Positions 1 through 64,000 of a DNA stretch of 64,000 bases are shown piece after piece. Below the pieces are notes generated by a model, which saw only the letters and a program-made list of their open reading frames with translations, did no database searches and was not told the DNA's origin. Every line of letters begins with the position of its first letter. Position 1 is the stretch's first letter. The stretch is from the NCBI GenBank assembly GCA_003151155.1, contig PLWX01000081.1, positions 1-64,000 of the forward strand. The letters are read 5' to 3'. A program made the position numbers and the translations under genes. Source of the stretch: Acidobacteriaceae bacterium (lineage in GTDB: Bacteria; Acidobacteriota; Terriglobia; Terriglobales; Acidobacteriaceae).

Positions 1-121
1 CGAATTAATGACTCAGGACACTAGCCTGCTAACCCCATTTACGACATCCAAGAGAGCGCGACTTCGGTCGCGCTTTTGTCGTTCTGGACACGCTTCGCAC
101 ATTTCTATAACCTTCCGGTTC

Positions 122-1624
122 ATGAATCGCCGAGACTTTGTTCGCACTACCTCCCTTGCGGCAGCCGGTGCCGCTTTGTCGCGTTTTTCTTTCGCTTCCA
201 CCTCCGACCTGCAACCGATCTTTTCCGAAATTGAAAAGCGTCATGACGAAGCCGTCAAACGCCTCCAGTCCTGGATCCGCCAGCCGTCCATCGCCGCAGA
301 AAATCGCGGCATGAACGAAGGTTGCGAGATGATGATGAACCTGCTCCGCGATGCGGGATTTCAGCAGGTCTCCAAGGTTCCCACCGATGGCCAACCCGGG
401 GTCTTCGCCACTCTCGATGCCGGCGCCCCTCGCACCCTGGGCCTGTATTTCATGTACGACGTGAAACAAGTCGATCCTTCCGAATGGTCTTCTCCTCCCT
501 TCGACGCCGCCCTCGTCGACAAGCCGGAACTCGGCAAGGTCATCGTCGGACGCGGAGCCGTCAATCAGAAGGGTCCGGAGTCTGCGTTCCTCGCAGCCCT
601 GCATGCCATCCGCGGTGCCGGTCGCAAACTGCCCGTCAACTTTGTCTTCGTCGCGGAAGGCGAAGAAGAAATTGGCTCACCCCACTTTCCTCAGGTGGTA
701 CGCCGTCCGGAAACTCTCGCCGCATTGAAAAAATGCACCGGCGTCTTCATGCCCCACGCCACCCAGGATCGCGATGGTAGCGTGACCACCACCTTCGGAT
801 CGAAAGGTGTTGTCGAACTCGAACTGGTTTCTTCTGGTGAGAAATGGGGACGCGGTCCGTCGAAAGATGTGCACTCCTCTCTCAAGGCTGAACTCGACAG
901 TCCCGTATGGCACCTGGTGGAAGCGCTCGCCACGCTAGTCGGTCCCGACGGCAACACCATCGCGATCGAAAATTACACGAAGGACGTTCGTCCGGTTTCT
1001 GCTGCGGAAAAAGCCATGATCGTCGACGCCGCCAAGCGCCTCAACGAAGACACCATGAAAAAGCAATTCGGCGTGAAACGCTGGATGCACGATGCCACTT
1101 GGGAGCAGGCGCTCGAAATGCTCCAGAGCCAGCCGACCGTCAACATCGAAGGTCTCGTCGGCGGCTACACCGGTCCCGGTGGCAAAACCGTTCTCGGTCA
1201 TCGCGCCGTCGCCAAGATGGACCTCCGTCTGGTCCCCGATATGACCGCTGCCAACGCGCTCGCCTCACTCAAAGCGCATCTCGCAAAACACGGCTTCGAA
1301 GACATCGAGGTCAATATGACCGGCGGTTACGATCCCACCAGCACTCCCTACGACGCCGCGATCCTCCGCGCCGAAGAGAACGTGTACAAACGCGCCGGCA
1401 TCGAACCCATCAAACTGCCCCGCAACGCCGGATCGTGGCCCGGCTACGTCTTCACCGGCGAACCGCTCAAACTTGCTGCCGGACATTTCGGTCTCGGCCA
1501 CGGCAGCGGCGCGCACGCCCCGAACGAGTACTACGTCATCGAATCGTCAAATCCGAAAGTCCAGGGATACGATGGCGCGGTGAAGTCCTACGTCGAATAC
1601 CTCTACGAACTCGCTACCATCTAG
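122..1624 (+). CDS. Tat-exported M20-family peptidase-like protein
   Basis: Secreted member of the M20/M25/M40 metallopeptidase superfamily (about 500 residues). I start it at the ATG at 122 because the protein then begins MNRRDFVRTTSLAAAGAA, a clear twin-arginine signal (RRDF plus hydrophobic segment); the in-frame upstream ATG at 8 would bury it. The family's glutamate pair is visible in AEGEEEIGS (about residues 179-186), and a C-terminal HAPNE motif carries the usual last histidine. However, the first metal-ligand motif, normally GHxD, reads FMYD (about residue 110), and the bridging Asp of the GRGxxDxKG motif is Asn (GRGAVNQKG). Two canonical zinc ligands are therefore replaced, so peptidase activity is doubtful. 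The fold assignment is firm; substrate unknown. The first gene in the window, followed by a good terminator. Confidence 0.85.
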   Translation: MNRRDFVRTTSLAAAGAALSRFSFASTSDLQPIFSEIEKRHDEAVKRLQSWIRQPSIAAENRGMNEGCEMMMNLLRDAGFQQVSKVPTDGQPGVFATLDAGAPRTLGLYFMYDVKQVDPSEWSSPPFDAALVDKPELGKVIVGRGAVNQKGPESAFLAALHAIRGAGRKLPVNFVFVAEGEEEIGSPHFPQVVRRPETLAALKKCTGVFMPHATQDRDGSVTTTFGSKGVVELELVSSGEKWGRGPSKDVHSSLKAELDSPVWHLVEALATLVGPDGNTIAIENYTKDVRPVSAAEKAMIVDAAKRLNEDTMKKQFGVKRWMHDATWEQALEMLQSQPTVNIEGLVGGYTGPGGKTVLGHRAVAKMDLRLVPDMTAANALASLKAHLAKHGFEDIEVNMTGGYDPTSTPYDAAILRAEENVYKRAGIEPIKLPRNAGSWPGYVFTGEPLKLAAGHFGLGHGSGAHAPNEYYVIESSNPKVQGYDGAVKSYVEYLYELATI

Positions 1625-1640
1625 CCACATTGACCCAACA

Positions 1641-1669
1641 AAAAGCGCGGCGTAAGCCGCGCTTTTATT
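1641..1669 (+). terminator. Rho-independent terminator after the M20-like gene
   Basis: Stem GCGCGGC / GCCGCGC (1645-1651 and 1656-1662) with a GTAA loop, followed by TTTTATT and preceded by AAAA. It begins 17 bases past the stop codon of the M20-like gene. Confidence 0.8.
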
Positions 1670-1724
1670 CTCTGATTTGACGGGGCCGCGCCCAGATTTG
1701 CGGCCACGACTCACCGCACCCTCA

Positions 1725-1764
1725 TCTTGTCATTGCGAGGAACGCAGCGACGTGGCAATCTGCT
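1725..1764 (+). repeat. 40-bp dispersed repeat, copy 1
   Basis: Begins TCTTGTCATTGCGAGGAACG and matches positions 9261-9300 at 39 of 40 bases (only T/C at the base before GGCAATCTGCT). The core GTCATTGCGAGGAACG...GGCAATCTGC resembles a REP-like element seen between genes in many bacteria. Here it lies just past the 3' end of the methylmalonyl-CoA mutase gene (opposite strand). Confidence 0.8.
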
Positions 1765-1777
1765 TTTCTGCCGGAAG

Positions 1778-3412
1778 CTAGATCACCACTGCTTCCTTAT
1801 ATTCCCCAAACACCTTCCGCAACGTGTCAGCAATCTCGCCCACCGTCGCGTATTTCTCCACCGCATCGATAATCCTCGGCATCACGTTGTCGCCATTTCG
1901 CGCCGCGTCTTCCACCGCCTGTAAAGCGCTATACCACGTCGCCTTGTCGCGACGTTGCCGCAGCGCCTTCAATCGTTCCACCTGCTTCGGTTCCAGCGTC
2001 GGATCGATCACCTGCAATGGAATTTCGCTGTGCTCATCCACGTGGAATTTGTTTACGCCCACCAGTACTGCTTCATGATGGTCCACGCTCTTCTGAAACT
2101 CGTACGCCGCATTTTGAATTTCCTGCTGCACGAATCCCTTCTCGATGGCTTTCAGCATCCCGCCCATCGCATCCACTTTCTCGATATACTCCAGCGCCCG
2201 CTTCTCGATTTCGCTCGTCAGCGACTCCATGTAATAGGAACCAGCCAGCGGATCGATCGTCTGCGTCACGCCTGATTCGTATGCGATGACCTGTTGCGTA
2301 CGCAATGCCAGCCGTGCCGAATTTTCTGTCGGCAGCGCCAGCGCTTCATCGAACGAATTGGTATGCAACGACTGCGTTCCGCCCAGCACCGCCGCCATCG
2401 CCTGGATCGCCGTCCGCACGATATTCACTTCCGGCTGCTGCGCCGTCAGCGAAGATCCCGCCGTTTGCGTATGGAACCGCAGCATCAGCGCCTTTGGATT
2501 GGTAGCGCCAAACCGCTCGCGCATGATCTTCGCCCACATCCTTCGCGCCGCCCGGAACTTCGCCACTTCTTCCAGGAAATTTCGGTCGCAGGAAAAGAAG
2601 AACGAAAGCCGCGGACCGAAATCATCCACCGCCAGCCCCGCATTCTTCGCCGCCTGTACGTACGTGATTCCATCCGCCAGCGTGAACGCCACTTCCTGCA
2701 CCGCCGTCGAACCCGCCTCGCGCATGTGGTAGCCCGAAATAGAGATCGTGTTCCACTCCGGCACGTTCTCATTGCAGAACGCAAACAGATCCGTGATCAG
2801 CCGCATCCCCTGCTTCGGCGGATAAATATACGTTCCGCGCGCAATGTACTCCTTCAGAATGTCGTTCTGCACCGTGCCGCTGATTTTCTTGATGTTTGCG
2901 CCGTTCCGTTTCGCTACCGCGATATACAGCGAAAGCAAAATCGTCGCCGTCGAGTTGATCGTCATCGACGTTGAAACTTTTTCCAGGTCGATGCCGTTGA
3001 ACAATCGCTCCATATCCTCGACTGAATCGATCGCGACTCCGACTTTTCCCACTTCGCCCAGCGCGAACTCGTGGTCCGAGTCATAACCAATCTGCGTCGG
3101 CAGATCGAAAGCCACGCTCAGCCCCGACGTCCCCTGGCTCAGCAGGTACTTGTATCTCTTGTTCGACGCCTCCGCGTCACCCATGCCGGCATACTGCCGC
3201 ATCGTCCACAGTCGCCCCCGATACATCGTGGGCTGCACCCCACGCGTATACGGAAATTGTCCAGGCTGGTTGAGGTCGGTTTCGTAGTTTATGGATTCGA
3301 GGTCGGCAGGACCGTAAACGAGTTTTACGGGAATGTTAGAAGTAGTGCGAGCTTCCGGAACGGCTGGCTTTTTCTTTTCAGCTGGTGCTGCGGGTGTTAT
3401 GGCATTGGCCAT
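1778..3412 (-). CDS. mcmA: Methylmalonyl-CoA mutase, catalytic (large-type) subunit lacking the B12 domain
   Basis: Catalytic TIM-barrel subunit of a coenzyme-B12-dependent acyl-CoA mutase (544 residues), interconverting methylmalonyl-CoA and succinyl-CoA. The substrate-contacting segment runs from TMYRGR (Met63, Arg67) to WTMRQYAG (Thr70, Arg72, Tyr74). Arg192 lies in ARGTYIYPP and His229 in SGYHM. The Tyr/Arg pair fits methylmalonyl-CoA rather than isobutyryl-CoA specificity. The protein stops before a cobalamin-binding domain (no DxHxxG), so like Bacillus/archaeal two-part enzymes it must pair with a separate small subunit, which is not in this window. A Pro/Lys-rich tail of about 25 residues precedes the barrel. 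It is downstream of a small membrane-protein gene on the same strand, 47 bases away. Confidence 0.93.
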
Positions 3413-3459
3413 GGGACGGCCCTCTTCTTAGTAAAAGTATGGAAATAAAATCGGTATGG

Positions 3460-3813
3460 CTATTTCCGGCGTGCCCTCCAGAAGGAAGTGACGCCGAACC
3501 ACACAAAGAGGAGAGCGAGCGCCCCGGCGATGTACACCCGGTTTATGTCGGCTTTACCGGCAAGGTGCAGTTGATACTCCCGCCATCCCGCGCCGCCGCA
3601 CACCGTGGCGAACACCAGGAAAAAGAACCCGGTTACCTCTAGCCATAAGATGTGCGTGGTTTTGCGGACAGCCTTCGCGGTTGTCCCGAAGCCGGCTCCA
3701 GCCGCTTTCAGGAACCTGCCCCTGGCCTTTGGATTCAACGCGTGCCGGGCCACCGAGCCCAGTCCCGCGCCAATCGACCCCGCCACACTCCGGTTTTGCG
3801 GTGCTTCGCTCAA
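3460..3813 (-). CDS. Small membrane protein, unknown function
   Basis: 117 residues, not assigned to a family. The N-terminal half is soluble and basic (Gly/Ala/Arg/Lys-rich). Two hydrophobic segments follow, around residues 56-74 (ILWLEVTGFFFLVFATVCGG) and 90-110 (VYIAGALALLFVWFGVTSFW), and the end is RARRK, so the C-terminus is probably cytoplasmic. It lies directly upstream of the methylmalonyl-CoA mutase gene on the same strand with a 47-base gap, so co-transcription is likely, but no functional tie is visible. Confidence 0.75.
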   Translation of the reverse strand: MSEAPQNRSVAGSIGAGLGSVARHALNPKARGRFLKAAGAGFGTTAKAVRKTTHILWLEVTGFFFLVFATVCGGAGWREYQLHLAGKADINRVYIAGALALLFVWFGVTSFWRARRK

Positions 3814-3978
3814 ACTAAGATTCTACGCCCCTGCCTCAATAAATTTGTCCCGCAAGCGTGGGACAGCAATCACATTTTGCCCCTAAGTTGCATCCAAGTA
3901 TTTGACGGGTGGACAGTTCCACGAGATGCCACCGGGTCACAGGTCCCCGGCACGTATCCGGTGACCAGGGGAATAACG

Positions 3979-4275
3979 GTGGACGAAAACCTTAAACAGC
4001 TCTTCGAACAGCTTGGCGAGGCGATGAACCAGTCCCTCGCGAATTCCGACGAAGTCGCTAGCGTGATCGGTCAGATCAAGTCCAGCGGCTACGACGTGTT
4101 CCTCGCCTTCGAGGCCACTATCGGATTCAGCAAGCAGGAAGACGAAGAAACGCAGTCGGTAAAAAGTGGACCTACGCTGGTCAATGCCGGGAATCATGAG
4201 CCCGAGTTCAAAGTGAGCTCGCAGGATGAGCGCTTCCTCAAGTCGCTGCGCATTCGGCTCGACGACGTCGCTTAG
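3979..4275 (+). CDS. Conserved small soluble protein, unknown function
   Basis: 98 residues if it starts at GTG 3979, which has AGGGGA seven bases upstream; the longer open frame to 3652 runs through sequence antisense to the neighbouring gene and has no likely start. The protein is acidic and probably helical (DENLKQLFEQLGEAMNQSL) with no signal peptide, membrane segment or cysteine motif. It ends 135 bases before glgC. Function not recognised. The reading frame and ribosome-binding site support a real gene. Confidence 0.65.
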   Translation: MDENLKQLFEQLGEAMNQSLANSDEVASVIGQIKSSGYDVFLAFEATIGFSKQEDEETQSVKSGPTLVNAGNHEPEFKVSSQDERFLKSLRIRLDDVA

Positions 4276-4410
4276 CGTACTGCCTGGCGAACTTTCTCTG
4301 TGCTACCATCGAGTCCCAATTTTTTTGGGAACGCGGCAGATCACTGGGCCGCACTCGCGGACTCAGTTAGCTCCCTAACGATCTTTTGTATCCAGCACTA
4401 GCGAGAGACG

Positions 4411-5664
4411 ATGATCGAGACTTTAGGAGTACTTTTGGCTGGCGGCGCCGGAGAGCGCCTATATCCTCTAACGCGTGACCGGGCGAAGCCCGCCGTCAAT
4501 TTCGGCGGAATCTATCGCATCATCGATATCACTCTTTCCAATTGCATCAACTCCGGTCTGCGTCGCGTTTACATCCTCACGCAATATAAAGCCCTTTCGC
4601 TGAATCGCCACATCCGCGAAGGTTGGAGCGGCATCGTCGGCAACGAACTCGGTGAATTCATCGAGATCCTGCCGCCCATGAAGCGGGTCAGCGAAAACTG
4701 GTACATGGGCACCGCCGATGCGGTTTACCAGAATATTTATTCCATCGGCTCCGAGCAGCCGCGCTACGTGCTGATCCTCTCAGGCGATCACATCTACAAG
4801 ATGAATTATGACCTGATGATGCGCCAGCACCAGGACTCCGGTGCAGACGTGACCCTGGCAACTATCCTCATCGACCCCTCGGAGACGCGCCACTTTGGCG
4901 TGGTCGACATCGATAACGACAGCCGCGTCACCGGCTTTGAAGAAAAACCGAAGAGCACGAAGACCCGCTCTCCGTACGATGCCTCGAAAGTTTCCGCATC
5001 GATGGGCATCTATATTTTCAATACCGATGTGCTTATCCCCGTCCTGTTGAAAGACGCCGAGGACGCAACTTCCAAGCACGACTTCGGGCACAACATCCTG
5101 CCCAAGATGGTCGGCGAGTACAAGGTGTACTCCTACAATTTCATCGACGAGAACAAGAAGGAAGCGCTCTACTGGCGCGACGTGGGTACGCTCGACGCCT
5201 ACTACGAAGCCAATCTCGACCTCGTCAGCGTCGCCCCGGTCTTCAACCTGTACGACAAGGCGTGGCCGATCCGTACCCACCAGCGGCAATATCCGCCCGC
5301 GAAGTTCGTCTTCGCCGAGCAGGGCCGCATGGGAACCGCCCTCGACTCCGTTGTCTCCATGGGCTGTATCGTCTCCGGCGGCACCGTGCGCAATTGCGTG
5401 CTCTCACCCGACGTCCGTGTGAACTCTTTCTCGGAAGTCGATTCCAGCATTCTCTTCTCGCACGTCAACGTCGGCCGGCACTGCCGTATCCGTCGCGCCA
5501 TTATCGATCGCGACGTCCACATCCCGGAAGGCACGGTCATCGGCTTCGATCCCGAAAGCGATCGCCAGAAGTATCACGTAACTGACAGCGGCATCACCGT
5601 CGTCACCCGCGACTACTCTCTCTTCGAGAGCCCCGTCGAGGTCGATTACTTCACTTCGGAGTAG
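4411..5664 (+). CDS. glgC: Glucose-1-phosphate adenylyltransferase (ADP-glucose pyrophosphorylase)
   Basis: Makes ADP-glucose from ATP and glucose-1-phosphate, the committed step of bacterial glycogen synthesis. 417 residues, typical for GlgC. The nucleotide-binding loop is at the N-terminus (LLAGGAGERLYPLTRDRAKP), followed by the glucose-1-P region (GTADAVYQN, LSGDHIYKM, GFEEKP) and a C-terminal left-handed beta-helix (from about residue 300) that in the family carries oligomerisation and allosteric sites. No other glycogen gene lies in the window, so it appears to be a stand-alone unit. It converges with the next gene, 21 bases away. Confidence 0.97.
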   Translation: MIETLGVLLAGGAGERLYPLTRDRAKPAVNFGGIYRIIDITLSNCINSGLRRVYILTQYKALSLNRHIREGWSGIVGNELGEFIEILPPMKRVSENWYMGTADAVYQNIYSIGSEQPRYVLILSGDHIYKMNYDLMMRQHQDSGADVTLATILIDPSETRHFGVVDIDNDSRVTGFEEKPKSTKTRSPYDASKVSASMGIYIFNTDVLIPVLLKDAEDATSKHDFGHNILPKMVGEYKVYSYNFIDENKKEALYWRDVGTLDAYYEANLDLVSVAPVFNLYDKAWPIRTHQRQYPPAKFVFAEQGRMGTALDSVVSMGCIVSGGTVRNCVLSPDVRVNSFSEVDSSILFSHVNVGRHCRIRRAIIDRDVHIPEGTVIGFDPESDRQKYHVTDSGITVVTRDYSLFESPVEVDYFTSE

Positions 5665-5685
5665 AACTCCGATCGATCTGGATCT

Positions 5686-6609
5686 TCACGACTGCAGTGG
5701 CGTATCGACGTCGACGGCAGCCGTGACTGTCATCCCCGCTTTAATTTGTGCTTCGTCGCCGTGCGCCGCCAGGCCCGCGATCCCAACCACCGGCACCAAC
5801 AGGAAGCCCATCGCCCGCCCGTAATGGTCTGCACCTTGCAGCGACTCCCCACCCTTCAGCGTAATCTGCTTACCGCCCACCGTGATGGAATGAACTTCAA
5901 AAGCAACGTCTCCCGGAACTCCTGCATGTCCCGCATGATCGGCCACGGTGATCACCGCATCCACCGGGGTGCCCTTCGGCAATACCACACGCTCGCCGAC
6001 GGTCACATCCTGGGCGAGGAGCAACGGGAATGCATCTCCTACTTCCACCGTCTTCGAGTTAATGTTGGAACCGGTCACCAGTTGCAGTTGTGTCCCGGCA
6101 CGAAGCACTCCGTCGGTGGAGATCGCTGAGGCCTGCATCGCAGGCTGCGTCCCTGGAACCGAGTACTTGGCGCTGCTGATCGGACTGCGAAGCATGCTCG
6201 GTGCGATCGCGATGGCTTGCAACTGCATTGTCGCGTCGATCGGAATTGGCCCGTCATATCGCCGGGAAGCAGTCGTCGGCGTCCAACCGTTCGTCGTGTA
6301 ATAGATGACCGCGTAATGCGTCCGTGACTTCAGCCGCACCGTGGTTCCCGCCTTCACCGTCCCCGCTTTCACGGAGAACTGTGGAGGCGTCGTGCAGACC
6401 ACCGCCGGCGTCGTAGCCGTCGTCGTAGCCGTCGTCGATGCCTGTTGTTGCGCCTGTTGCATTTGCTGCATAGCCTGCGCATTCGCCTGTGCGGCTTGCT
6501 GCATCGTTTGATCAGTAGCCTGTTGTGCCTGTTGCGCTGCGAATGTCCCTGGATCCTGCGCAAATGCGGAAGTACAGCCAAGAACCAACACCAGAAGATG
6601 AACTTTCAT
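5686..6609 (-). CDS. Secreted protein with a CHB_HEX_C-like beta-sandwich domain
   Basis: About 307 residues. I start it at MKVHLLVLVLGCTSAFAQ, a good Sec signal peptide, rather than seven codons upstream. After a Gln/Ala-rich low-complexity stretch (about residues 20-60) comes a segment resembling the chitobiase/hexosaminidase C-terminal domain (VIYYTTNGWTPTTASRRYDGPI), a small immunoglobulin-like fold often found in secreted bacterial proteins. The C-terminal 130 residues form a second beta-rich domain with a Gly-rich hydrophobic stretch near the end. Probably periplasmic or surface-exposed; no catalytic motif seen. Transcribed away from the large alpha/beta hydrolase at 6841. Confidence 0.75.
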   Translation of the reverse strand: MKVHLLVLVLGCTSAFAQDPGTFAAQQAQQATDQTMQQAAQANAQAMQQMQQAQQQASTTATTTATTPAVVCTTPPQFSVKAGTVKAGTTVRLKSRTHYAVIYYTTNGWTPTTASRRYDGPIPIDATMQLQAIAIAPSMLRSPISSAKYSVPGTQPAMQASAISTDGVLRAGTQLQLVTGSNINSKTVEVGDAFPLLLAQDVTVGERVVLPKGTPVDAVITVADHAGHAGVPGDVAFEVHSITVGGKQITLKGGESLQGADHYGRAMGFLLVPVVGIAGLAAHGDEAQIKAGMTVTAAVDVDTPLQS

Positions 6610-6840
6610 ACGCCCACCACCTCGTACCACGACTCTCGACTCAAGACATCCACCTGTGGTGACGAATGCCTGTAAAAAACGTACTCTGGCACGCCCTCTC
6701 CTTCAAGTAACGAAGTGCAAGGAATATCAGCACTTTCGTGACAGAACCAGCTATGAACCGAAAAGCCTATTTGAATGCACGCTATATGCCTGCACTTGTG
6801 GGAGGGACAGAGGCCCACCCGTCAATGCTATCCTTCCCGC
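6610..6840. other. Divergent intergenic region
   Basis: 231 bases between the secreted CHB_HEX_C-type gene and the alpha/beta hydrolase, which are transcribed apart; it must hold both promoters. I see no convincing sigma-70 pair or operator. Confidence 0.4.
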
Positions 6841-8856
6841 ATGCCACACCCCCGCCCTGCCGCTATCCTGTTTTTTTTCATCGCGATGTTGCCAGGCGCT
6901 CAGGCGCGCGTAACCCACGTGGACATCGAATCCCGCAAAGACGTCCTGAACGGCCAGTCCTTCGGGGATGCGGGATCGTACGAGCGCATCACCGGCCGCA
7001 TTTACTTTTCGTTGCCCGTCGCTAATCCTCACAACCAGTCGATCGTCGACCTTTCCAACGCCGCGAACTTGAAAGACGGCGAAGTGGAATTCTCTTCCGA
7101 CTTTGTCGCCACCCGTCCCAAGGACGCGCAAAAATCCAACGGTTCTCTTCTTCTTGAGGTTCCCAACCGCGGACATGCCCGCATTCTCTCGCTCGTCGAT
7201 GGCGGGGATATCGATCTTTCCGCCGATGCCGGCGACGCGTGGCTGCTCCGTAATGGCTTCACCATCGTGAGCCTGGGTTGGCAATGGGACGCCAACGGCG
7301 CCGACGCTCTTCACTTCTACGCTCCTATTGCAAAAATAAACGGTAAGACCATCACCGGCCTGCTGCGCGGCGACATTACGCCGTCGAAGGCCCTGGAAGA
7401 GATTCCCCTCGGCCATCACATCGGAGGCACCATCGGCGGCACTGAATATCCTGTCGCCGCACCCGACGACCCGCGCAACGTCTTGACCGTGCGTGACTTC
7501 CGCAGCGCGCCGCGTACCGTGATTCCCCGCGCCGATTGGCAGTTTGCCCAACTCGTCGACGGCAAACTCGTCGCCAGCGATCGTCACATCTATCTCAAAA
7601 GCGGTTTCCAGCCCGGCAAGATCTACGAATACGTTTACGTTGTCGAAAACCCCGTAATCGCCGGAGGAAGTTTCGCCGCCATCCGCGACTTCGCCTCTTA
7701 CGCCAAGCACGCCCCCGATGCCATCACGCCGGCGAAGCGTGTCTACAGCGAAGGCATCTCGCAAAACGGACGCTTCCTTCGCGATTTCTTATATCAGGGC
7801 TTTAACGCCGACGAAGAAGGTCGCATCTCCCTCGATGGCGTCCTCGCCCACGTCGCCGGCGCCGGACGCGGCAGCTTTAACTACCGCTTCGCGCAGCCCT
7901 CCCGCGATGCCCAACCCACCTCCTCCATCTTCTTCCCCACCGATGTCTTCCCTTTCACCGATGAACCCGAAAAAGATCCCGTGACCGGAGACCACGGCGG
8001 CCTCCTCGATCGCGCGATGGCCGATCACGTCGTTCCTAAGATTTTCTTTTCCAATACCTCTTACGAGTATTGGGGTCGCGCCTGTGCGTTGATTCACGTT
8101 ACCGCCGACGGCAAACACGATGTCCACATTTCCGACAACGTTCGCGTCTACCACTTCACCGGATTGCAGCACTTCTCCGGCCCCTTCCCGCCCGCCAAAG
8201 GAAAGGCGGAGATGTTGGGTCAGGAGCCGCAGTCGCCGCTTCCCATCAAGTATTTCTGGCGCGCCATGATCGCGAACATGGATGCATGGGTTCGCAACAA
8301 CACTCCTCCGCCTGCCAGTAGCTATCCGAAGCTTGCCGAACGAACTCTCGTTCCTCTCGCTTCCTATTCGTTTCCCAATCTGCCCGGCGTGAATAAGCCG
8401 CATGAGGCCAGTGAAGCCTTTCGTCTCGACTTCGGTCCTGCTTGGCGCAAAGGCATTCTGACCATCCAGCCACCCAGAGTCGCCGCAGCTTTTCCGGTGC
8501 TCGTGCCTGCGGTAGACGAAGACGGAAACGAACGCGATGGTGTACGCCTGCCGGAAATCACCGTCCCCCTCGCTACCTACACCGGATGGAATCTCCGCGA
8601 CCCTTCGATCGGCGCTCCCGATCAGCGCGTCCCCTTCGAGGTATCGGATATCGCTTTTCCCCGAACCGCCGCCGATCGAACCGCTTCGGGTGACCCCCGA
8701 AAATCCATTGCCGAGCGATACAAAGACCGAAAAGACTACCTATCGCGCTACAAAGCTGCTGTCGATGACCTGGTGATTCGGCACTGGATCCTCCCCGAGG
8801 ACTCCGCCCCGCTGATAAAACGCGGCGAACTTGAATGGGAGCAAGCCACGAAGTAA
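6841..8856 (+). CDS. Secreted alpha/beta hydrolase-domain protein
   Basis: 671 residues from ATG 6841, which opens MPHPRPAAILFFFIAMLPGAQA, a Sec signal; upstream in-frame starts lack this. It belongs to the large secreted alpha/beta-hydrolase-domain family common in acidobacteria and proteobacteria, recognised by YSEGISQNGRFLRDFLYQGF (about residue 300), where the Ser of GISQNG is the likely nucleophile, and by FPTDVF / DGVLAHVAG blocks. Substrate unknown; the family is usually annotated only as hydrolase. No partner genes nearby; a 750-base repeat-rich gap follows it. Confidence 0.82.
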   Translation: MPHPRPAAILFFFIAMLPGAQARVTHVDIESRKDVLNGQSFGDAGSYERITGRIYFSLPVANPHNQSIVDLSNAANLKDGEVEFSSDFVATRPKDAQKSNGSLLLEVPNRGHARILSLVDGGDIDLSADAGDAWLLRNGFTIVSLGWQWDANGADALHFYAPIAKINGKTITGLLRGDITPSKALEEIPLGHHIGGTIGGTEYPVAAPDDPRNVLTVRDFRSAPRTVIPRADWQFAQLVDGKLVASDRHIYLKSGFQPGKIYEYVYVVENPVIAGGSFAAIRDFASYAKHAPDAITPAKRVYSEGISQNGRFLRDFLYQGFNADEEGRISLDGVLAHVAGAGRGSFNYRFAQPSRDAQPTSSIFFPTDVFPFTDEPEKDPVTGDHGGLLDRAMADHVVPKIFFSNTSYEYWGRACALIHVTADGKHDVHISDNVRVYHFTGLQHFSGPFPPAKGKAEMLGQEPQSPLPIKYFWRAMIANMDAWVRNNTPPPASSYPKLAERTLVPLASYSFPNLPGVNKPHEASEAFRLDFGPAWRKGILTIQPPRVAAAFPVLVPAVDEDGNERDGVRLPEITVPLATYTGWNLRDPSIGAPDQRVPFEVSDIAFPRTAADRTASGDPRKSIAERYKDRKDYLSRYKAAVDDLVIRHWILPEDSAPLIKRGELEWEQATK

Positions 8857-8870
8857 ACGTGCCGGGGTGC

Positions 8871-8908
8871 CCCATCCTAGCTCGCCGCATTTGGCGAGAT
8901 AGGGTGGG
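8871..8908. repeat. Imperfect palindrome, REP-like
   Basis: Arms CCCATCCTAGCTCGCC (8871-8886) and GGCGAGATAGGGTGGG (8893-8908) pair with two mismatches around a 6-base loop. It begins 14 bases after the alpha/beta-hydrolase stop codon and may also act as its terminator, though no T-run follows. Confidence 0.6.
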
Positions 8909-9260
8909 TCTAAGAAGAAGCGCCGTAGGCGCCTCCCCGTTCTTGCTTCGTTCGAAGCGACACTCATCGGACGATCTTGATCGTTCGCGTGCTCCGGGTA
9001 AAGCGACGCCTCAACGAACTCCAACCCCTTCAGGGGTGGCAGGCGCTTACCAGCGAGGCGACCGGCCTCGCGCCGCTGGAATCTTGAAACCCCTGTCAAC
9101 CCCCAAAACCGAGCCAATTTCCCGCATCTCCCACACTCCAAACCAGATATAAACTTCCAAAAAGTGTCCGGTTTACCCCCTTCAACTTGGTATTCTAAGA
9201 AATAGGGGCAATACAGAATCGCGGCCAGCCACGAACGACGCCAGCACCGATCACGCACTC

Positions 9261-9300
9261 TCTTGTCATTGCGAGGAACGCAGCGACGCGGCAATCTGCT
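9261..9300 (+). repeat. 40-bp dispersed repeat, copy 2
   Basis: Same orientation as the copy at 1725-1764 and identical except for one base. The flanking sequences also share GCGGCCA...CACG on the upstream side, hinting that the true unit is longer. Confidence 0.8.
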
Positions 9301-9318
9301 GTTTCTGGCCGCTAACTC

Positions 9319-9342
9319 TAGTCTTTTGAATAGTCTTTTGAA
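9319..9342 (+). repeat. 12-base perfect tandem duplication
   Basis: TAGTCTTTTGAA occurs twice head to tail (9319-9330 and 9331-9342), at the left edge of the AT-rich dispersed repeat. Confidence 0.75.
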
Positions 9343-9440
9343 TATTTTGATATTTAACTGCCCTACTTTCAATATTTTGCGAATTTTATCTCGCTAACTG
9401 ATTGAAAACAGTAGATTGCAGGGGAGGGGGAGGGGGGTAC
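9331..9440 (+). repeat. AT-rich dispersed repeat with G-run end, copy A
   Basis: Contains TTTTGAATATTTTG, then TTTCAATATTTTGC, then TTGAAAACA, then a G-rich tract closing in GGTACC. The same blocks in the same order and near-identical spacing occur on the minus strand at 26144-26250. Low GC contrasts with the surrounding DNA. Confidence 0.65.
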
Positions 9441-9606
9441 CCGAGCCCGTCCATTCCCTGCGTCCTTAGGCTCTTTAAGACCCGATTGCGCCCGATCGAT
9501 GTCGCTGAGTCGTCACCCCAGCCAAAGACGTCTAAGCTATTACTACTCAGTACCCTGTGGGATAATGTCAGCTGCACTCCCGGTGGTCTGAAACGAATTT
9601 CTAACT

Positions 9607-10707
9607 ATGCCAGTTCCTGTATCGCAAATGTGGACGGTTGCGTCCTACGTCGTCGGCCAGAAGCTTAAGCGCCGCAAGCATTTCCCTGTCGTTCTCATGC
9701 TTGAGCCGCTGATGCGCTGTAACCTCGCCTGCGCCGGCTGCGGCAAGATCCAGTACCCCGGCCACATTCTCAAAAAGGAACTCACGCCCGAGCAGTGCTT
9801 CCAGGCGGTCGATGAGTGCGGCGCCCCGATGGTCTCCATCCCCGGTGGCGAGCCCCTCATGCACCCCCGTATCGTCGAGATCGTCGAAGGTCTCCTCGCG
9901 CGCAAGAAGTACATTTATCTCTGCACGAATGGCCTGCTGCTGAAAGAGAAGCTGCACCTCTTCAAGCCCAGCAAGTATTTTTCCTTCGTCGTTCACATGG
10001 ACGGCCTCAAGGAGCACCACGATTTCGCCGTCTGTCGCGAAGGCACGTACGACAAGGCGATGGAAGCCATTGAACTTGCGTTGGCAAAAGGATTCCGCGT
10101 TACGACTAACACCACGCTCTTCGAAGGCGCCGATCCGCAGAGCGTTCGTGAGTTCTTTGACACCATGATGGATGTCGGCGTCGAGGGCATGATGCTCTCC
10201 CCCGGATACACCTACGACAAGGCGCCCGACCAGGAGCACTTCCTCAGCAAGAAGAAGACGCGCAACCTGTTCCGCCAGATTTTGAGCAATCGTCACGAAA
10301 AGTGGAAGTTCAACATGAGTCCGCTCTTCCTCGAGTACCTCATGGGCCGTCGCGAATACAAATGCACCCCGTGGGGCATGCCGACTTACAACATCTTCGG
10401 CTGGCAAAAACCTTGCTACCTCATGCAGGACGGCTACGCGGACACATTTGAAGAACTGATCAACGATACGAAGTGGGAGCGCTACGGCACCGAGAGTGGC
10501 AATCCGAAGTGCGCGAACTGCATGGTGCATAGCGGCTATGAAGCCAGCGCCGTGAATCACACCTTCGGATCGCTTGCGGGATTATTCGCCACCGCGAAGG
10601 CCACACTCTTTGGCCGCTACAAAGATCCGGATGTCGATATCGACTCCAAGCCGAAACCGAAACGCCCGTCGGCCACGCTTGTCCAAATCGGCAACACCGA
10701 GTCGTAA
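9607..10707 (+). CDS. hpnH: Adenosyl-hopene transferase HpnH (radical SAM)
   Basis: Radical SAM enzyme that adds a 5'-deoxyadenosyl group to diploptene, the first step in making C35 bacteriohopanepolyols. The [4Fe-4S] motif is Cys38-x3-Cys42-x2-Cys45 in MRCNLACAGC, followed by the SAM-contacting SIPGGEP. 366 residues matches HpnH well, including the C-terminal Cys cluster (ECKxxxC-like: PKCANCMVHSGYE). Starts at ATG 9607. The small gene at 10710 follows after two bases and is surely co-transcribed. No squalene-hopene cyclase is in the window. Product acts at the cytoplasmic membrane. Confidence 0.95.
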   Translation: MPVPVSQMWTVASYVVGQKLKRRKHFPVVLMLEPLMRCNLACAGCGKIQYPGHILKKELTPEQCFQAVDECGAPMVSIPGGEPLMHPRIVEIVEGLLARKKYIYLCTNGLLLKEKLHLFKPSKYFSFVVHMDGLKEHHDFAVCREGTYDKAMEAIELALAKGFRVTTNTTLFEGADPQSVREFFDTMMDVGVEGMMLSPGYTYDKAPDQEHFLSKKKTRNLFRQILSNRHEKWKFNMSPLFLEYLMGRREYKCTPWGMPTYNIFGWQKPCYLMQDGYADTFEELINDTKWERYGTESGNPKCANCMVHSGYEASAVNHTFGSLAGLFATAKATLFGRYKDPDVDIDSKPKPKRPSATLVQIGNTES

Positions 10708-10709
10708 CC

Positions 10710-11126
10710 ATGACCGACGTCAAAGCGAACGTGAACGAACAGGACGAAAAGCTAGGCTTCGTCCACGAGAACCTCGAGGGCTACGTGCCTTCCCTCGCGA
10801 CGCCCGCCGAAATTCACGAAGCCTTCGACAAGGCTTTCGATTTCCGCGGCGATCTCACCATCACGCTGAAGACCGGCGACAGCATTGAAGGTTACGTCTT
10901 TGATCGCCGCGCCGAGAGCGCCGATCTCAGCCAGTGCGTGGTGCGCATGTTCCCCAAAAACAGCGCCGAGAAAATGAGCATCCGCTATAGCGACATTGCC
11001 GGCCTCAGCTTCACCGGCAAAGACAGCGCTGCCGGAAAGAGCTTCGAAGCCTGGGTCAAGAAGTACAACGAGAAAAAAGCCTCGGGCGAAAAGAACATCG
11101 GCATCGAAGCCGAACCGCTCGATTAG
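10710..11126 (+). CDS. Conserved small protein co-transcribed with hpnH
   Basis: 138 residues, soluble, no signal peptide. The middle (residues 45-110) looks like a small beta-barrel, with DLTITLKTGDSIEGYVFDRR and SIRYSDIAGLSFTGKD, similar in feel to Sm-like or PilZ-like barrels but without their signature motifs. It starts two bases after the hpnH stop codon, so the two are translated from one mRNA and probably act in the same hopanoid step or its control. I do not recognise a named family with certainty. Confidence 0.78.
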   Translation: MTDVKANVNEQDEKLGFVHENLEGYVPSLATPAEIHEAFDKAFDFRGDLTITLKTGDSIEGYVFDRRAESADLSQCVVRMFPKNSAEKMSIRYSDIAGLSFTGKDSAAGKSFEAWVKKYNEKKASGEKNIGIEAEPLD

Positions 11127-11315
11127 CTCTCAACTTTTCCGGTTCTAAATTTTGGTCATCGTGAGCCGCGAATGCGCATTCGCAGCCAAGCCATTCTGGG
11201 TTTGCGCGGTGAGGGGAACATCCCCCTATACAACCAATGCTCCTCGCCAAGCACCTTATTTTGCAGGTCCATCTCGTTACCGGTGGATTATCCGGCGCCC
11301 TAAGCGCGAGGTTTC

Positions 11316-12596
11316 ATGCAGCGATTGATCCGGGTTTGTGCAGTGTTCGTACTGCTCTTCGCTCTCTGTCCACCGACGAGCGCCTACTCGGTTTTGACCC
11401 ATGAAGAGATCGTCGATCTCGAGTGGAATATCAGCATCAAGCCACTGATCCTGCAGCGTTTCCCGGACGCCACCGAAGACGACCTCAAGCAAGCGCATGC
11501 TTACGCCTACGGCGGAGCCGTCATCCAGGACCTCGGCTACTATCCCTTCGGCAATCACACCTTCAGCGACTTGGTCCACTACGTGCGCTCCGGCGACTTC
11601 GTCATCAACCTCATCAACGAGTCTGACAACATCAATCAGTACGCTTTCGCGCTCGGTGCGCTGGCGCACTACGCCTCCGACATCACCGGTCATCCTGCGG
11701 TGAACGTTGCAGTTGGAATCGAGTTTCCCAAACTCCGCGCCAAGTACGGCAAGAGCGTGACCTACGTCGAAGACAAGTCTGCCCACCTCGAAGTCGAGTT
11801 CGGCTTTGACGTCAGCCAGGTGGCCAAGGGACGCTATGCCCCCCAGACCTACCACGACTTCATCGGCTTCCAAGTCTCGAAACCTCTATTGGAGCGGGCT
11901 TTTAAGGACACCTACGGGATAGAGCTGGCCGACGTCATCAAGCACGAGGACCTGGCCCTGGGCACCTATCGCCGCTCCGTGAGCCGCATCATCCCACAAA
12001 TGACGCGCGTCGCCATCGCCACCCGCGAAAGCGATCTGAAGAAGGAGATTCCCGATTATCAACGCAAGAAGTTCCTCTACCGGTTGAAGCGCAGCGCCTA
12101 CGAAAAAGAGTGGGGAAAGCAATACGAGAAGCCCGGTCCGGGTGCTCGATTCTTAGCCTTCGTCCTGCGTGTAATGCCGAAAGTTGGTCCCTTCCGCGGA
12201 CTCGCCTACAAGAATCCGACTCCGCAGACCCAGGACCTTTATTTCAAAAGCGTGAACCAGACGGTGGACTACTACACCCAGTTGACGCAGCAGATTCGTA
12301 ACAGCAAGCTTGAGTTAACCGGGATGGATCTCGACACCGGCAAACCGACCCAGGAGGGCGAGTACTCTCTTTGCGACAGCGCCTACGCGGACCTTGTGGA
12401 TCGCGTCGCTAAACAGGATGCCAATGCCATCGATCCCATCTTGCGGAAAAACTTGCTGGCTTTCTTCTCCAGCAACGATGCAGCTTTGACCATCAAGAAA
12501 AATCCAAAACGCTGGGCCCTGTTACAGGCGAATCTCGAGAAGCTGAAGAGTACTGCTCCTCCTTCGGTAACGGCCGACGCGACTCCGTCAAAGTAA
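11316..12596 (+). CDS. Secreted zinc-dependent phospholipase C-like protein
   Basis: 426 residues with a signal peptide (MQRLIRVCAVFVLLFALCPPTSA). The mature protein begins YSVLTHEEIVD and continues with AHAYAYGGAVIQDLGYYPFGN and ALAHYASDITGHPAVN, whose His/Asp spacing is that of the zinc-dependent phospholipase C (PF00882) helical fold. In such enzymes these residues bind the zinc cluster that hydrolyses phospholipids. The C-terminal 180 residues are an extension with no recognised domain. Exported to periplasm or outside. Stands alone; a minus-strand operon ends just 6 bases after it. Confidence 0.82.
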   Translation: MQRLIRVCAVFVLLFALCPPTSAYSVLTHEEIVDLEWNISIKPLILQRFPDATEDDLKQAHAYAYGGAVIQDLGYYPFGNHTFSDLVHYVRSGDFVINLINESDNINQYAFALGALAHYASDITGHPAVNVAVGIEFPKLRAKYGKSVTYVEDKSAHLEVEFGFDVSQVAKGRYAPQTYHDFIGFQVSKPLLERAFKDTYGIELADVIKHEDLALGTYRRSVSRIIPQMTRVAIATRESDLKKEIPDYQRKKFLYRLKRSAYEKEWGKQYEKPGPGARFLAFVLRVMPKVGPFRGLAYKNPTPQTQDLYFKSVNQTVDYYTQLTQQIRNSKLELTGMDLDTGKPTQEGEYSLCDSAYADLVDRVAKQDANAIDPILRKNLLAFFSSNDAALTIKKNPKRWALLQANLEKLKSTAPPSVTADATPSK

Positions 12597-12602
12597 ATCC
12601 GA

Positions 12603-13142
12603 TCAAGCTGCCAGGAGAGCGCTCTGCGCCAGGCCGACTGCCCGTCGCCAACTGCTTCGTGCACTCTCCACCGAATCACCGTACCCGAAAACATAAATCG
12701 TCCAGTAGAGTCCTTCGTTCTCCTCGAAAAAGGCGCGACGGATGATGATTTCCGCTCTGGCCGAGAGTTCTACAAGTCTGCGCAGATTCTGGATGACGTT
12801 GCGTGCGGTGGTTTCATGGGTCGCAAAGTCAGCCAGCTTTTGCGCGTCTGCAAAGAAAAGGTCCACGTAACTCGCGCATTTCATCTTTGCTTCGTAGGGT
12901 TCGTCATTGACGTCCATCAACTGATCGAACCATGCATCGCATTTTGCGGAAGTAAACCGCGAACGATTCACCGCTCTCAGGAACTCCGCCAACTCCGGAA
13001 ATTGACGAACCTCGCTCAGTTCCTCGATGAGTTCCGGGTGCGTTCGCAGATCGACGTATGCATTGACTCCATCGGGTGAGCGCCACGGCACCGCGAGAGT
13101 CGGATCGCCGGCGCCAAGCTCAACCGAAAGTTCAGCATCCAT
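12603..13142 (-). CDS. Hypothetical protein coupled to a YheT-type hydrolase
   Basis: 179 residues, soluble, acidic, with scattered aromatic residues (ENEGLYWTIYVFGYGDS) and no recognised domain or signal. Its ATG overlaps the stop codon of the upstream hydrolase gene in a TAATG arrangement (13140-13144), so it is probably translated by reinitiation and works alongside that hydrolase. Function unknown. Confidence 0.75.
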   Translation of the reverse strand: MDAELSVELGAGDPTLAVPWRSPDGVNAYVDLRTHPELIEELSEVRQFPELAEFLRAVNRSRFTSAKCDAWFDQLMDVNDEPYEAKMKCASYVDLFFADAQKLADFATHETTARNVIQNLRRLVELSARAEIIIRRAFFEENEGLYWTIYVFGYGDSVESARSSWRRAVGLAQSALLAA

Positions 13143-14167
13143 TAGCGCTTACCTTCTACACCGGCGATGAACGCTATCAATCGCTTCTCTGCCCAGCGTC
13201 CATCGTCGCCGCGGCCGTTCGGTGCAGCGAGGAATGCGCAATGACCGCCCTGTGCCGTCTCGATGAATTCGATGTGTGGGTTGCGCTGAAGTTTCTCCCG
13301 GCTTGCGTCCGTCATGCGAATGAAAGGGTCATCCAAAGCGTGAATGACAAGCGTTGGGATCGCGATCCTGTCCACCACTTTGGACGCAGCCGCGCGCGCG
13401 TAATAGTCGTCGGCACTGGTAAAACCCGAGTAACGCGCCGTGATCTCATTATCGAAATCGCGGATAGTCTTAACGCCCTTGAGGAAGCGCAGATCGTAAC
13501 GTCCGGGAAATAGCTTGGCTTTGCGCTTGATCCGGCTGCGTAGGCCTTGCATGAACTTCCACTCGTACAGGCGGTTTTCGCGGTTGTGCAATGTGTCAGC
13601 CGAGATTGCCAGGTCGATCGCCGGAGAAATTCCGATCGCCGCCTTCAATTCACGCGGCGCGTCGGTGCCCCACTCGCCCGTGAGTTTCAGCACCATGTTG
13701 CCGCCCATTGAGAAGCCTGCCAGCGCGATCTGCTGTAACCCGTCTTGCTGAATGAGCGCGCGCACTACCGCACCCACGTCACTCGACATCCCGGAATGAT
13801 ACAGCGTGGGCGTGAGGCTTTCGGTGCCGCCGCAGTTGCGCATATTCATGCGCACCACGTTCCATCCGCGTTGCCACGCCTTGGAACCGGTGCCAATCAC
13901 GTATCTGGAATCGCTTGAACCTTCCAGACCGTGAACGATGACCACGGTCATCCGCTGAGCATGATCTGTTTGCCAGTGACAATGACACAGGATCTGCGCA
14001 TCCGGTTCCACTTGGAACAACCGGTCTTCCGCAGGTGGTAGAAGATTGTGGCGTCGCTGGAAATTGCCCGCCAGTGTCTGTGCGTGCGCGTTCCGGAACC
14101 ACGGATGTGGGACAAATACCTCGCTCACTGTCGAGCCCTGTGTTTGGATGGAGGAAGCGTCAGCCAT
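13142..14167 (-). CDS. YheT-family alpha/beta hydrolase
   Basis: 341 residues, close in length and motifs to the YheT/Emb8 family of alpha/beta hydrolases. Opens with HPWFRNAHAQTLAGNF, a hallmark of the family, then VVIVHGLEGSSDSRY (oxyanion region), the nucleophile elbow GFSMGGNMVLK, an Asp in IHALDDPFIRM and the catalytic His in GGHCAF. Probably a cytoplasmic carboxylesterase; substrate unknown. First gene of a two-gene unit with the 179-residue protein, and divergent from the FmdB-type gene 59 bases away. Confidence 0.9.
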   Translation of the reverse strand: MADASSIQTQGSTVSEVFVPHPWFRNAHAQTLAGNFQRRHNLLPPAEDRLFQVEPDAQILCHCHWQTDHAQRMTVVIVHGLEGSSDSRYVIGTGSKAWQRGWNVVRMNMRNCGGTESLTPTLYHSGMSSDVGAVVRALIQQDGLQQIALAGFSMGGNMVLKLTGEWGTDAPRELKAAIGISPAIDLAISADTLHNRENRLYEWKFMQGLRSRIKRKAKLFPGRYDLRFLKGVKTIRDFDNEITARYSGFTSADDYYARAAASKVVDRIAIPTLVIHALDDPFIRMTDASREKLQRNPHIEFIETAQGGHCAFLAAPNGRGDDGRWAEKRLIAFIAGVEGKR

Positions 14168-14226
14168 CGGCCCGGTTTCGCGTCCTTGGTATCATGGTTC
14201 TATCTTAACTGCGCGAGGAGCGTTCT

Positions 14227-14442
14227 ATGCCGATCTTCGAATATGTATGCGAGAGTTGCGGCCATCACTTCGAGGCCATCGTGATGGGATCGCAGGAAGC
14301 GGAATGCCCGAAGTGCAAAGCCCACGAACTCAACCAACAGCTCTCTAAGTTCGCAGCCCACAGCAAGTCATCGGCAAGTGCTTCACCTTGCGCGTCAGGA
14401 GGCCCCTGCTGCATGGGCTCCGGCGGCTGCGACATGAACTAA
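14227..14442 (+). CDS. FmdB-family zinc-ribbon regulatory protein
   Basis: 71 residues. The N-terminus MPIFEYVCESCGHHFE followed by ECPKCKA is the FmdB/YgiT-like zinc ribbon (two CxxC knuckles about 20 residues apart). The tail is Ser/Cys/Gly-rich (PCASGGPCCMGSGGC) and may bind metal. Members are proposed regulators or small metal-binding proteins; the exact role is unclear. A GC hairpin follows immediately. Confidence 0.88.
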   Translation: MPIFEYVCESCGHHFEAIVMGSQEAECPKCKAHELNQQLSKFAAHSKSSASASPCASGGPCCMGSGGCDMN

Positions 14443-14444
14443 AA

Positions 14445-14467
14445 CGCCCGGAGACTCGCTCCGGGCG
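14445..14467 (+). terminator. GC hairpin after the FmdB-type gene
   Basis: CGCCCGGAG / CTCCGGGCG with a 5-base loop, two bases after the stop codon. It has no following T-run on either strand (AAAA precedes it, giving a T-run on the minus strand), so termination is uncertain. Confidence 0.45.
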
Positions 14468-14514
14468 CGGTGAAATTCCCGCAGCCCGCCACTTGGAGGC
14501 GCCTGCACTCTGGG

Positions 14515-14583
14515 CGTGGTTGAGCGACCGCAGGTACGCCACAATTGCAACTGCATCCGACTGGGTAAATCTGAGGAAAGTAA
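14515..14583 (-). pseudogene. Remnant of a cytochrome c C-terminus
   Basis: Immediately past the msrQ stop codon, in another frame, the minus strand reads FLRFTQSDAVAIVAYLRSLN. This resembles the last helix of class I cytochromes c (xFTxxDxxAIVAYLRSL). No CxxCH, start codon or proper stop belongs with it, so it would be a leftover of a deleted gene. The match is short and could be chance. Confidence 0.35.
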
Positions 14584-15210
14584 TCAGGCGGCAACACTCG
14601 GAGCAGCAGGCAGCTTCGCGGCGGCGGCTTTCTGGCGTTGGATCAGCCAATTTGCGATTCGCCACAACAGGAGCAGTGCAAGGATGGCAGCATAGATCAG
14701 CGGCTTGCGAACGTCCTTCTTTACCAGCCAGATATAGTGCACCACGCCAGCGATGGCGCTTGCGTAGATAAGGCGGTGCACCAGCAGCCATTTCTTGCCA
14801 AGCCGGCGGATCCAGCCCTTGGTGGAGGTGATGGCCAGCGGGATCATCAGCACAAAACCGGTAAAACCGGCAGTGATGAAGGGACGCTTATAAACGTCTT
14901 TAACGATCTCGTGCGTGTCGAAGAACTTGTCGAGCCAGATGTACGTGAAGAAATGTAGTGTGCCGTAAAAGAACGCGAATAGCCCAAGCATCCGCCGAAA
15001 CGCGATCAGTTCGTTAATGCCCGTGATCCTTCGCAGTGGGGTGATCACCAGGGTCACAAGCAGAAGAATCAGCGTCCAATCCCCGGTCTGGTGAGTGATC
15101 TTTTCAATGGGGTTCGCTCCGAGCTGGCCACGAAGCGCACCGGCACCCAGCAATGCGAGTGGCACGAGGCACCCAAGGAAAACGAACGGTTTGAGATGTT
15201 TCAATTTCAT
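14584..15210 (-). CDS. msrQ: MsrQ, heme-binding membrane subunit of the MsrPQ system
   Basis: 208 residues with about six membrane segments and the YedZ/MsrQ pattern: THQTGDWTLILLLVTL, FRRMLGLFAFFYGTLHFFTY and WLLVHRLIYASAIAGVVHY, whose histidines bind heme b. It passes electrons from the quinol pool or flavin reductase to MsrP. The start is 6 bases after the msrP stop codon on the same strand, confirming a two-gene operon. A Ala/Lys-rich tail ends it. Confidence 0.95.
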   Translation of the reverse strand: MKLKHLKPFVFLGCLVPLALLGAGALRGQLGANPIEKITHQTGDWTLILLLVTLVITPLRRITGINELIAFRRMLGLFAFFYGTLHFFTYIWLDKFFDTHEIVKDVYKRPFITAGFTGFVLMIPLAITSTKGWIRRLGKKWLLVHRLIYASAIAGVVHYIWLVKKDVRKPLIYAAILALLLLWRIANWLIQRQKAAAAKLPAAPSVAA

Positions 15211-15216
15211 GCGAAG

Positions 15217-16173
15217 TCAATAATTTTTCTTGAGATCCATGCCGGTATAGAGGCTTGCAACCTGGTCGCCGTAGCCGTTGAACATCAGTGTCGGCCGTTT
15301 AAAGAACTCTCCGATGCGGCGTTCATGCGCCTGGCTCCAACGCGGATGATCAACGTTCGGGTTCACGTTGGAGTAGAACCCGTATTCGTTGGGCGCGGAC
15401 TTCGTCCACGTGGAAGTGGGTTGGTAATCCACGAGCTTGATATTGACGATCGCCTTGATTCCCTTGAAGCCATATTTCCATGGAACCACCAAACGAATCG
15501 GGGCTCCATCCTGGTTGGGCAGCACATCTCCATAAAGTCCCACGGCGAGAATAGCCAACGGATTCATGGCTTCATCCAGTCGTAAGCCTTCAACATAAGG
15601 CCAATCGAGCACTGCTCGTTGCTGCCCAGGAAACTGCTTTGGATCATTCAGCGATGTGAACTGCACGTACTTCGCCTTCGGAGTCGGTTCCACCTGATTC
15701 AAGATCGTCGAGAGCGGGAATCCGATCCACGGGATCACCATCGACCAGCCTTCCACGCAACGCATTCGGTACACGCGTTCTTCGAGGGAATTCTTCAACA
15801 GCGAATCGATGTCGAAGGTCTGTGGCTTCTTGCACGCGCCTTCAACCTTTACCGTCCACGGCCGAGAGCGAAAGTTTTTCGAGAGTTCCGCGGGGCCTTC
15901 TTTGTCGGTCGAGAACTCGTAATAATTGTTGTAATGCGTCACGTCGTTGAGGGGCGTTTGCTTCTCGTTGGTGCTGAAGCTGCCTGGCTTGAATTGCAGT
16001 TTGGTCGCCGCGCTGGCGTGGATTTTGGGAGCGATCAATCCTTTCGCACCAACTCCAACCGCAAGCGCAGCTCCGACCGTGGCGGCGCTCGCAAGAAACG
16101 CCCGACGGTTGAGATACAGCTTCTTGTCAGTGATGTCTGACGAAGGAATCTCTGCTTCTTTCTTGATCAGCAT
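15217..16173 (-). CDS. msrP: MsrP, Tat-exported molybdopterin methionine sulfoxide reductase
   Basis: Periplasmic Mo-enzyme that repairs oxidised methionine in envelope proteins. I start it at [11 protein letters not shown] (16173), giving 318 residues with a Tat signal, [18 protein letters not shown]; an earlier in-frame start (16245) adds 24 residues unlike the family. The Mo-ligating Cys is in [11 protein letters not shown], and [18 protein letters not shown] and [11 protein letters not shown] are family blocks. Followed directly by its membrane partner msrQ. Confidence 0.95.
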
Positions 16174-16384
16174 CCCACACCTCAATTGCTCTAACCTGTT
16201 GGATGGCCCGCATTGTAAAAGGTTACAAAGTACGGCGTGGGCCATTGAATCGGGCTCAAATCTTGACGCTCGTCGCCCTAAGTCATCCTGTATGAGTACG
16301 CGGCCGATGCTCTCGCGGATTGCTCCTTCGTTTGTTCACAAAGACGCACTCGCCCGATTGGGCGGAGCAAGTGCACTTCGCCTT

Positions 16385-18097
16385 TTATTTTGCAGGCGGG
16401 GGGATCTTGAAGCTGTTGTTAGTCAGGTCGTTCTCTGGGACGCTGCCGTCATTCACCACGATCTCGGTCGGAATCTGCTGCGTGTTGATACGCGCGATCG
16501 CCTTCTCGCCGGGCTTTACGAGAAGGCGTACCGTCCGTTCGCCGCCGGGAACTTCGGCCATCACCGGGACCTCGGCGGCCGCACCTCCTAGATTTTCGAT
16601 AGTAATGGTCACAAGCCACTGACCACCGAGAATCTGCCGCGGGTAGGCGCTCACGATGTGAAAGTCGGGAAGACCTCGATCGCGATAGACCCAGTCGTTG
16701 AAGAACCAGGAGAGGTCTTTCTTGGAGCGGCTCTCGATGAGCTTTTGCATGTAGCTCGCATCGTGATCGTCTTGTTCACGATAGCTCTGGATGGCCGAGG
16801 ACAAGGCTTGATCGCCCACCATATCGCGCAACATCGACCACACGAACAAGGCTTTTGCGCGGTAGAACAGTTCATCGTCCGTGTTAATCAGCGACTGCGC
16901 CGCGGCAGTCGAGTCGTCTGCGGCACGCTTGTCGTTCGAAGAAAGTGGGGCGCCGTACTGCTGAAGATACTTGATCCCGTTACTCCGTCCGAGTTCGCGC
17001 TCCAGGCTTAGGAACTGCATGAAGTGTGCGAGTCCAAGGTCGATCCATGGCCGAAACGAATGAATTGAAACTTGCGAAAGTTGGTACGAAGCGGAAAGGT
17101 CGCGAGCAGTGTTGTCGGGCTGCGAAAGCGGAGCCAGCATCAGTGATCCACTCTCGTAAGGAGCGGCGCCTCGGGCCATCAGGTCAACGTAAAGCGCCCG
17201 TTGTTTGGATCGCCCGACCCAGGCACCCAAAGCTGGTTCCAGCCGTTCGTACTCTACCGCATAAGTTTGTGCGGCGGTGGTGTCGTCAGGCGTGTGATAT
17301 ACGGTTAGCGTTTCTCTTTGAAGCGCTTGAAAGTTGCCTGCCGCAAAGATCGGAACGGTCATCGGATCGAATCGAAAATCGTAGGCGCGACAATCGCTAT
17401 CTACTTTTGCGGAAGATTCCGTCCCGTTGGAAACGATCACCTGTCCGCCAGCTTCCTTCGGCGAAATGCAGAATGACGCGTGCATTTCAGCACCATCTTG
17501 CTTGCGACGCCAGTCAGCCAGCGCTGCAAAGACCGCATTGCCATCGCTTAGGCTGGCTGCATCGATGGACACTGGATACCACGTCACAAAGCCGAGGCCG
17601 CGCACCGCAGTGCCTGACACGCTGATTTGATCCCAATCTGTGCGCAGCGCATCCGACTCTGGCGTGCCTATGCGGGTCAGACGTTTTGCATCCGCGGGAA
17701 TGGAGCCGCCATATTCGACGTTCAGCGTAACGCTTTGCTTGGGATCGAGCGGCTTGGGTAACGTAATGGTTGCTTCGTTCACCGCGCCAGTGTGGTCGAT
17801 ATCAGTGGTGTAGACGTCAGAGAGGAATTGCACCTCTTCTCCCGCCACCATGATGTGGCGCCAATCAAGCGTGGAAGAAATCTGAAGCACTGCATACTTC
17901 TGGGGAGCGGCAGAGTCATTACGTAACGTGACGCTGCCTTTTGCGGAGAAGGCCTGCGCTGATGGGGTAATAGTGGCCTGCAGCTCGTATCGAGTGAAGG
18001 CAAGGGCGGTGCGATCGGCTGCATACGCCGAGCCACAGCAAACAGCGAGGAAAAGTATTAAGGTTGCGAGATAATTCGTGCGAAGAATGAATCTCAA
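16385..18097 (-). CDS. Secreted M1-aminopeptidase-like protein lacking the catalytic motif
   Basis: 570 residues with a signal peptide (ILFLAVCCGSAYA). The first 200 residues resemble the N-terminal beta domain of M1 aminopeptidases, and SIHSFRPWIDLGLAHFMQF aligns with the region after the zinc motif (normally WLxEGxAxY). Nothing resembling HExxH is present anywhere, and the usual downstream Glu is Leu or Asp. The rest is a helical domain (ELFYRAKALFVWSMLRDMVG, DLSWFFNDWVYRDRGLPD) and a C-terminal beta-sandwich. I infer an enzymatically dead or repurposed M1 fold in the periplasm. Two bases after rlmB, so co-transcribed with it. Confidence 0.75.
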   Translation of the reverse strand: MRFILRTNYLATLILFLAVCCGSAYAADRTALAFTRYELQATITPSAQAFSAKGSVTLRNDSAAPQKYAVLQISSTLDWRHIMVAGEEVQFLSDVYTTDIDHTGAVNEATITLPKPLDPKQSVTLNVEYGGSIPADAKRLTRIGTPESDALRTDWDQISVSGTAVRGLGFVTWYPVSIDAASLSDGNAVFAALADWRRKQDGAEMHASFCISPKEAGGQVIVSNGTESSAKVDSDCRAYDFRFDPMTVPIFAAGNFQALQRETLTVYHTPDDTTAAQTYAVEYERLEPALGAWVGRSKQRALYVDLMARGAAPYESGSLMLAPLSQPDNTARDLSASYQLSQVSIHSFRPWIDLGLAHFMQFLSLERELGRSNGIKYLQQYGAPLSSNDKRAADDSTAAAQSLINTDDELFYRAKALFVWSMLRDMVGDQALSSAIQSYREQDDHDASYMQKLIESRSKKDLSWFFNDWVYRDRGLPDFHIVSAYPRQILGGQWLVTITIENLGGAAAEVPVMAEVPGGERTVRLLVKPGEKAIARINTQQIPTEIVVNDGSVPENDLTNNSFKIPPPAK

Positions 18098-18099
18098 GT

Positions 18100-18885
18100 T
18101 CAGCGGTGGCCCTTCTTCTTGGACGGCGCTGCAACGGTTTCGCTACCCGCTAGTTTCATACGGCGCTGTCGGGCGACCTCATACATCACAATTCCCCCGG
18201 CAACCGACACGTTGAGGGAGGCAATTTCTCCTGCCATTGGAATCTTGACCAGGAGGTCACACTTCTTGCGAACGAGATCGTGCAGACCTTTGCCTTCCGC
18301 GCCGAGCACCAGTGCAAGATTCATCTTGTAGTCGATTTCGTCGTAATTCTGCGTGCCACGCTCGTCGAGGCCAACCACCCACACATTGTGCTTCTGTTTC
18401 AGATCCTCGATGGAACGGGCAATATTTGTGACTTTCGCGATCGGTACGTATTCCGCGGCTCCGGCGCTTGCCTTCATCGCCGTGCCGGTTACGCCCACCG
18501 CTCGTCGTTCCGGGATGATCACGCCATCCACACCCGCACCATCCGCGCTGCGAATCAGTGCACCGAGATTGTGCGGATCCTCAATGCCATCGAGCACGAC
18601 AACAAACGCGTGTTCGCCGCGCTTCTTCTCGATCACGTCATCGAGGTCGAGATATTCTTTTTTCGACGTAACCGCGATCACACCCTGGTGCATGTTGGTA
18701 TTGGCGGTGCGATCCAGGAAATCGCGCGGCAAGAAACGCACCGTTATGCCTGATTCGCGGCAATCGTCGACGATGCGCTGCATCTTGGGATCCATGCGGT
18801 CTTTCGCGATCGCCACGTATTGGAAACTGCGACCGCGCGACTTCAGCGCCTCGCTTACCGGATGAATACCGTAAATCACGTCCAT
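18100..18885 (-). CDS. rlmB: 23S rRNA (guanosine-2'-O)-methyltransferase RlmB
   Basis: 261-residue SPOUT methyltransferase that 2'-O-methylates G2251 of 23S rRNA (E. coli numbering) using SAM. The N-terminal substrate-binding domain begins MDVIYGIHPVSEALKSRG; the SPOUT knot motifs are LDGIEDPHNLGALIRSADGAG, LGAEGKGLHDLVRKKCD and IPMAGEIASLNVSVAGGI. Length and motifs fit RlmB/TrmH group 3. Upstream gene of a two-gene unit with the M1-like protein. Ends in a Lys-rich tail. Confidence 0.93.
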   Translation of the reverse strand: MDVIYGIHPVSEALKSRGRSFQYVAIAKDRMDPKMQRIVDDCRESGITVRFLPRDFLDRTANTNMHQGVIAVTSKKEYLDLDDVIEKKRGEHAFVVVLDGIEDPHNLGALIRSADGAGVDGVIIPERRAVGVTGTAMKASAGAAEYVPIAKVTNIARSIEDLKQKHNVWVVGLDERGTQNYDEIDYKMNLALVLGAEGKGLHDLVRKKCDLLVKIPMAGEIASLNVSVAGGIVMYEVARQRRMKLAGSETVAAPSKKKGHR

Positions 18886-19048
18886 GGAAATTAGTGTACG
18901 ACAAACGTCTCCCTCAAAGAACGCCGTAACCGCGCAATTTGCGCGGTTCCATGAACCCCCGCAGACACCACTCGCATCTATTCGTAAGACTCCGGATAGG
19001 CGCTACGGCCGCGTCGGAGCTATACTTTGCATGATCTCGGACGGTGCA

Positions 19049-19834
19049 ATGTCTCTTTCTGCCATCATCGTGGACGACGAACAATTGGCGCGCGACGAAC
19101 TCGCCTATCTACTGCAATCCATCGGTGAAGTGGATGTAATCGCGCAGGGCAAGAATGGCGTGGAAGGCGTGAACCTGATTAAGGAGCACACCCCCGACCT
19201 AATCTTCCTGGACGTGCAGATGCCGGGTCTCGACGGCTTCGGCGTAATCAAAAAGTTGCTCGACCGCAAGGTCGCGATGCCGCAGGTGATCTTTGCAACG
19301 GCCTTCGATCAGTATGCGGTAAAGGCTTTCGAGGTGAATGCTGTCGATTATGTGCTGAAACCCTACGACAAAAAGCGGGTCGCGCAGGCAATTGAGAAGG
19401 CGAAGAAAAACCTGGAGAGCAACGAGCCGAACTCCGGTGATCAACGCATCGACGCGCTGGTTCGAATGCTCGAACAAAAGCAGGACCAGAAGCCGGCGCA
19501 GTCGAAGATACTTCTGAAAGCCAACGGCCGGATGTTCCTTGTCGATCAGAAAGACATCTGTTACGCCAGCATCGAGGATGGCGTGATCACCGTAGTAGCA
19601 GCGAATATGGAAGGCCAATCGAACTGCCGAACCCTTGAAGAGCTGCTTGACTCTCTCGATCCCAACGCCTTCTGGCGTGCGCATCGCTCGTTCCTTGTGA
19701 ATATCAATCGCATCAAGGAAGTGGTGCCCTGGTTCAAGAGTTCGTACCAGATCCGCATGGACGACCGTAAACAGACGGAGATCCCGGTGAGCCGCGCCCA
19801 GACGAAACGGCTGCGGGAGCTGTTCGGGCTTTGA
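19049..19834 (+). CDS. LytTR-family response regulator
   Basis: 261 residues. Receiver domain with the acidic pair Asp9/Asp10 and phosphoacceptor Asp55 (LIFLDVQMPG), then Thr and Lys (ATAFDQYA, DYVLKPYD). The C-terminal LytTR DNA-binding domain begins around residue 155 (ILLKANGRMFLV) and includes FWRAHRSFLVNINRIKEV. I chose ATG 19049 (MSLSAIIVDDE) with GGACGG upstream; ATG 19031 is an alternative. No sensor kinase is adjacent, so its partner must be elsewhere. Overlaps the next gene by four bases. Confidence 0.93.
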   Translation: MSLSAIIVDDEQLARDELAYLLQSIGEVDVIAQGKNGVEGVNLIKEHTPDLIFLDVQMPGLDGFGVIKKLLDRKVAMPQVIFATAFDQYAVKAFEVNAVDYVLKPYDKKRVAQAIEKAKKNLESNEPNSGDQRIDALVRMLEQKQDQKPAQSKILLKANGRMFLVDQKDICYASIEDGVITVVAANMEGQSNCRTLEELLDSLDPNAFWRAHRSFLVNINRIKEVVPWFKSSYQIRMDDRKQTEIPVSRAQTKRLRELFGL

Positions 19835-20292
19835 AGATCGGCGTTATCTCCGATACGCACGGCCTGCTCCGTCCGCAGGCCGTTTCTGCTTTACAGGGTG
19901 TGGAACACATCCTTCATGCCGGCGATATCGGCGATCTCCAAGTTCTCGAAGACCTTCGCAGAATCGCGCCGGTCACCGCCATCCGCGGAAATGTGGACAC
20001 CCATCGAGACTTTCGGCTTTTGCCCGAGACGGAGGCGGTAGAGCTCGCGGGAAAACTCTTGTACGTGATTCACGATGTAAAACAGCTGGACCTGGTCCCG
20101 GCGGTTGCTGGATTCTCTGCGGTGATCAGCGGACACTCGCATAAACCGCTCATCGAGTGGAACAAAGGTGTCCTGTTCTTCAATCCCGGCAGCGCAGGGC
20201 CGCGAAGATTCTCGCTACCCGTATCGTTGGGATTTCTGACCATCGCGAACGGCCAGCTTCACGCCTCGACGGAAACCCTCGTCGTTTCCTAG
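19831..20292 (+). CDS. YfcE/MJ0936-family phosphodiesterase
   Basis: 153-residue calcineurin-like metallophosphoesterase. Metal-binding motifs: GVISDTHG, LHAGDIGD, IRGNVD and VISGHSHKPLIEW, then NPGSAGPRR. Family members hydrolyse small phosphodiesters in vitro; native substrate unknown. The start is TTG 19831, overlapping the TGA of the LytTR gene (TTGA), so the two are translationally coupled. It is convergent with the serine hydrolase, overlapping its 3' end by four bases. Confidence 0.9.
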   Translation: MKIGVISDTHGLLRPQAVSALQGVEHILHAGDIGDLQVLEDLRRIAPVTAIRGNVDTHRDFRLLPETEAVELAGKLLYVIHDVKQLDLVPAVAGFSAVISGHSHKPLIEWNKGVLFFNPGSAGPRRFSLPVSLGFLTIANGQLHASTETLVVS

Positions 20293-21398
20293 TGGATCGT
20301 TCCCTGCAGCAAATCGTCCGCGATCGCAGCGGCGGCTGCGTGTAAGGCTTCTCCCTGGCCCTCGAGATTTGTCAGTATGACCACGCCAAACTGCTTCTCC
20401 GGAATCATGAACATCATCGTGCTGGTTCCCTTTTGGCCGCCGCTATGGGCCACGGTCTTCCAGCCATGTTGGTCGCCCATCCCGAATCCGAAACCATAGC
20501 CGCTGGTCTTACCGTCCGAAGTTTTCACAGGGGTCCACATCATCAAGGTCGTCTGCTCGGAAACGATCTTGTGTTGCATCATGGCGACCATGAAGTGCGA
20601 CATGTCATCGACGTTGGACAGCAGGCCTCCGCCTGGGATCTTGTAGCTTGAATCCATCAAGCCCGCGTTGATGAGGTGGCCGTCGAGCAGATCGTATCCG
20701 CGAGCGCGATTGGGAATGATGGGCTGCAGATTGTCCTGGACGGTGTGCGGCATATCGGCGGGTTCCAGCACCGCGTGCCGCAGGTAATCGTAAAACCTTT
20801 CCCCGGAAGCGCCCTCGATTACGCAGCCCACCACGGTGTAGCCGTAGGTGGAGTAGCCGAATTTCGTGCCCGGTTGAAACTCGAGCGAATCGTTCGCGAA
20901 GACCGAGAGGCCATCGGTGATGGAATTGAAGTGCTTGGTGTTCTCCGCCCAGTGCGGCGTATCGGGATCCTTGTCCTTGTAGTGGCGAATGCCCGAAGTG
21001 TGCGATAACAACTGGCGGGTGGTGATAGGCCACTGCTTTTGCGGAAATGCCGGGCAATATTTCTGGATGGGGACGTCGAGGTCGAGTTTGTGCTGCTCGA
21101 CAAGAGTCATGGCGGCAACGGCGCTGAGCGGCTTGGAAATCGAGCCTAGCCGGTAGTCGGTCGCGTCCGTCGCGACTACGTTACCTTCGAGATCGGCCAT
21201 GCCGTAGCCGTGCGTCCAGACCGGCGTTCCGTTCATCACAATCCCGATGGAGGCCCCGGGGATCTGGTGCGCGGTCATGGTCTGCGCAAGAACGCGCTCC
21301 ACCTTGTAGACCTCGGGTTGCGGCATGCTTTGCGACTGTGCGCAGGCCAGGGTTGTCAAGATCACTACGGCCACAACGATACGGAGGAGTTGCATCAC
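20289..21398 (-). CDS. Secreted serine hydrolase of the beta-lactamase / PBP4* family
   Basis: 369 residues; starts MMQLLRIVVAVVILTTLACAQS, a Sec signal. Beta-lactamase-related motifs: SxxK as LGSISKPLSA (nucleophile Ser about residue 87), YxN changed to YST in FGYSTYGYTVVG, and the third motif HSGGQKG. The Asn to Thr change is seen in some esterases of this group. Function likely esterase or peptidase rather than antibiotic resistance. Divergent from purS by 40 bases. Confidence 0.88.
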   Translation of the reverse strand: MMQLLRIVVAVVILTTLACAQSQSMPQPEVYKVERVLAQTMTAHQIPGASIGIVMNGTPVWTHGYGMADLEGNVVATDATDYRLGSISKPLSAVAAMTLVEQHKLDLDVPIQKYCPAFPQKQWPITTRQLLSHTSGIRHYKDKDPDTPHWAENTKHFNSITDGLSVFANDSLEFQPGTKFGYSTYGYTVVGCVIEGASGERFYDYLRHAVLEPADMPHTVQDNLQPIIPNRARGYDLLDGHLINAGLMDSSYKIPGGGLLSNVDDMSHFMVAMMQHKIVSEQTTLMMWTPVKTSDGKTSGYGFGFGMGDQHGWKTVAHSGGQKGTSTMMFMIPEKQFGVVILTNLEGQGEALHAAAAAIADDLLQGTIH

Positions 21399-21438
21399 GA
21401 ATGCCTTTCCAAAGCATTTATAATCGTTCTTTCACGCC

Positions 21439-21681
21439 ATGAAAGCTTACGTGTACGTTTCGCTAAAGAAAAGTGTGCTCGATCCCCAGGGCAAAACCAT
21501 TCACGGAGCACTGAACAAGATGGGGTACAAAGGCTTGGCTGACGTGCGCCAGGGCAAGTACTTCGAAATCCAACTTGACGGCTTGAGTCACGATCAGGCT
21601 AAGGCCGAGGTCGAGCGTGCCGCCAAGGAAGTGCTCACCAACCCAGTCATCGAAGAGTACCGCTACTCGATCGAAGAATAG
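21439..21681 (+). CDS. purS: Phosphoribosylformylglycinamidine synthase subunit PurS
   Basis: 80 residues, the small linker subunit of FGAM synthase (PurLQS) in purine synthesis. [21 protein letters not shown] and [16 protein letters not shown] are signature blocks. It normally sits next to purQ and purL, but here it is followed by glmS, 60 bases on, and neither partner is in the window. It is therefore an orphan copy; whether it is the only one cannot be told. Confidence 0.95.
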
Positions 21682-21740
21682 CGGTTCGCGTCCCTCCTCG
21701 TAACTCCACGAGGACTTCTTGTCTCCGAGGTCTCACTTTT

Positions 21741-23615
21741 ATGTGCGGAATTGTTGGTTACGTCGGCAAGAAAGAACCAGTCACGGTGATCCTTGACGGC
21801 CTGCGCCGCCTCGAGTATCGCGGATATGATTCTGCAGGAATCGCCGTAGCTGGCGATGGTGATGGCCTGCAGTTGCGGCGCGCCGAGGGCAAGCTGCGGA
21901 ACCTTGAAGAGGCTATCCGACTGAAGCCGATGAAGGGGACGTATGGGATCGGGCACACGCGCTGGGCGACCCATGGCCGGCCGACGGAGGAGAATGCTCA
22001 TCCGCATCGCGACTGCACTGGCCGCATTGTCGTGGTGCATAACGGCATCGTCGAGAACTACGTCACGCTGAAGAAGCAACTGATCGCAGAAGGCCATAAG
22101 TTTGTCACGGAGACCGACACCGAGATCATTGCGCACCTGATTGAGAAGTACTTCATCCAGGACACGAAAGGTGTACGCGTGCCGCTGGAAGAAGCGGTGC
22201 GGCAGGCAGTGCGGCAGCTTACTGGCGTGTTCGCTGTCTCGGTCATTTCGGCGGACGAGACGAACAAGATCGTATCGGCCCGCAACGGTCCGCCTGCAGT
22301 GATCGGCATGGGCGACAACGAATACTTCGTTGCGTCGGATGTGCCGGCGCTTCTGGCTCATACCCGGGAGATGTTCTTCCTTGCGGATGGCGACCTCGCG
22401 GTGATTACACCGTCGGGCGTGAAGGTAACGGATTTCGACGGCAAGCCCGTGGAACGCAAAGCGCAGCGCGTGACCTGGGACCCGATCATGGCGGAAAAGG
22501 GCGGCTTCAAGCACTTCATGCTCAAGGAAATCTATGAGCAGCCGCGCGCCGTCCGCGACACCACGCTGGGACGCGTCTCGCTCGATACCGGCAAGGTGTT
22601 CCTCGATGAGATGAGCATCACCGCCGATGACTTCCGCAACTTCGAGAAGGTTTACATCGCGGCGTGCGGCACCAGTTGGCACGCCGGACTGGCGGCGAAA
22701 TTCATGCTGGAACGCCTGGCGAAGATTTCGGTCGAGGTCGATTACGCCAGCGAGTACCGCTACCGCGATCCGCTGGTCGGTCCTAACGATCTTACGGTGC
22801 TGATCACGCAGTCGGGCGAGACCGCCGACACCATCGCGGCGCAACGCGAGTCGAAGGCCAAGGGATCGAAGACGCTGGCGGTATGCAACGTCGTGGGCTC
22901 GATGATCGCGCGCGAAGCAGCTGGAACGGTTTACACGCACGCGGGTCCCGAGATCGGAGTGGCGTCGACCAAAGCGTTCACTGCGCAGCTGACTGCCCTG
23001 TTCCTGCTCTCACTGCACATTGCGGAGGTGCGTGGGCAGATCTCGTTTGAGCAGGCACGGCAGTACATGGAAGAACTGACGCAGCTTCCTGGCAAACTTG
23101 AGAGCGTACTGAAACTTGATCCGGTGACTGAAGAACTGGCGAAGAAGTATCACCGGGTAAGCGACTTTCTGTTCCTCGGTCGCGGCATTCATTACCCGAT
23201 CGCGCTCGAAGGAGCGCTCAAGCTCAAGGAGATCTCCTACATCCACGCCGAAGGCTATCCGGCGGGCGAGATGAAGCATGGGCCGAACGCACTGATCGAC
23301 GAGAATCTGCCGGTTGTCATCATCGCAACCCAGGACACGAAGGATCCGAACTCGGTACTGAAGTACGAGAAGACGATCTCAAACCTGCAAGAGGTGAAGG
23401 CGCGCAGCGGAACCGTGATTGCCGTCGCGACGGAAGGCGATCCGCACATCGCGGAACACGCAGATCACGTGATCTTCCTGCCCGAGGTGCCGGAACTTCT
23501 CTCGCCGATACTGGAGATCGTGCCGCTGCAGCTGCTCGCGTACCACATCGCAGTGCGTCGCGGCTGCGACGTGGATCAACCGCGGAACCTGGCAAAGTCG
23601 GTGACCGTCGAGTAA
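21741..23615 (+). CDS. glmS: Glutamine-fructose-6-phosphate aminotransferase GlmS
   Basis: Makes glucosamine-6-phosphate from fructose-6-P and glutamine, the entry to peptidoglycan and LPS amino sugars. 624 residues. Cys2 (MCGIVGYVG) is the glutaminase nucleophile after removal of Met1; [12 protein letters not shown] and [11 protein letters not shown] follow. The C-terminal half carries two SIS sugar-isomerase domains ([35 protein letters not shown]) and ends KSVTVE. No glmS ribozyme is evident in the 59-base leader. Confidence 0.98.
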
Positions 23616-23697
23616 CGCTCAAGCCCCACTTGGCCCGCATTTGGTGGTCTCCAGTACAATTGTGCGGGCTTGGGCTCAGCTAGCGAGGGATGGACTT

Positions 23698-24432
23698 TTG
23701 ACGGAAACGCACCCAATCATGACGGCGCGGGTTACGCGCTCGATCCTGTTGTCGGAAAAGACCAAGCACATCGAATTCGAGATCCTCGACAAGCCAAAAT
23801 TTGACTTCATCGCCGGGCAGTTCATCTCGGTGCGTGAACCAAAAGGCGATGGGAAGTTCGTTACCCGCGCATATTCCATTGCATCCGACCCGACGAACGA
23901 CCACCGCTTCGACCTGTGCCTGAACCGGGTTGAGAACGGCTTCATGTCGAACTACCTTTGCGATCGCGAGGTGGGCGAAGAGGTGCACGTTCACGGACCT
24001 CACGGACACTTCGTTCTCCATGACGACTTGAAGGACACGATCTTCATCTCGACGGGAACCGGCGTTGCGCCGTTCCGCAGCATGGCGCGATGGCTTTTCC
24101 AGCATCCCGAGCGCTATCAAGGCCACGAGTTCTGGGTGCTGTACGGTACGCGCTACGAAGAGGACATCTACTATCGCGAAGAGTTTGAGCAGATGGCGCG
24201 CGAGCACTCAAACTTTCACTACGTCTGCACCCTGAGCCGCTGCGGAGAAACCTGGACGGGCTGCAAGGGTTATGTGCAGGACCATCTGCGCGAGATCCTG
24301 AAGGCAAATCCGGGCCGCGAGATGCAGACCTACATCTGCGGCTTGAACGAGATGGTCAGTGGCGTGCGCAACGTATTGAAGGACGAATTCGGCTGGGGCC
24401 GGAAGCAGATCAACTTCGAACGCTACGACTGA
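23698..24432 (+). CDS. Ferredoxin/flavodoxin-NADP+ reductase-like protein
   Basis: About 244 residues, NAD(P)H/FAD oxidoreductase of the FNR family. The FAD site is TRAYSIASDP (RxYSxxS), and the NAD(P) site is ISTGTGVAPFRSM; YICGLNEMVSGV near the end is the usual CGxxxM block. Start TTG 23698 is preferred because GCGAGGGA lies 7 bases upstream; ATG 23719 is an alternative. Transfers electrons between NADPH and a small carrier such as ferredoxin. Followed by the FAD-dependent oxidoreductase on the same strand after 83 bases. Confidence 0.92.
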   Translation: MTETHPIMTARVTRSILLSEKTKHIEFEILDKPKFDFIAGQFISVREPKGDGKFVTRAYSIASDPTNDHRFDLCLNRVENGFMSNYLCDREVGEEVHVHGPHGHFVLHDDLKDTIFISTGTGVAPFRSMARWLFQHPERYQGHEFWVLYGTRYEEDIYYREEFEQMAREHSNFHYVCTLSRCGETWTGCKGYVQDHLREILKANPGREMQTYICGLNEMVSGVRNVLKDEFGWGRKQINFERYD

Positions 24433-24515
24433 AGCCTTAATCCCGCACGATAGGCAATCTCTAAAGTCACTTGGCATATGCGCCTCCGTTCCCGCACACT
24501 GGAACGGACCTCCTC

Positions 24516-26072
24516 ATGAGCAAACAAGCAATCATCATTGGCGCAGGACCTGCAGGGCTGACCGCGGCTTTTGAACTCCTGACGCGCACTGACATTGTGC
24601 CGATCGTAATCGAGAAGAGTCCGCACATCGGGGGCATCTCGCGGACGGCGAATTACAAGGGCAACCGCATGGACATCGGCGGCCATCGCTTCTTCTCCAA
24701 GAGCGACCGCGTGATGCAGTGGTGGTTCCAGCACATGCCGATTGAAGCTGGACATGAAGAGCTCAGCATTACCTACCAGAATCAATCGCGGCAGGTACGA
24801 GGCGAGGGCGAGCGGCCCGATCCGGAGCAGACCGACGAAGTGATGCTGGTGCGGCAACGGCGCTCGCGCATTTACTTCCTGCGCAGATTCTTCGATTACC
24901 CGATCAAGCTCACCGGCGACACGCTCGGCAAACTCGGCTTGAAACGAAGCACGAAAATCGGCATGAGCTACATCGGGACGCGCATCAGCCCGATCAAGGA
25001 TGAGAAGAACCTCGAAGAGTTCTTCATCAACCGCTTCGGACGCGAACTCTATGGGACGTTCTTCAAGTCGTACACCGAAAAAGTCTGGGGAGTTCCTTGC
25101 AACGAGATCAGCGCGGAATGGGGCGCGCAGCGCATCAAGGGGCTTTCCATCACGAAGGCTATCAGTCATTTTCTGAGACAGACCTTCGGTTCGAAGAAGA
25201 GCTTGCAGCAGAAAGAAACCGAGACCTCGCTGATCGAGCAGTTTCTTTATCCGAAGCTCGGCCCGGGACAGATGTGGGAACTGGTCGCTGACAAAGTGAA
25301 GGCGCTGGGCGGCACGATCATCATGGACGCGGATGTGATCAAGCTGGATACCGAAGGCGCGCGCTGCATTGGCGTCAGCGTGCGCGATGGCGAAGGCTAC
25401 CTGCAGCGTTTTGAAGGCGACTACTTTTTCTCGACGATGCCGGTGAAAGAATTAATCACTAAGCTCGATTGCTCGATACCGCCGAATGTGCGGCAGGTGA
25501 GCGACGGATTGCAATATCGCGACTTCATTACGGTCGGTCTGCTGGTGGATAAGCTGAGGGTCAGCGATCGCAACGGAAAGCGGATCGACGACAACTGGAT
25601 CTACGTACAGGAACCCGATGTGCTCGTCGGACGGTTGCAGATCTTCAATAACTGGAGTCCGTATCTCGTCGAAGACAAAACCAAAACCTGGATTGGCGCC
25701 GAATATTTTTGCTACGAAGGCGACGATCTCTGGAAAAAGTCGGATGACGATATGTTGAAGTTCTGCGCCGGCGAACTGGAAAAAATCGGTATCCTCGATG
25801 CCGGTGCGGTGCTCGATGGCACGGTCATTCACGTTCCGAAAACTTACCCGGCGTACTTTGGCAGTTACGATCGCTTCGGTGAGATCCGCGAATGGATCGA
25901 TCGCTTTGACAACCTCTACCTGGTGGGCCGCAATGGCATGCACAAGTACAACAACCAGGACCACTCGATGCTGACGGCGATGACGGCCGTGGACAACATC
26001 GTCACCGGCCGCAAGGACAAAGAGAATATCTGGTCGGTGAACACCGAGATGGAATATCACGAGAGCAAATAG
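24516..26072 (+). CDS. FAD-dependent oxidoreductase (amine oxidase / UDP-galactopyranose mutase-like)
   Basis: 518 residues from ATG 24516, giving [18 protein letters not shown], the GxGxxG Rossmann loop for [13 protein letters not shown] and MDIGGHRFF are the second FAD contacts found in the NAD(P)-binding-8 group that also holds UDP-galactopyranose mutase and amine/protoporphyrinogen oxidases; [15 protein letters not shown] ends the FAD domain. I cannot name the substrate. The C-terminal part resembles GlfT/mutase-like oxidoreductases of cell-surface sugar clusters, but no such cluster is here. Confidence 0.85.
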
Positions 26073-26090
26073 GTCACTCGCGTACACCTA

Positions 26091-26114
26091 ACACGGAGGC
26101 ACCGAGACACGGAG
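26091..26114 (+). repeat. Three tandem octamers
   Basis: ACACGGAG, GCACCGAG, ACACGGAG in a row, a short period-8 array. Similar CACGGAGGCAC-type strings occur between genes in other bacteria. Confidence 0.6.
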
Positions 26115-26143
26115 AGAGGCGAGCGTGTCTTGTGTACTATTTA

Positions 26144-26250
26144 GGTATCCCCAGCCGGTATGCGATTCTTTGTTTTCAAGGTTTTACGCACGAAATCTTT
26201 GCAAAATATTGAAAACAGGTCGGTTACAGGCAAAATATTCAAAAAAATAG
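26144..26250 (-). repeat. AT-rich dispersed repeat, copy B (inverted)
   Basis: On the minus strand it shares with copy A (9331-9440) the blocks TTTTGAATATTTTG, TTTCAATATTTTGC and TTGAAAACA at similar spacing, and it ends in GGGGATACC where copy A ends in GGGGTACC. Roughly 107 bases against 110. Confidence 0.65.
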
Positions 26251-26438
26251 AGTTATGTGTTCGAAAGCAGCTTGCCTGACTTCGGACATGGGTGCCGGGT
26301 GACCGCTCGGCGGTTTGGATTTTCAAAGAACTAGTTGTTTGCCTGGGAATGCCCCACATACGCAGGTTAGAGCGAATTGTGTCAACTTGTATGTACCCCC
26401 CTTAGGTAGGCGGAATCCTACAAAAGTCGAGACGGAAC

Positions 26439-26834
26439 TCAGGGATGCAGCACGCGAAGGCCGAGTTCCGATTCGAATCGATCGAAGTCTCGATCGCGGT
26501 GGACAAGAGTGTGCCCGGTCTCGATGCAGAAAGTTGCGATAAGGCAGTCTATGGTTTTGCGAACGGTGTAGCCGCGGGCACGAAGGAAGCGATAGTTACT
26601 TGCGGCGGCTACAGCGAGGGCCGCTCCTCCGGTTTCAAAAATTTCAAAACTCGACAAGTCCCGTTGCAATTTCTTGAACATCGCGTCGTCGCGAATACCC
26701 TGCAGGATTTCGCAGAGTATGAGATCGGCGAGGGCGAGGGGCTGCCGTCCTAGTTCCTGGTCCAGCCAATGCGTATGGGGATTCTGCGTGCCCGCAAAAT
26801 AGTCAATCCACACGGTTGTATCCACGACGATCAC
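26439..26834 (-). CDS. vapC: VapC-type PIN-domain ribonuclease toxin
   Basis: 131-residue PIN-domain ribonuclease, the toxin half of a type II module. Acidic catalytic residues are in VVDTTVWIDYFAG (Asp5), CEILQG (Glu), DCLIATFC (Asp) and RDRDFDRF (Asp). Overlaps the upstream antitoxin gene by four bases, the usual vapBC order (antitoxin first). It probably cleaves tRNA or other RNA when freed from VapB. Confidence 0.93.
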   Translation of the reverse strand: MIVVDTTVWIDYFAGTQNPHTHWLDQELGRQPLALADLILCEILQGIRDDAMFKKLQRDLSSFEIFETGGAALAVAAASNYRFLRARGYTVRKTIDCLIATFCIETGHTLVHRDRDFDRFESELGLRVLHP

Positions 26835-27046
26835 GCTGAGGGAGTCTCCTGCACGCGCCCTCGGCGAGATTGATCGAGATCACCTTCCCAAGCCACCTTG
26901 CCGCGCAGGTGACGAACTGCCGACTGGGCGCTTACCTTGACGAGCAGGCGTAGACCCGCCTCTACGGCGGCCTTCTTGGTGGCAGCGCCACTCGTCCGCA
27001 TGGCCTGACGCATAAGCTTGTCATCGATCTCAATGTTGGTCCGCAT
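26831..27046 (-). CDS. vapB: VapB-type ribbon-helix-helix antitoxin
   Basis: 71 residues beginning MRTNIEIDDKLMRQAMRTSG, the DNA-binding N-terminus of VapB antitoxins. The C-terminal half (VAWEGDLDQSRR) should bind VapC. I start it at 27046, the ATG that opens the family motif, rather than 27061. The VapBC complex usually represses its own promoter, which should lie in 27047-27105. Confidence 0.9.
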   Translation of the reverse strand: MRTNIEIDDKLMRQAMRTSGAATKKAAVEAGLRLLVKVSAQSAVRHLRGKVAWEGDLDQSRRGRVQETPSA

Positions 27047-27105
27047 GAGGAATTTCTCCAATGTGTAAGAATATCATTTTTATGTGTATCAGTATATCTT
27101 CATAA

Positions 27106-28005
27106 TCATCGGCGCTTGAGCGCTTCCAGTTCGTCCAAGGTGCGCGGCCAATCGGAACCCAGGAGGCGGGAGAGGCTGCGGTCGGCGAGGACTTTGCCGT
27201 TGGTCTGGCATTTTGCGCAGTAGTTGGTTTCGTTGTCGGCGTAGCGGATGCGGAGGACCTTTTCACCGCAGCGCGGACAGGGCTCGCCGTACTTTCCGTG
27301 CACTGCCATTTCCTTGCGAAAGGCCGTGACCTTCTCCGGAAACTTGGTTTTCGCTTCGGCGTTGAAGCGATCCATCCAAAGCTGGAGAGTATCCCGCGTG
27401 CCATGGAAAAGGCGCTTCCATTCTTCGGATTTCAATTTGTGGGTCTGCGCGATGGGTGAGAGTTGGGCAACCCAGAGAATCTCGTCGGAGTAGGCGTTGC
27501 CGATGCCGCTGAGGAAGCGTGGATCGGTCAACGCGCGCTTGAGGGTGCGATTCTCAGTCGTAAGCGCCTTGCGGAAGCCTTCTTCGCCTACAGAGAGAAC
27601 GTCGATGCCTCCGGGATCAACCGCACGCAAGTTTTCTTCTCCGTGGAAAAGATGAAGCGAAGCGCGGCGCTTGGCGCCAGCTTCGGTGAGGACCAAGGAG
27701 CCGTCGGGAAAATCGAAGGCGGCGAGGTTATTGCGGCCCTTCAAACTTGCGCCGGATGGCTTCCAGTGCAGGCGCCCGGCGATCATGAGGTGCAGGACGA
27801 GCCAAAGATCGCCATCGAGACCGAAAACAATGCGCTTGCCGATGCGGCGGAGTTCGCGCACGGTCTTCCCTTCTGCGGCGGAGATGGGAGGATCGGCGGT
27901 GCGCAGGAGAAATGGACTGGTGATGCGGATGTGGTTGAGCGGCTGCTGCAGGACGCGTGGCGCCAGCGCGGTGAGGTAGGCGGTGATGTCGGGGAGTTCC
28001 GGCAT
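27106..28005 (-). CDS. Fpg/Nei-family DNA glycosylase
   Basis: 299 residues, helix-two-turn-helix DNA glycosylase for oxidised bases. Starts MPELPDI: Pro2 acts as the nucleophile and Glu3 as acid. HLMIAGRLHW is the DNA-interacting loop; FLSGIGNAYSDEIL is the H2TH element. The C-terminal zinc finger is intact (CPRCGEKV, then CAKC). The closing residues are QTNGKVLADRS, with Lys in place of the Arg more often found in the finger. Fpg/Nei-like beyond doubt; whether it is MutM (8-oxoG) or Nei (pyrimidine) is not decided. Confidence 0.88.
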   Translation of the reverse strand: MPELPDITAYLTALAPRVLQQPLNHIRITSPFLLRTADPPISAAEGKTVRELRRIGKRIVFGLDGDLWLVLHLMIAGRLHWKPSGASLKGRNNLAAFDFPDGSLVLTEAGAKRRASLHLFHGEENLRAVDPGGIDVLSVGEEGFRKALTTENRTLKRALTDPRFLSGIGNAYSDEILWVAQLSPIAQTHKLKSEEWKRLFHGTRDTLQLWMDRFNAEAKTKFPEKVTAFRKEMAVHGKYGEPCPRCGEKVLRIRYADNETNYCAKCQTNGKVLADRSLSRLLGSDWPRTLDELEALKRR

Positions 28006-28399
28006 GCGGTTCAGGATAACGCGGATGGCGTCCCCTGAAGGGGACTCAGGTGTGAGCTGACTATCTCCCGCCACTCACGTGGCGCGCTATTACATTTCGT
28101 GCCTTCGGCACTGGAGTGACGAAGAACCAGGCAGAATCGCCGATTCCGTAGCTTGGCCGAGGCTGAAGCCCGACGTCGTGCGCACGCTGATCGGCACAGC
28201 TGAAGCTGTGCCCTGATACAACGCGTGGGTGAATTTTAACGCGAGAGTTTCTCGAGCGTGGGAGTCAAGCCCTTTCACGAACTGCAATTTGCGCGCCGGA
28301 TGGCACTGATTCATGCGATCGGATGTCGAGAGATCGTCGCCTCCCACCCTCCCTTCGGGAAGGGTGGGGCACCCACATTGGCCCTTCACGAGGGTGACG
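28006..28399. other. Non-coding region with a palindrome cluster
   Basis: 394 bases between the glycosylase start and the MRJP-type gene's 3' end, with no believable coding. It holds five stem-loops listed in the next entry. Reading frames across it are GC-driven artefacts. Confidence 0.6.
28030..28368. repeat. Cluster of five short palindromes
   Basis: Perfect or near-perfect hairpins at 28030-28045 (GTCCCC TGAA GGGGAC), 28069-28084 (CGCCAC TCAC GTGGCG), 28099-28111 (GTGCC TTC GGCAC), 28193-28212 (GGCACAGC TGAA GCTGTGCC) and 28343-28368 (CCCACCCTCCC TTC GGGAAGGGTGGG, one bulge). Two have a TGAA loop, also found in GCGGC TGAA GCCGC at 41388-41401. Confidence 0.75.
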
Positions 28400-29605
28400 C
28401 TACTTGATGCGGTGGCCGTCGATCTTGATGCGGAAGAGGACGTAGGGTTTCTGGCGCAGGTCTTTGCCGTCGTGAAAATTGGGTTGGCGATGCAATTGAT
28501 TGGCGGTGAAGTAGAGATAGCTATCGGTGACGGAAAGCGTGTCGGGCCACTGAATGCGGGGATCGTGGGCGATGAGTTCGTAACTGCCGTCGAGGCTGCG
28601 GCGGCGGATGCTGTCGTTCTCGTAGTCGCCGTAGTAGAGGCGGCCTTCCTGATCGGTCTCCATGCCATCGGACGCGCCTTTTTCCTGGAGATCGCGAACC
28701 GCGCTCGACACTTCGTTCTCGGTGACCTGCTGGTCGGCGAGGTCGTCGACGCTGACCGAGAACAGATCACGGCTGGAGAGCGGGCAGAAATAAAGCGTTC
28801 TGCCATCGGGGCTGATGGCGATTCCATCGGCGCCGAACAATTGCTTCTTCGGCTTTTGTTTCGGTAAGCGCAGCAGCATCGGCTCGCCTTCGACGAACGG
28901 CTGGAAGCGCGGGTCGGCCTTGGTGGCGGGGTGATCATTGAGGCGGCGCCAGGACTGTCCGGAATCAAGATCGACGACGATGATGGCATTCGGTCCGTTG
29001 CTGGAGGAATCGGTGATGAAAGCCATGCCGGCTTTGCCGCGACGGAGATCGAAACGAACGTCGTTCAAGTAGGTCGTGGAAAGGACGACGTCGCGGGGGA
29101 AAGTGATGGTCTTAAAAATCTGGTTGGTATTGAGGTCCACGGCGATCAACTTCGCGCCGCCAGGTTGCGGACGCTGGAACATCGGACTGCCGGTATCGAG
29201 GATCCAGAGACGATCTTGCGGATCGATGACCACGCTTTGCACGGAGACGAGCGCGTCCTGCGGCTTTTTCTTCTCGGTCTTGTTCACCTCGGCATTCGGA
29301 TAGGGGACGGTCTTGCCATCAACGACCTCGGCGACGGTGTAATCGACCTTGTCTCCCCACCTCGGAAAGTTTACGAAGATGCGGCCGGTGTGCGAAACGG
29401 TGACGCCGGTAGGCATGGGGCCGTCGAAGGTGGCGACGATCTCGAGATCGCCGAAGATGCGTTCAGTGGAGACGGTGGGCTGCTCGGCGAGCTGATACTC
29501 GGGGTTGGCGGGTGCCTGCTTCGTGGGCTTCGGCTTCGCGGTCTTGGGCTTTTGCGCGAAGGAGAGGCTTGAGGCTAGAAGCAACAGGACGAGCACGGTC
29601 TTCAT
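28400..29605 (-). CDS. Secreted MRJP/Yellow-family beta-propeller protein
   Basis: About 401 residues with a signal peptide (MKTVLVLLLLASSLSFA). Resembles the major royal jelly protein/Yellow family (PF03022), a six-bladed propeller: DRLWILDTGSP, YLNDVRFDLRRG, FITDSSSNGPNAIIVVDLDS, LFGADGIAISPDGRTLYFCP and SDGMETDQEGRLYYGDYEND. Insect members include Yellow dopachrome-conversion enzymes; bacterial ones are uncharacterised. Located in the periplasm or outside. It sits between the palindrome cluster and dnaK, and its promoter lies divergent to that of dnaK. Confidence 0.85.
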   Translation of the reverse strand: MKTVLVLLLLASSLSFAQKPKTAKPKPTKQAPANPEYQLAEQPTVSTERIFGDLEIVATFDGPMPTGVTVSHTGRIFVNFPRWGDKVDYTVAEVVDGKTVPYPNAEVNKTEKKKPQDALVSVQSVVIDPQDRLWILDTGSPMFQRPQPGGAKLIAVDLNTNQIFKTITFPRDVVLSTTYLNDVRFDLRRGKAGMAFITDSSSNGPNAIIVVDLDSGQSWRRLNDHPATKADPRFQPFVEGEPMLLRLPKQKPKKQLFGADGIAISPDGRTLYFCPLSSRDLFSVSVDDLADQQVTENEVSSAVRDLQEKGASDGMETDQEGRLYYGDYENDSIRRRSLDGSYELIAHDPRIQWPDTLSVTDSYLYFTANQLHRQPNFHDGKDLRQKPYVLFRIKIDGHRIK

Positions 29606-29770
29606 AGGCAAAAAGATGCGTCCGATCCACAGGTCGTTGCTGAAACGCCCGTGAGTGGTGCGCTGTGAATTATAGACTGTTCCGGAGGCCGTGCACGTAA
29701 GCAGCTGATTCGCTGACGTTTATCAGCTCGAAATTCCCGCAACCAACCGCCTCTCACGGACATCCAATAA

Positions 29771-29791
29771 CTTGACAGTAACTCACTCAAG
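29771..29791 (+). promoter_or_regulatory. HAIR-like operator for HspR at dnaK
   Basis: CTTGACA-N7-ACTCAAG matches the HAIR consensus CTTGAGT-N7-ACTCAAG in 12 of 14 positions with a perfect right half. HAIR sites bind the MerR-family repressor HspR, which is encoded 6 kb downstream (35863). Confidence 0.85.
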
Positions 29792-29800
29792 TTCAATAAT
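29772..29800 (+). promoter_or_regulatory. dnaK promoter, sigma-70 type
   Basis: TTGACA (29772-29777), a 17-base spacer, then AATAAT (29795-29800), five of six to consensus -10. The HAIR operator overlaps the -35 and spacer, so HspR would block polymerase. Implied 5' leader about 72 bases with AGGAGAG before the dnaK ATG. Confidence 0.75.
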
Positions 29801-29878
29801 GGGGATGTTGTCAGGCCAGAGTTGATGGTCTAACGAGTTCTGATCCAAAGAGTTCCGGCAATTTTTAGGAGAGCTGCG

Positions 29879-31816
<1,938 letters not shown>

Positions 31817-31886
31817 GCATCGGCATCAGGCGGCCATTCGCTCACGGAGAAACGGCCGGAGCGGATGGCTAGACAAGTGGGGTGAT

Positions 31887-32072
31887 ATGAATTTCGAAGT
31901 GAATGGTCAGTCTTACATTTTGACGTTCTTGCCGGATGAAGGGAGTTTTGCGCTCTTCGAGCCGAACACCCGGGGCATGCGACGTCTGAAGATCGTCCAC
32001 GACGAAGGGCCGACGTGGATCGTCACGGCGGATCAAAACCCGGAGGATGCAGAAAAGCCTCGCCTGAACTAA
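31887..32072 (+). CDS. Small protein downstream of dnaK
   Basis: 61 residues (MNFEVNGQSYILTFLPDEGS), beta-rich by eye, not assigned to a family. GTGGGGTGAT sits just before the ATG, a good ribosome-binding site. It follows dnaK by 70 bases and precedes the terminator at 32098, so it shares the dnaK transcript and is probably heat-induced. Confidence 0.7.
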   Translation: MNFEVNGQSYILTFLPDEGSFALFEPNTRGMRRLKIVHDEGPTWIVTADQNPEDAEKPRLN

Positions 32073-32097
32073 CGCAGTGTGCGGTGACGTGAATATG

Positions 32098-32130
32098 GGG
32101 CGCAGCGCTTTCGAGGGCTGCGCCCTTTTA
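32098..32130 (+). terminator. Rho-independent terminator of the dnaK unit
   Basis: GGGCGCAGC (32098-32106) pairs with GCTGCGCCC (32117-32125), loop GCTTTCGAGG, then TTTTA. It separates dnaK and the 61-residue gene from higBA and dnaJ. Confidence 0.85.
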
Positions 32131-32195
32131 CTATGACCTGAAAAGATAGCAATGCAACGCGAAGCGTTATATGGCAAGCGTGCTATGATAAGCGT

Positions 32196-32474
32196 ATGAT
32201 CCGGACGTTTGGGGATTCGGAAACCGAGCGGCTATTTCACCGGGTCCATAGCAAACGGTTCGCGGCAATCGAGCGGGTGGCGTTTCGGAAATTACGGATG
32301 CTGCATTATGCGGCTTCCTTGCAGGATTTGACTTCGCTGCCCGGGAATCGACTGGAAGCCTTGAAGGGCGACCGGAAGGGCCAGCACAGTATCCGGATCA
32401 ACGATCAATACCGCGTTTGTTTCGAGTGGGGAGATGGGCATGCGTTCGAAGTCGAAATCGTCGATTACCACTAA
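32196..32474 (+). CDS. higB: HigB-type (RelE superfamily) toxin
   Basis: 92 residues. Matches the HigB/RelE killer family: MIRTFGDSETERLF, LHYAASLQDLTSLPGNRLEAL, SIRINDQYRVCFEW. HigB cleaves mRNA at the ribosome. Gene order toxin then antitoxin is typical of higBA, the reverse of most type II pairs. A possible -10 TATGAT ends seven bases before the ATG, so the mRNA may be leaderless. The antitoxin follows at once. Confidence 0.93.
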   Translation: MIRTFGDSETERLFHRVHSKRFAAIERVAFRKLRMLHYAASLQDLTSLPGNRLEALKGDRKGQHSIRINDQYRVCFEWGDGHAFEVEIVDYH

Positions 32475-32490
32475 GCGTAGGGGCGCGCGC

Positions 32491-32817
32491 ATGGCTCCGC
32501 TGCATCCTGGCGAAGTATTGCGCGAAGAGTTCCTGCTTCCCCTTGGCCTGAGCAGCAACCGACTTGCGCTGGCCTTGCGCGTGCCCGCGACACGCATCAC
32601 CGAGATCGTGAACCAGCGGCGGGGAATCACGGCCGACACGGCACTGCGGCTGGCCCGCTACTTCCGCACCACGGCGGAATTCTGGATGAACATGCAATCG
32701 CAGTACGACCTCGAAATTGCAGCCGACGCCGCGCTGGCGACGATTGAGCGCGATGTCGCACCGCTGCGGGCGACGCCGCAAACTGCAACGACCGCTAAAC
32801 GCGAGGCATCTGCTTAA
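32491..32817 (+). CDS. higA: HigA-type antitoxin (XRE-like helix-turn-helix)
   Basis: About 108 residues from ATG 32491, which has GTAGGGG seven bases upstream; the ATG at 32434 would overlap the toxin and has a poorly spaced site. [19 protein letters not shown] and [21 protein letters not shown] form the helix-turn-helix; [19 protein letters not shown] is typical of HigA. Binds HigB and should repress the higBA promoter. Eight bases separate it from dnaJ. Confidence 0.92.
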
Positions 32818-32825
32818 GAGCACAT

Positions 32826-34031
32826 ATGGCGACACAGACGAAAGATTATTACGGCGCGCTTGGAGTAAAGAAGAATGCGACGGCGGAAGAGATCCGCAAG
32901 GCGTTCCGCAAACTCGCGCGCAAACACCATCCGGATGTGAACCCGGGAGACAAGAAGGCCGAGGAGAAGTTTAAAGAGATCTCCGAGGCGAACGACGTGT
33001 TGAGCGACCCGAAGAAGCGGAAGATTTACGACCAGCTTGGGTTCTATTCGGACAACATCGATCCGGCGGCGGCGGAAGCTTACGCGCGCGGGGGAGCGAC
33101 GGGAGCGGGCGGCTTCGGCGGATATCCCAGTGGCGGAAGCGGCGAGCAGGAGGCTCCATTCGACTTCAGCGGCTTCGATTTCTCCGAAGGAACTGGGGCG
33201 ACAGGTGGCGGTGGTGGATTCCGCGATATGTTCTCTTCCCTGTTCGGCGGAGCACGCGGTGCAGGAGCAGCGCAGGAACATGTGCGGCCCCAGGCGGGAA
33301 CGGATCTCGAATACCAGGTTCCGGTAAGTTTCTGGGATGCGATCCGCGGGACCACCGTAAAGCTGAACATCCAACGCCGCGAGACTTGCACCAACTGTCA
33401 TGGCGAAGGGCATTTGCCGGGAACGCAGACCTGTCCTACGTGTCATGGCAAGGGAAAGGTTGAGACCGGCCGGCCAATGAAGTTCAGCGTGACCTGTCCG
33501 ACGTGTGGTGGCAGCGGAAAGACGCAGATGCGATGCCCGGTGTGCCATGGCGACGGCGTGGTGACGCGGACCGAGCCGCTGGAGTTCAAGATCAAACCCG
33601 GGACGCGCGATGGGCAGCGCATACGCCTCGCAGGCCGTGGCAATGCGGGCGTGATGGGAGGACAAGCCGGCGATCTGTACATCATCGTGAAGATCGGATC
33701 GCACCCGGTATTCCGCCGCGAGGCCGACGACATCTACGTCACGGTGCCGGTTTCGGCGATCGAGGCTTCGCTGGGAGCGAAGATCGAGGTACCGACGATC
33801 GACGGACGTGCATTACTCAAGATTCCTCCGGGAACCAACTCCGGGCAGAAGCTGCGTCTGCGAGAAAAGGGAGTGCCGTCGGCGAGCGACAGCAGCAAGC
33901 GCGGCGACGAGATCGTGGAAGTCAAACTTGTCGTGCCGAAAGTCAGCGACGAACGCTCGAAGGAAATTTTGCGCGAGTTGCAGAAGCTGAACCCGGAAGA
34001 TCCGCGCGAAGAGTTGTGGCGCGAGGTTTAG
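32826..34031 (+). CDS. dnaJ: DnaJ (Hsp40) co-chaperone
   Basis: 401 residues, full type I DnaJ. J-domain (about 1-75) with HPD in [12 protein letters not shown], then a Gly/Phe-rich linker (about 80-140). The zinc-binding region has four CxxCxGxG repeats ([32 protein letters not shown]). C-terminal substrate-binding domains follow. Stimulates DnaK ATPase. It lies eight bases after higA, past the dnaK terminator, so it should be expressed with the toxin-antitoxin pair or by readthrough. Confidence 0.95.
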
Positions 34032-34051
34032 CAGTTCTGGAGGGAAAAAGT

Positions 34052-34083
34052 GAGAAGCCGAACCCAAGTGGGTTCGGCTTCTC
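34052..34083 (+). terminator. Strong hairpin after dnaJ
   Basis: GAGAAGCCGAACCC / GGGTTCGGCTTCTC, 14-bp perfect stem with loop AAGT. No long T-run follows on the plus strand; an A-run precedes it, so it would work better on the minus strand. Confidence 0.65.
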
Positions 34084-34378
34084 GCTTGGAATTTCAACTC
34101 CCCCGTTAAAGCTTCCAAGTGGCGTACCGGAACTATAATCCGGGAACTCACAAAGTCCAGCGGAATGGGACGAACTGCGGGACGGATGGGAGGAGTGTGG
34201 CTGGATGCTCTCGATCGCAAGTTGCGAGTGTGACGATTCGACGCTGCTCGGCTGCTCGCGCCAACATTGGAAAAATATTCAGTCGCTTGCATATTTTTAT
34301 CCCCTTCGCTATCTAATTCACTGTATTCTTTCTTTCCCGAATCAGTTTTTTCGATTGCCAAGGAGGCAGCCATCGGAA
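34084..34378. other. Non-coding region before the permease
   Basis: Nearly 300 bases with AT-rich tracts from 34270 to 34350. No defined repeat or gene seen. Likely holds the permease promoter. Confidence 0.5.
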
Positions 34379-35788
34379 TTGACCAACACGACGCTTGAGC
34401 AACGCCCAACCGCCGTTTTCATCTCCCGCCCGTCTTCTCTCCTGAAGAAATCGCAGAAGCTCACCTTGTGGCCGCTCGTGGCTGCAACCTTCTTCATGGT
34501 CTCCGGTGGCACTTACGGTACCGAAGACATCATTGGAGGATCCGGCTTTGCGCGCGGCATTCTCATCCTGCTGATCACCCCCATACTCTGGAGCCTGCCG
34601 ACCTCGCTGATGATCGGCGAGTTGGCGAGCGCCATGCCCGAAGAGGGTGGCTATTACGCATGGGTGCGTCGCGCGATGGGAAACATGTGGGGATTCCAGG
34701 AAGCGTGGCTCTCGCTGGTGGCCAGCATTTTCGATATGGCCATCTATCCGACGCTGTTCGTCACTTACCTGACGAAGCTGTTTCCGTATTTCAGCGTGGG
34801 ACATCGCGGAGTGATGGTGGCGTTGGCGATCGTGGTGGTGTGCGCGGCGATGAATATTGCGGGCATCCGCGTGGTTGCGACTACGTCGGTGTGGCTGTTC
34901 GTGTTGCTCTCGATTCCCTTCGTGGCGATCGCGGTGCTCGCACTGCTGCACCATGGCGGCTTTGCGCAGGTGGCGACCGGCGGAGGAACGACGAACATCG
35001 GCCTCATCGGCGGCATCCTGATCTGCATGTGGAACTACATGGGTTGGGATAATGCGACAACCGTGGCGTCAGAGGTGAATCACCCGCAACGCACTTATCC
35101 GCGCGCAATGGCGGCAGCGGTGACGATTGTTGCGGTGAGCTATACCCTGCCCTTCGCAGCAATGTGGCTGACGGGGATCGGCCCGAAAGCGTTTGGTGAA
35201 GGCTCGTGGGCGGACATCGCCGGTATGCTTGGCGGCCCGGCGTTGCGGATTGCGATCGTGGGCGGCGGCATGTTGTCGGCGTTTGGCATGTTCAATGCGC
35301 TCGTAATGAGCTATTCGCGGCTGCCGCTGGCGATGGCGCAGGATGGGCTGATGCCGCACGTCTTCACCAAGATGACGCCGCGCACCCGTGCGCCATGGGT
35401 GGCAATCGTAGCCTGCGCCGTGGCCTGGGCGATGTGCCTGGGACTCGGCTTCGAGAGATTGGTAACCATCGATATCCTGCTCTACGGTGCGAGCCTCGGG
35501 CTGGAGTTCGTGGCGCTGATCGTGTTGCGCATCAAGGCCCCGGATATGCCGCGTCCGTACAAAGTACCGGGGGGAACTCTGGGCGCGATTGCCTTGAGCA
35601 TCGTGCCGATATCGCTGCTGGGCTTCTCGATCGTGCAGAGCAAGGGCGAGACGGTGGCGGGCATGAATGCCCTGTATTTCGGATTGCTGGTGATTGCCAG
35701 CGGGTTCGCAGCGTATGGCATCAAGCTGCTGCTGAAGCCGACAGGATGGTTTGTGCAGTCCGTCAAACCGGAGTCGAACGCAGCCTAG
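34379..35788 (+). CDS. APC-superfamily amino acid permease
   Basis: About 469 residues, 12 hydrophobic segments. Opens into the APC pattern VSGGTYGTEDIIGGSGFARGI, then PEEGGYYAWVRRAMG and GWDNATTVASEVNHPQR, typical of AA_permease_2 transporters for amino acids or polyamines. I chose TTG 34379, with AAGGAGG 12 bases upstream; the frame upstream to 34205 has no good start. Substrate not predicted. Followed by a terminator and then hspR. Confidence 0.88.
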   Translation: MTNTTLEQRPTAVFISRPSSLLKKSQKLTLWPLVAATFFMVSGGTYGTEDIIGGSGFARGILILLITPILWSLPTSLMIGELASAMPEEGGYYAWVRRAMGNMWGFQEAWLSLVASIFDMAIYPTLFVTYLTKLFPYFSVGHRGVMVALAIVVVCAAMNIAGIRVVATTSVWLFVLLSIPFVAIAVLALLHHGGFAQVATGGGTTNIGLIGGILICMWNYMGWDNATTVASEVNHPQRTYPRAMAAAVTIVAVSYTLPFAAMWLTGIGPKAFGEGSWADIAGMLGGPALRIAIVGGGMLSAFGMFNALVMSYSRLPLAMAQDGLMPHVFTKMTPRTRAPWVAIVACAVAWAMCLGLGFERLVTIDILLYGASLGLEFVALIVLRIKAPDMPRPYKVPGGTLGAIALSIVPISLLGFSIVQSKGETVAGMNALYFGLLVIASGFAAYGIKLLLKPTGWFVQSVKPESNAA

Positions 35789-35806
35789 TAGTTCCCTAAT
35801 ACACAG

Positions 35807-35840
35807 GCCGGAGCACGGATACGTGGCTCCGGCTTTTTCT
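35807..35840 (+). terminator. Rho-independent terminator after the permease
   Basis: GCCGGAGC (35807-35814) with GCTCCGGC (35826-35833), followed by TTTTTCT. Confidence 0.85.
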
Positions 35841-35862
35841 ATTGTTGTAAAGTACTTACTGC

Positions 35863-36255
35863 ATGGCCAAGAAGCGCAAGCAAGGCGCCTACATGATTTC
35901 GACGGTGGCGGAGATGTATGACATCCATCCGCAGACGTTACGGCTGTATGAGCGCGAAGGGCTGCTCAAGCCGTCGCGCACCGAGGGCAATACCCGGCTC
36001 TATACCGACGAGGATCTCGAACGCCTGGAGTTCATCCTATCGCTGGCGCGCGATCTTGGTGTCAACATTTCCGGCATCGCAATTATTTTACAAATGCGCG
36101 AACGCATGGAACTCATGCAAAAACAGATGTCGGAGTTCGTGACCTACATCCAGCAGGAAATCGTACATCGCGCGCAGGCGGTCTATCCGTCGCAGGGCGC
36201 GATTGTCCCCACCCGCCGCAGCATCGTTCCCGTCGAACGTGAACGCAAGCGGTAA
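35863..36255 (+). CDS. hspR: HspR, MerR-family heat-shock repressor
   Basis: 130 residues. Winged-helix MerR-type head (MISTVAEMYDIHPQTLRLYEREGLLKPSR, about residues 11-39) and RLYTDEDLERLEFILSLARDLGVN, then a short coiled coil. This HPQTLRLYEREGLL form is that of HspR, not of metal-sensing MerR proteins, and it lacks conserved effector cysteines. HspR, with DnaK as co-repressor, binds HAIR sites; one overlaps the dnaK promoter here. No HAIR site was seen before hspR itself. Confidence 0.93.
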   Translation: MAKKRKQGAYMISTVAEMYDIHPQTLRLYEREGLLKPSRTEGNTRLYTDEDLERLEFILSLARDLGVNISGIAIILQMRERMELMQKQMSEFVTYIQQEIVHRAQAVYPSQGAIVPTRRSIVPVERERKR

Positions 36256-37990
36256 GCCGTTGCCGCAAGAGATAAATCGCCGTCCCTTGGGACGGTTTGC
36301 TGCTGTGGCTTCCGCGGTCTCGCAGTGGTGCGACCGGCATCCCGCACTTTTCTTCACACTGCTCAGCGCCTGGTATCTCGTACTGGTTTGGAAGCTCGCG
36401 GCGCGACCGCTGTGGTTCGACGAACTAACCACCTTCTACATCGCACGGCAGCCCACGGTGGCGCGGATGATGGAAGCGCTGCGAAGCGTCGACCTGAATC
36501 CTCCGCTGAATTATTTTTTGACGCGATGGTCAGTTGCTCTGTTGGGCACCGCGCCCTGGGCTACACGGCTTCCCGCGTTGATCGCGTTCTGGGGCGGCAG
36601 CGCCGCGATCTTTGCCTTGTTGCGGCGGCGGGCTTCGTCGCTGGTGGCTGCGGTTGGCGTACTGCTGTTCTGGAGTAGCCCGTACTTTTCCTACGCTGCC
36701 GAGGCGCGTCCTTACGGATTGCTGCTTGGGTTGAGCACGATCCTGCTGTGGGCATGGGATCCTCCGGCGAATGGCGTGCCCAAGAAGCGACTGGCGTGGG
36801 TGGCGATCACGGGAGGGTTGCTGTTGCTCTCGCATCTTTTCGGCGTGCTCTCGCTCGGAGCTGTCTGGTTCGGCGAAGCCGTGCGGAGCTACCGCCGTCG
36901 CAGAGTGGATTGGCCGATGGCCGCCGCTCTGCTCTTCCCCCTGATCGCGACACTGACCTACGGTCCGATGTTTCGTGCGCTTCATGGAGCGGTGTTCTCT
37001 CCCGAGGCGCAGGTCACGTGGGGGAAGCTGGGCTTCCTGTACTACGCCGTGTTCCGCTGGATGTGGCGGCCGTTGCTCGTGATTGCTGTATTCGCGCTTC
37101 TGGCTTTACGGAGACGGCGACGCGTCCGGTTGGCGCAGCATGCCGTTCAGGTTGCAAGCTTCGTCCCGGGATCTCCGGACGAGAAGGTTTACAGCCGATA
37201 TGCTCCCGAGATGTCGGCGGTTCTCGCGGTGCTGTTCCTTGTTCCAGTAGGACTCACGATCCTGTTCCTACGGTCGCACGGAGCTTTTTATGATCGCTAC
37301 GGGATGGCGATCACCATCCCAATCGTTCTAGTGGCGCCGCTGCTCGTGCAATGGTGGATGCGCGCTGACGTTCGCGTCGCACTTTCTGCATTTTGCCTGA
37401 TCGCTTCACTGCTGCTGCTTTCTACAACGCTACGCAATCCCGTAGTCCAAGCTGCGAATGCAGTGATACCGGCGCGTGCCGCGACGAGGGTTACGGGGAT
37501 ACTCCTGACTTCGCCCCACGGGCCATTTCGTCCATGGTGGAAAAAGCTGCCGGTTCCGGCAGAGTTACTGCGCGAACGTGACCAGGCGCGGCTGCTGAAA
37601 TCGCTCGACGGTTTTTATCCGGAGTTGCCGCTGGTGGCGGCGAGCGAGCTGACCTTTGTGGAGATGGACCATCGCGAATCCGCCACGCTGACCAGGCGCC
37701 TGTTCTACCTATACGACCGCAACGCTGAGATGACCCTCGGGCACCGCTCGGTTACGGACAGTCTCATGGTGCTCAAAGACTTTTTCCCGTTCCGCGGCAG
37801 GCTGGCGTCGTACGGAGAATTTGTTGACGAGCAGCGCCGGTTCCTGGTGATCGGATCCTACGAACATCCGGGCGACTGGTTGCTGCGCAAGGCTGAAGCG
37901 GACGGGGCCACGCTGCAGATCATCGGACGCTGTGAGGGATATGCAGACAACGATCTCTACCTGCTGACGTATCCGGAAAGCCGCAAATAA
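36203..37990 (+). CDS. GT-C-fold membrane glycosyltransferase
   Basis: About 595 residues, a polytopic GT-C (PMT/ArnT-like) glycosyltransferase. The first extracytoplasmic loop carries the acidic pair in PLWFDELTTFYIARQP, followed by LNPPLNYFLTRWS; VLLFWSSPYFSYAAEARPYG is also typical. About nine membrane segments, then a large soluble C-terminal domain of some 170 residues. Likely transfers a sugar from a lipid-linked donor to lipid or protein in the periplasm. The start is ambiguous: TTG 36203 has AGGG five bases upstream but overlaps hspR by 53 bases; TTG 36260 is the other candidate. Confidence 0.82.
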   Translation: MSPPAAASFPSNVNASGKPLPQEINRRPLGRFAAVASAVSQWCDRHPALFFTLLSAWYLVLVWKLAARPLWFDELTTFYIARQPTVARMMEALRSVDLNPPLNYFLTRWSVALLGTAPWATRLPALIAFWGGSAAIFALLRRRASSLVAAVGVLLFWSSPYFSYAAEARPYGLLLGLSTILLWAWDPPANGVPKKRLAWVAITGGLLLLSHLFGVLSLGAVWFGEAVRSYRRRRVDWPMAAALLFPLIATLTYGPMFRALHGAVFSPEAQVTWGKLGFLYYAVFRWMWRPLLVIAVFALLALRRRRRVRLAQHAVQVASFVPGSPDEKVYSRYAPEMSAVLAVLFLVPVGLTILFLRSHGAFYDRYGMAITIPIVLVAPLLVQWWMRADVRVALSAFCLIASLLLLSTTLRNPVVQAANAVIPARAATRVTGILLTSPHGPFRPWWKKLPVPAELLRERDQARLLKSLDGFYPELPLVAASELTFVEMDHRESATLTRRLFYLYDRNAEMTLGHRSVTDSLMVLKDFFPFRGRLASYGEFVDEQRRFLVIGSYEHPGDWLLRKAEADGATLQIIGRCEGYADNDLYLLTYPESRK

Positions 37991-37996
37991 AAACAA

Positions 37997-38016
37997 GGCG
38001 AGACCGGAGTCTCGCC
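37997..38016 (-). terminator. Terminator for the minus-strand secreted protein
   Basis: GGCGAGAC / GTCTCGCC with CGGA loop. Read on the minus strand the stem is followed by TTGTTTTTA, so it serves the gene at 38039-38458. Confidence 0.75.
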
Positions 38017-38038
38017 CTGTGCACAGCGTGGGAGGAGA

Positions 38039-38458
38039 TTAGTCGCCAGATGTGAACTTCATGCCGGCCCAGGCTGGAATGCCCTTTTTGTCGCGCAGCG
38101 TAAGCGAGTTGTTTCCGCTCACTACTTCGCGCGCCAGGATCTCAGGCCCGAACTCGCCGGTGATCTTGCAACCCGTAACCTCCATGCTGTCGCCCTTGTT
38201 CGCGATGAAGTCGAGCATCTTCAGAAAGCCCTCAGGCGCAAGGTGTACGAGGATGGTTTCGCTCGAAGTTTTCAGCATTACGTGCACGCCCTCGAAATCG
38301 CCCGGCACCATCTTGATTTCATCGATGGTTCCCTTGATCTTCACCTCATTGGCGAAGTCATACTTTGGGCCAGTCTTTTGAGCAAACAGCGAGGATGTTA
38401 CGAGAAACATGGACCCTGCCAGGAACACCAGGATCGCAAAGAGTTGTTTTGATCTCAT
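38039..38458 (-). CDS. Small secreted protein, unknown
   Basis: 139 residues, signal peptide MRSKQLFAILVFLAGSMFLVTS...FAQ. Mature protein is beta-rich (EVKIKGTIDEIKMVPGDFEG, MEVTGCKITGEFGPEILARE), one cysteine, possibly an OB-like barrel. Function unknown. It has a 240-base upstream stretch that could be a structured leader. Confidence 0.75.
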   Translation of the reverse strand: MRSKQLFAILVFLAGSMFLVTSSLFAQKTGPKYDFANEVKIKGTIDEIKMVPGDFEGVHVMLKTSSETILVHLAPEGFLKMLDFIANKGDSMEVTGCKITGEFGPEILAREVVSGNNSLTLRDKKGIPAWAGMKFTSGD

Positions 38459-38700
38459 GTTGCGTACCTCCTTCCAACCAGGACCTACTCATCGAGCAAA
38501 GGCGCGGAGGTGTCAGGGGCGGAGGTTCGCTTCCTTGGACCCGAGTACGCGGTTGCGAAGCTTTCCACCTCACAGCACCAACGACGGGTTTGCCGGCTGA
38601 AGTCATTCCATGCCGCGAGAAACCGGCCGGGTTCTATACCTCGGTCATTTCCCGGTTCTGGCTGAATTCAGCGTAGGTCAGCTTCGCACAATTCGCAGTG
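38459..38700 (-). other. Possible structured 5' leader of the secreted protein
   Basis: On the minus strand the region can fold several stems, including TTCGC...GCGAA flanked by GAGGT...ACCTC, and it contains GGCAAACC- and GGAAAGC-type loops. GGAAGGAGG lies just before the ATG. I considered a c-di-GMP-I riboswitch but the fixed core was not found. Confidence 0.3.
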
Positions 38701-38867
38701 AGAGATGTCACAAAAATATGTGATTCGGGAAGGAAAATACCTCGTCCGCCACCCCTACCCCTCCCCGGAGGGTTGCGGGAAGCCCGGAGGGTGCCAGATA
38801 ATCGGTTATAAGGACCAGTCTTTCCCGTGGGACGCACGTCCGACAGGGAGGCCGGTACTTCAACCCA
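38701..38867. other. Intergenic region before the sensor kinase
   Basis: Contains a C-rich tract (ACCCCTACCCCTCCCC, 38752-38767, G-rich on the minus strand) and a short frame at 38705 that ends inside the kinase in another frame. No clear promoter. Confidence 0.4.
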
Positions 38868-40655
38868 TTGCTTTCTTTATCTTTCAGACATCGATTTTTA
38901 CGCCGCCTGAATCCCGGCTTCTCGCAGGGCGAGGAGCAGCGCATCGAGCGGGCGCTGGCGACGGCTCGCGTGATTGTGGCGCTCACCTCAATGGTGGCGG
39001 TGCACGTCGATCCCACGGATCCGGCCAAATATCGGCATGCGGCTTATATCGTGCTTGTCGGCTACACGGCGTGGAGCGCGATCATCTCCGCGGGGTTGCG
39101 CTGGCATCCGGCGAATTATTATTTCGTGCGGCTGATCCACTTTGGTGACATCGTTTGGCCGTCGCTGCTGTGCCTCTATACCGACGGGGCTGACAGCCCA
39201 TTCTTCACGCTCTATTTGTTTGCCTTGCTGTCAGCGGCGTTCCGGTGGGGGATCTGGGAGACGGCCGCAACGTCGCTTGCGAGCGTCGGAGTTCTGGGTT
39301 TCGAGTCGTTCATGCTGGTGCGCGGACCGATCGCCTGGCGCGACCTGGAGTCGGGCGATCTCGAGGTCAACAAGTTCATCATTCGCTGCGTGTACCTGCT
39401 GCTGGCAGGCTTGATGATCGGCTACCTGGCGGAGAGTGAAAAAGAGCTGCGCGCCGAGAATGCGCTCATCAACCGCATGCTGAGCCGGATCCGGGTGGAT
39501 TACGGACTCTCCGCAAGCCTGAGTTCGGTCATTAACGGAGTTGCCGACGTGTTCCGCGGCGAACGGGCCTTGATGATTGCGTGCGACATTAATTCCGGGC
39601 GCGTGTTCTTATGGCAGACGCATAAAGAATCCCCGGAGACCCGAGCGCACGTGCGAGAGATATCGGCGGCCGAAGCCTTAAGCTATATGCCAGCAGAGGC
39701 GCCGCCTGCCTTTTACCTGGCACGGCCGAACACCAAGTTCGCGGGACCCTATTTTGAAGGGCTGGATCGTGACGGTGCCCGGTTGCGAGGCGGAATTGCG
39801 ACGGAATTGGGAATTCCAGATGCGAATTCCGACGCCATCTTGAGCATGGCTTTCAATTTTGGTCAGGATTGGACAGGACGCATGGTCGTGCTCAATCCGC
39901 ATCTGAGCCGCGATCTTGAAGCCGAGTTACGCTTTGCGCAAACCGTGATTCGGCAGGTGGGGCCGGCACTCTACACGGTGTACTTGCTGAGGCGATTGCG
40001 TACCCGCGCCGGTGCAATTGAAAGGGCCCGCGTGGCGCGCGAATTGCACGATGGTGCCATCCAGTCGTTGATCGCGGTAGAGATGCAAGTGGATGTGCTG
40101 CGGCGACAGGCCGCGGGAGATTCAGCCCGGCTGGCTGCAGAGTTGGCCCGGGTACAGCATCTATTGCAGCAGGAAGTTATCAATCTGCGCGAATTGATGC
40201 AGCAAATGCGGCCAGTCGATATGGGTCCGCAGCAGTTCCTGGATTATCTGGCGGATTATGTGGATCGCTTCCGCAGAGATACTGGCATCCATGTGCGATT
40301 TGTAACCGACCAGCAGGAGGTTACACTATCTCCCAAGGTATGCCGCGAACTGGCCCGCGTGGTACAGGAGGGCCTGATCAATATCCGCAAACATAGTGGC
40401 GCGCGCAGCGCGCTCGTACGATTCGCCTCGGAAGACGGTCATTGGACACTGATGATCGATGACGACGGCAAGGGCTTTGACTTTTCCGGCCGGCAAAACA
40501 TGGCCGCGCTGGACAACCTACGCCGTGGACCCGCAACCATCAAGGAGAGGGTCCGCTCGATTGGCGGCGAACTGGTGATCCAATCCAACCCTGGCGAAGG
40601 CTCACGACTGGAAATCACGCTTCCGAAGAAAGGACATGCAGTCTATGGACAATAA
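38868..40655 (+). CDS. NarL-type sensor histidine kinase with membrane sensor
   Basis: 595 residues. An N-terminal membrane domain (about 30-190, five or six segments) senses an unknown signal; a GAF-like domain (about 210-360) follows. The HisKA_3 dimerisation block has RVARELHDGAIQSL (phosphoacceptor His about 394), and the ATPase has EGLINIRKHSGA and DDDGKGFD. Start is TTG 38868. The cognate NarL-type regulator gene overlaps its last 20 bases. Acts at the cytoplasmic membrane. Confidence 0.9.
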   Translation: MLSLSFRHRFLRRLNPGFSQGEEQRIERALATARVIVALTSMVAVHVDPTDPAKYRHAAYIVLVGYTAWSAIISAGLRWHPANYYFVRLIHFGDIVWPSLLCLYTDGADSPFFTLYLFALLSAAFRWGIWETAATSLASVGVLGFESFMLVRGPIAWRDLESGDLEVNKFIIRCVYLLLAGLMIGYLAESEKELRAENALINRMLSRIRVDYGLSASLSSVINGVADVFRGERALMIACDINSGRVFLWQTHKESPETRAHVREISAAEALSYMPAEAPPAFYLARPNTKFAGPYFEGLDRDGARLRGGIATELGIPDANSDAILSMAFNFGQDWTGRMVVLNPHLSRDLEAELRFAQTVIRQVGPALYTVYLLRRLRTRAGAIERARVARELHDGAIQSLIAVEMQVDVLRRQAAGDSARLAAELARVQHLLQQEVINLRELMQQMRPVDMGPQQFLDYLADYVDRFRRDTGIHVRFVTDQQEVTLSPKVCRELARVVQEGLINIRKHSGARSALVRFASEDGHWTLMIDDDGKGFDFSGRQNMAALDNLRRGPATIKERVRSIGGELVIQSNPGEGSRLEITLPKKGHAVYGQ

Positions 40656-41331
40656 GAAGACAACTACCGACACCGTGCGCATCCTGATCGCGGACGATCA
40701 CACGATTTTTCGCGATGGCTTACGGCGCCTGCTGGAATCGGAACCGGAATTCGAGGTGGTAGGCGAAGCTTCGGATGGCGCGGAAGCCGTCGCACACGCG
40801 CGGCGTTTGAAGCCCGATGTTCTGTTGCTGGACCTTGCTATGCCACGTGTGCCGGGCATGGAAGCCCTGCGCGAGTTGACCACCGATCATGGCACCACCA
40901 AGATCATCATCCTTACCGCGGCAATTGAAAAAGCCCAGATCGTGGAAGCGCTGCAGATAGGCGCACGCGGCATCATCCTGAAAGAGTCCGCGACGCAGTT
41001 GCTGCTGAAAGGGATTCGCAGCGTCATGGCCGGCGGCTACTGGGTAGGACGCGAGAGCGTGAACGACATCGTCGAGTATCTGAAGTCAACCGCTGCCGGA
41101 GCGCAGGCCGACGCGCAAGCGAAGAACTTCGGGCTGACGAAACGCGAGATGGAGATTCTCGGCACGATCGTTGCCGGCTTCACCAACAAAGAAATCGCGA
41201 AGAAATTTACCCTCAGCGAAGACACCGTCAAACATCACTTGACCAATATCTTCGATAAGGTTGGCGTTTCCAGCCGTCTGGAACTGGCGCTGTTCGCGAT
41301 TAATCATCGGTTGGCGGAACCGGTCAGCTAG
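40636..41331 (+). CDS. NarL/FixJ-family response regulator
   Basis: 231 residues. Receiver: acidic pair DD in ILIADDHTIF, phosphoacceptor Asp66 in LLLDLAMPRV, Thr/Lys further on. LuxR-type DNA-binding domain at 165-225 (LTKREMEILGTIVAGFTNKEIA, SEDTVKHHLTNIFDKVG). Cognate to the kinase at 38868 by overlap. Targets not visible. Ends 112 bases before the convergent radical SAM gene, with a bidirectional terminator between. Confidence 0.95.
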   Translation: MQSMDNKKTTTDTVRILIADDHTIFRDGLRRLLESEPEFEVVGEASDGAEAVAHARRLKPDVLLLDLAMPRVPGMEALRELTTDHGTTKIIILTAAIEKAQIVEALQIGARGIILKESATQLLLKGIRSVMAGGYWVGRESVNDIVEYLKSTAAGAQADAQAKNFGLTKREMEILGTIVAGFTNKEIAKKFTLSEDTVKHHLTNIFDKVGVSSRLELALFAINHRLAEPVS

Positions 41332-41360
41332 CCTGCTGGCGTTCGAAAAGATAAAAAATA

Positions 41361-41407
41361 GCGGCTTTTGCTCTGAGGAAACCCTCAGCGGCTGAAGCCG
41401 CATTTCT
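41361..41407. terminator. Bidirectional terminator between convergent genes
   Basis: Outer stem GCGGCTT / AAGCCGC (41361-41367, 41395-41401) enclosing CTGAGG / CCTCAG, with AAAAAATA before and ATTTCTTT after. An overlapping GCGGC-TGAA-GCCGC palindrome lies at 41388-41401. Confidence 0.7.
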
Positions 41408-41442
41408 TTGCCAAGTGGCATTGCAGCATGGTTGTGCCGATC

Positions 41443-42570
41443 CTAGTCGCAAGCCACGCCGGTTTCTTCCCGCTGTACTTTTCGCTTCGGCTGATAGACG
41501 CAGCAAGGTTCTTCCGCGAAGGGACTGCCGCTGACGGCAAAGGCGCGGGCGCGTGAACCGCCGCAGACCTCGCGATATTCGCAATCACCGCACTTTCCTT
41601 TTAGGTTTTTGCTATCACGCAAGGCGCGAAACAGCGGGGACTCGCGATAGATCTTCGAGAGCGATTGCTGACGAATGTTGCCAGCGGAGAGGGGAAGAAA
41701 TCCGCTGGGAAAAACCTCGCCGCGATGCGAGATAAAAACGAAACCCTTGCCGTCATTGATGCCCATCGCACGGCCAATGCCGTCGTCGGTCATCGATGGC
41801 ATGAGTTGCGGCAACTTCTCGCCCGGCAGTGCGTGTTGCCGGCGAGCTTCTGTGCGACGCTGTAACAAGTAGCGGCGGTAATGTTGCGCCTCCGTACTCT
41901 TGATGTCGAACAGGGCTCGTTGCGCGGTTTGGTGGAGGATCGCGAAGACCTGCTCAAACTCCTCGGCCGAGAGCAGCCCAATGTCCTGGCCGCGCCCGGT
42001 AGGCACGAGAAAGAAAACGCTCCATAGGGCGATGTCGAGCGTCGCCAGCAATGCGATCACGTCATAAATCTGGTGAAAATTGTGGCGCGTGATCGTGGTG
42101 TTGATCTGCACCGGCAAGCCGATCTCGCGAGCCCAGCGCACGGCGTCCATCGTCCATTGGAAGGAGCCGGGAACGCGCCGGAAAGCATCGTGAATCTCTG
42201 CTGTCGGACCATCGAGGCTCACGGCCAGCCGCGCCAGCCCAGCCTGGTGCAGTTTTACGATCGCTTCGCGTGTCAGCAGCGGCGTGGCGCTTGGGGTAAG
42301 AGAGATGCGCACCTTGCGGTCGGAGGCATACCGCACAATCTCAAGGATGTCGGGCCGCTTCAGGGGATCGCCCCCAGTCAACACGAAGACAGGGACGGCC
42401 ATTTCTGCGATCTCATCGATGAGCCTCTTAGCTTCTTGCGTCGTCAACTCATCGCTGCTGCGCGCGGGTTGCGCGCAAGCCCGGCAGTGCAGACACGCCA
42501 GATCGCAGGCTTGTGTAGTCTCCCAGATTGCGATAAATGGCTTCTCGTCAAAATCGATATGCGGCATCAT
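41443..42570 (-). CDS. Radical SAM/SPASM protein, TIGR04053-like
   Basis: About 375 residues from the ATGATG at 42570, with GAGAGGTG seven bases upstream; the open frame continues to 42897 but without family resemblance. Radical SAM core with Cys22-x3-Cys26-x2-Cys29 in ETTQACDLACLHCRACAQ and FVLTGGDPLKRPDI. The C-terminal SPASM domain has several Cys (KCGDCEYREVCGGSRARAFA, EEPCCVY), binding extra [4Fe-4S] clusters. The pattern resembles TIGR04053 (BA_1875-type) proteins of unknown substrate. Transcribed divergently from a Cys-rich protein. Confidence 0.85.
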   Translation of the reverse strand: MMPHIDFDEKPFIAIWETTQACDLACLHCRACAQPARSSDELTTQEAKRLIDEIAEMAVPVFVLTGGDPLKRPDILEIVRYASDRKVRISLTPSATPLLTREAIVKLHQAGLARLAVSLDGPTAEIHDAFRRVPGSFQWTMDAVRWAREIGLPVQINTTITRHNFHQIYDVIALLATLDIALWSVFFLVPTGRGQDIGLLSAEEFEQVFAILHQTAQRALFDIKSTEAQHYRRYLLQRRTEARRQHALPGEKLPQLMPSMTDDGIGRAMGINDGKGFVFISHRGEVFPSGFLPLSAGNIRQQSLSKIYRESPLFRALRDSKNLKGKCGDCEYREVCGGSRARAFAVSGSPFAEEPCCVYQPKRKVQREETGVACD

Positions 42571-42789
42571 CGGATGCACCTCTCGGTTGGCACTAAGTTG
42601 CCAGAAGCCATGAGGCTGGACTGTGACTGGAGTCACAGGCGGCGAAGATTTTCGCATGCCACGCAGGCGGGATGGACAAATTGCGTCACAGGCCATTGTG
42701 AGATGAATCACCGCAGGCTGGGTCGTAATCAGACGAGAATTTCTCTGCCTCGCCACTCCGTTCTTACCGGAAGAGAAAAAGGCCCTGCT

Positions 42790-43152
42790 ATGTCCGACGA
42801 CCCTCGTGATGTCATTGAAGTACTTCGCTGCGAACTGAGTTTCCTGGAACAGGGCGGCTATCGCGCGCAAAAGAATCCGCTTGTGGCGGTATCGCATTTC
42901 CAGGATTCCCTATCGTGCATCAATTACGGACTGCCGCGGCGGCCGCATGGGTGCAACAAATGCCTGCTCTGGGACTTTGTGCCGGAGCAATACCGGCGAG
43001 AGGATGTGCCTTGTCACTTCATTCCGCTGACCCCGACGGGCCTGACCATGGAGAGCCGGCAAAGCGAAGCAGAGCTGGAACAAAACCTCAAGATTTGGCT
43101 GCGCGACACGATCGCCAAGCTGGAGCAGCAGCGCGCAAACGGCAAACTTTAG
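42790..43152 (+). CDS. Cys-rich small protein divergent from radical SAM gene
   Basis: 120 residues, not in a family I can name. Cysteines at 14, 43, 55, 58 and 75 (CINYG, HGCNKCLLWDF, PCHFIPL) with His36 and His76 suggest a Zn or Fe-S site. Starts at ATG 42790 with AAAAAGG upstream; the longer frame to 42073 is antisense to the radical SAM gene. A helical Glu/Lys-rich tail follows. The arrangement with the radical SAM gene and rubrerythrin suggests a metal or redox role. Confidence 0.75.
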   Translation: MSDDPRDVIEVLRCELSFLEQGGYRAQKNPLVAVSHFQDSLSCINYGLPRRPHGCNKCLLWDFVPEQYRREDVPCHFIPLTPTGLTMESRQSEAELEQNLKIWLRDTIAKLEQQRANGKL

Positions 43153-43246
43153 AGTTCCGGTCACCCTATTCCCGTATTGATTCTCAGTAGGAATTTGCTC
43201 ACACTCCCTATTGCGGCGCGGCTCGGCTCGGGACATACTGCGCTAG

Positions 43247-43771
43247 ATGAAAAGAACTTTCAATTCGCTGACGGACCAGGAAGCGCTGCACTCCGCGGTA
43301 TTTGTGGAAGAGCGCAACGCCGAGATCTACCACCGCTTCGCCGAAATGTTCGTTGAGTTTCGGGACGACGATTCGCTGGCAATCGCAAGCGTATTCTGGG
43401 ATATGGCCGCTGAAGAACGCCACCACAGCACCCTGCTCCAGAACCGCTACGAAGAGCTGTTCGGAACCCAGGCGTGCGCCCTGACCGACGACGATATCTA
43501 CGAGTTCATCGAGATTCCGCGCCTGGAAGATGCCGACGTGTTCAGCGGTGCGACAGCGCAGGACCACCGGTCGCCGAAAGAGCGGGCCTTGCAGGTTGGA
43601 CTTACGGCAGAGGTGGGCGCGCAAAAGTTCTACAGCGGTTTGATCGAGAATTGCAAAGACCCGAGGCAGAAGCGGCTGTTTACCGAGCTCGCAGATTTCG
43701 AGAGCGAGCATGTAGCGTTCCTGGAACGCAAGCTCGCGGATGCCTCGAGACAAGGCACGGAGTCCAGCTAG
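43247..43771 (+). CDS. Rubrerythrin / ferritin-like diiron protein
   Basis: 174-residue four-helix bundle. Diiron ligands: Glu in VEERNAEIYHRF, Glu-x2-His in AAEERHHSTLL, Glu in GLTAEVGAQKFY, Glu-x2-His in FESEHVAFLE. No rubredoxin tail, so an erythrin-type (ferritin-like) domain without the electron-input module. Probably detoxifies peroxide or stores iron. Same strand as the Cys-rich protein; a terminator follows. Confidence 0.9.
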   Translation: MKRTFNSLTDQEALHSAVFVEERNAEIYHRFAEMFVEFRDDDSLAIASVFWDMAAEERHHSTLLQNRYEELFGTQACALTDDDIYEFIEIPRLEDADVFSGATAQDHRSPKERALQVGLTAEVGAQKFYSGLIENCKDPRQKRLFTELADFESEHVAFLERKLADASRQGTESS

Positions 43772-43789
43772 CGGCTCGTGCCTCTAAAG

Positions 43790-43826
43790 AAAGGCGTGCT
43801 GCTCGAGCGGCACGCCTTTCGATTTT
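43790..43826 (+). terminator. Rho-independent terminator after the rubrerythrin gene
   Basis: AAAGGCGTGC (43790-43799) pairs perfectly with GCACGCCTTT (43810-43819), then CGATTTTGAT. It lies before the YHS gene, so that gene should have its own promoter. Confidence 0.8.
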
Positions 43827-43860
43827 GATCGGGCCTGACAACAAATGCGCGGAGGCGCCT

Positions 43861-44022
43861 ATGACCGACAACGTAGAAATCGATCCGGTTTGCGGGATGG
43901 AAGTGGACCCAGCGGAGGCTGTGGGACACAGTGAATACGAAGATCACGTCTATTACTTCTGCAGCAAACAATGCCAGGAGAGGTTCGATCTCGGACCCGC
44001 CGATTTCGCCGACGTTGCTTAA
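43861..44022 (+). CDS. YHS-domain protein
   Basis: 53 residues, a single YHS domain: IDPVCGMEVDP, YYFCSKQCQERF. YHS domains bind heavy metals (Cys-Gly-Met, Cys-x3-Cys) and occur beside copper or iron proteins. ATG 43861 has GGAGG upstream. Function likely metal binding. Downstream DNA contains a truncated gene on the other strand. Confidence 0.85.
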   Translation: MTDNVEIDPVCGMEVDPAEAVGHSEYEDHVYYFCSKQCQERFDLGPADFADVA

Positions 44023-44027
44023 CCTGG

Positions 44028-44201
44028 TTAAGCGATTTTTCGATTGCCGGCAGACGCGGTTAATTCCTCGAGGCGCAAGGCATTCGCTGCCGCGAACCCG
44101 GCCTGGTCATTGTCGAAATAGATATAGATATAGACCGCCTTCAATGTCTTGCTCCACTCGTTGACCTGCTGCGCCCAGCGCTGCAGCTGCGCGTCCCTTA
44201 C
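44028..44201 (-). pseudogene. C-terminal remnant of a DUF72 (YecE-like) gene
   Basis: The minus strand reads QLQRWAQQVNEWSKTLKAVY, then YIYFDNDQAGFAAANALRLEE and a TAA at 44030-44028. YxYFDNDxxGxAxxNALxLxEL is the C-terminus of DUF72 proteins (about 240-280 residues). The frame ends at once on the upstream side where the 44198 gene's stop lies, with nothing of the rest. It is a 3' fragment left by a deletion; no start. Confidence 0.75.
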
Positions 44202-44641
44202 ATGCCACCCGGGAATGATTTGAACTCTACTTCGGTGACGACGGACGCCGGCTTGCCATTCACGTCCTCGCTTACGGTGGTGAGTTCGCCCCGGATAACG
44301 AAATAGCTTTCCTCGCCGTGGGTCTTGCCTTTGCCGCGCCCAATCTGTCCCTGGAACTCAAACCAGTTGCCATGGATTTTCTTGGTCTGGAAGGTGAGTC
44401 GATCGCCTTGGAGCGAGGCTTTATCGAACATCATGTCAAGGATTTGGCCGCGATCGCTTTCGCCATTGGCCACCCGCGAAATATAACCGGAAACCCGGCC
44501 ATCAGGCTGCACGTTGATCTGCACGGTCTCGCCACTATGAACGAAGGAATAGAGACCGGAAATGTCCTGCGGTTTCCATTCCTGCGCCAGGCTTAACACC
44601 GTAGTAAGAAAAAGCGCTGAGAGCATCAACAAACGTCGCAT
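44198..44641 (-). CDS. Small secreted protein of unknown function
   Basis: 147 residues, starting at MRRLLMLSALFLTTVLSLAQ (44641), a signal peptide; the in-frame start at 44713 is unlikely. The mature protein is beta-rich (LYSFVHSGETVQINVQPDGR, FEFQGQIGRGKG), perhaps a lipocalin-like barrel. Its stop codon abuts the DUF72 remnant. No recognised family. Confidence 0.75.
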   Translation of the reverse strand: MRRLLMLSALFLTTVLSLAQEWKPQDISGLYSFVHSGETVQINVQPDGRVSGYISRVANGESDRGQILDMMFDKASLQGDRLTFQTKKIHGNWFEFQGQIGRGKGKTHGEESYFVIRGELTTVSEDVNGKPASVVTEVEFKSFPGGM

Positions 44642-44724
44642 GTGAGTTCCTGTCTGAGTGTATCCGAAGCCGCGCCAGTGTAGCTTTTGCAGATATAATC
44701 GGGTCACCCCCACGATAGGATTTC

Positions 44725-46452
44725 ATGGCTTCCGGTTCACGTTCGCAGTTGCAACTCGATGCCACGCCAGGGCCGAAATCCGAGGAGGCCCAGCTTAGAC
44801 TGCTTCCAGTCATCGCACCTTGGGGCGCGACATTCTTCCGAAACCTGAAAGATTTTGCTCTCCTGCGCGACTGGCCACGTCCGCTCGACCGTCGCGGGTA
44901 CGAAGGCTGGACATGGGCATACGTTTTCACCAGCGCTCCCTGGACGCGTATTCGAGAATCCTGGTGGGCGCACGCGCTTGCTGCCGTGGTTACTTTTGCC
45001 ATCTGCACGTCGCCGTTTTTCATTCATTCGGTAAAAATGGTGAGCCCGTTCGAGCACGCGCACATCCAGTATTACCCGGTTTCCGATTACCTGCCGCCAG
45101 TGAACAGCGCGGCACCGCGTCCGCACAGCGCAAAGAAAGCGGATCCGGTGTACGCGAAGCAGGAGATCATCTCGGTGCGGCCAGAGGCCGATAATCACAC
45201 CCAAACCATCATCACGCCGCCCAAGGTAAGGCTGCAGCATGATGTGCCGTTGCCGAACCTGGCAGTGTGGACAGCCGATCCCATCGCGCCAACCGTCGCG
45301 GCTCCGGCAGTCCAACCGAAGATGGTATTTCCTATGGCAGCCCAGGTGGTAGAGCCGACGCCTGATGTGAGCAAACTGCGCGACCAACGAAACGTCAATC
45401 TACAGAGTTCAGCGGTTGAGCCCATTGCCAATGACGCCAGCCTCCGACGGCCGGGCCAACTTAACATTGCCGCGCTCAAGCCGGATATCGTCGCGCCCGC
45501 GCCTGCACTGCCAATGCAAGTGCAACGAGCCAGCGGTGTCGCGATGGCGCAAGTGGTGCCGCCTGCCGCATCCGCGCCGACCATCTCTCAACGTGGGACG
45601 GCAACCAATGCGTTGCAGCCCCAGGTCGTACCGCCACAACCCGCGATGGCGCGCGCGCCCGGTTCGAATTCGAAAGCGACCGGACAAATCATCGCCCTCA
45701 GCGTGAATCCGGCGGACGTTCATGGACCCATCAGCATTCCCGCTGGAAACCGTAATGGCGAGTTCGCGGCTTCGCCGAACGGGAAACCTGGCGCTACGGG
45801 ACAGCCGGAGTCTTCTCCGGATCCGAAGGCGACCACAACCGGCGCAGGCAATGGCGCGCATGAAAACTCAGCACCGACCGGCGTTTATGTAGGTGCTCCG
45901 CCACCCGGTGCAACTAGTGGGCCCGTCGTGAACAGCACGCCGACGGAAATGGCGAAGGTGCAATTCCCGAAGATGCATGCCACCGTGACGGAACTGGCCA
46001 AGGAGACCAAGATGTCTCCAACGGCCCCAGTCGACCGCAGTCCGCTGGCCGACAAGGTCTTCGAAGGCAAGCGGTATTACTCGCTGACACTCAACATGCC
46101 GAACCTCAATTCGGCTACGGGGAGCTGGGTGGTGCGGTTCGCAGAGTTGAACGAGAAGCATGACGGCACGCCGGTGGTGGCGCCTTCGGCAACGAACAAG
46201 CTCGATCCGGTCTATCCTGCGGCGCTGGCTCACGACCGGGTGGAAGGCACGGTGACGCTTTATGCGGTGATCCATCGCGATGGCACGGTGGGCGACATTC
46301 GCGTTCTGCATAGTGTGGACAAGTTGCTGGATTACAACGCAATGCGCGCGTTAGCCGGTTGGCGATTTTTGCCCGGCATGAAGAATGGCAGTGCGGTGGA
46401 TCTTGAGGCTGTGGTCGAGATTCCCTTTCACCTTAAGCCGCTGTCGTATTGA
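44725..46452 (+). CDS. TonB-family energy-transduction protein
   Basis: 575 residues. One membrane segment (about 80-103, WWAHALAAVVTFAICTSPFF) after a cytoplasmic head of about 80 residues, then a long Pro/Ala-rich periplasmic arm (about 105-470), and a TonB_C domain at the end (LDPVYPAALAHDRVEGTVTL, VIHRDGTVGDIRVLHS). TonB normally links the ExbBD motor to outer-membrane receptors, but the long head before the membrane helix is unlike E. coli TonB. No exbBD or receptor nearby. Converges with the cyclase-like gene with 3 bases between. Confidence 0.88.
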   Translation: MASGSRSQLQLDATPGPKSEEAQLRLLPVIAPWGATFFRNLKDFALLRDWPRPLDRRGYEGWTWAYVFTSAPWTRIRESWWAHALAAVVTFAICTSPFFIHSVKMVSPFEHAHIQYYPVSDYLPPVNSAAPRPHSAKKADPVYAKQEIISVRPEADNHTQTIITPPKVRLQHDVPLPNLAVWTADPIAPTVAAPAVQPKMVFPMAAQVVEPTPDVSKLRDQRNVNLQSSAVEPIANDASLRRPGQLNIAALKPDIVAPAPALPMQVQRASGVAMAQVVPPAASAPTISQRGTATNALQPQVVPPQPAMARAPGSNSKATGQIIALSVNPADVHGPISIPAGNRNGEFAASPNGKPGATGQPESSPDPKATTTGAGNGAHENSAPTGVYVGAPPPGATSGPVVNSTPTEMAKVQFPKMHATVTELAKETKMSPTAPVDRSPLADKVFEGKRYYSLTLNMPNLNSATGSWVVRFAELNEKHDGTPVVAPSATNKLDPVYPAALAHDRVEGTVTLYAVIHRDGTVGDIRVLHSVDKLLDYNAMRALAGWRFLPGMKNGSAVDLEAVVEIPFHLKPLSY

Positions 46453-46455
46453 TCA

Positions 46456-48708
46456 CTATCGATTTAAAGCGGCACTCTCCGCTTTTGGCGCCTCAAACAA
46501 TCCGTACACCGGCGCGGTAGTGCACACCTCGTAGTAGCGCGGGCCATCGGAGGGCTTACGTACCAGGGTGCGCGCGTCTACCGTGGATGCGCGCCCTTCG
46601 CGGACGATGATCTTGTGGAATGTATCTGAAGCGATCGGCACGAGGCCGGCGTAAAGCGTGACCGGTTCCGTTTCGCCTAGAATCTCCAGTGGCAGTTCGC
46701 GTCGTTCGAGAGAGATCTCCTGTTGCAACTTTACAAATGCCGAAGGGGCCAGGTGAATCCCGCCGATGTTGTAGCGTAACAACATTTCGTCGCGATCATC
46801 TTCCTCGGTCTGAAATACATAGACATTAAACATGCCGGAAGCGCCGACGAGTCTGCGAACCAGGCGACTGCATGAAGACAGCCGATCGCTCTCGTTGAGC
46901 GCCTGCGAAATCATGATTCGCGAGTCGCCATCGACGAGATACAGCGGTGCGCCATCCTGGTAACTGATGCCGATGCCTAACTCGAGAGTCGGCAGTCCTT
47001 CCGTCTCAAGTTTCTGGTTATAGCCGCGAACCACTTCCAGGATCTCGCGGCCAAGGGCACAGGCACGGGCGACCGTGCCACCGGCGTCGTTTTCCCGGCC
47101 GAAAATACAGAGGATCACTGCATCCCCTTCGATGAAAACCTTCGTCGCCCGGTAACTCGCAAGCAGCTTGTTCACCGGCTCGAAAAAGTTCAAGCCAAAG
47201 TACGAGGCCGGGTTCAAACCTCGTTGTACAAGGGTCTGCGTCACGGTCGTCGAATCGCGCAGGTCCGCCTTGAGGATTACGTGATGCGCAACTTTCTCTT
47301 CTACAGGCTTCTGTTCTTCCGGAAGCAGGAATTCGTAAAGCGTATTGTTGATCATCGAAAGTTCGCGCAATTTCTCATTGCTGATCACGGATACCAGATC
47401 GAGTGCGGAGTTCAACGCTTCTAACCTCCGCAAGTCGCGGTGATAGCGCATGAAGTCTCGCAAGAAACGCCCGGCAACCTTAAGGCGCTCGTGCCCGCGC
47501 AGCGATCCCATCCGCCTGCGTGCAGCATGTAGCCTCTCCGCGGAAATTTTGCCGTGGTCCCGCAACAGTTGTTCGACTCGCTCCCGCTCCACTTTTGTGA
47601 TCAAGGCATTCTTCAGCTGCTGCGGATTGATCAGCGGGGAATACTCGCCGAGAAGTGGGGCCACTTCGTAAGACGCGATCACGTGCTCCATCACATCGTA
47701 CTGCTCGAGCATGTTCATCCACGCGACGAGGAGTGCTTTCTGCACCTCCCCGGCTTTCGTGCTCTCATCCGGATTGCCGCCACCTACCAGGCGTTCGGCG
47801 TTCTCCGGATCGTTCAGCCATCCCTCTATCTGTTGTTCCGCAGAGCCTTCCACCGCGATGTCGAGCGCCTGCAGGAATTCGGTTGCAACTTCACGCATGG
47901 TATGAAAGCGATCCGGATCGCGCTCGAAGTTTCCCAGCATGACGTAATGTTCGGCATTGATGAAATCATCGCGCCCTTCCTCGGTGAAGAGCATACGGTT
48001 GGTGAAAAGCTCGTAACTGGTGAGGTCGGACCCTCCGAATAACGAACGTCGCAACCGCGACAGGGTTTCTTTCTCCACCGTGAGCAGAGTCATAAAAAGA
48101 TCCTGCCCGGCGAGACGCAGGACAATCTTCTTGCGAAATTGGAGATTGAGGAAACGATCGCGCAGCGTGATGCCGAATCCAGGATTCATATGCCGCGGAT
48201 TTTCGTATTGCTTCAGGCGCGCGCGACAGCGTTCCAAAACGTGTCCGAACTGGCTACTGAGTTCGCTGCGCAGATACTTGATAATCGCAAGTCGGGCGAC
48301 CAGGTCGACTGACAAATTGCCCGACAATTTTGCGCGCTGCAGAGAAACCGTCTGTAGCTCGGTAAGCATCCGCTTGAATTCAGCGGTTTCTGCCGGGCGC
48401 GGAGGCTGATTCCTAGGAAGGGCGCTGGCTAACGGCGGAGGAAAAGCGGCCACCAGAGTATTCGAAGTCTCTACGGCAAGGTCCTCGACGTTGCCATATT
48501 TTGTGATCAATCGCGAGATATGCACTCGCGACTGGTCGCAGAATTTGGAGCTGAGGTAGACGTCGTGTCGAACGTTGTCGACTCCCGCGGTCAGACCTTC
48601 GAGCGCGAGCACCGGAGCATAAAGCGACAGTGGGATCTGTCGTGCCTGCTCTTCGAGGCTGCCGCGATTGAGGAACGGGAATACCATACCCGCGAGGTCT
48701 TCCTTCAA
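46456..48708 (-). CDS. Large protein with class III cyclase-like domain
   Basis: 750 residues, no signal peptide or membrane helix. The first 470 residues are helical and of no recognised family. Residues about 475-650 match a class III nucleotidyl cyclase fold: metal-binding Asp482 in KADLRDSTTV, Asp529 in VFIEGDAVILCIFG, and GIGISYQDGAPLYLVDGDSR then SQALNESDRLSS (Arg609). The family normally has D...GD...N-x3-R, so adenylate cyclase-type activity is plausible, though Asn of NxxxR is in an unusual context. The C-terminal 100 residues are beta-rich. Not part of an obvious operon. Confidence 0.78.
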   Translation of the reverse strand: MKEDLAGMVFPFLNRGSLEEQARQIPLSLYAPVLALEGLTAGVDNVRHDVYLSSKFCDQSRVHISRLITKYGNVEDLAVETSNTLVAAFPPPLASALPRNQPPRPAETAEFKRMLTELQTVSLQRAKLSGNLSVDLVARLAIIKYLRSELSSQFGHVLERCRARLKQYENPRHMNPGFGITLRDRFLNLQFRKKIVLRLAGQDLFMTLLTVEKETLSRLRRSLFGGSDLTSYELFTNRMLFTEEGRDDFINAEHYVMLGNFERDPDRFHTMREVATEFLQALDIAVEGSAEQQIEGWLNDPENAERLVGGGNPDESTKAGEVQKALLVAWMNMLEQYDVMEHVIASYEVAPLLGEYSPLINPQQLKNALITKVERERVEQLLRDHGKISAERLHAARRRMGSLRGHERLKVAGRFLRDFMRYHRDLRRLEALNSALDLVSVISNEKLRELSMINNTLYEFLLPEEQKPVEEKVAHHVILKADLRDSTTVTQTLVQRGLNPASYFGLNFFEPVNKLLASYRATKVFIEGDAVILCIFGRENDAGGTVARACALGREILEVVRGYNQKLETEGLPTLELGIGISYQDGAPLYLVDGDSRIMISQALNESDRLSSCSRLVRRLVGASGMFNVYVFQTEEDDRDEMLLRYNIGGIHLAPSAFVKLQQEISLERRELPLEILGETEPVTLYAGLVPIASDTFHKIIVREGRASTVDARTLVRKPSDGPRYYEVCTTAPVYGLFEAPKAESAALNR

Positions 48709-48806
48709 CGTGCAAATTCAATTTTTATACTCACCTCACGGGTGAGTAACTATGCGGATTTTACACCGCCTTACTGTCTTACACGTCCCGCGCTCGAACC
48801 CGATAT

Positions 48807-50273
48807 TTATTTCCGCTCTCGCGGGTTCAACAGTCGGCGCGCCAGGAGATCGTCCATGGTAGCTTCGTGATAGCTGTTCAGATCATTGGCAACCTGGTCG
48901 GCGAGATGAGTGTCGCCCACTTCACGAGCCGCCAGTAACAACCGCGCTGCACTTAAAGGATTCGCCTGGTCTTCCTGGAGATGCGGGATGGCTTCCGCAA
49001 ATTTCTTCTGGGCCCAGAGCACGCCGCCGACCGCGCCTTCATTTGCCTGTTGGATCGCCGTATCGCGGCTGCTGGCAGCCATCTCTGAGAGCCTCTGTAG
49101 CGACTGGTTCGAGATCTCCGTACGTCCGAACAGAGCTGCCTGCACTGCGCGCACCTTCAATACGACTGCCATCTCTTCATCACGATCGCTTCCCGAAATA
49201 TCGGTCTTCTCCGTGAGCGCGTGTTCCGCATCGTGAGAGTGGCGGAGGGTGCCCTCGATGTCCGGATCGTATTCCGACATCATCCGGTGGCTCATGGCCT
49301 CCGCTTTTCCTGCATGAAGCGAGTGCGCTTCCTGGGCGACCTTGGTTGCGGCTGTGTCGGCATTTCTGTGCTGGTTGGCATAAAAATACGTGAGCGCGGA
49401 TTGCAGTTCCCAGTTCAGGCGATCACCCACGGCGGAAGCGGCGGCGATGGCTTTTGCATATTCTGCGCGTGCCTGCTCCTCTTTACCCATGAGCATATAG
49501 GTGTCCCCGAGACCACCTTGCGACCAGATGAAGCTCGGATCGTAACTGAGGGCTTTGCGATAGTGCACCAGGGCCTGGTCAAAGCGTCCAGACATGCGGC
49601 TGATCTCGCCGTAAGAGTCTTCCGTGTTCGGCTCGCCCGGCAACGCCTTTAGGTATTTATCGAGGGATTGGAACGCACGGTCAAAATCATGAGTGCCGGC
49701 GTAGCCATACCCGAGTTCGTTGAGTGCGGCTGGATAGTCCGGATCAATCGCAATCGCCCGTTCGAGGAAATGTTGCGCCGCTTCGTAGTTTTTCTGCTGC
49801 ACCATCCAGCGTCCCGCGAGGAACAGCAGGAATTTGTCTTCGGGATAAGCGACGACCAGGTCGTTCATTGCCGAGATCGCGGGAACCATCTGTCCCTGGC
49901 GCCCTCCGACCATCCACGCCACCAGTAGTTGCTCGGCCTTCGAGGCATTGGCCGCCAAGCTTTGAGCTTTCTCGAGTTCAGCTTTTTCTTCGGAAGGGTT
50001 GGCGTTGTCGTAGGCCAGGAAAAGGTGTGCCAGCGCGAAGTTGGAGTCCGCACGCACGGCCGCGCGAAAATCTAAATGTGCCCTGTGGGTTTGCTGGTTC
50101 TCGATATTTTCGAGGCCGCCCTGGAAAGCGCGGCGCGCCTCCTCGGAACTCGTGGTCAAGGGAATAACTTTCGGGTTATTGGAAGCCTGACCACTATCCG
50201 CGCGCAGCACGCACGGAGCAGCCACAAGAAGCACGCAGCACAGGAAGTTCTTCACAAGGGGACTTATCATCAT
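48807..50273 (-). CDS. Secreted TPR-repeat protein
   Basis: About 488 residues, signal peptide in MMISPLVKNFLCCVLLVAAPCVLRA (start at 50273; MRPKAS upstream is possible). It is built from TPR-like helices: AQHFLERAIAIDPDYPAALNEL, AFQSLDKYLKAL, ALVHYRKALSYDPSFIWSQG, ARAEYAKAIAAASAVG. It should act as a periplasmic scaffold or peptide-binding protein. Divergent from the PstS-like gene by 135 bases. Confidence 0.85.
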   Translation of the reverse strand: MMISPLVKNFLCCVLLVAAPCVLRADSGQASNNPKVIPLTTSSEEARRAFQGGLENIENQQTHRAHLDFRAAVRADSNFALAHLFLAYDNANPSEEKAELEKAQSLAANASKAEQLLVAWMVGGRQGQMVPAISAMNDLVVAYPEDKFLLFLAGRWMVQQKNYEAAQHFLERAIAIDPDYPAALNELGYGYAGTHDFDRAFQSLDKYLKALPGEPNTEDSYGEISRMSGRFDQALVHYRKALSYDPSFIWSQGGLGDTYMLMGKEEQARAEYAKAIAAASAVGDRLNWELQSALTYFYANQHRNADTAATKVAQEAHSLHAGKAEAMSHRMMSEYDPDIEGTLRHSHDAEHALTEKTDISGSDRDEEMAVVLKVRAVQAALFGRTEISNQSLQRLSEMAASSRDTAIQQANEGAVGGVLWAQKKFAEAIPHLQEDQANPLSAARLLLAAREVGDTHLADQVANDLNSYHEATMDDLLARRLLNPRERK

Positions 50274-50408
50274 CGATGCCTTCGGTCGCACACTTCTCCC
50301 GTTAAATGTGCGCAGAGTAGCACGTGCTCCCCGGTAACTCCAAGGTTACTCCGGTTACTTGTGTTGATCATTCGGATATCATTTCATGCACAATACAAGC
50401 GGAACCCA

Positions 50409-50882
50409 ATGTCCTCACCACGTCACTTCGCATGCCTTGCGATCCTTGCGATCGTTGCGTCCGTTTCGGCCGCCGCGAAAGACCTCGCCGTGGTCGTCAA
50501 TAAGTCGAATGATACGAAGACGATCAGCACCGCGGAGCTGACAAAACTTGTGAAGAGCACCACGAAAAAGTGGGGCGGCGGACAGGACGTGATTGTCGTG
50601 ATGCGCGATCCGAACACGCCGGCCATGCAGGTGCTTCTGAGGAAAGTTTTCGCGATGTCACCCGAACAGGTGAAAGCGCTCACGACGACTGCGAACCAGG
50701 CGCGCTCCACGCCTTCCTTCGTATTCGCGGAATCTGACGACGTCGTCCTGAAGATGGTGGCCAGCACCGCCGGCGCAATCGGCTTCACCGATGTTTACAC
50801 CATCAACAGTTCTGTGAACGTAGTGAAGATCGACGGCAAGATGCCACTCGAACCTGGCTACCTACTACACGGAGTCTGGTAG
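50409..50882 (+). CDS. Periplasmic PstS-like (substrate-binding fold) protein
   Basis: 157 residues with signal peptide ILAIVASVSAAAKD. Resembles a compact phosphate-binding PBP_like domain: LAVVVNKSNDTKTISTAELT, VMRDPNTPAMQVLLRKVF, ESDDVVLKMVASTAGAIGF. It is about half a normal PstS, so only one lobe or a truncated family member. No ABC transporter nearby. ATG 50409; the frame upstream is antisense to the TPR gene. Confidence 0.8.
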   Translation: MSSPRHFACLAILAIVASVSAAAKDLAVVVNKSNDTKTISTAELTKLVKSTTKKWGGGQDVIVVMRDPNTPAMQVLLRKVFAMSPEQVKALTTTANQARSTPSFVFAESDDVVLKMVASTAGAIGFTDVYTINSSVNVVKIDGKMPLEPGYLLHGVW

Positions 50883-50937
50883 AAACCGAAAGGCGCGCTG
50901 ATTGTGCGCGCCCAACTCCGCTGATGATCCAGTGTTT

Positions 50938-52617
50938 TTACTTCTCACTTGCCTTCCGTGGTTTCTCAAACTCATCGCCGGCCAGCCACTCGATCTTCTC
51001 CGGCTGGGTTGCGGCCTTCCATCCGAGAGCGATTCCGAACTTCGCCATCAGCGCATCACCTCTGAAATCCATCTCCGGACGATAATCGTCGGATGGTTGG
51101 TGATAGTGATTCTCGTTATAGTCCTTGGCCTGCGTTTCGCCCCAGGAGCGATCATGGCCCGTGAATTTCTGGCCTTCGTTGATCGAGAATCCAGGAACGC
51201 CAACACGCGCGAAACTGAAATGGTCGGAGCGGTAATAGTGTCCTGCGCCGGGATGCGCATCCGGAATGATTCCGAGACGCATGTCCCTCGCGGTCTGCTG
51301 CACGAACGGATAGAACGTGGTGCGCTCCGATCCACCAACCGAGACTTCTTCCGGAATTCCAATCGGAGGCAGTGCATCGTAGTTCAAGTCGAGCATGATG
51401 TTCTTCGGTGAAATCGGCGAATGTTGTCCCAGGAACTCCGAGCCGAGCAGTCCTTGCTCCTCCGCCGTGACCGCCGCAAAGACGATCGAGCGCTTCGGCT
51501 TTGTTGGTGATTCCGCAAAAACGCGAGCAATTTCCATCAGGATGCCGCACCCGGTGGCGTTATCAACCGCGCCATTGTAGATGTTGTCGCCACTCTTCCC
51601 GGGGTCAATGCCGAGGTGGTCGTAGTGTGCTGAGTAAACGACTGCCTGATCTTTCAGCTTCGCATCAGAGCCCTGCAGCTCGGCGATGACGTTATTGGAA
51701 TCGAATGGGCGGACCGCGCTTTCGAGGTGCGCTTTGAATGTCGCTTTCAGTTCCTGGCCTTTGAACCCCGGCTTGCCGGCTTCTTCAATGGCCCGCTGCA
51801 GGTCCATGCCCGAATCCGCGAGCAGTTTCCTGGCGTATTCGTTTTGAACCCAGGAGGCGACTTTCAACTTGGGTGCATTCGTATTGCGCAGGTAAGAATG
51901 TTCGCCTCCCCACGAGTTGCGGACGACATCCCATCCGTAGCTCGCCATCCCCGACTGGTGCACGAGGATCACGGCCGCAGCGCCCATGCGCGCCGCCTGC
52001 TCATACTTGTAGGTCCAGCGACCGTAATAGGTGAGGGCAGGTCCATTGAAGAACCTCTTGTCGTTGGAAGGCGGTTCGTTCACCAGCATGAGCAGAACCT
52101 TGCCCTTGACGTCGAGTCCCTTGTAGTCGTCCCAGTTGTACTCCGGAGCGGTTATTCCGTAGCCGACCCAGACAATGGGGGTGTCGACATCGACCGACGG
52201 TGTGGCAGTCTCGTTCAACGCAACGATATCGTCGCGGAACTTCAGGTTGATGGTGTTGCCCTTCGCCGTGGTTAGCGTGAATGTGGATTCCGGCTTAGTG
52301 GTTACGCCGACCATTGGAACTTTTTGCATGTACGTGCCATTGTCCCCGCGGGGCTTCAAACCATACGAGGCAAACATCGTGCTGATATATTCCGCGGCGA
52401 TGTCGCCCCCACGCTGGCCGGTACCGCGGCCTTCGAGCAGATCGCTGGCGAGAAAGCGTACGTGAGCGCGAATCGCTTCGGGGTTCAGACGACTTTCGAG
52501 GATCACGTCCGGCGGAAATGCCTTTTTTGAAGAGGTCAATTTCGCGGAATCGGCCGATTGTGCGAAGCCGCAAGTCAGCGCGCCGACAAGGGCGAGCGGC
52601 AGGAATAGATTGCGCAT
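50938..52617 (-). CDS. Secreted M28-family metallopeptidase with PA domain
   Basis: About 559 residues, signal MRNLFLPLALVGALTCGFAQS (start 52617). A PA-type insert (about 130-250) precedes the M28 catalytic core: zinc ligands in VYSAHYDHLG (His, Asp), NGAVDNATG (Asp), TAEEQGLLGS (Glu pair), LNYDALPP, and a late His in YHQPSDDY. Likely an aminopeptidase active outside the cytoplasm. Lone gene; its promoter is on the left of the TlpA-type gene's 3' end. Confidence 0.92.
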   Translation of the reverse strand: MRNLFLPLALVGALTCGFAQSADSAKLTSSKKAFPPDVILESRLNPEAIRAHVRFLASDLLEGRGTGQRGGDIAAEYISTMFASYGLKPRGDNGTYMQKVPMVGVTTKPESTFTLTTAKGNTINLKFRDDIVALNETATPSVDVDTPIVWVGYGITAPEYNWDDYKGLDVKGKVLLMLVNEPPSNDKRFFNGPALTYYGRWTYKYEQAARMGAAAVILVHQSGMASYGWDVVRNSWGGEHSYLRNTNAPKLKVASWVQNEYARKLLADSGMDLQRAIEEAGKPGFKGQELKATFKAHLESAVRPFDSNNVIAELQGSDAKLKDQAVVYSAHYDHLGIDPGKSGDNIYNGAVDNATGCGILMEIARVFAESPTKPKRSIVFAAVTAEEQGLLGSEFLGQHSPISPKNIMLDLNYDALPPIGIPEEVSVGGSERTTFYPFVQQTARDMRLGIIPDAHPGAGHYYRSDHFSFARVGVPGFSINEGQKFTGHDRSWGETQAKDYNENHYHQPSDDYRPEMDFRGDALMAKFGIALGWKAATQPEKIEWLAGDEFEKPRKASEK

Positions 52618-52753
52618 GTCAGGAGAGCTCCCGGAGAAAATGAAGAAGCAGCACGAAACCATCTATTTTACGCTGGTCTTGTGCCGCGAGTCTCCCTCGT
52701 GAGGCCTGATGATCTTTTCTTGAACCGCAACCTGCGGTTCAGTTTTTTGAGCC

Positions 52754-53245
52754 TCAACCAAACTTCAGTTCGGGCACTCGCTCATCTGCACGGAATAATG
52801 GCGAAGGATTCGGCTCCGCCCTCAGCGCTTCGTACATGCGCTCCACTTCCTCGCGCATCCATCCGACAGAAGAAATCTCAATTACGCCAGACGTATTCAC
52901 CAGGAAAAATGTGGGAACGTTCGTGAGGCCGTAGGCATTCGACGCCGGATAGGTCTTGGTATCGTCGAGCGCTGTCGGTAGCGTAAGACGATATTCCTTC
53001 ATGAAGGCTGCCGTCGATTTCTGATCGTCCTGCGATACGGCGATGATTGAGGCGTTCTTTCCTTTCGCCGACTGAAAGAGTCGCTCCGCATAGGGCATTG
53101 CGAACTGGCACACCGGGCAACTGATCTTGTAGAACACCAGCAAGACGGGCCCCTGCTGCAACGCCCCGCTCAGCGAAAACGAACCGCCACCCATGGTTGG
53201 GAGCGTGAAATCGGGGGCTTTTGCTCCCGCTTCCAATGCAGACAT
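52754..53245 (-). CDS. AhpC/TSA-type thioredoxin-fold protein
   Basis: 163 residues from ATG 53245, which has GGAGAAG five bases upstream; the longer frame to 53395 overlaps mutY antisense. Begins AGAKAPDFTLPTMGGG. The active motif CPVCQF (CxxC) follows FYKIS, so a TlpA/ResA-like thiol-disulfide oxidoreductase rather than a one-Cys peroxidase. No signal peptide, so probably cytoplasmic. It lies 60 bases after mutY on the same strand. Confidence 0.87.
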   Translation of the reverse strand: MSALEAGAKAPDFTLPTMGGGSFSLSGALQQGPVLLVFYKISCPVCQFAMPYAERLFQSAKGKNASIIAVSQDDQKSTAAFMKEYRLTLPTALDDTKTYPASNAYGLTNVPTFFLVNTSGVIEISSVGWMREEVERMYEALRAEPNPSPLFRADERVPELKFG

Positions 53246-53304
53246 ATCACTTCTCCTGAACATCCTGGTAAGACCGTGAAACACACTTCCGAGAGACCGC
53301 GCCA

Positions 53305-54285
53305 TCACGCCTGCTCCCGGCCAAAGTGCAGTCGCAGGATCTTTCGCGTCAGCCCAGTGAGCGCTAGTTGATGCGCCTCCTGGTGCGTCACCCATTTGCC
53401 TACCGGCTTGCGGGCTCTCCCTCTCAGGACAAAGACTGCGTAGTCGGTGTCTGTAATGGAGTGGCGCAGGCGGTGGACGGGCTCAACTTCTTTTTGCGCA
53501 GGGATCGAGGGAAGTTCCCACATCTCCGCCATCAGCGAATGATCGACCGCACGTTGCACCAGCAGCACGCGATCTTCCTGCGCGTGGATCGCATACCAGA
53601 GTTCCGCACGCTTGCGCTTGGCCTGGGGCTGGGGCTCAGTAGCCCCACGCGTCTTGCACCATCCATGTAACGGGCAGAGCAGGCACTGCGGCTGCTTCGG
53701 CAGGCAAACCGTTGCACCAAGTTCCATCATCGCCTGGTTCCAATCCCCGGGGTGCTGAGCTGCCAGAAGTTCATTGGCGCGATCCCATAGTGGCTCGCCC
53801 TCGTGACGCTCGCCGCATAAGCGCTCGATCACCCGCTCAACGTTGCCATCGACCACCGCAACCGCTTCGTTAAAGGCGATACTGGCGATGGCGGCGCTGG
53901 TGTAGCGTCCAATGCCGGGGAGCTGTCGCCATCCTGCCTGATTGGTTGGAAATTTCCCGTGCAAGTGGTGCATCACCACTTGGGACGCCTGGTGCAGGGA
54001 TCGCGCCCGGCGGTAATACCCGAGGCCACTCCACACCGTCAAAACATCGTCAAGGTGCGCCGCGGCAAGGGCCTTGACGGTGGGAAAACGTTGCAGAAAT
54101 TGTTCGTATTTCTCTACTACCGCCGCCACCCGCGTTTGCTGCAGCATGATTTCCGAAACCCAGATCGCGTAGGGATCGCGGGTGTGCCGCCAAGGCAAGT
54201 CACGGTGCGAATGGCGGTACCAGCCCTGCAAGGCCTTCTGCATGGCTTTGTGACCGGAAGTCGGCGCCATCGCGGGGGAGCTCAT
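53305..54285 (-). CDS. mutY: A/G-specific adenine DNA glycosylase MutY
   Basis: 326 residues, removes A mispaired with 8-oxoG. HhH core: LPWRHTRDPYAIWVSEIMLQ (catalytic Glu), LPGIGRYTSAAIASIAF, VDGNVERVIERL (catalytic Asp), and the [4Fe-4S] cluster Cys-x6-Cys-x2-Cys-x5-Cys in CLPKQPQCLLCPLHGWC. A NUDIX-like C-terminal domain (about 230-326) is short but present (WELPSIP). Upstream of the thioredoxin-fold gene. Confidence 0.96.
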   Translation of the reverse strand: MSSPAMAPTSGHKAMQKALQGWYRHSHRDLPWRHTRDPYAIWVSEIMLQQTRVAAVVEKYEQFLQRFPTVKALAAAHLDDVLTVWSGLGYYRRARSLHQASQVVMHHLHGKFPTNQAGWRQLPGIGRYTSAAIASIAFNEAVAVVDGNVERVIERLCGERHEGEPLWDRANELLAAQHPGDWNQAMMELGATVCLPKQPQCLLCPLHGWCKTRGATEPQPQAKRKRAELWYAIHAQEDRVLLVQRAVDHSLMAEMWELPSIPAQKEVEPVHRLRHSITDTDYAVFVLRGRARKPVGKWVTHQEAHQLALTGLTRKILRLHFGREQA

Positions 54286-54313
54286 TGGGTTGATTTTAGT
54301 GCATCCCGCTGAC

Positions 54314-54766
54314 TTACGGCGCGCTGGGCATCGACGTATGGGCAGTGATCACCGCTCCCTTCCCCACCTGCTGCCACACCGACATCATGCGCTGCGGCTT
54401 ATCGGGAACCGGCTGGCCATTGAAGGTGCCGTGAACGGTGATCGTATAAGTGACGATCAAATCGGGGCCGTTGCTCTGCGTCTGCATGTCGCCAAGCGAG
54501 TAATCGGTGAGATTGAGTTGGCGAACGTGCTCCATTGTCTGCTGCTTGTTGCGAACGGCATCAGGGGCTTCGGTGACTACGGTATCGGAGAGATGCGCCT
54601 CAACGTCTCGCCAGTTCTTGGCCTTGACCGAATCCCAGAAGAGGCGTTCGTACTGTTCGCCGCCGGTCGCGCTGTTCCACGCAGGCTTGGACTTCTCTCC
54701 GTACACCGTACAACCGGTTGCCGAAATGAGGGCGAATGCAAGCGCAACGCAGAAGAAAGATCGCAT
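54314..54766 (-). CDS. NTF2-like putative lipoprotein
   Basis: 150 residues, lipobox signal MRSFFCVALAFALISATGC (Cys19 the lipidated residue). The mature part looks like a SnoaL/DUF4440-type cone-shaped fold (YERLFWDSVKAKNWRDVEAHLSD, VTYTITVHGTF). Such domains are often ligand-binding or inactive. Same strand as mutY but 28 bases upstream of it; possibly co-transcribed. Confidence 0.8.
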   Translation of the reverse strand: MRSFFCVALAFALISATGCTVYGEKSKPAWNSATGGEQYERLFWDSVKAKNWRDVEAHLSDTVVTEAPDAVRNKQQTMEHVRQLNLTDYSLGDMQTQSNGPDLIVTYTITVHGTFNGQPVPDKPQRMMSVWQQVGKGAVITAHTSMPSAP

Positions 54767-54846
54767 GAATGGAGATTCTAGACGATCCGGACCGCCGGGA
54801 GAAAAAGGAATCCCGCCGGCGTTTCGCGCCAGCCGGTGTTCGAGGC

Positions 54847-56517
54847 TCAGCCGATTGCCACGAGGTCGGCTTCGTTCTGCTTCGCTTTGGCGCGCACATC
54901 CACGGTGCAGCGCATCGGCTCGAGGGTATCGACAGGGACGGCGAACTCGCGTTCGATCTTCTCGCGGAATTCGGGCCCGGAATTGTAAGTACAGAATGGG
55001 TAGAGCTTGCCATCGGGCGCGGTGTAATGGATTACGCAGCGTTTCACGCGCTCGATATCGTAGTTGTAGAGATCCTGGAAGTGCATGCCGGCGACGAGCA
55101 GGGTGCGATAGGTATATGTGCCGTCTTTTCCGTCCCTGCCGAGTTTCTTATCGGTCATGCCCTGCAGAGTCTGCAGGAACTTGGTGAAGGTCAGGCCACG
55201 CGGCGCACGATCTTCGTGGAAGTGCTTTTTCAACGAATTCCAAACCCGCATCTTGGTATACAGCTTAAATATCGCCCTACTGCTTTTGCGCGACAGCTCG
55301 TCCATATCTTGGAGCATCGCACCCACATCGACAAACCGCGTGATCGGCACCGCCTGCCTGGTCTCGTCGTCAACAAATAGGTAGGTTCCGAGCGAACAGT
55401 GCGGATGCGAGGAGATGGTCGGCACCCCAACCCCGCGCAGCGCTGAGGTGAGTTTCGAGAACGGCGTAACGCAAGCCAGCGGGAAGAAATCGTTGTAGGC
55501 ATCGGTGATGCCCGTCTGATCGCTGACGCACTTTGCCAGATCGGCGAGAGTGAAACGCTTCTGTTCGAGTTCGCGGCGATTGATGCGGCCGGTGAAAGCT
55601 ACCGGCTGAAAGCTGATGCCGCTGACGCAGTCAATATTCTCGATCGCCACTCGTACGATATCGCCGATCTGGTGGTCGTTGAGACCCCTGACGATCGTGG
55701 GAACAAAAATGATCTTCATGCCTGTCTTGCGGCAGTTATCGATCGTCTTCATCTTGATCTCGAGCAGTGGGACGCCACGTACCCGGCGATAAATGTCGTC
55801 ATCCACGCCGTCGAATTGCAGGTACAGAGTATTCAGCCCGGCCTCTTTGCACTCCCGAGCGAAGTCGAGGTTCGAAAGTTCGATCCCGTTCGTCGCCGCT
55901 TGAATGTGGCTGAATCCCATCCCACGCGCCATCCGCAGCACGTCAAGGAAGCGCGGATAGACGGTCGGTTCGCCGCCGGAAAACTGCACGCAGCGCCCAT
56001 CGACAGGACGCTCGTCGCGTAGCGTCTGCAACATGCCGCGCACCTGCTCGAAACTCGGTTCGTAAACGTATCCGCTGGTATTTGCATTGGCAAAGCAAAC
56101 CGGGCAGGTCAGGTTGCAACGATTGGTCAGGTCGAGATTGGCAAGCGCCGTATGCGAGGTGTGCAGCGTGCACAAGCCGCAATCGGTTGGGCAGTTCGCG
56201 CCCTGCTCGTTATTCGGATTGGAATTGCCCGCATTGTCGCCGAAATTCCACTCTTCCATCTTGTGATACAGCTTGACGTCGCTGAACACCACATCGCGAA
56301 ATTCGCCGTGCTCTTCGCAGGTCTTCGCCATCCAGACTTTACCGTTCAGCTCAAACTCACGAGCCGGCAGCACCTTGCGGCACTCGGGACAGAGTGACAC
56401 CGTATCCTTCGGCAGTCCCTTCACTAAACGCTTGATGGACGCGCCGGTAAGCGTGAATTCAGGCTGAAGAATTTTGAAAGTCGGACGCTTGACGGGAGAG
56501 AACGTGGTCGTGCTCAC
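54847..56517 (-). CDS. Radical SAM enzyme, tetraether/membrane-spanning lipid synthase-like
   Basis: About 556 residues from GTG 56517, with GAGGT nine bases upstream; another GTG at 56598 has no such site. Domains in order: a rubredoxin-like start (CPEC at 43-46, then KTCEEHG at 66-71), an extra cluster motif CPTDCGLC (109-116), the radical SAM CxxxCxxC (134-141, DLTNRCNLTCPVCFAN), FSGGEP, and a long C-terminal domain with more Cys. This pattern matches Tes/MJ0619-type proteins that join lipid tails to make tetraether lipids, and the bacterial homologues proposed to make membrane-spanning iso-diabolic acid in acidobacteria. Exact substrate unproven. Neighbours give no hint. Confidence 0.78.
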   Translation of the reverse strand: MSTTTFSPVKRPTFKILQPEFTLTGASIKRLVKGLPKDTVSLCPECRKVLPAREFELNGKVWMAKTCEEHGEFRDVVFSDVKLYHKMEEWNFGDNAGNSNPNNEQGANCPTDCGLCTLHTSHTALANLDLTNRCNLTCPVCFANANTSGYVYEPSFEQVRGMLQTLRDERPVDGRCVQFSGGEPTVYPRFLDVLRMARGMGFSHIQAATNGIELSNLDFARECKEAGLNTLYLQFDGVDDDIYRRVRGVPLLEIKMKTIDNCRKTGMKIIFVPTIVRGLNDHQIGDIVRVAIENIDCVSGISFQPVAFTGRINRRELEQKRFTLADLAKCVSDQTGITDAYNDFFPLACVTPFSKLTSALRGVGVPTISSHPHCSLGTYLFVDDETRQAVPITRFVDVGAMLQDMDELSRKSSRAIFKLYTKMRVWNSLKKHFHEDRAPRGLTFTKFLQTLQGMTDKKLGRDGKDGTYTYRTLLVAGMHFQDLYNYDIERVKRCVIHYTAPDGKLYPFCTYNSGPEFREKIEREFAVPVDTLEPMRCTVDVRAKAKQNEADLVAIG

Positions 56518-56718
56518 AGCAGCTTTACCTCGCGGTTTCGCAACCAGTGACCTTGGAACGGATTGAGAGCTGCCCTTATTGTGCGCGTTTTCAGGCACTT
56601 GGGGATGTGAGGTGCGCCACCGCCGCGTGTGAAGCCGGATTTCAGCGAATGGCGGAAACGCGCATCCAGCGGCGCTCGGCAGAGGATGGGTGGGAAGCCT
56701 CTGAGCCCGGAGTTGGAC

Positions 56719-57858
56719 CTACTTCTTCTTTTTGGGGGTAGCGAGCTGCTTTTCGAAGAAATCCCCGGCCATCTCGGCGACCTGTTTGTGAACAGCTTCG
56801 CGATCGACTCCGGGATTATCGGCGAAGAATTGCGGCATCTTGCTTCTTCCGAGATCGGTTCCGACATCGAGGAACGTGTAATGGCCGACGCCGCCGGGAA
56901 GGATCATGAGTTGCGCGCCCTTTATGTTGTTGGCAAAGACCTGCGCGTTCTCCGTCGGCGGAACAATGGAATCGGCAGCTCCCGCCACAATGACGACAGG
57001 AATGTCGATTTGCTTGAGGCTTTCAAGATGGAAGGCACGAGCGATAGCCGGAGCGATCGCGAAGATCGCCTTGATCCGCGGATCGCGGTAGGAATCTGCT
57101 GCGCGTTGCAGCGACTGTCGCACTTCGGGGCGATCCTTCATCGCTTCGAATTTGTCGACCAGATCGGGCATCTCTGGCGGGTTGCAGGATGCGCGATGTT
57201 CGGGCTGTTCGCACCACCCGACCAGCCCCTCGAAATCGGTAGTGCCTCCCGCCAGTTCAAACGTGGTGTACCCTCCGAGCGAGAAACCGGCCGCACCGAT
57301 ACGTTCTCGATCGATCTTGGAACCGAAGCGACGATCCGCGAGCATGCCGTCGATCACCGTGCTGACGTCCTTGGCGCGCTCCCATGCTTCCATGAAGCCT
57401 TGTGGGGTGTAGCCCGTGACTGCATTGTTGCCGGGATGGTTCACAGCTACCACGATATTGCCTCGCGCTGCGAGGTAGGTGCCCATCCATGCCATCTGCA
57501 GAGCGCTACCACCCGTCCCGTGCGAGAGCGCGATCAGAGGATACGTACCGAAGGAGGGAGCGAGAGATGCATCTTTAGCCGCGCGTCCGGCGAGGAAGAG
57601 CGGCGGATCGCCGATCGCCTGATCCTGCTCATCGGCGCTGGCTTCGGAGGGATACCAGATGACGGCCGAGAGGGTGCGCTCCTCGGAGCCTCGCCAGTTG
57701 TAGCCCTCAGGTGCGTTGAATTGTCGAACGCTGAAGCCGACGTGACTTAGGACCGGCGGCGCTTTCTGCTTTTCTTTCTTCGAGGCAGCGCCGAGCGAAG
57801 GGATGGAGAGAAGGATTGCAACCAGGAAAAGTCGTCGATTGAACAAGGAATTCCTCAA
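56719..57858 (-). CDS. Secreted alpha/beta hydrolase, PAF-acetylhydrolase-like
   Basis: 379 residues, with an N-terminal signal region (NSLFNRRLFLVAILLSIPSLGAAS; the RR could be weakly Tat-like). Nucleophile elbow GAAGFSLGGYTTFELAGG (GFSLGG); Asp in VIVAGAADSIVPP; His in PGGVGHYTFLD. Motif order and length suit the platelet-activating-factor acetylhydrolase-like group of dienelactone-hydrolase relatives. Substrate unknown. It is 27 bases after the VKOR fusion gene on the same strand, so co-transcribed. Confidence 0.85.
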   Translation of the reverse strand: MRNSLFNRRLFLVAILLSIPSLGAASKKEKQKAPPVLSHVGFSVRQFNAPEGYNWRGSEERTLSAVIWYPSEASADEQDQAIGDPPLFLAGRAAKDASLAPSFGTYPLIALSHGTGGSALQMAWMGTYLAARGNIVVAVNHPGNNAVTGYTPQGFMEAWERAKDVSTVIDGMLADRRFGSKIDRERIGAAGFSLGGYTTFELAGGTTDFEGLVGWCEQPEHRASCNPPEMPDLVDKFEAMKDRPEVRQSLQRAADSYRDPRIKAIFAIAPAIARAFHLESLKQIDIPVVIVAGAADSIVPPTENAQVFANNIKGAQLMILPGGVGHYTFLDVGTDLGRSKMPQFFADNPGVDREAVHKQVAEMAGDFFEKQLATPKKKK

Positions 57859-57885
57859 CGGCGAACGCCGCTCAACTTCAGAAAT

Positions 57886-59541
57886 TTACTGCACCGCTCC
57901 GCCCGCCTTTTGCCAGGCTGCGAAACCGTCATGATAGACCTTGACCTCTTTGAAGCCGCGACTGGCGAGCAGTCCCGCGGCAGCACGACTCGCGGCGCAG
58001 ACATCGCCTGCGGCCAGCCCACTCTCGTAGACGACGACTGGCTTGTCCTTCGGCAGAGTGGAAACGCCATCGCTGATCTTATTCAGCGGTAGATTCACCG
58101 CCCCCGGGATATGCGACTTCGCAAAGTCTTTGGGCTGCCGGATATCGACGAACACCGCTCCCTTTTTCAGCATCTGCTGCGCTGCGGTGGTTGCGATCTC
58201 ATTTTTCTGCGGGCCCTTCGGCGCATTCTCATCGCAATCGCCGGATGACGCCTGGCCCATGAAAAGTGGATTCGGTGGGGCCGGCGCGAGTCCCGGCACA
58301 ATCGAGGTTGCCGCGGAGGCGGTCGTCACCGCTTGCTGCTTGGACTCAGGGGCGTTCGCCGGAACTGCCACCGGCTTCGGTGCTGCTTTAACTGCGGGGG
58401 GTGACGCCGTTTCAGCCTTGGGAGCGGGTTTTGCGTCCGCCGCTGGCTGGGGCGCTTGCGCTCCGCTCACCATCGCGGTGAACTCCTGCATGTTCAGCCC
58501 GCCCACATGCTGCTGCTGGTTGACATAGAAGGTCGGCGTGGCGTTTACATTAACAGCCTTCCCATCGGCGATGTCCTGCTGCACGCGTTGCGCTTTCGCC
58601 CCACTGTCGAGACAGGCGTTGAACTTGGCGGTATCGAGACCAATATCCTGCGCGTAGTACTTCAACTGCACCACCGCGAGTTCGCCATACGCCTGGTAGA
58701 GGCGATCGTGCATCTGCCAGAACTTTCCCTGATCATCGGCGCATTCTGCGGCTTCAGCGGCTTTCTCGGCGAATTGATGGAATTTCGCCAATGGGAACTC
58801 GTGGAAGACGAAACGCACCTGCTTTGGAAAGCGCTTCCGGATTTCCTGGTTGGTAGCCTCGGCAATGATGCACGAAGGACATTGGAAATCCCCGAACTCC
58901 ACCACCGTGACCGGCGCATTCGCAGGTCCGATGGTATGACTATCCGGTTTCACAAGACGAGTGAGATCCGGCGGAGCTGCGTTGGCGGGAGCTTCGAGCT
59001 GCTTCTTCACTTCGGCGGCCGAATGATGCGAGAGCCAAGCAAATGCCGGCACCGCAACTACCAGTGCAATCACGAACAACAACACATTCTGCAGCGCGAC
59101 ACGATGAGTGGCCTTGGGCCCATCCACCGCTGGCTTGCTGATTTCGATGGCAAGCAAAATGAACACAAACGCGATGGCAATCTGCTGCGCGATACACCAC
59201 GCGCACCAGGCGTGAATGCTGAAAGCTTCAAGGCTAGTGAAATACAGCGAGATCACCACGCCGGCCGCGGAAATTCCAAACGCCAGCTTGCGCATCAGCC
59301 CACTCAAGTGCGGAGCGACGAACGGCTCAACCAGCAGCAGCACAACCAGCGCGGCATACATCGCGACGCCGAAGGCCGGGGTTGGAATGCCTCCCCAGAA
59401 CGCGAAGCGGCTGGCGCGCACTTCGTCGCAGCCGGTGCCCAGGCAGACAAGCGGATGCGTAGGTGAGGTATAGACCCACCACAGGTAAGCCGAATCGAAC
59501 AGGCCGAAGAGGCTGAAGACAAGAGCAAGAGTCTTGCGCAT
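57886..59541 (-). CDS. VKOR-DsbA-rhodanese fusion, disulfide-forming membrane protein
   Basis: 551 residues in three parts. (1) VKOR domain, about 1-150, four to five membrane segments, loop Cys33/Cys38 and active Cys113-x2-Cys116 in HAWCAWCIAQQ. (2) DsbA-like thioredoxin domain, about 195-360, with Cys221-x2-Cys224 in FQCPSCIIAE and the cis-Pro loop NATPTFYV. (3) after a Pro/Ala-rich linker, a rhodanese domain (about 450-551) whose usual active-site loop is altered to VVVYESGLAAGDVCAASRAA, with Glu in place of the normal Cys and a Cys ten residues later. It should oxidise periplasmic thiols, handing electrons to quinone; the rhodanese role is unknown. Confidence 0.9.
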   Translation of the reverse strand: MRKTLALVFSLFGLFDSAYLWWVYTSPTHPLVCLGTGCDEVRASRFAFWGGIPTPAFGVAMYAALVVLLLVEPFVAPHLSGLMRKLAFGISAAGVVISLYFTSLEAFSIHAWCAWCIAQQIAIAFVFILLAIEISKPAVDGPKATHRVALQNVLLFVIALVVAVPAFAWLSHHSAAEVKKQLEAPANAAPPDLTRLVKPDSHTIGPANAPVTVVEFGDFQCPSCIIAEATNQEIRKRFPKQVRFVFHEFPLAKFHQFAEKAAEAAECADDQGKFWQMHDRLYQAYGELAVVQLKYYAQDIGLDTAKFNACLDSGAKAQRVQQDIADGKAVNVNATPTFYVNQQQHVGGLNMQEFTAMVSGAQAPQPAADAKPAPKAETASPPAVKAAPKPVAVPANAPESKQQAVTTASAATSIVPGLAPAPPNPLFMGQASSGDCDENAPKGPQKNEIATTAAQQMLKKGAVFVDIRQPKDFAKSHIPGAVNLPLNKISDGVSTLPKDKPVVVYESGLAAGDVCAASRAAAGLLASRGFKEVKVYHDGFAAWQKAGGAVQ

Positions 59542-59580
59542 AGGTCCTGTCTATTATCGCAGGAACCGTCGCAACGGCCA

Positions 59581-60972
59581 CTAGTAGCGCCAGATCACGT
59601 CCACGGCGAAGGTGAGTTGGCTGCGACGGGTGCCGTTGTCGTAAGGCGATGCGTCGTAAGCGTGCTCCCATCGAAGTTCCGGGCGAATCGTGACGACATC
59701 CGAAAGCCAATGCCCAAACGTGATGGCATGCTCGGAGTAGAGCGACTTGTAGCCGGTGCGCTGGCCCGCCTTGTCTTCGAAGATTTCGTTCCGGATCGAG
59801 ATGTAATTTTTCTTCGAGAACTCTCGCTGTAGATAATTCACCCCGCTCCACACCGGCGCGAAGCAACGGATTTGTCCGGGTGAGCAGATCGCGCCGTTCG
59901 CGTTTGGTTCCGTAGGCAGAGGGCCGCCCGCCGCCGGCACATCGCGCATGTACTCGTAGTAGGTTTCGGTCGCCATGTGCCAATGCTGGTTGAATTTGTG
60001 GTACCAGGTGTTCACGAAGAGTTGGACGTTGTTGTAGGCATAGCGCCCGCTGTTGATGCCACTCGCACAGGGGTAGACATTGTCGTTCCCATGATTGAAT
60101 GTGTAACTCACACACGCAGTGAGAGAAGGCTTACCGCCGCGCGCCCATGAAGCAATATCGTTTCCTGCCGAAATGCCGAGGTTGAAAAGCCAGCGATCAT
60201 TGAGCTTCAACGTGGTAATCACGCCGGTCTGCGTGAAGGGGTCGTAGGAAAACAGTAGCGAGTGGCTATACGTGTAGTTGTTTACTGCGAGTTGCGCCTC
60301 GATGTCGGGTACCGAGATATATCGACCGACGCGAATATTAAATCCACCGGCAATATGCGGATCGTAAAGATCGGCGTAGACCATCAGCGGGTCGTCGCCA
60401 TATTGCCTTCCCTGCTGCAGCAGCTGTTGACTGAACCATCCTTTCGCAGTGGTGAAGTGATAATCGATCCCGTACATGTTGCCGACGCGGAAGCCCCAGT
60501 CGAGATGATCGGTCTGCACCGTGTCCGGCACACGGTCTACGTAAGTAACCAGCTGATCCAGCTCAATCCGGTTCGCATAAAAGTTGTAACCCTCGGGCAG
60601 ATTCGAATGTTTCGAGGTACTGAAATCGAAACCAGGATTGATCCATCCATAGATTTGAATGCGGCTCTTCTTCCACCAATCGCCGTTCGGCCCGGACTCA
60701 AGGGCGCGCATTAACGGATAATTCGTAGTGTTGGTGGCGCCGATTGTCGAGCTGCCACCGTAGTTCCAATCTGCATTCGGAAACGGCGGCGCATCGAGCG
60801 GAGCCTGCGGAATGCGACGCGGCGCCGATTCGCCGTCACCTGTCTCTTGCAACTCTTGCTTGCAGGCTTCGTAGAGCCGCTGAAAGAAATTTCCGTTGAG
60901 GGTGGTTGTTTGCGCGAGTGCATTCGTGCAAACGAGTAGTAGAGCGGCCAGGATCGAGAGTCGCATCAGCAT
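59581..60972 (-). CDS. Outer-membrane porin, BBP2-like
   Basis: 463 residues, signal MRLSILAALLLVCTNALA. Putative beta-barrel of the BBP2/OmpL-like group (PF07642): SRIQIYGWINPGFDFSTS, NRIELDQLVTYVDRVPDT, IRVGRYISVPDIEAQLA, with alternating hydrophobic strands to the C-terminal aromatic (VDVIWRY). Likely a passive outer-membrane channel. Ends 39 bases past the VKOR gene's start; same strand and probably the same unit. Confidence 0.87.
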   Translation of the reverse strand: MLMRLSILAALLLVCTNALAQTTTLNGNFFQRLYEACKQELQETGDGESAPRRIPQAPLDAPPFPNADWNYGGSSTIGATNTTNYPLMRALESGPNGDWWKKSRIQIYGWINPGFDFSTSKHSNLPEGYNFYANRIELDQLVTYVDRVPDTVQTDHLDWGFRVGNMYGIDYHFTTAKGWFSQQLLQQGRQYGDDPLMVYADLYDPHIAGGFNIRVGRYISVPDIEAQLAVNNYTYSHSLLFSYDPFTQTGVITTLKLNDRWLFNLGISAGNDIASWARGGKPSLTACVSYTFNHGNDNVYPCASGINSGRYAYNNVQLFVNTWYHKFNQHWHMATETYYEYMRDVPAAGGPLPTEPNANGAICSPGQIRCFAPVWSGVNYLQREFSKKNYISIRNEIFEDKAGQRTGYKSLYSEHAITFGHWLSDVVTIRPELRWEHAYDASPYDNGTRRSQLTFAVDVIWRY

Positions 60973-61106
60973 CCGGAGAAATCCAAAACCGATTGGAATC
61001 GGAGCTGCTGCTCCTGGTTGCGGACGCGTGAGAGAAAGCTATAAAGAGTTCATAAAATCCAGACCTGCTGTTGGAACGCCATCCGCAGCTCTGCTTCTAA
61101 TCAGGG

Positions 61107-62459
61107 ATGGAACAGGATCTCGAAGTCCAATCTGTTTACGAAGGTCCCGAGCGGCGACAACACGATCCTGAACTGGCGCGGCGCATGCTCAAGGGGCTCA
61201 ACAAGCCGGTAAAGCATGGAGTGTTTCGTTCACTCGGGCTCGGCCTCATTACTGGCGCTGCCGACGACGATCCTTCCGCAATCGGCACCTACGCGGCAGC
61301 AGGCGCGACCTTGGGTCCCTCGTTCTTGTGGACCGCGCCAATCACCTTCCCCATGATGTTTGCGGTTGTGTATCTGTCCGGCAAGCTCGGGCAGGTGGCC
61401 GGCAAAGGATTGTTCGCTGTCATTCGCGAACACTATCCGCGCTGGCTGCTGTACGGATCGTTAATTGGCGTGTTGATCGGCAACATCATCGAAGCTGGAG
61501 CCGATCTGGGCGGCATGGCGGCGGCGCTGAACGTGATCGTTCCGGTGCCCATCGGATGGATCGTCGTCGGCGTGACCCTCACGATTCTCGGTCTCCAGAT
61601 CTGGGGATCGTACACGCTCATCCGTAGCGTATTCCGATGGCTCGCACTTGCGCTGCTCGCCTACGTGGGATCGGCATTGCTCGCAAAGCCGGAACTGTGG
61701 CCGGTCTTGAAGGGCACCTTCGTTCCTCACATTTACTTCACCAAAGAGTTTCTCTCGATGCTGGTTGCGGTGATCGGCACCACGCTATCGGCGTATCTCT
61801 ACACATGGCAGTCGAACCAGGATGTGGAAGAAGACATTTCCATGGGCCGACGCCGGTTGACGGATCGTATCGGAACAACCAAGGAAGAACTTCGCCACAC
61901 CGCTCGCGATGTTGGATTCGGCATGTTCTTCTCCAACCTCGTGATGTACTTCATCATCCTCTCGACCGCGGCGACGCTGTTCCACTTGGGAAAGACGGAT
62001 ATCAACACAGCGGCTGATGCCGCGCAAGCCTTGCGACCCTTCGCAGGAAACGCCGCTGGTTTGCTCTTCGCCATCGGTGTGATCGGCGTTGGCTTCCTGG
62101 CTGTGCCTGTCATGACGATCGGCGCGGCCTATGACCTCTCGCAAACTTTCGGATGGAAGCATGGCTTGCATGCGAAACCGAAAGAGGCGAAAAAGTTCTA
62201 TATAGCGATCACTGTTTTTACATTCCTCGCGATGGGATTAAATTTCTTTGGCATCAATCCGATGAAAGCGTTGGTATGGGCCGGGATCGTGCAGGGATTC
62301 TCGACCCCGTTCCTCATGCTGCTGGTAATGCTGATCACGAACAACCGAAAGATCATGGGGCCGTGGGTAAATTCGCGGGCAATGAATATTCTGGGCTGGG
62401 CAACGACGGTAGCGATCTTTGCGGCAGCTGTGGGGCTGGTGATTGTGACTTGGTTCTAG
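61107..62459 (+). CDS. NRAMP-family divalent metal transporter, divergent
   Basis: 450 residues, eleven or so membrane helices. The first-helix motif, DPGN in ordinary NRAMPs, is ITGAADDDPSAIGTYA (Asp53-55, Pro56). The helix-6 MPH of Mn/Fe transporters is replaced: VIGTTLSAYLYTWQSNQDVEED. It therefore belongs to a side branch, resembling bacterial NRAMP-related proteins of uncertain metal preference. Preceded by a cytoplasmic head of about 38 residues. Stop is 9 bases from a minus-strand gene. Confidence 0.87.
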   Translation: MEQDLEVQSVYEGPERRQHDPELARRMLKGLNKPVKHGVFRSLGLGLITGAADDDPSAIGTYAAAGATLGPSFLWTAPITFPMMFAVVYLSGKLGQVAGKGLFAVIREHYPRWLLYGSLIGVLIGNIIEAGADLGGMAAALNVIVPVPIGWIVVGVTLTILGLQIWGSYTLIRSVFRWLALALLAYVGSALLAKPELWPVLKGTFVPHIYFTKEFLSMLVAVIGTTLSAYLYTWQSNQDVEEDISMGRRRLTDRIGTTKEELRHTARDVGFGMFFSNLVMYFIILSTAATLFHLGKTDINTAADAAQALRPFAGNAAGLLFAIGVIGVGFLAVPVMTIGAAYDLSQTFGWKHGLHAKPKEAKKFYIAITVFTFLAMGLNFFGINPMKALVWAGIVQGFSTPFLMLLVMLITNNRKIMGPWVNSRAMNILGWATTVAIFAAAVGLVIVTWF

Positions 62460-62468
62460 CGATCGGCC

Positions 62469-62657
62469 TTAACGCGATGCACCACGTTTCCAGTCAACAA
62501 CGAACATGACGTTGACGAAAAGGAGTAGGGCAACTCCAGCGAGCACGACGAGCTCCGACGGGTGGGCGATCAGGATGTCAAAGAGGAGAGCCGCCAGCAA
62601 GATTGAATTCGCTAACAAAACCTGGTGCTTGCGCTGCATCTTCAGTTTGGTTTCCAT
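62469..62657 (-). CDS. Small two-helix membrane protein
   Basis: 62 residues, two hydrophobic segments (about 14-31, LLANSILLAALLFDILIA, and 36-53, LVVLAGVALLLFVNVMFV), ending KRGASR. No family recognised. Follows the methyltransferase gene on the same strand by 26 bases. Confidence 0.65.
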   Translation of the reverse strand: METKLKMQRKHQVLLANSILLAALLFDILIAHPSELVVLAGVALLLFVNVMFVVDWKRGASR

Positions 62658-62683
62658 GTGTGGGTCAAGCTCCTCGCCCGCAG

Positions 62684-63445
62684 TTATGGATTTTGCGCAA
62701 TGACGATGGCCACTGGAAAAGCGTAGGCGATGTTGTGGCCATTGCGGCGGGGCTGCATGTCAATTCGATCTTCGACGAGTGAGTCTTCGTAGAGTCTCCG
62801 GCAGCGGGCTTCGTCGCCGGGCTGGCAATACGAGCGTGCGAGGAGGCTATCGAGATCGCCGGCCATGCGTAGCGTTTCAACCTGCGGATCTTTGAGTCCG
62901 GCCTGCGAGAAGAGCGTCAGCATCTCTTCAACGGGCAGCGCGCGGACATGCGAGTTGTCGCGCAGCTTCTCCATCCGATTGAAGGCCTCAGCCTTTTCAC
63001 GTGCAGGTGCGGTATCAACGACCAGGATTCGTCCTCCCTTTCGGCACACTCGTTTCATTTCACTGAGCACCGCGAGCGGTTCGAGAAAGTGATGAAAGGC
63101 ATAACGGCAAGTGACGAGCGTGAAACTCTCGTCCGCGAATGGCAGACGCGTGACGTCGCCTTCGATCCACGTCAGATTTACTAGATGAAGTTCGCCTTGC
63201 AGCTTCCTCGCTTGCCCTAGCATTGCGGGCGTGAGATCGATCCCTGTGGCATGCTTCGCTTTTGAAGCAAGCGCACAGGTTAGGATGCCTGGACCGCTGG
63301 CGACATCGAGAACTTCGTCGTTAGCATTCGGAGCCGCAGCCAGCAATATCCGCCCGACGATCGCTTCATTCTTAATCGGCTGCGCGTTGGCATACGCTGC
63401 CGCCTGGAAGGTGAACTGCTCGACGACGTTCTCGGTAGGTTTCAT
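62684..63445 (-). CDS. Class I SAM-dependent methyltransferase
   Basis: About 253 residues from ATG 63445. UbiE/COQ5-like SAM fold: VLDVASGPGILTCALASKAK (motif I), GIDLTPAML (acidic loop), VTRLPFADESFTLVTCRYAF, LVVDTAPA. Methylates a small molecule; substrate unknown. Starts after a 290-base intergenic region and precedes the two-helix protein. Confidence 0.88.
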   Translation of the reverse strand: MKPTENVVEQFTFQAAAYANAQPIKNEAIVGRILLAAAPNANDEVLDVASGPGILTCALASKAKHATGIDLTPAMLGQARKLQGELHLVNLTWIEGDVTRLPFADESFTLVTCRYAFHHFLEPLAVLSEMKRVCRKGGRILVVDTAPAREKAEAFNRMEKLRDNSHVRALPVEEMLTLFSQAGLKDPQVETLRMAGDLDSLLARSYCQPGDEARCRRLYEDSLVEDRIDMQPRRNGHNIAYAFPVAIVIAQNP

Positions 63446-63689
63446 GATTCCTGTCACAACTCGAAAAAACAGCACTTTGCGCTTAGTTCAGGATCGGCAC
63501 TGCCATTCGCGCCATGCTCCGTGAAAATAAATGGAGCGCAGCGCCGGCCACCGTTTGAGGTCGCAGGCTGCGACCTCAAAGCTGTCTCGAGCCATACAAC
63601 GCGCTTCCTAATTCTGCGCCTGCGCGAGAATCGTGGCCGCCCACAAACGTGGTACTCCGCTCCGACGATCCCGTTTATTTCGCACAAAA
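63446..63689. other. Intergenic region upstream of the methyltransferase
   Basis: About 244 bases with no gene. Contains GC-rich palindromic bits (AGGTCGCAGGCTGCGACCT, 63569-63587, an exact palindrome around a single base) and presumably the methyltransferase promoter. Confidence 0.5.
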
Positions 63690-63714
63690 GCAAAAACCCC
63701 GCGATATGCGGGGT
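63690..63714 (-). terminator. Rho-independent terminator of the edge gene
   Basis: ACCCCGC (63696-63702) with GCGGGGT (63708-63714), loop GATAT. On the minus strand the stem is followed by TTTTTGCTTTTG, so it ends the partial gene at 63740. Confidence 0.88.
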
Positions 63715-63739
63715 CTTTGCGAGTTCCAGATCGAGCGAC

Positions 63740-64000
63740 TTAGTCGCCCATCACTTCTTCTTCCGTGTTCACCACCGGAGCCGCCGGCTTGATGCCGCCC
63801 AGCGAGGTCAGAGGGATGAAGCCCTCTTGCGGAGGCGCTACCTTCTCGCCCAGGACGTGCTCTTTGTAGAGAGACATCATGCGGGCATTTTCGGCTTCCT
63901 GCTTCAATGCGTCGGCCGACTTCATCTTCGCGTCGCGGGCGCGGGTCTTTTCTTCGCGCGCCGTCTTGGCGATACCGAGGTCGTCGAGGGTGTGGTTGCG
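63740..64000 (-). CDS. Partial gene at window edge, C-terminal 86 residues
   Basis: The minus strand is open from 64000 to the stop at 63740 with no start in the window: it reads RNHTLDDLGIAKTAREEKTR and then ARDAKMKSADALKQEAENAR. Basic helical, ending VVNTEEEVMGD. Possibly a coiled-coil or structural protein; family not recognised. The rest is beyond the window; a terminator follows. Confidence 0.7.
   Translation of the reverse strand, partial: RNHTLDDLGIAKTAREEKTRARDAKMKSADALKQEAENARMMSLYKEHVLGEKVAPPQEGFIPLTSLGGIKPAAPVVNTEEEVMGD

Follow-up and report, generated by a model that had tools for sequence, protein, structure and literature searches.

A radical SAM gene in the window, a stretch of 64,000 nucleotides from an Acidobacteriaceae bacterium, was found to encode a full-length member of the Tes (tetraether synthase) family. 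This membership is well supported, because the family model, the metal ligands, the fold and the phylogeny all agree. The protein, hereafter TES1, probably joins the tail ends of two iso-C15 glycerolipids to form a membrane-spanning chain of the iso-diabolic acid type. An earlier note on this DNA had assigned the gene to the Tes/MJ0619 type from the order of its Cys motifs, and this assignment was upheld: MJ0619 has the same order, and the match to the family model lies far past chance.

Results

Family assignment of TES1

The single open frame encodes 583 amino acids from the GTG at 56598 and 556 amino acids from an internal GTG at 56517; residue numbers below follow the 556-residue form. Homology to the family begins at about residue 35 of this form. 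A start at or slightly ahead of 56517 would fit the alignment (561 columns, 84% identity) to the orthologue in G420, a genome of the same genus. The features discussed are listed in Table 1.

Table 1 Features of the window, and the tes-ger gene set of genus g130.
Feature	Position	Strand	Basis
tes-type radical SAM gene (TES1), candidate for lipid tail joining, Tes/MJ0619 family	54847..56598	-	NF045702, 7TOL match, AlphaFold model
Rubredoxin-like iron site, CPEC ... TCEEH (Cx2C-x20-Cx2H)	56308..56391	-	Alignment to MJ0619 C9, C12, C33, H36
N-terminal [4Fe-4S] site, CPTDCGLC and His three residues on	56161..56193	-	Alignment to MJ0619 C73, C77, C80, H83
Radical SAM motif, CNLTCPVCF	56092..56118	-	Alignment to MJ0619 C98, C102, C105; PF04055
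C-terminal [4Fe-4S] site	54991..55398	-	C374, C494, C509, M478 aligned to MJ0619 C338, C455, C470, M439
DUF4440 predicted lipoprotein, directly downstream of TES1	54314..54766	-	PF14534, E 3e-7
mutY-like adenine glycosylase, conserved flank	53305..54285	-	PF00730, E 1e-20
hpnH, adenosyl-hopene transferase	9607-10707	+	TIGR03470, 531 bits (cut-off 225)
tes-ger gene set, genus g130	L045:4451-10682; L140:66-6151	same strand throughout	PF01869 x2 and DUF2229

TES1 matched the NCBIfam model NF045702 'tetraether lipid synthase Tes' with 580.5 bits (cut-off 450; E 2.4e-174). Residues 39-528 were aligned to profile positions 2-485 of 486, a full-length match above the curated cut-off. The closest solved structure by sequence was that of MJ0619 (PDB 7TOL; E 1.2e-141), with 43.6% identity across 489 residues, and PF04055 was matched at the radical SAM motif (E 5e-25). 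TES1 also matched PF23545 'HMPTM zinc ribbon' and, in part, the TrsS model NF045646 (356.8 bits; best stretch 2-310 of 441). These two matches would speak for a non-lipid radical SAM function, either the old 6-hydroxymethylpterin methylase annotation of MJ0619 or that of TrsS. However, the cut-off of NF045702 was exceeded by 130 bits, whereas that of TrsS (490) was missed by 133. Furthermore, according to the MJ0619 structure paper (PMC9433317), the pterin role could not be corroborated and the structure argues against it. We therefore regard a non-lipid function as highly improbable.

Metal sites and conserved residues

Ligand numbers were taken from the same structure paper (PMC9433317) and transferred to TES1 by alignment. 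The Cys ligands, for which the earlier note had proposed this comparison, were all present: every mapped ligand of the four metal sites was kept in TES1 and in 27 of 27 acidobacterial TES1 sequences. The rubredoxin motif, described in that paper as Cx2C-x20-Cx2H, comprised CPEC at residues 43-46 and TCEEHG with C67 and H70. The N-terminal cluster ligands were C109, C113 and C116 with H119, a set that was absent from the paralogue TES2 described below, and the radical SAM cysteines were C134, C138 and C141. The C-terminal cluster set, which the earlier note had not listed, was also found and was invariant across the TES1 and archaeal Tes rows. The structure paper names 'a conserved histidine' and Met439 as ligands in MJ0619; H83 and the three C-terminal Cys were assigned as putative ligands from their conservation. 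Since the M439A variant of MJ0619 remains active, the labile-ligand Met is a mark of the family and not proof of catalysis.

Ninety columns were conserved in at least 95% of archaeal Tes sequences. TES1 kept 83 of these, as against 87 for MJ0619 and 66 for TES2. The seven columns altered in TES1 include I467Y and N266S, both of which are common across the acidobacterial clade. One SAM contact, S271, is replaced by Ala in TES1, as it is in 13 of 51 archaeal rows.

Structure model

An AlphaFold model of TES1 was built on an alignment with 31 relatives (mean pLDDT 83, pTM 0.85). A Foldseek search with this model returned 7TOM and 7TOL at the top (E 1.6e-55; TM 0.90 on target). When the model was compared with 7TOL by VIA-align, a Z of 50.7 and an rmsd of 2.2 Å across 477 residues were obtained; the next fold was MoaA, with a Z of 21.9. 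TES1 is accordingly modelled with the overall GDGT-MAS fold.

Phylogeny

Trees were built from named archaeal relatives and acidobacterial sequences, and two trees were concordant on the main points. The main acidobacterial TES1 clade grouped with archaeal Tes (support 100/99), and the TES2 sequences formed a separate clade of their own (100/100). TES1 thus fell beside archaeal Tes and not among unrelated radical SAM families, the outcome that the earlier note had named as counting against it. The closest archaeal sequences were those of Methanomassiliicoccales (50-51% identity). Archaea and a small number of other bacteria, but no acidobacteria, were found in the scan for named relatives, probably because of the peptide patterns used; a plasmid search returned only distant homologues of TES1 (<33% identity).

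The nearest row in the tree was TES1 of G420, a complete genome in one contig of 5,650,368 bases, which is probably that of Candidatus Koribacter versatilis Ellin345. TES1 is probably the orthologue, in a sister species, of the Koribacter versatilis Tes homologue.

Acidobacterial proteins were also found elsewhere in the trees. Two of them (L041:9281-10828 in G264 and L042:9200-10732 in G296) were nested in methanogen Tes beside MJ0619. This position points to a second, separate transfer, and these genes were apparently acquired from archaea apart from the main acidobacterial clade. Two further Tes-type proteins, L054 (family f5) and L053, were divergent, with long branches that fell outside the main Tes clade.

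Proposed reaction of TES1

From homology and genomic context, we infer the activity, substrate and product of TES1 and the following mechanism. As described for MJ0619 (PMC9433317), SAM would be cleaved at the radical SAM cluster, and the 5'-deoxyadenosyl radical would abstract hydrogen from the methyl group that ends the first tail. Through a C-S bond, that carbon would then stay attached to the C-terminal [4Fe-4S] cluster. With a second SAM, a radical would be made on the partner tail; this tail would take over the attached carbon to form a C(sp3)-C(sp3) bond. Coupling of two iso-C15 tails through one terminal methyl each would yield a 13,16-dimethyl-C28 diacid, which is the known iso-diabolic acid. 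The ends of iso-C15 tails and of phytanyl tails are alike (PMC8941075).

The closeness of TES1 to archaeal Tes in sequence could also mean that its substrate is an archaeal-type isoprenoid lipid or another hydrophobic molecule instead of bacterial iso-lipids. However, archaeol is not a known product of Acidobacteria. In genus g130, moreover, TES1 is adjoined by Ger, a bacterial ester-lipid reductase. The lipid pockets of MJ0619 likewise take bacterial phospholipids: they bind bacterial phosphatidic acid, and the head group is not specifically recognised (PMC9433317). An isoprenoid or other such hydrophobic substrate is thus very unlikely, and coupling of bacterial iso-lipids remains the preferred reading.

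A second Tes-like enzyme, TES2

TES2 is an acidobacterial Tes-like paralogue without the N-terminal FeS cluster. The copy in the genome of the window (L002:2-1687) is truncated by the end of contig C140 and matched NF045702 with 272 bits; its full-length relatives have about 700 residues, score about 310-350 bits and share 32-35% identity with TES1. TES2 retains the rubredoxin site, with a longer insert than in TES1, as well as the radical SAM and C-terminal sites including M439, whereas all four N-terminal ligands are gone (four sequences).

The two genes also differ in distribution, that of TES2 being far wider. Across 396 Acidobacteriota genomes, NF045702 gave a match at E 1e-40 in 218 and exceeded the Tes cut-off in 39. 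Among 60 genomes of the same family as the window, 50 had a match, most of them to TES2, and eight had TES1. Iso-diabolic acid has been reported from acidobacterial subdivisions 1, 3, 4 and 6, with high abundance in 17 cultures belonging to subdivisions 1 and 3 (PMC13274423). Because a widespread gene accounts better for a widespread lipid, TES2 would be the better candidate for the phylum-wide iso-diabolic acid than the patchy TES1, and TES1, present in so few of the family genomes, cannot be its general maker. Of the earlier suggestion, the type of family is upheld; as the source of the common iso-diabolic acid of the phylum, the distribution favours the paralogue.

A published comparison bears on the same point. 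The single Tes homologue of Edaphobacter aggregans, which produces brGDGTs, is 32% identical to the archaeal query, as against 42% for Koribacter (PMC8941075). Since the former figure is below that of Koribacter, the E. aggregans homologue would fit TES2 rather than TES1.

Shared locus of TES1 and TES2

The usual gene order in the family, with all genes pointing the same way, was TES2 - (TES1) - DUF4440 lipoprotein - mutY - peroxiredoxin; some loci have pilin-like genes interposed. The order from TES1 to peroxiredoxin is in place in the genome of the window, where TES2 lies on a different contig. The DUF4440 gene was found within 2.5 kb after TES1 in eight of ten family genomes with TES1; where TES1 was absent, it directly followed TES2 in five loci of five genomes (L155-L159). 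A mutY homologue occurred in the same stretch of eight other family loci. Furthermore, TES2 and TES1 were at most 11 kb apart on one strand in six genomes, and side by side in one locus (L036). This shared locus suggests that TES1 and TES2 take part in one process. The mutY and peroxiredoxin genes are probably bystanders, with no lipid role implied.

Ger and the linkage of the product

Ger, the ester-to-ether bond reductase, is homologous to PlsA and has two PF01869 activation domains (PMC13274423). In genus g130 (G203, locus L045; G330, locus L140), the gene that comes immediately after TES1, in the same orientation, was of the Ger type. This gene contains two PF01869 (BcrAD_BadFG) stretches and DUF2229, the domains having been tested on L045, to which L140 is 84% identical. 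Next to it comes another conserved gene, which encodes about 475 residues.

The occurrence of Ger was then counted in 80 genomes, which had been chosen before Ger was looked at; Ger was accepted at 350 bits or more, or as one clear contig-edge fragment. The class with TES1 (n=30) excludes the divergent family f5 and the two archaeal-nested cases (G264 and G296), in none of which Ger was found when sought. Ger was present in 23 of the 30 genomes with TES1, in 3 of 32 with TES2 only and in none of 10 with neither. By genus, the counts were 13 of 16 with TES1 versus 3 of 26 (Fisher p 9e-6, without correction for relatedness). In a second set, the 60 genomes of the same family as the window, drawn from 60 genera, Ger was detected in two of eight with TES1 versus 3 of 52 without it (p ~0.13), which weakened the idea of a pairing throughout the phylum. 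Outside this family, TES1 and Ger are strongly paired; inside it the pairing is weak, and in the genus of the window it is absent.

Indeed, the draft genome of the window (93% complete) gave no match to a Ger protein at E 0.001, in a search without a control genome, or to PF09989 at 1e-8, and no Ger was detected in the complete genome of the same genus, G420, although TES1 is there. Because no Ger was detectable in either genome, the product in the organism of the window is likely to be an ester-linked tetraester rather than a brGDGT. This prediction fits Koribacter versatilis, which makes iso-diabolic acid tetraesters according to work cited in PMC13274423.

These findings bear on a refinement of the best explanation, in which the general synthesis of iso-diabolic acid falls to TES2 and TES1 has a more specialised product, arising for instance from a second, ring-closing coupling or from ether-lipid coupling where Ger exists. 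The predominance of TES2 in the family genomes, its retained radical SAM and C-terminal sites beside the lost N-terminal ligands, the shared locus, the identity of the E. aggregans homologue and the association of TES1 with Ger outside the family all agree with such a division. On the other hand, the coupling role of TES2 is putative, from sequence, and the genomes surveyed are not those with lipid records. We consider the chances of this refinement to be evenly balanced. A specific form of the proposal, which we put forward tentatively and consider somewhat less likely than not, is that both proteins are tail-joining enzymes of the Tes superfamily that differ in their cofactor sets and are frequently encoded in a single locus, TES2 giving ester iso-diabolic acid and TES1, with Ger in several lineages (adjacent in g130), giving brGDGTs.

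Other genes of the window

The earlier note had also pointed to hpnH in the same window as a second radical SAM gene acting on membrane lipids. The gene is real and lies 44 kb from TES1, but there was no evidence of a shared pathway, and a linkage of HpnH to TES1 was set aside, as nothing was found joining the two. A third radical SAM gene (41443-42897, minus strand) encodes a TIGR04053 SPASM protein (507 bits) with no sign of a lipid role; its second-best match was the heme b synthase AhbD, under the cut-off, and it is a possible heme-pathway relative. The gene at 57886-59541 encodes a single protein of 551 residues in which VKOR and DsbA/thioredoxin domains are combined with a rhodanese domain at the C-terminus.

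Discussion

TES1 shares with the Tes/GDGT-MAS proteins MJ0619 (7TOL, 7TOM) and MA_1486 full-length homology, the four metal sites, the labile Met and the fold. It differs in its bacterial host, which has iso-branched fatty acid lipids, in a longer N-terminus and in the seven altered columns. A role of bacterial Tes in making membrane-spanning lipids, which the earlier note had raised, is an idea already in print: Zeng 2022 (PMC8941075) singled out the Koribacter and Solibacter homologues, with that of K. versatilis as the best bacterial Tes homologue (42% identity), and proposed a role in brGDGT formation, and Halamka 2022 (PMC10087280) proposed the same role for the Solibacter usitatus homologue. 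The hypothesis for TES1 is therefore not new. Relative to the Koribacter versatilis and Solibacter usitatus proteins, TES1 is probably a direct orthologue in another species, under the same published hypothesis. As late as 2025, bacterial Tes activity was called unconfirmed (PMC11868695), and no test of any bacterial Tes was found in the literature searched.

The bacterial Mss of Thermotoga and Clostridia, like Tes, carries out tail-to-tail coupling, and a Tes catalytic architecture is reported for it (PMC13274423). A tested Mss came from Thermotoga maritima (PMC11604127). As NF045702 gave no match at E 1e-40 in the T. maritima control genome, Mss and the two acidobacterial proteins do not seem to be closely homologous, as judged from this genome search.

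Four points appear to be new, as no report of them was found in the literature searched: TES2 as a paralogue, the locus that it shares with TES1, the tes-ger gene set of g130 and the absence of detectable Ger here. The brGDGTs serve as thermometers of past climate, and their enzymes have not been demonstrated in acidobacteria, their known cultured source. TES1, from a soil acidobacterium, is a clean candidate in which no mapped catalytic ligand is missing. Taken together, the paralogue, the locus and the uneven pairing with Ger lead to separate, testable predictions of which gene makes which lipid. If the proposed assignment of ester iso-diabolic acid to TES2 and of brGDGTs to TES1 with Ger is true, a genome with both TES1 and Ger would mark a brGDGT producer, and one with TES1 but no Ger, like that of the present organism, a tetraester producer.
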